In this document: in pieces, positions 1-8,279 of the stretch
Position numbering within the stretch: the stretch's first letter is position 1
Layout: every line of letters starts with the position of its first letter
Assembly (NCBI GenBank): GCA_016193065.1
Contig: JACPSX010000144.1
Coordinates: 1 to 8,279, forward strand
DNA length: 8,279 nt
Direction of reading: 5' to 3'
Origin: Candidatus Tectimicrobiota bacterium
GTDB taxonomy: Bacteria > JACPSX01
Made by a program: the position numbers and the translations under genes
The notes under the pieces: model-generated
The model's database searches: none
Seen by the model: only the letters and a program-made list of their open reading frames with translations
What the model was told of the DNA's origin: nothing

Positions 1-1014
1 ACCCGGGCACTGGAATCCCACTCTCTGATCTCCATCATCCGGGAGGAAGTTATGGAACTGCCGGAGAGCGGCGTGGCCGTCGTGGCCACGGGTCCTCTGA
101 CTTCGGAACCCCTGGCCAACGCCATCCGCGAGATTACAGGCCGGGAATCCCTCTACTTCTACGACGCCATTTCCCCCATCGTGGAGGGAGCTTCCCTGAC
201 CCCCGAGCGCATCTTCCCGGCTTCCCGCTCCGACAAAGGGGACAATGATTACGTAACCTGCCCGCTCAACGAGGAAGAGTATTCCGTCTTCCAGCGGGAG
301 CTGGGCTCGGCCCACACGGTCCCCTTGCACGAGTTCGAGAAGGAAATCTACTTTGAGGGGTGTCTTCCCATCGAGGTGATTGCCAAACGGGGACGCGATA
401 CGATGGCTTTCGGCCCCATGAAGCCCGTGGGCCTGACGGATCCCCGCACCGGCGAGAGGCCATTTGCCGTGGTCCAACTGCGGAGGGAAGACCGCGAAGG
501 CACCATGTACAACCTGGTCGGTTTTCAGACCAAGTTGACGTACGGAGAACAGCTCCGCATCTTTCGCCTGATCCCCGGGCTTGAGCAGGCCGTTTTCCTG
601 CGCTATGGAAGTGCTCACCGGAATACTTTTATTAATTCTCCCCGGCTCCTGCACCGCACACTGCAGCTCAAGGGGCGGGAAAACCTCTTTTTCGCCGGGC
701 AAATTGTCGGTGTGGAAGGTTACGTGGAATCAGCCGCCATGGGGCTTGTGGCGGGCATTCATGCGGCCCGCTGGATCCGGGGCCTGCCGCTCGTCGACCC
801 TCCGGCCGTTACGGCTCACGGCTCCTTGCTGCGCTACATCAGCGCAGCGAACCCCCGGCATTTCCAGCCCATGAACGCGAACTACGGACTCTTCCTGGAC
901 CTGGATCGCAAGGTGCGCGATCGCAAAAGCCGCCATGCGGCCATTGCGTCCCGAGCGCTCCAGCATTGGAAGGACTGGCTGCAGAGGATGCAGAACCCGG
1001 AGGAGCCGGGATGA
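1..1014 (+). CDS. trmFO: Methylenetetrahydrofolate-tRNA-(uracil-5-)-methyltransferase TrmFO, 5' end missing
   Basis: TrmFO is a flavoprotein that makes 5-methyluridine at position 54 of the tRNA T-loop, using methylenetetrahydrofolate as carbon donor and FADH2 as reductant. The frame is already open at base 1 and reads TRALESHSLISIIREEV before the first ATG at 52, so that ATG is internal. The window holds 337 codons of a protein usually about 435-460 residues long; the N-terminal FAD-binding part lies upstream. Family signatures seen are VVATGPLTS, FYDAISPIV, the TCPLNEEEY segment, FEGCLPIE with a Cys codon at 361-363 (matching the second catalytic Cys, C226, of the Bacillus enzyme), HRNTFINSP, and FAGQIVGVEGYVESA near the FAD site. 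The stop overlaps the xerC start in an ATGA, so the two are probably translationally coupled. Identification rests on motifs and is strong. Confidence 0.95.
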   Translation, partial: TRALESHSLISIIREEVMELPESGVAVVATGPLTSEPLANAIREITGRESLYFYDAISPIVEGASLTPERIFPASRSDKGDNDYVTCPLNEEEYSVFQRELGSAHTVPLHEFEKEIYFEGCLPIEVIAKRGRDTMAFGPMKPVGLTDPRTGERPFAVVQLRREDREGTMYNLVGFQTKLTYGEQLRIFRLIPGLEQAVFLRYGSAHRNTFINSPRLLHRTLQLKGRENLFFAGQIVGVEGYVESAAMGLVAGIHAARWIRGLPLVDPPAVTAHGSLLRYISAANPRHFQPMNANYGLFLDLDRKVRDRKSRHAAIASRALQHWKDWLQRMQNPEEPG

Positions 1015-1910
1015 GGTCCCACGTTGAATCGTTCATCCGTCACCTCCAGGTGGAAAAAGGAGTCTCCGCCCACACCCTGCGTTCCTACCTGAGCGACCTG
1101 CGCCAGTTTGAAGATTTCCTGCGTTCTCTTTCCTTCGAATCGGCAGAGAAGGAGCCGGATCTCCGGGACATCGACGGGGTGACGTTGCGGTCCTTCCTGG
1201 GCACCCTCTACCAGCGCCGCCTGCAAAACAACACGGTGGCGCGCAAGCTCTCCACGCGGAAAAGCTTTTTCCACTTTCTGTGCCGCGAGAAGATCCTGGA
1301 CCATAACCCCGCCCGCCACGTGCTCTCGCCCAGAAGGCCCCAGTCTCTGCCGAACTTTGTCCCGGAAGCGGAGCTGGAGCGGTTCTTTGACGAACTGCGT
1401 CCGGTCAGCGAGGCGCAAGTACGGGACCGCGCCATTTTGGAGACCTTGTACGCCACCGGGGTCCGCATCGGAGAGTTGGTCTCCGCGAATCTGGGAGACC
1501 TCCAGGACGGCTGGCTCAGGGTGCTCGGCAAGGGCAGGAAGGAGCGCTTGGTCCCGGTGGGAGAGGCGGCCCTGGAGGCTATCGCCGCCTACCTTCCCGT
1601 GCGCCAGAGCTGGCTCGCTTCGGGGGAGGAGGCGTTGTTCGTGAACCGGCGCGGTCGCCGCCTGACTTCCCGCGGCATCCGCAACCTGGTCTACCATTAT
1701 CTGGAGGGGCGCGGCGTCAAGGGGAAGGTCGGCCCCCACTCCCTGCGCCACAGCATGGCCACCCATCTGTTGGACCGAGGGGCCGATTTGCGATCCATCC
1801 AGGAGATGCTGGGACACGCGAGCCTGGCGACCACCCAGCGCTATACTCACGTGACCCAGGAAAGATTAAAGGAGGTCTATGAAAAAGCACACCCCCGCGC
1901 GCGCAGTTGA
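1011..1910 (+). CDS. xerC: Tyrosine recombinase XerC
   Basis: This is a site-specific tyrosine recombinase of the XerC/XerD family, which resolves chromosome dimers at dif during division. The product is 299 residues, normal for the family. Residues about 1-90 form the SAM-like core-binding domain ([20 protein letters not shown]). The catalytic domain follows with the full set: R152 in [10 protein letters not shown]174 in GKGRKER, H243 and R246 in [13 protein letters not shown]269 in LGHAS, and nucleophile Y278 in RYTHV. The start at 1011 is chosen because GGAGGA lies about 7 bases upstream, it gives an ATGA overlap with trmFO, and the protein then begins at the usual family position; the frame opens at 966 but that adds 15 residues of trmFO shadow. 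XerC rather than XerD is inferred mainly from the trmFO-xerC-hslVU context and the KAHPRA end. Confidence 0.93.
1868..1878 (+). promoter_or_regulatory. Strong Shine-Dalgarno-like sequence before the ATG at 1879
   Basis: AAAGGAGG at 1868-1875 lies only three bases before the ATG at 1879, closer than the usual 5-9 bases. The same bases encode the conserved KEVY of the XerC C-terminus, so the match may be partly coincidental. It is the main argument for starting hslV at 1879 rather than at the TTG at 1948. Confidence 0.45.
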
Positions 1911-2475
1911 CCCTCACCCCCCGTCTGCCGAGGGCTCGGGTGGTCTCTTGGTTCGAGGCACCACGATCCTGTCCGTTCGATACCAGGGGAAGGTGGTCAT
2001 GGCGGGCGACGGCCAGGTGACCGTCCGGACGACCGTGGTCAAGCATAATGCCGTCAAGGTGAAGAAGATTTACAAGGATCTGGTACTGGCTGGATTTGCC
2101 GGTGCTGCCGCCGATGCCCTGGCCCTGTTCGGGAAGTTCGAGGACAGATTGGAGGAGTACCGGGGAAATCTGGTGCGCAGCGCGGTAGAGCTCTCCAAGG
2201 ACTGGCGGACCGACCGAGTGCTGCGGCGATTGGAAGCACTGCTGGCCATAGCCGACCGGGATCACTCGCTCATCCTGTCGGGAACCGGGGATGTCATTGA
2301 GCCCGAGGATGGGATCCTCGCCATCGGGTCCGGGGGGACCTATGCCCTGGCGGCCGCCCGGGCCTTGCTGCAGCATTCGAGCCTCGATGCCCGGGGGATT
2401 GCCGAGGAAGCCATGCGGATCGCCGCCGACATCTGCATTTACACGAACAGCAAAATCATCATCGAGGAGCTGTGA
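1879..2475 (+). CDS. hslV: ATP-dependent protease peptidase subunit HslV (ClpQ)
   Basis: HslV is the proteolytic double ring of the cytoplasmic HslUV protease, an N-terminal-threonine peptidase related to proteasome beta subunits. Counting the mature protein from the Thr in GTTILSVR (residue 28 from this ATG), the expected catalytic residues are present: Thr1, Asp17 in AGDGQ and Lys33 in [42 protein letters not shown] and ICIYTN are also family blocks. The ATG start gives 198 residues with a 27-residue Pro/Gly-rich leader, partly encoded by bases shared with the xerC end. The in-frame TTG at 1948 would give 175 residues beginning MVRGTT, the normal family length and a normal short propeptide, but has only a weak ribosome site. 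The ATG has the better Shine-Dalgarno sequence and is listed here; the TTG is a serious alternative. hslU follows after 37 bases. Identity is certain, the start is not. Confidence 0.95.
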
Positions 2476-2512
2476 TGGGGCGAGGGATATCACTCTTCTT
2501 AAGGAATGAACG

Positions 2513-3871
2513 ATGGAAGAATTGACCCCAGCCGAGATCGTGCGAGAACTGGATCGCTACATCGTGGGCCAGGCCGAGGCCAAGCGGGCCGTAGCAGTGG
2601 CGTTGCGGAACCGCTGGCGCCGCCAGCACCTGCCCCCCGAACTGCGGGAGGAAGTCGCCCCCAAGAACATCATCATGATCGGACCCACGGGCGTGGGCAA
2701 GACCGAGATTGCCCGGCGTCTGGCCCGGCTGGCCAGCTCCCCTTTTCTCAAGATCGAAGCCTCCAAGTTCACCGAGGTGGGCTATGTGGGCCGGGACGTG
2801 GATTCCATCATCCGCGATCTGGCGGAAATCGCCAAAAACATGGTGCGCCAGGAGAAAACCCAGGAGGTCCGGGAACAAGCCGCGGCCCATGCCGAGGATC
2901 GCCTCCTGGATCTGCTGCTCCCCTCCCCGCCGACTCTGACGAGGGACTTCGAGAAGGGGGAAGGGCTGGACGATCTGGGCCAGCAGCACTACTCTCAGAC
3001 CCGCGAGAAGTTCCGCTCCTACCTGCGCGAGGGAAAACTCCAGGACCGGGAGGTGGAACTGGAAGTGGCTGAACGGGGCATTCCCCTCATCGAGATCCTG
3101 CCGGGGTCCGGCATGGAAGAAATGGACATCCAGATCAAAGACATGCTCGGAAGCCTCTTCCCGCAGCGCAAGAAACGGCGCCGGGTCAATGTTCCCGAAG
3201 CCTTGAGGCTGCTGACGGAGCAAGAGGCCCAGAAGCTCATCGACATGGACAAGGTGATTCAAGAGGCCATCGAGCGCGTGGAGCAGAGCGGAATCGTTTT
3301 TCTGGATGAGCTGGACAAGGTGGCCGGACGGGAGGGAGGGCACGGGCCCGACGTTTCACGCGAAGGGGTACAGCGCGATCTCCTGCCCATCATCGAGGGC
3401 TCCACGGTGAGCACCAAGTACGGAGCTGTGCGCACGGACCACATCCTGTTCATTGCCGCCGGGGCCTTCCACGTTTCCAAACCCTCCGACCTGATCCCCG
3501 AACTGCAGGGACGCTTTCCCATCCGGGTGGAGCTCGAGTCCCTGAGCAAAGAGGACTTTATCCGCATCCTCACCGAGCCGCAAAATGCCTTAATCAAGCA
3601 GTACACGGCTCTGCTCGCCACCGAAGGGATCGAGATTCAATTTACCCCGGAGGCGATCGATGAGATTGCCTCCCTGGCGGCCCTGGTCAACGAGCGCACG
3701 GAAAACATCGGAGCCCGGCGCCTGCACACGGTCATGGAAAAACTCCTGGAAGAGATCTCCTTCCGGGGCCCGGAACTGCGGGGGCAGAAAGTCTCCATTG
3801 ACGCCGCCTACGTACGCAACCAACTCCAAAATCTGGCACAGGATCAAGACCTAAGCCGCTACATTTTGTAG
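2513..3871 (+). CDS. hslU: ATP-dependent protease ATPase subunit HslU (ClpY)
   Basis: HslU is the AAA+ hexameric unfoldase that recognises substrates, unfolds them with ATP and threads them into HslV. The product is 452 residues, close to the family's usual 440-460. Seen in order: an N-terminal [16 protein letters not shown] block, Walker A GPTGVGKT (57-64), the GYVG pore loop (90-93) that grips substrate, an intermediate (I) domain at roughly 110-245, Walker B IVFLDE (261-266), [11 protein letters not shown] with a likely arginine finger at R334, and sensor-2 NIGARR (398-403). The C-terminus LSRYIL is intact; in this family it inserts into HslV and activates it. The ATG at 2513 is preceded by AAGGA at 2501-2505, a good distance. 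Nothing looks damaged. It is the last gene of the trmFO-xerC-hslVU group, before a 157-base gap. Confidence 0.97.
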
Positions 3872-3881
3872 GACGGGCGCT

Positions 3882-3912
3882 GGTTTATATGGTTTGTCTG
3901 GTTTGTTCGGTT
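3882..3912 (+). repeat. Degenerate 9-base tandem repeat (GGTTT units)
   Basis: Three consecutive 9-base units, GGTTTATAT, GGTTTGTCT and GGTTTGTTC (3882-3908), are followed by a partial fourth unit, GGTT. Each unit starts with GGTTT, and the second and third differ at two positions. It begins 10 bases after the hslU stop and is much richer in T than its surroundings. Function is unknown; simple slippage is the likeliest origin. Confidence 0.6.
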
Positions 3913-3926
3913 CCCCGCCCCGTCGT

Positions 3927-3989
3927 CGTCACCCCGGCGAAAGCCGGGGTCCAGTCCTCTTCTGGATTCCGGCTTGTGCCGGAATGACG
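3927..3989. repeat. 63-base palindromic intergenic repeat with two hairpins (REP-like)
   Basis: The element begins CGTCACCCCGGC and ends GCCGGAATGACG, which are near-perfect inverted copies, and it folds about a 7-base centre flanked by CCAG and CTGG. Each half is also a perfect 8-bp hairpin: ACCCCGGC with a GAAA loop (3931-3950) and ATTCCGGC with a TTGT loop (3966-3985). The halves differ at paired positions, but each hairpin keeps full pairing, so each stem looks maintained in its own right. It resembles the short GTCATTCC...GGAATCCAG palindromes dispersed through many proteobacterial genomes (from memory). It may act as a REP-type element or an RNA processing or attenuation structure between hslU and argB. 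Confidence 0.8.
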
Positions 3990-4019
3990 GAAACGTTTTG
4001 ATTTTGCGACATAGAGGAC

Positions 4020-4028
4020 GGGAGGACC
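4020..4028 (+). promoter_or_regulatory. Ribosome binding site for argB supporting a GTG start
   Basis: GGGAGG at 4020-4025 lies three bases before GTG at 4029. The spacing is short, but no ATG exists nearby in this frame, and the protein from GTG begins at the usual ArgB position ([17 protein letters not shown]). Confidence 0.6.
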
Positions 4029-5381
4029 GTGAGCATTAATCTGGCCAAAGCCCATACTCTGATCGAGGCGCTCCCCTACATCCGCACCTTTTCCGGGAAG
4101 ACCATCGTGGTGAAGTACGGCGGGGCCGCCATGGTGAACGAAGACCTCAAGCGCGATTTTGTTCTGGACGTGAGCCTGCTCCGCTACGTAGGAGTAAACC
4201 CCGTCATCGTCCACGGCGGCGGGCCCCAAATTGGAGAGACGTTGAAGCGGATGGGGAAGGAATCTACCTTTGTCCAGGGGATGCGGGTGACGGACGGGGA
4301 GACCATGGACATCGTGGAGATGGTGCTGGCGGGGAAGGTGAACAAGGAGATTGTCTCCCTGATCAACCAGCACGGCGGCAATGCCGTGGGACTGAGCGGC
4401 AAGGATGGCAACTTAATCCGCGCCTCCAAGCTCAACGTCACCGTCAGCTCGGAGCTCACGGGAATCCCCGAGATCATCGACGTAGGGATGGTCGGCAAAG
4501 TGGAATCCGTGAACCCTCAGATCATCGACGTTCTGGTCAAATCCGGTTTTATCCCCGTGATCTCCCCCGTCGGGGTGGGCGAAACCGGCGAGACGTACAA
4601 CATCAACGCGGACCTGGTGGCTGGAGAGGTGGCCGCGGCCCTCACCGCCGAGAAGCTGATCCTGCTCACGGACGTCCCCGGAATCCAGGACAAGAACCGG
4701 AACCTGATCTCCACCCTCACCCGCGCCGAGATCTCCACCCTCACCGCCGCCCAGGTGATCACCGGGGGAATGCTCCCCAAGGTCAGCGCCGCCCTCAGTG
4801 CCCTGGAGGCGGGAGTGGCCAAGGCACACATTATTGACGGCCGGATCCACCACGCCCTCCTGCTCGTCTATGAACCAAGGGGAACTGATCAACCTGTCGC
4901 AGACGTTCCTGGCCCGCACCTACGCTCCAGCTCCCGTGGTGCTGGTGCGAGGTCAGGGGTGCCGGGTCTGGGATGCAGATGGCAAAGAATACCTCGACTT
5001 CGTAGCGGGCATTGCGGTCCAAGCTCTGGGGCATTGCCATCCGAAGGTGGTGGAGGCGATCCGGGAACAGGCCAGCCGTCTCATGCACGTCTCCAACCTC
5101 TATTACATCGGCCGCGAGATCGAGCTAGCCCGCCTCCTGGTGGAAAATTCCTGCGCGGACCGGGTCTTTTTTTGCAACAGCGGCGCCGAGGCCAACGAGG
5201 CAGCCATCAAGCTGGCCCGCAAGTACTCCCGGGACCACTACGGGACCGATCGTTACGAGATTATCACCATGGCCAACTCCTTCCACGGCCGCACTCTCGC
5301 CACCCTGGCAGCCACGGGGCAGGAGAAGTTCCGCCTGGGCTTCGAGCCTTTACCTGCGGGTTTTTCCCATGTGCCGTTTAA
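4029..5381 (+). CDS. argB: N-acetylglutamate kinase ArgB; C-terminal tail and stop lost, frame runs into argD
   Basis: ArgB phosphorylates N-acetyl-L-glutamate, the second step of arginine synthesis and the usual point of feedback control. Residues 1-279 (to base 4865) are a good ArgB: an N-terminal helix as in arginine-sensitive enzymes ([12 protein letters not shown]), VVKYGGAAM with K29, [36 protein letters not shown] with D195, LLTDVPGI, and GGMLPK with K251. The family then continues HALLLE-IFTD-GIGT-I and stops. Here HALLL is followed by VYEPRGTD and by about 165 residues that are only the wrong-frame reading of argD, ending at 5381. So about 12-14 conserved residues and the stop are missing. 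A TGA at 4871-4873 in another frame, overlapping the argD ATG, is probably the old stop. The lost tail is part of the arginine site in sensitive kinases, so feedback is expected to be lost and activity may be too. The gene is certain, its functional state is not. Confidence 0.85.
4864..4873 (+). other. argB: Probable deletion scar at the argB/argD junction
   Basis: The conserved ArgB sequence ends at CTC 4863-4865, and five bases later the argD ATG (4870) begins. The ATGA at 4870-4873 has the form of a normal 4-base gene overlap, but its TGA is not in the argB frame. No Shine-Dalgarno sequence precedes argD here. A deletion of about 37 bases, removing the end of argB, would explain the missing tail, the missing stop, the frame change and the lost argD ribosome site together. 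The size is inferred from family length. Confidence 0.6.
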
Positions 5382-5929
5382 CGATCTGGCGGCTCTGGAA
5401 AAGGCTCTCACCCCCCGCACCTGCGCGGTCATGCTGGAGCCCATTCAGGCCGAGGGGGGGGTGATTGTGGCGGACCGGGAATACCTCAAGAAAGTCCGGG
5501 AGCTCTGCGACCGGAGAAATCTCCTCCTGATCTTTGATGAGGTCCAGGTGGGGACGGGGCGCACGGGCCACTTGTTCGCCTACGAACATTACGGAGTCGA
5601 GCCCGACATTTTTACTCTAGCCAAGGCCCTCGGGGGCGGTACCGCGATTGGAGCCATGCTGGCCAAAGAGGCTGTGAGCGAATCCTTCGGTCCCGGTACC
5701 CATGCCTCGACCTTCGGCGGGAACCCTCTGGCCTGTGCCGCCGCGATTGCCGTGGTCCGCGAGCTGCTGGAGGGGAACCACCTGTCTCAATGCCGGAAAA
5801 TGGGGGCTTACCTGACGGAGCGCCTGGTCACTTTGCAAAAAAAGCACCCCCCCCCTGGTGGTCAGCGAGAGGGAAGTAGACGAATTCGTGTCTTGCCTCG
5901 ATGAGGTTCTGGGAGAGGTGAGAGCGTGA
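4870..5929 (+). pseudogene. argD: Acetylornithine aminotransferase ArgD, internally deleted and frameshifted
   Basis: ArgD is a PLP-dependent class III aminotransferase that converts N-acetylglutamate semialdehyde to N-acetylornithine. From ATG 4870 the first 327 residues are normal: [46 protein letters not shown] (PLP phosphate region), FDEVQVGTGRTG, PLP lysine K252 in TLAKALGGG, and THASTFGGNPLACAAA. After LQKKHP the zero frame degrades into PPGGQREGSRR and stops at 5904. From 5855 another frame gives LVVSEREVDEF...[11 protein letters not shown], the genuine family C-terminus, stopping at 5929 in a GTGA overlap with argF. About 45-50 residues are missing, including the RGxGLMxGxEL block and the LRFxPP block whose Arg binds the substrate carboxylate in related enzymes. 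One base fewer in the C9 tract (5847-5855) would restore the frame but not the lost block. Probably non-functional if the sequence is correct. Confidence 0.85.
5837..5863 (+). other. argD: A7 and C9 homopolymer runs at the argD lesion
   Basis: Seven A (5837-5843) are followed by GCA and nine C (5847-5855), then TGGTGGTC. In the argD frame the first run reads A AAA AAG, the classical -1 slippery heptamer. The family would have KHP-LVV here and PP-LVV about 45 residues later, so both ends of the missing segment could have ended in CCCCTGGTGGTC-like DNA. Deletion between such short direct repeats would leave exactly one copy, as seen. Homopolymers of this length are also error-prone in sequencing. 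Confidence 0.6.
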
Positions 5930-6873
5930 AACGGGATCTCCTGTCCCTGGCGGATCTGGAGCGCGAAGAAATCCTCCACATCTTCAGCCTGACCCGGCGG
6001 CTCAAAGAGAAAGGTGAAGAAGCCAAGCGCCTCTCCCTGCTGCGGGGCAAGGTCCTGGGCCTTATCTTCCACAAGCCTTCCATGAGGACCCGGGTCTCCT
6101 TCGAAGTGGCCATGGTGCACCTGGGGGGTCACGCCATGCTTTTGGGAAACTCCGAAATCCTCCTGGGCGAAAGGGAATCCGTGGCCGATGTGGCCCGGGT
6201 GCTCTCCGGTTATATGGACGGCCTGGTCATCCGGACCTTCGATCAGGCCCTGGTGGAGGAGGTGGCAAGCTGCACCTCCATCCCCGTCATCAACGGTCTG
6301 ACCGATCTCCTGCACCCTTGCCAGATCCTGGCCGCTCTCTACACGATCCAGGAGCGCCTGGGACGCCTGCAGGGACTTAAGGTGGTTTACGTCGGGGACG
6401 GGAACAACGTGGCCCATTCCTGGCTCCTGGGCGCCGCCAAGATGGGGCTCGATCTGACCATTGCCTGCCCACCCGAGTACCGCCCGAACCCTCAAATCTT
6501 CAGCCGGGCCTTGAACTTGGCCCTGACGACCGGCAGCAAGCTCATGGTCCTCGACAACCCACTGGAAGCGGTGCGGGGTGCGCACATCATCTACACGGAC
6601 GTCTGGGCCAGCATGGGACAGGAGCAGGAGAAAGAGGACAGAGCCAAAGCATTCTCCCCCTATCAGGTGAACGCGGCCCTGCTGAAGGCCGCGGGGGAAC
6701 AGGCTTACGTCATGCACTGCCTGCCGGCACACCGGGGGGAGGAAATCATCTCCGAGGTCATTGACGGACCCCGGTCTCTGGTGTGGGAAGAGGCCGAAAA
6801 CCGTCTCCACGTGCAGAAAGCGATCTTGATCTGGTTGCTGGGGGGAGAAAAGGCAGAAAAGGAGTTCGCATGA
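5926..6873 (+). CDS. argF: Ornithine carbamoyltransferase ArgF
   Basis: ArgF transfers carbamoyl from carbamoyl phosphate to ornithine, giving citrulline in the cytoplasm. The 315-residue product is full length. The carbamoyl phosphate loop is KPSMRTR (50-56), with Met in place of the second residue of the common STRT. HPCQ (130-133) completes that site. [14 protein letters not shown] (153-166) opens the ornithine domain, D225 with SMG (229-231) is the ornithine-binding signature separating it from aspartate carbamoyltransferase, and HCLP (264-267) carries the catalytic Cys loop. The GTG start at 5926 overlaps the argD stop frame as GTGA and has a GGGAGAGG-type ribosome site about 8 bases upstream. 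The gene ends in an ATGA overlap with argG. Acetyl- or succinylornithine transcarbamylase is less likely, because DxxxSMG is intact and argF sits among linear-pathway arg genes. Confidence 0.95.
6857..6869 (+). promoter_or_regulatory. Ribosome binding site that fixes the argG start
   Basis: AAAAGGAG at 6857-6864 lies five bases before ATG 6870. The frame is open upstream to 6783, but those 29 codons are argF shadow, so this site decides the start. Confidence 0.75.
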
Positions 6874-8096
6874 AACAGGGGATAGACAAGATCGTGCTGG
6901 CTTACTCGGGCGGACTGGACACCTCCGTGATTCTGAGCTGGCTGAAGGAAACTTACCGCTGCCCGGTCATCGCCTTCTTTGCGGACCTGGGGCAGGAGGA
7001 CGACCCACGCCAGGTGGAAGAAAAGGCCCTGAAGACCGGAGCCAGCCAGGTCGTCATCGAAGACCTGCGAGACGAATTCGTGCGGGACTACGTGTTCCCC
7101 ATACTGCGGGCCGCTGCCGTCTACGAGGGGAGTTACCTTCTGGGGACCTCCATTGCCCGGCCGCTGATTGCCCGGAAGCAAATTGAAATCGCCCACCGCT
7201 TGGGGGCTCGGGCCGTCGCGCACGGAGCCACGGGCAAGGGGAACGATCAGGTGCGCTTCGAGGTGACCTACCTGGCCCTCGATCCGCACATCTCCATCGT
7301 GGCCCCGTGGCGGGAATGGAACCTGGGCTCCCGCCAGGCCCTGGTCAACTACGCCCGTGAGCACGGCATCCCGATCCCGGTGACCCCGGAGCGCCCCTAT
7401 AGCTGCGACCGCAATCTGCTTCACATCAGCTACGAGGGCGGAATCCTCGAAGATCCCTGGCTCGAGCCCAGCGAAGACATGTACATCATGACCACGACCC
7501 CCGAGAAGGCTCCGGACGAGCCCGAGTACGTGGAAATCGATTTCCTGGGCGGGAACCCGGTGGCGGTCAACGGCCTCAAGCTCCATCCTACGAGCTTGCT
7601 AGCCCTCCTCAATGAAAAGGCGGGGCGGCACGGCATCGGCCGGGTCGATATGGTGGAAAATCGCTTCGTGGGCATGAAGTCCCGAGGCGTCTACGAAACC
7701 CCCGGAGGGACGCTCCTCCATATTGCGCACCGGGCCATCGAGTCCCTCACCCTGGACCGGGAGGTCATGCACCTGCGGGACTCCCTGATCCCCCGCTACT
7801 CGGAACTCGTCTACTACGGTTTCTGGTTTTCCCCGGAGCGGGAGATGCTGCAGGCCGCCATTGATGAGACCCAGAAGCCCGTCGAGGGCACCGTGCGCCT
7901 CAAGCTCTACCGGGGAAGCTGCCGGGTGGTGGGCCGGAAATCCCCGCGCTCGCTCTATCGCCACGACCTGGCCACCTTCGAAGAAGCCATCGGCTACAAC
8001 CCCTCGGATGCTTCGGGGTTCATCCGCCTCAATGCCCTCCGCCTGCAGGTGCGTGCCCTTCTCCAGAAAGAAACAGTCCAGGGCAAACCCGAATGA
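6870..8096 (+). CDS. argG: Argininosuccinate synthase ArgG
   Basis: ArgG condenses citrulline and aspartate with ATP (to AMP and PPi) to give argininosuccinate, the penultimate step of arginine synthesis. The 408-residue product matches the usual 395-410 for the shorter bacterial type. The N-terminal ATP pyrophosphatase P-loop is AYSGGLDTS (11-19), followed by [25 protein letters not shown] (citrulline and aspartate binding), [14 protein letters not shown] (118-131), [24 protein letters not shown], and [11 protein letters not shown]; the C-terminal helix that mediates tetramer formation follows. The ATG at 6870 overlaps the argF stop as ATGA, and its own end overlaps the next gene as ATGA, so translation is likely coupled throughout. 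No damage is seen, in contrast to argB and argD. No argH is found in the window. Confidence 0.97.
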
Positions 8097-8279
8097 GACG
8101 GGACTACGATGCGGTCCTCGTGGGAGCCAGTCTGGGAACCCTGGTCCTGGCGGCTCTGCTGGCCCGCCGCGGCCAGCGGGTTCTGCTCCTGGAGTCCTCC
8201 TCCGGTCCCCGCGGGGCGTGCTCCACATTTTCAAAAGATCACTACATCTTCGAATCCTTTCCGGTTCTCTTCTGGGGCC
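8093..8279 (+). CDS. FAD-dependent oxidoreductase, phytoene desaturase-like, 3' end missing
   Basis: The window ends after 62 codons. The protein begins [15 protein letters not shown], then a helix and LLLES, which is the beta-alpha-beta ADP-binding fold of an FAD enzyme with the acidic residue at the end of strand 2. The following [19 protein letters not shown] lines up with the GGRATTFxxxGYxFExGP segment of CrtI/CrtD-type desaturases and related amine oxidases. Two of the three usual glycines of GxGxxG are changed (G-A-S-L-G-T), and the downstream GG is RG. ATG 8093 overlaps the argG stop as ATGA; the ribosome site is weak (AGGG in the argG end), so coupling to argG is likely. No link to arginine synthesis is evident. 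Substrate cannot be told from this fragment. Confidence 0.75.

Follow-up and report, generated by a model that had tools for sequence, protein, structure and literature searches.

The argD gene in the arginine cluster of this draft genome is interrupted by a loss of sequence and a change of frame, and the question is whether the organism has lost the gene or the assembly has damaged it. The window, i.e., the whole stretch of DNA analysed, corresponded to a complete contig (C31, 8279 bases), one of the 294 that make up a 2.9 Mb draft of 86% completeness. This draft was the sole genome of its phylum in our comparison set, in which close relatives were absent. The relevant features of the window were the following:

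4029-4865, plus strand: argB, authentic as far as HALLL; conserved tail EIFTDxGIGTxI and stop missing
4863-4872, plus strand: second lesion, the truncated argB joined to the argD start (CTCGTCTATG)
4870-5847, plus strand: zero-frame part of argD, intact, ending in LQKKH (TIGR00707 and homologue alignment)
5847-5855, plus strand: run of nine C, site of the frame change and of the loss of about 46 codons
5848-5904, plus strand: zero frame continued out of frame (PPPGGQREGSRRIRVLPR and a stop that ends at 5904)
5849-5929, plus strand: genuine C terminus of ArgD, read in the shifted frame (homologue alignment; coding-frame HMM over 5846-5918)
5926-6873, plus strand: argF, intact (NF001986, profile 5-305 of 307; no internal gaps relative to homologues)
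6870-8096, plus strand: argG, intact (NF001770, profile 4-398 of 401)

Read from 4870, argD was normal up to LVTLQKKH, immediately followed by nine C at exactly 5847-5855. Past this run the zero frame gave PPPGGQREGSRRIRVLPR and its stop, and the next frame (5849-5929) gave the authentic ArgD end (PPLVVSEREVDEF...EVRA and stop), overlapping the GTG of argF at 5926 as GTGA. This is the arrangement proposed in the initial annotation, which had described a zero frame that collapses after a normal course and a genuine ArgD end in another frame closing on argF. Scored with a profile built from 70 homologues, the tail reached 25.6; 20,000 shuffles gave a mean of -31.5, a standard deviation of 7.8 and a maximum of -0.4, so that a match by chance is excluded. 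Independently of homology, a coding-frame HMM that had been trained on long ORFs from this genome put the frame switch at 5845 and showed that the relic tail keeps coding statistics (5846-5918). No N was present at the junction.

The extent of the loss, put by the initial annotation at 45 to 50 codons with a frame change, agreed with the comparison of homologues: the anchors on either side were separated by 46 residues in 55 of the 70 (range 45-51), a spacing absent from argD here, and the best tblastn pair indicated about 137 missing nt, a net loss that therefore changes the frame. The content of the block (consensus PFVKEVRGLGLLIGMELDIPAAPIVKKCLERGLLINCTGDTVLRFV in the 70 homologues) was also as anticipated, with RGxG in 100% of them and the LRFxPP arginine in 96%. 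The latter is probably the counterpart of the arginine that class III enzymes conserve, Arg413 in OAT and Arg426 in YgjG (PMC4244111). The N-terminal and central PLP-binding region of ArgD was present (TIGR00707, 466 bits, profile 3-313 of 381), and no single open frame contained the C-terminal block that carries RGxG and the LRFxPP arginine.

A second lesion, unremarked in the initial annotation and of the same kind, was found in the adjoining argB. ArgB agreed with its homologues through HALLL (codons 4851-4865) and its kinase core was present (TIGR00761, profile 1-231 of 231), but the last 12 or so codons (EIFTDxGIGTxI) and its own stop codon were missing. The argD start at 4870 comes directly after the truncation (about 4863-4872), and the argB frame continues into argD as far as 5381. 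No comparable loss was detected in trmFO (from the contig edge), xerC, hslV, hslU, argF and argG against their own profiles, nor in argF and argG aligned to homologues. In the interval between hslU and argB (3925-3990) we noted a GC-rich inverted repeat pair (CACCCCGGCGAAAGCCGGGGT ... ATTCCGGCTTGTGCCGGAAT), similar to dispersed REP-like elements.

The frequency of such lesions was estimated in 81 contig stretches including the window (806 kb in all, 649 kb coding), by counting same-strand frame switches whose upstream frame continues open beyond the switch for over 45 nt. The draft presented 45 unexplained frame changes in 649 kb of coding sequence (69/Mb), some of which may be ordinary gene boundaries, the profile check having covered part of the 45. 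A single-contig genome used as control had 6 in 1,016 kb (6/Mb; ratio 11.7, p = 4e-13). A control of other, mostly draft, loci had 7 in 401 kb (17/Mb; ratio 4.0, p = 8e-5), although this set is biased, its loci having been selected on the basis of argD, and of the 7 switches several resemble ordinary gene ends. At individual switches, profile alignments revealed the loss of about 8 codons in IlvB, the acetolactate synthase (profile 350 to 359), 25 in ClpB (286 to 312), 12 in a UbiD-like decarboxylase (154 to 167), 14 in a ParA-like ATPase (AAA_31, 94 to 109) and about 44 in an LPG synthase (LPG_synthase_TM, 100 to 145). At the NuoL/NuoM junction, NuoL ended at profile position 604 of 630 and NuoM began at 24. 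A tblastn screen of 127 kb, in which the query proteins came from the homologue loci and from one other genome, yielded two sense-strand events, argD and a DegT-like aminotransferase gene lacking 67 nt, together with two antisense artefacts. No breaks were found in the large essential genes probed (rpoB, alaS, dnaE and the genes for ValRS and LeuRS), where about one would be expected in so little sequence.

Three further observations were made in the sampled contigs. A molybdopterin oxidoreductase gene (L142:4012) switches frame in a run of seven Gs, which may be a one-base homopolymer error. A gene on the minus strand at L115:984-3672 that matches CARF (Card1-like) and, weakly, Card1 endonuclease shows two apparent frame changes. 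Finally, copies of a dispersed repeat (about 250-400 bases; 74-87% alike from one contig to another) occur at L135:5588-5988, L154:1322-1709, L193:8109-8496, L176:29-311, L128:4893-5142 and L175:6525-6815, two of them at a contig end.

The assembly also contains gaps that are visible as such. The sampled contigs had 11 N runs of 4-60 bases each, and an N run coincided with 5 of the 45 lesions. In Cmk, 4 Ns stand in place of 12 codons (36 nt; profile 93 to 106), and in NuoH 56 Ns replace about 18 codons; the break between contigs C263 and C112 runs through rpoC and costs it about 10 codons or more. The hidden lesions, the N gaps and the rpoC contig break fall in one size class, from tens to about 150 nt, with the 137 nt of argD at the large end of the measured sizes. 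Lesions like that of argD thus occur genome-wide in this draft, beside visible small gaps of equal size class.

The C run at the junction was considered separately. Nine-C runs occur 16 times in the genome, and only in the window does the coding frame change within the run; at one further site, on C204, the switch lies some 40 bases off. With 1 of 16 sites affected, C runs in themselves were rejected as the cause of the frame breaks. The initial annotation had suggested that the ancestral ends read HP-LVV and PP-LVV and that the deletion took place between direct repeats of CCCCTGGTGGTC type. Neither proposal was supported: after the K-K-[HY] anchor most homologues read P-F-V-K rather than P-L-V-V, and recombination between HP-LVV and PP-LVV in register predicts CAC CCC CTG, i.e., five Cs in frame, instead of the nine out of frame that were seen. 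With C count, register and homologue sequences in disagreement and like lesions draft-wide, a biological deletion between such repeats is unsupported. At most, the two ends may have shared a C run, which would suit a false overlap equally well.

We therefore favour an assembly artefact over a real mutation because lesions of like kind recur throughout the draft, and we consider it very likely that in argD an unassembled gap was closed silently. Both flanks of the lesion would then be correct sequence from one organism, the intervening 137 nt or so would have been left unassembled, probably through a drop in coverage, and the two ends would have been fused where a short overlap in the C run was mistaken for a true one, leaving neither Ns nor a contig break. 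The argB/argD junction would have the same cause. Three observations weigh against this reading: the argD junction carries no N, its gap is among the larger ones measured, and the large essential genes named above are unbroken, although their total length would predict about one break at most. The GC content was higher at lesions than at random sites (0.616 versus 0.597, p = 0.025), which would fit coverage drops, if weakly. In a published study (PMC8848313), gap-closing tools are described as often filling gaps with untrue sequence; our literature search on the false-overlap mechanism specifically found no direct paper.

The alternative is that argD truly lost about 137 bp when short C-rich repeats slipped or recombined. 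The result would be a dead gene with a net frame change, and arginine would be scavenged or the step taken over by another class III aminotransferase. We judge this unlikely. The C run at the junction is what a microhomology-mediated deletion would leave, and the search for a second class III aminotransferase, suggested in the initial annotation, was successful: C177 encodes an intact, full-length enzyme of 451 aa whose best match is NF004426, 'acetyl ornithine aminotransferase family protein' (650 bits, cut-off 552). From this match the enzyme may be a candidate substitute for ArgD, its acetylornithine activity being putative; bioA, on C109, is cut by the contig end. Yet such a deletion sits poorly with the similar lesion next to it in argB, with some 69 such lesions per Mb of coding sequence across the draft, other central genes included, and with intact argF and argG and a relic tail that retains its coding statistics; nor do nine Cs out of frame match the register of the proposed repeat.

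Numerous lesions in many genes could also mean that all of them are real. In one form this reading holds that the lineage, the only one from its phylum in the genomes compared, is in widespread decay by small deletions, that argB and argD are lost and that the second class III aminotransferase replaces ArgD; we regard this as highly improbable. Genome-wide decay, in which a lineage, e.g., a recent symbiont, sheds genes by many real small deletions, is likewise highly improbable: lone premature stops, also expected from decay, were rare (7 without a following start in our sample versus 1 in the control), the lesion sizes coincide with those of the visible N gaps and the contig break, and rpoB, alaS, dnaE and argF/argG are intact. 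Least probable of all are amplification chimeras that became part of the consensus, e.g., after whole-genome amplification of a small number of cells. Loss of sequence at N-free joins fits template switching in amplification as well, but amplification chimeras are mostly inversions, and near-identical, recent inverted copies were not found in the sampled contigs.

Real lesions would make this an unusual example of gene decay, from a phylum that is otherwise unsampled. If they are assembly artefacts, as we favour, the argD and argB of the organism are probably intact and the contig says nothing about its arginine pathway. Frame breaks number roughly one for each 14 kb of coding sequence, a density suggestive of faulty assembly, so that broken genes in this draft should not be taken as evidence of pseudogenes or auxotrophy, and argD should not be called a pseudogene without the reads.

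Compared with known systems, the gene resembles ArgD (TIGR00707) in its position between argB and argF and in keeping profile positions 3-313 and the last 26 or so residues, and differs in the loss of about 46 residues, RGxG and the LRFxPP arginine among them. It shares with deletions between short direct repeats (replication slippage) a short homopolymer run at the junction, whereas the repeat predicts five Cs in frame where nine are seen out of frame, and the lesions extend across the genome. Apart from the overlap step in the C run, which we infer here, it resembles the false joins and mis-sized gaps of fragmented short-read assemblies, the likeness lying in sequence lost at a join in conserved genes and in the presence of short N runs and contig breaks.
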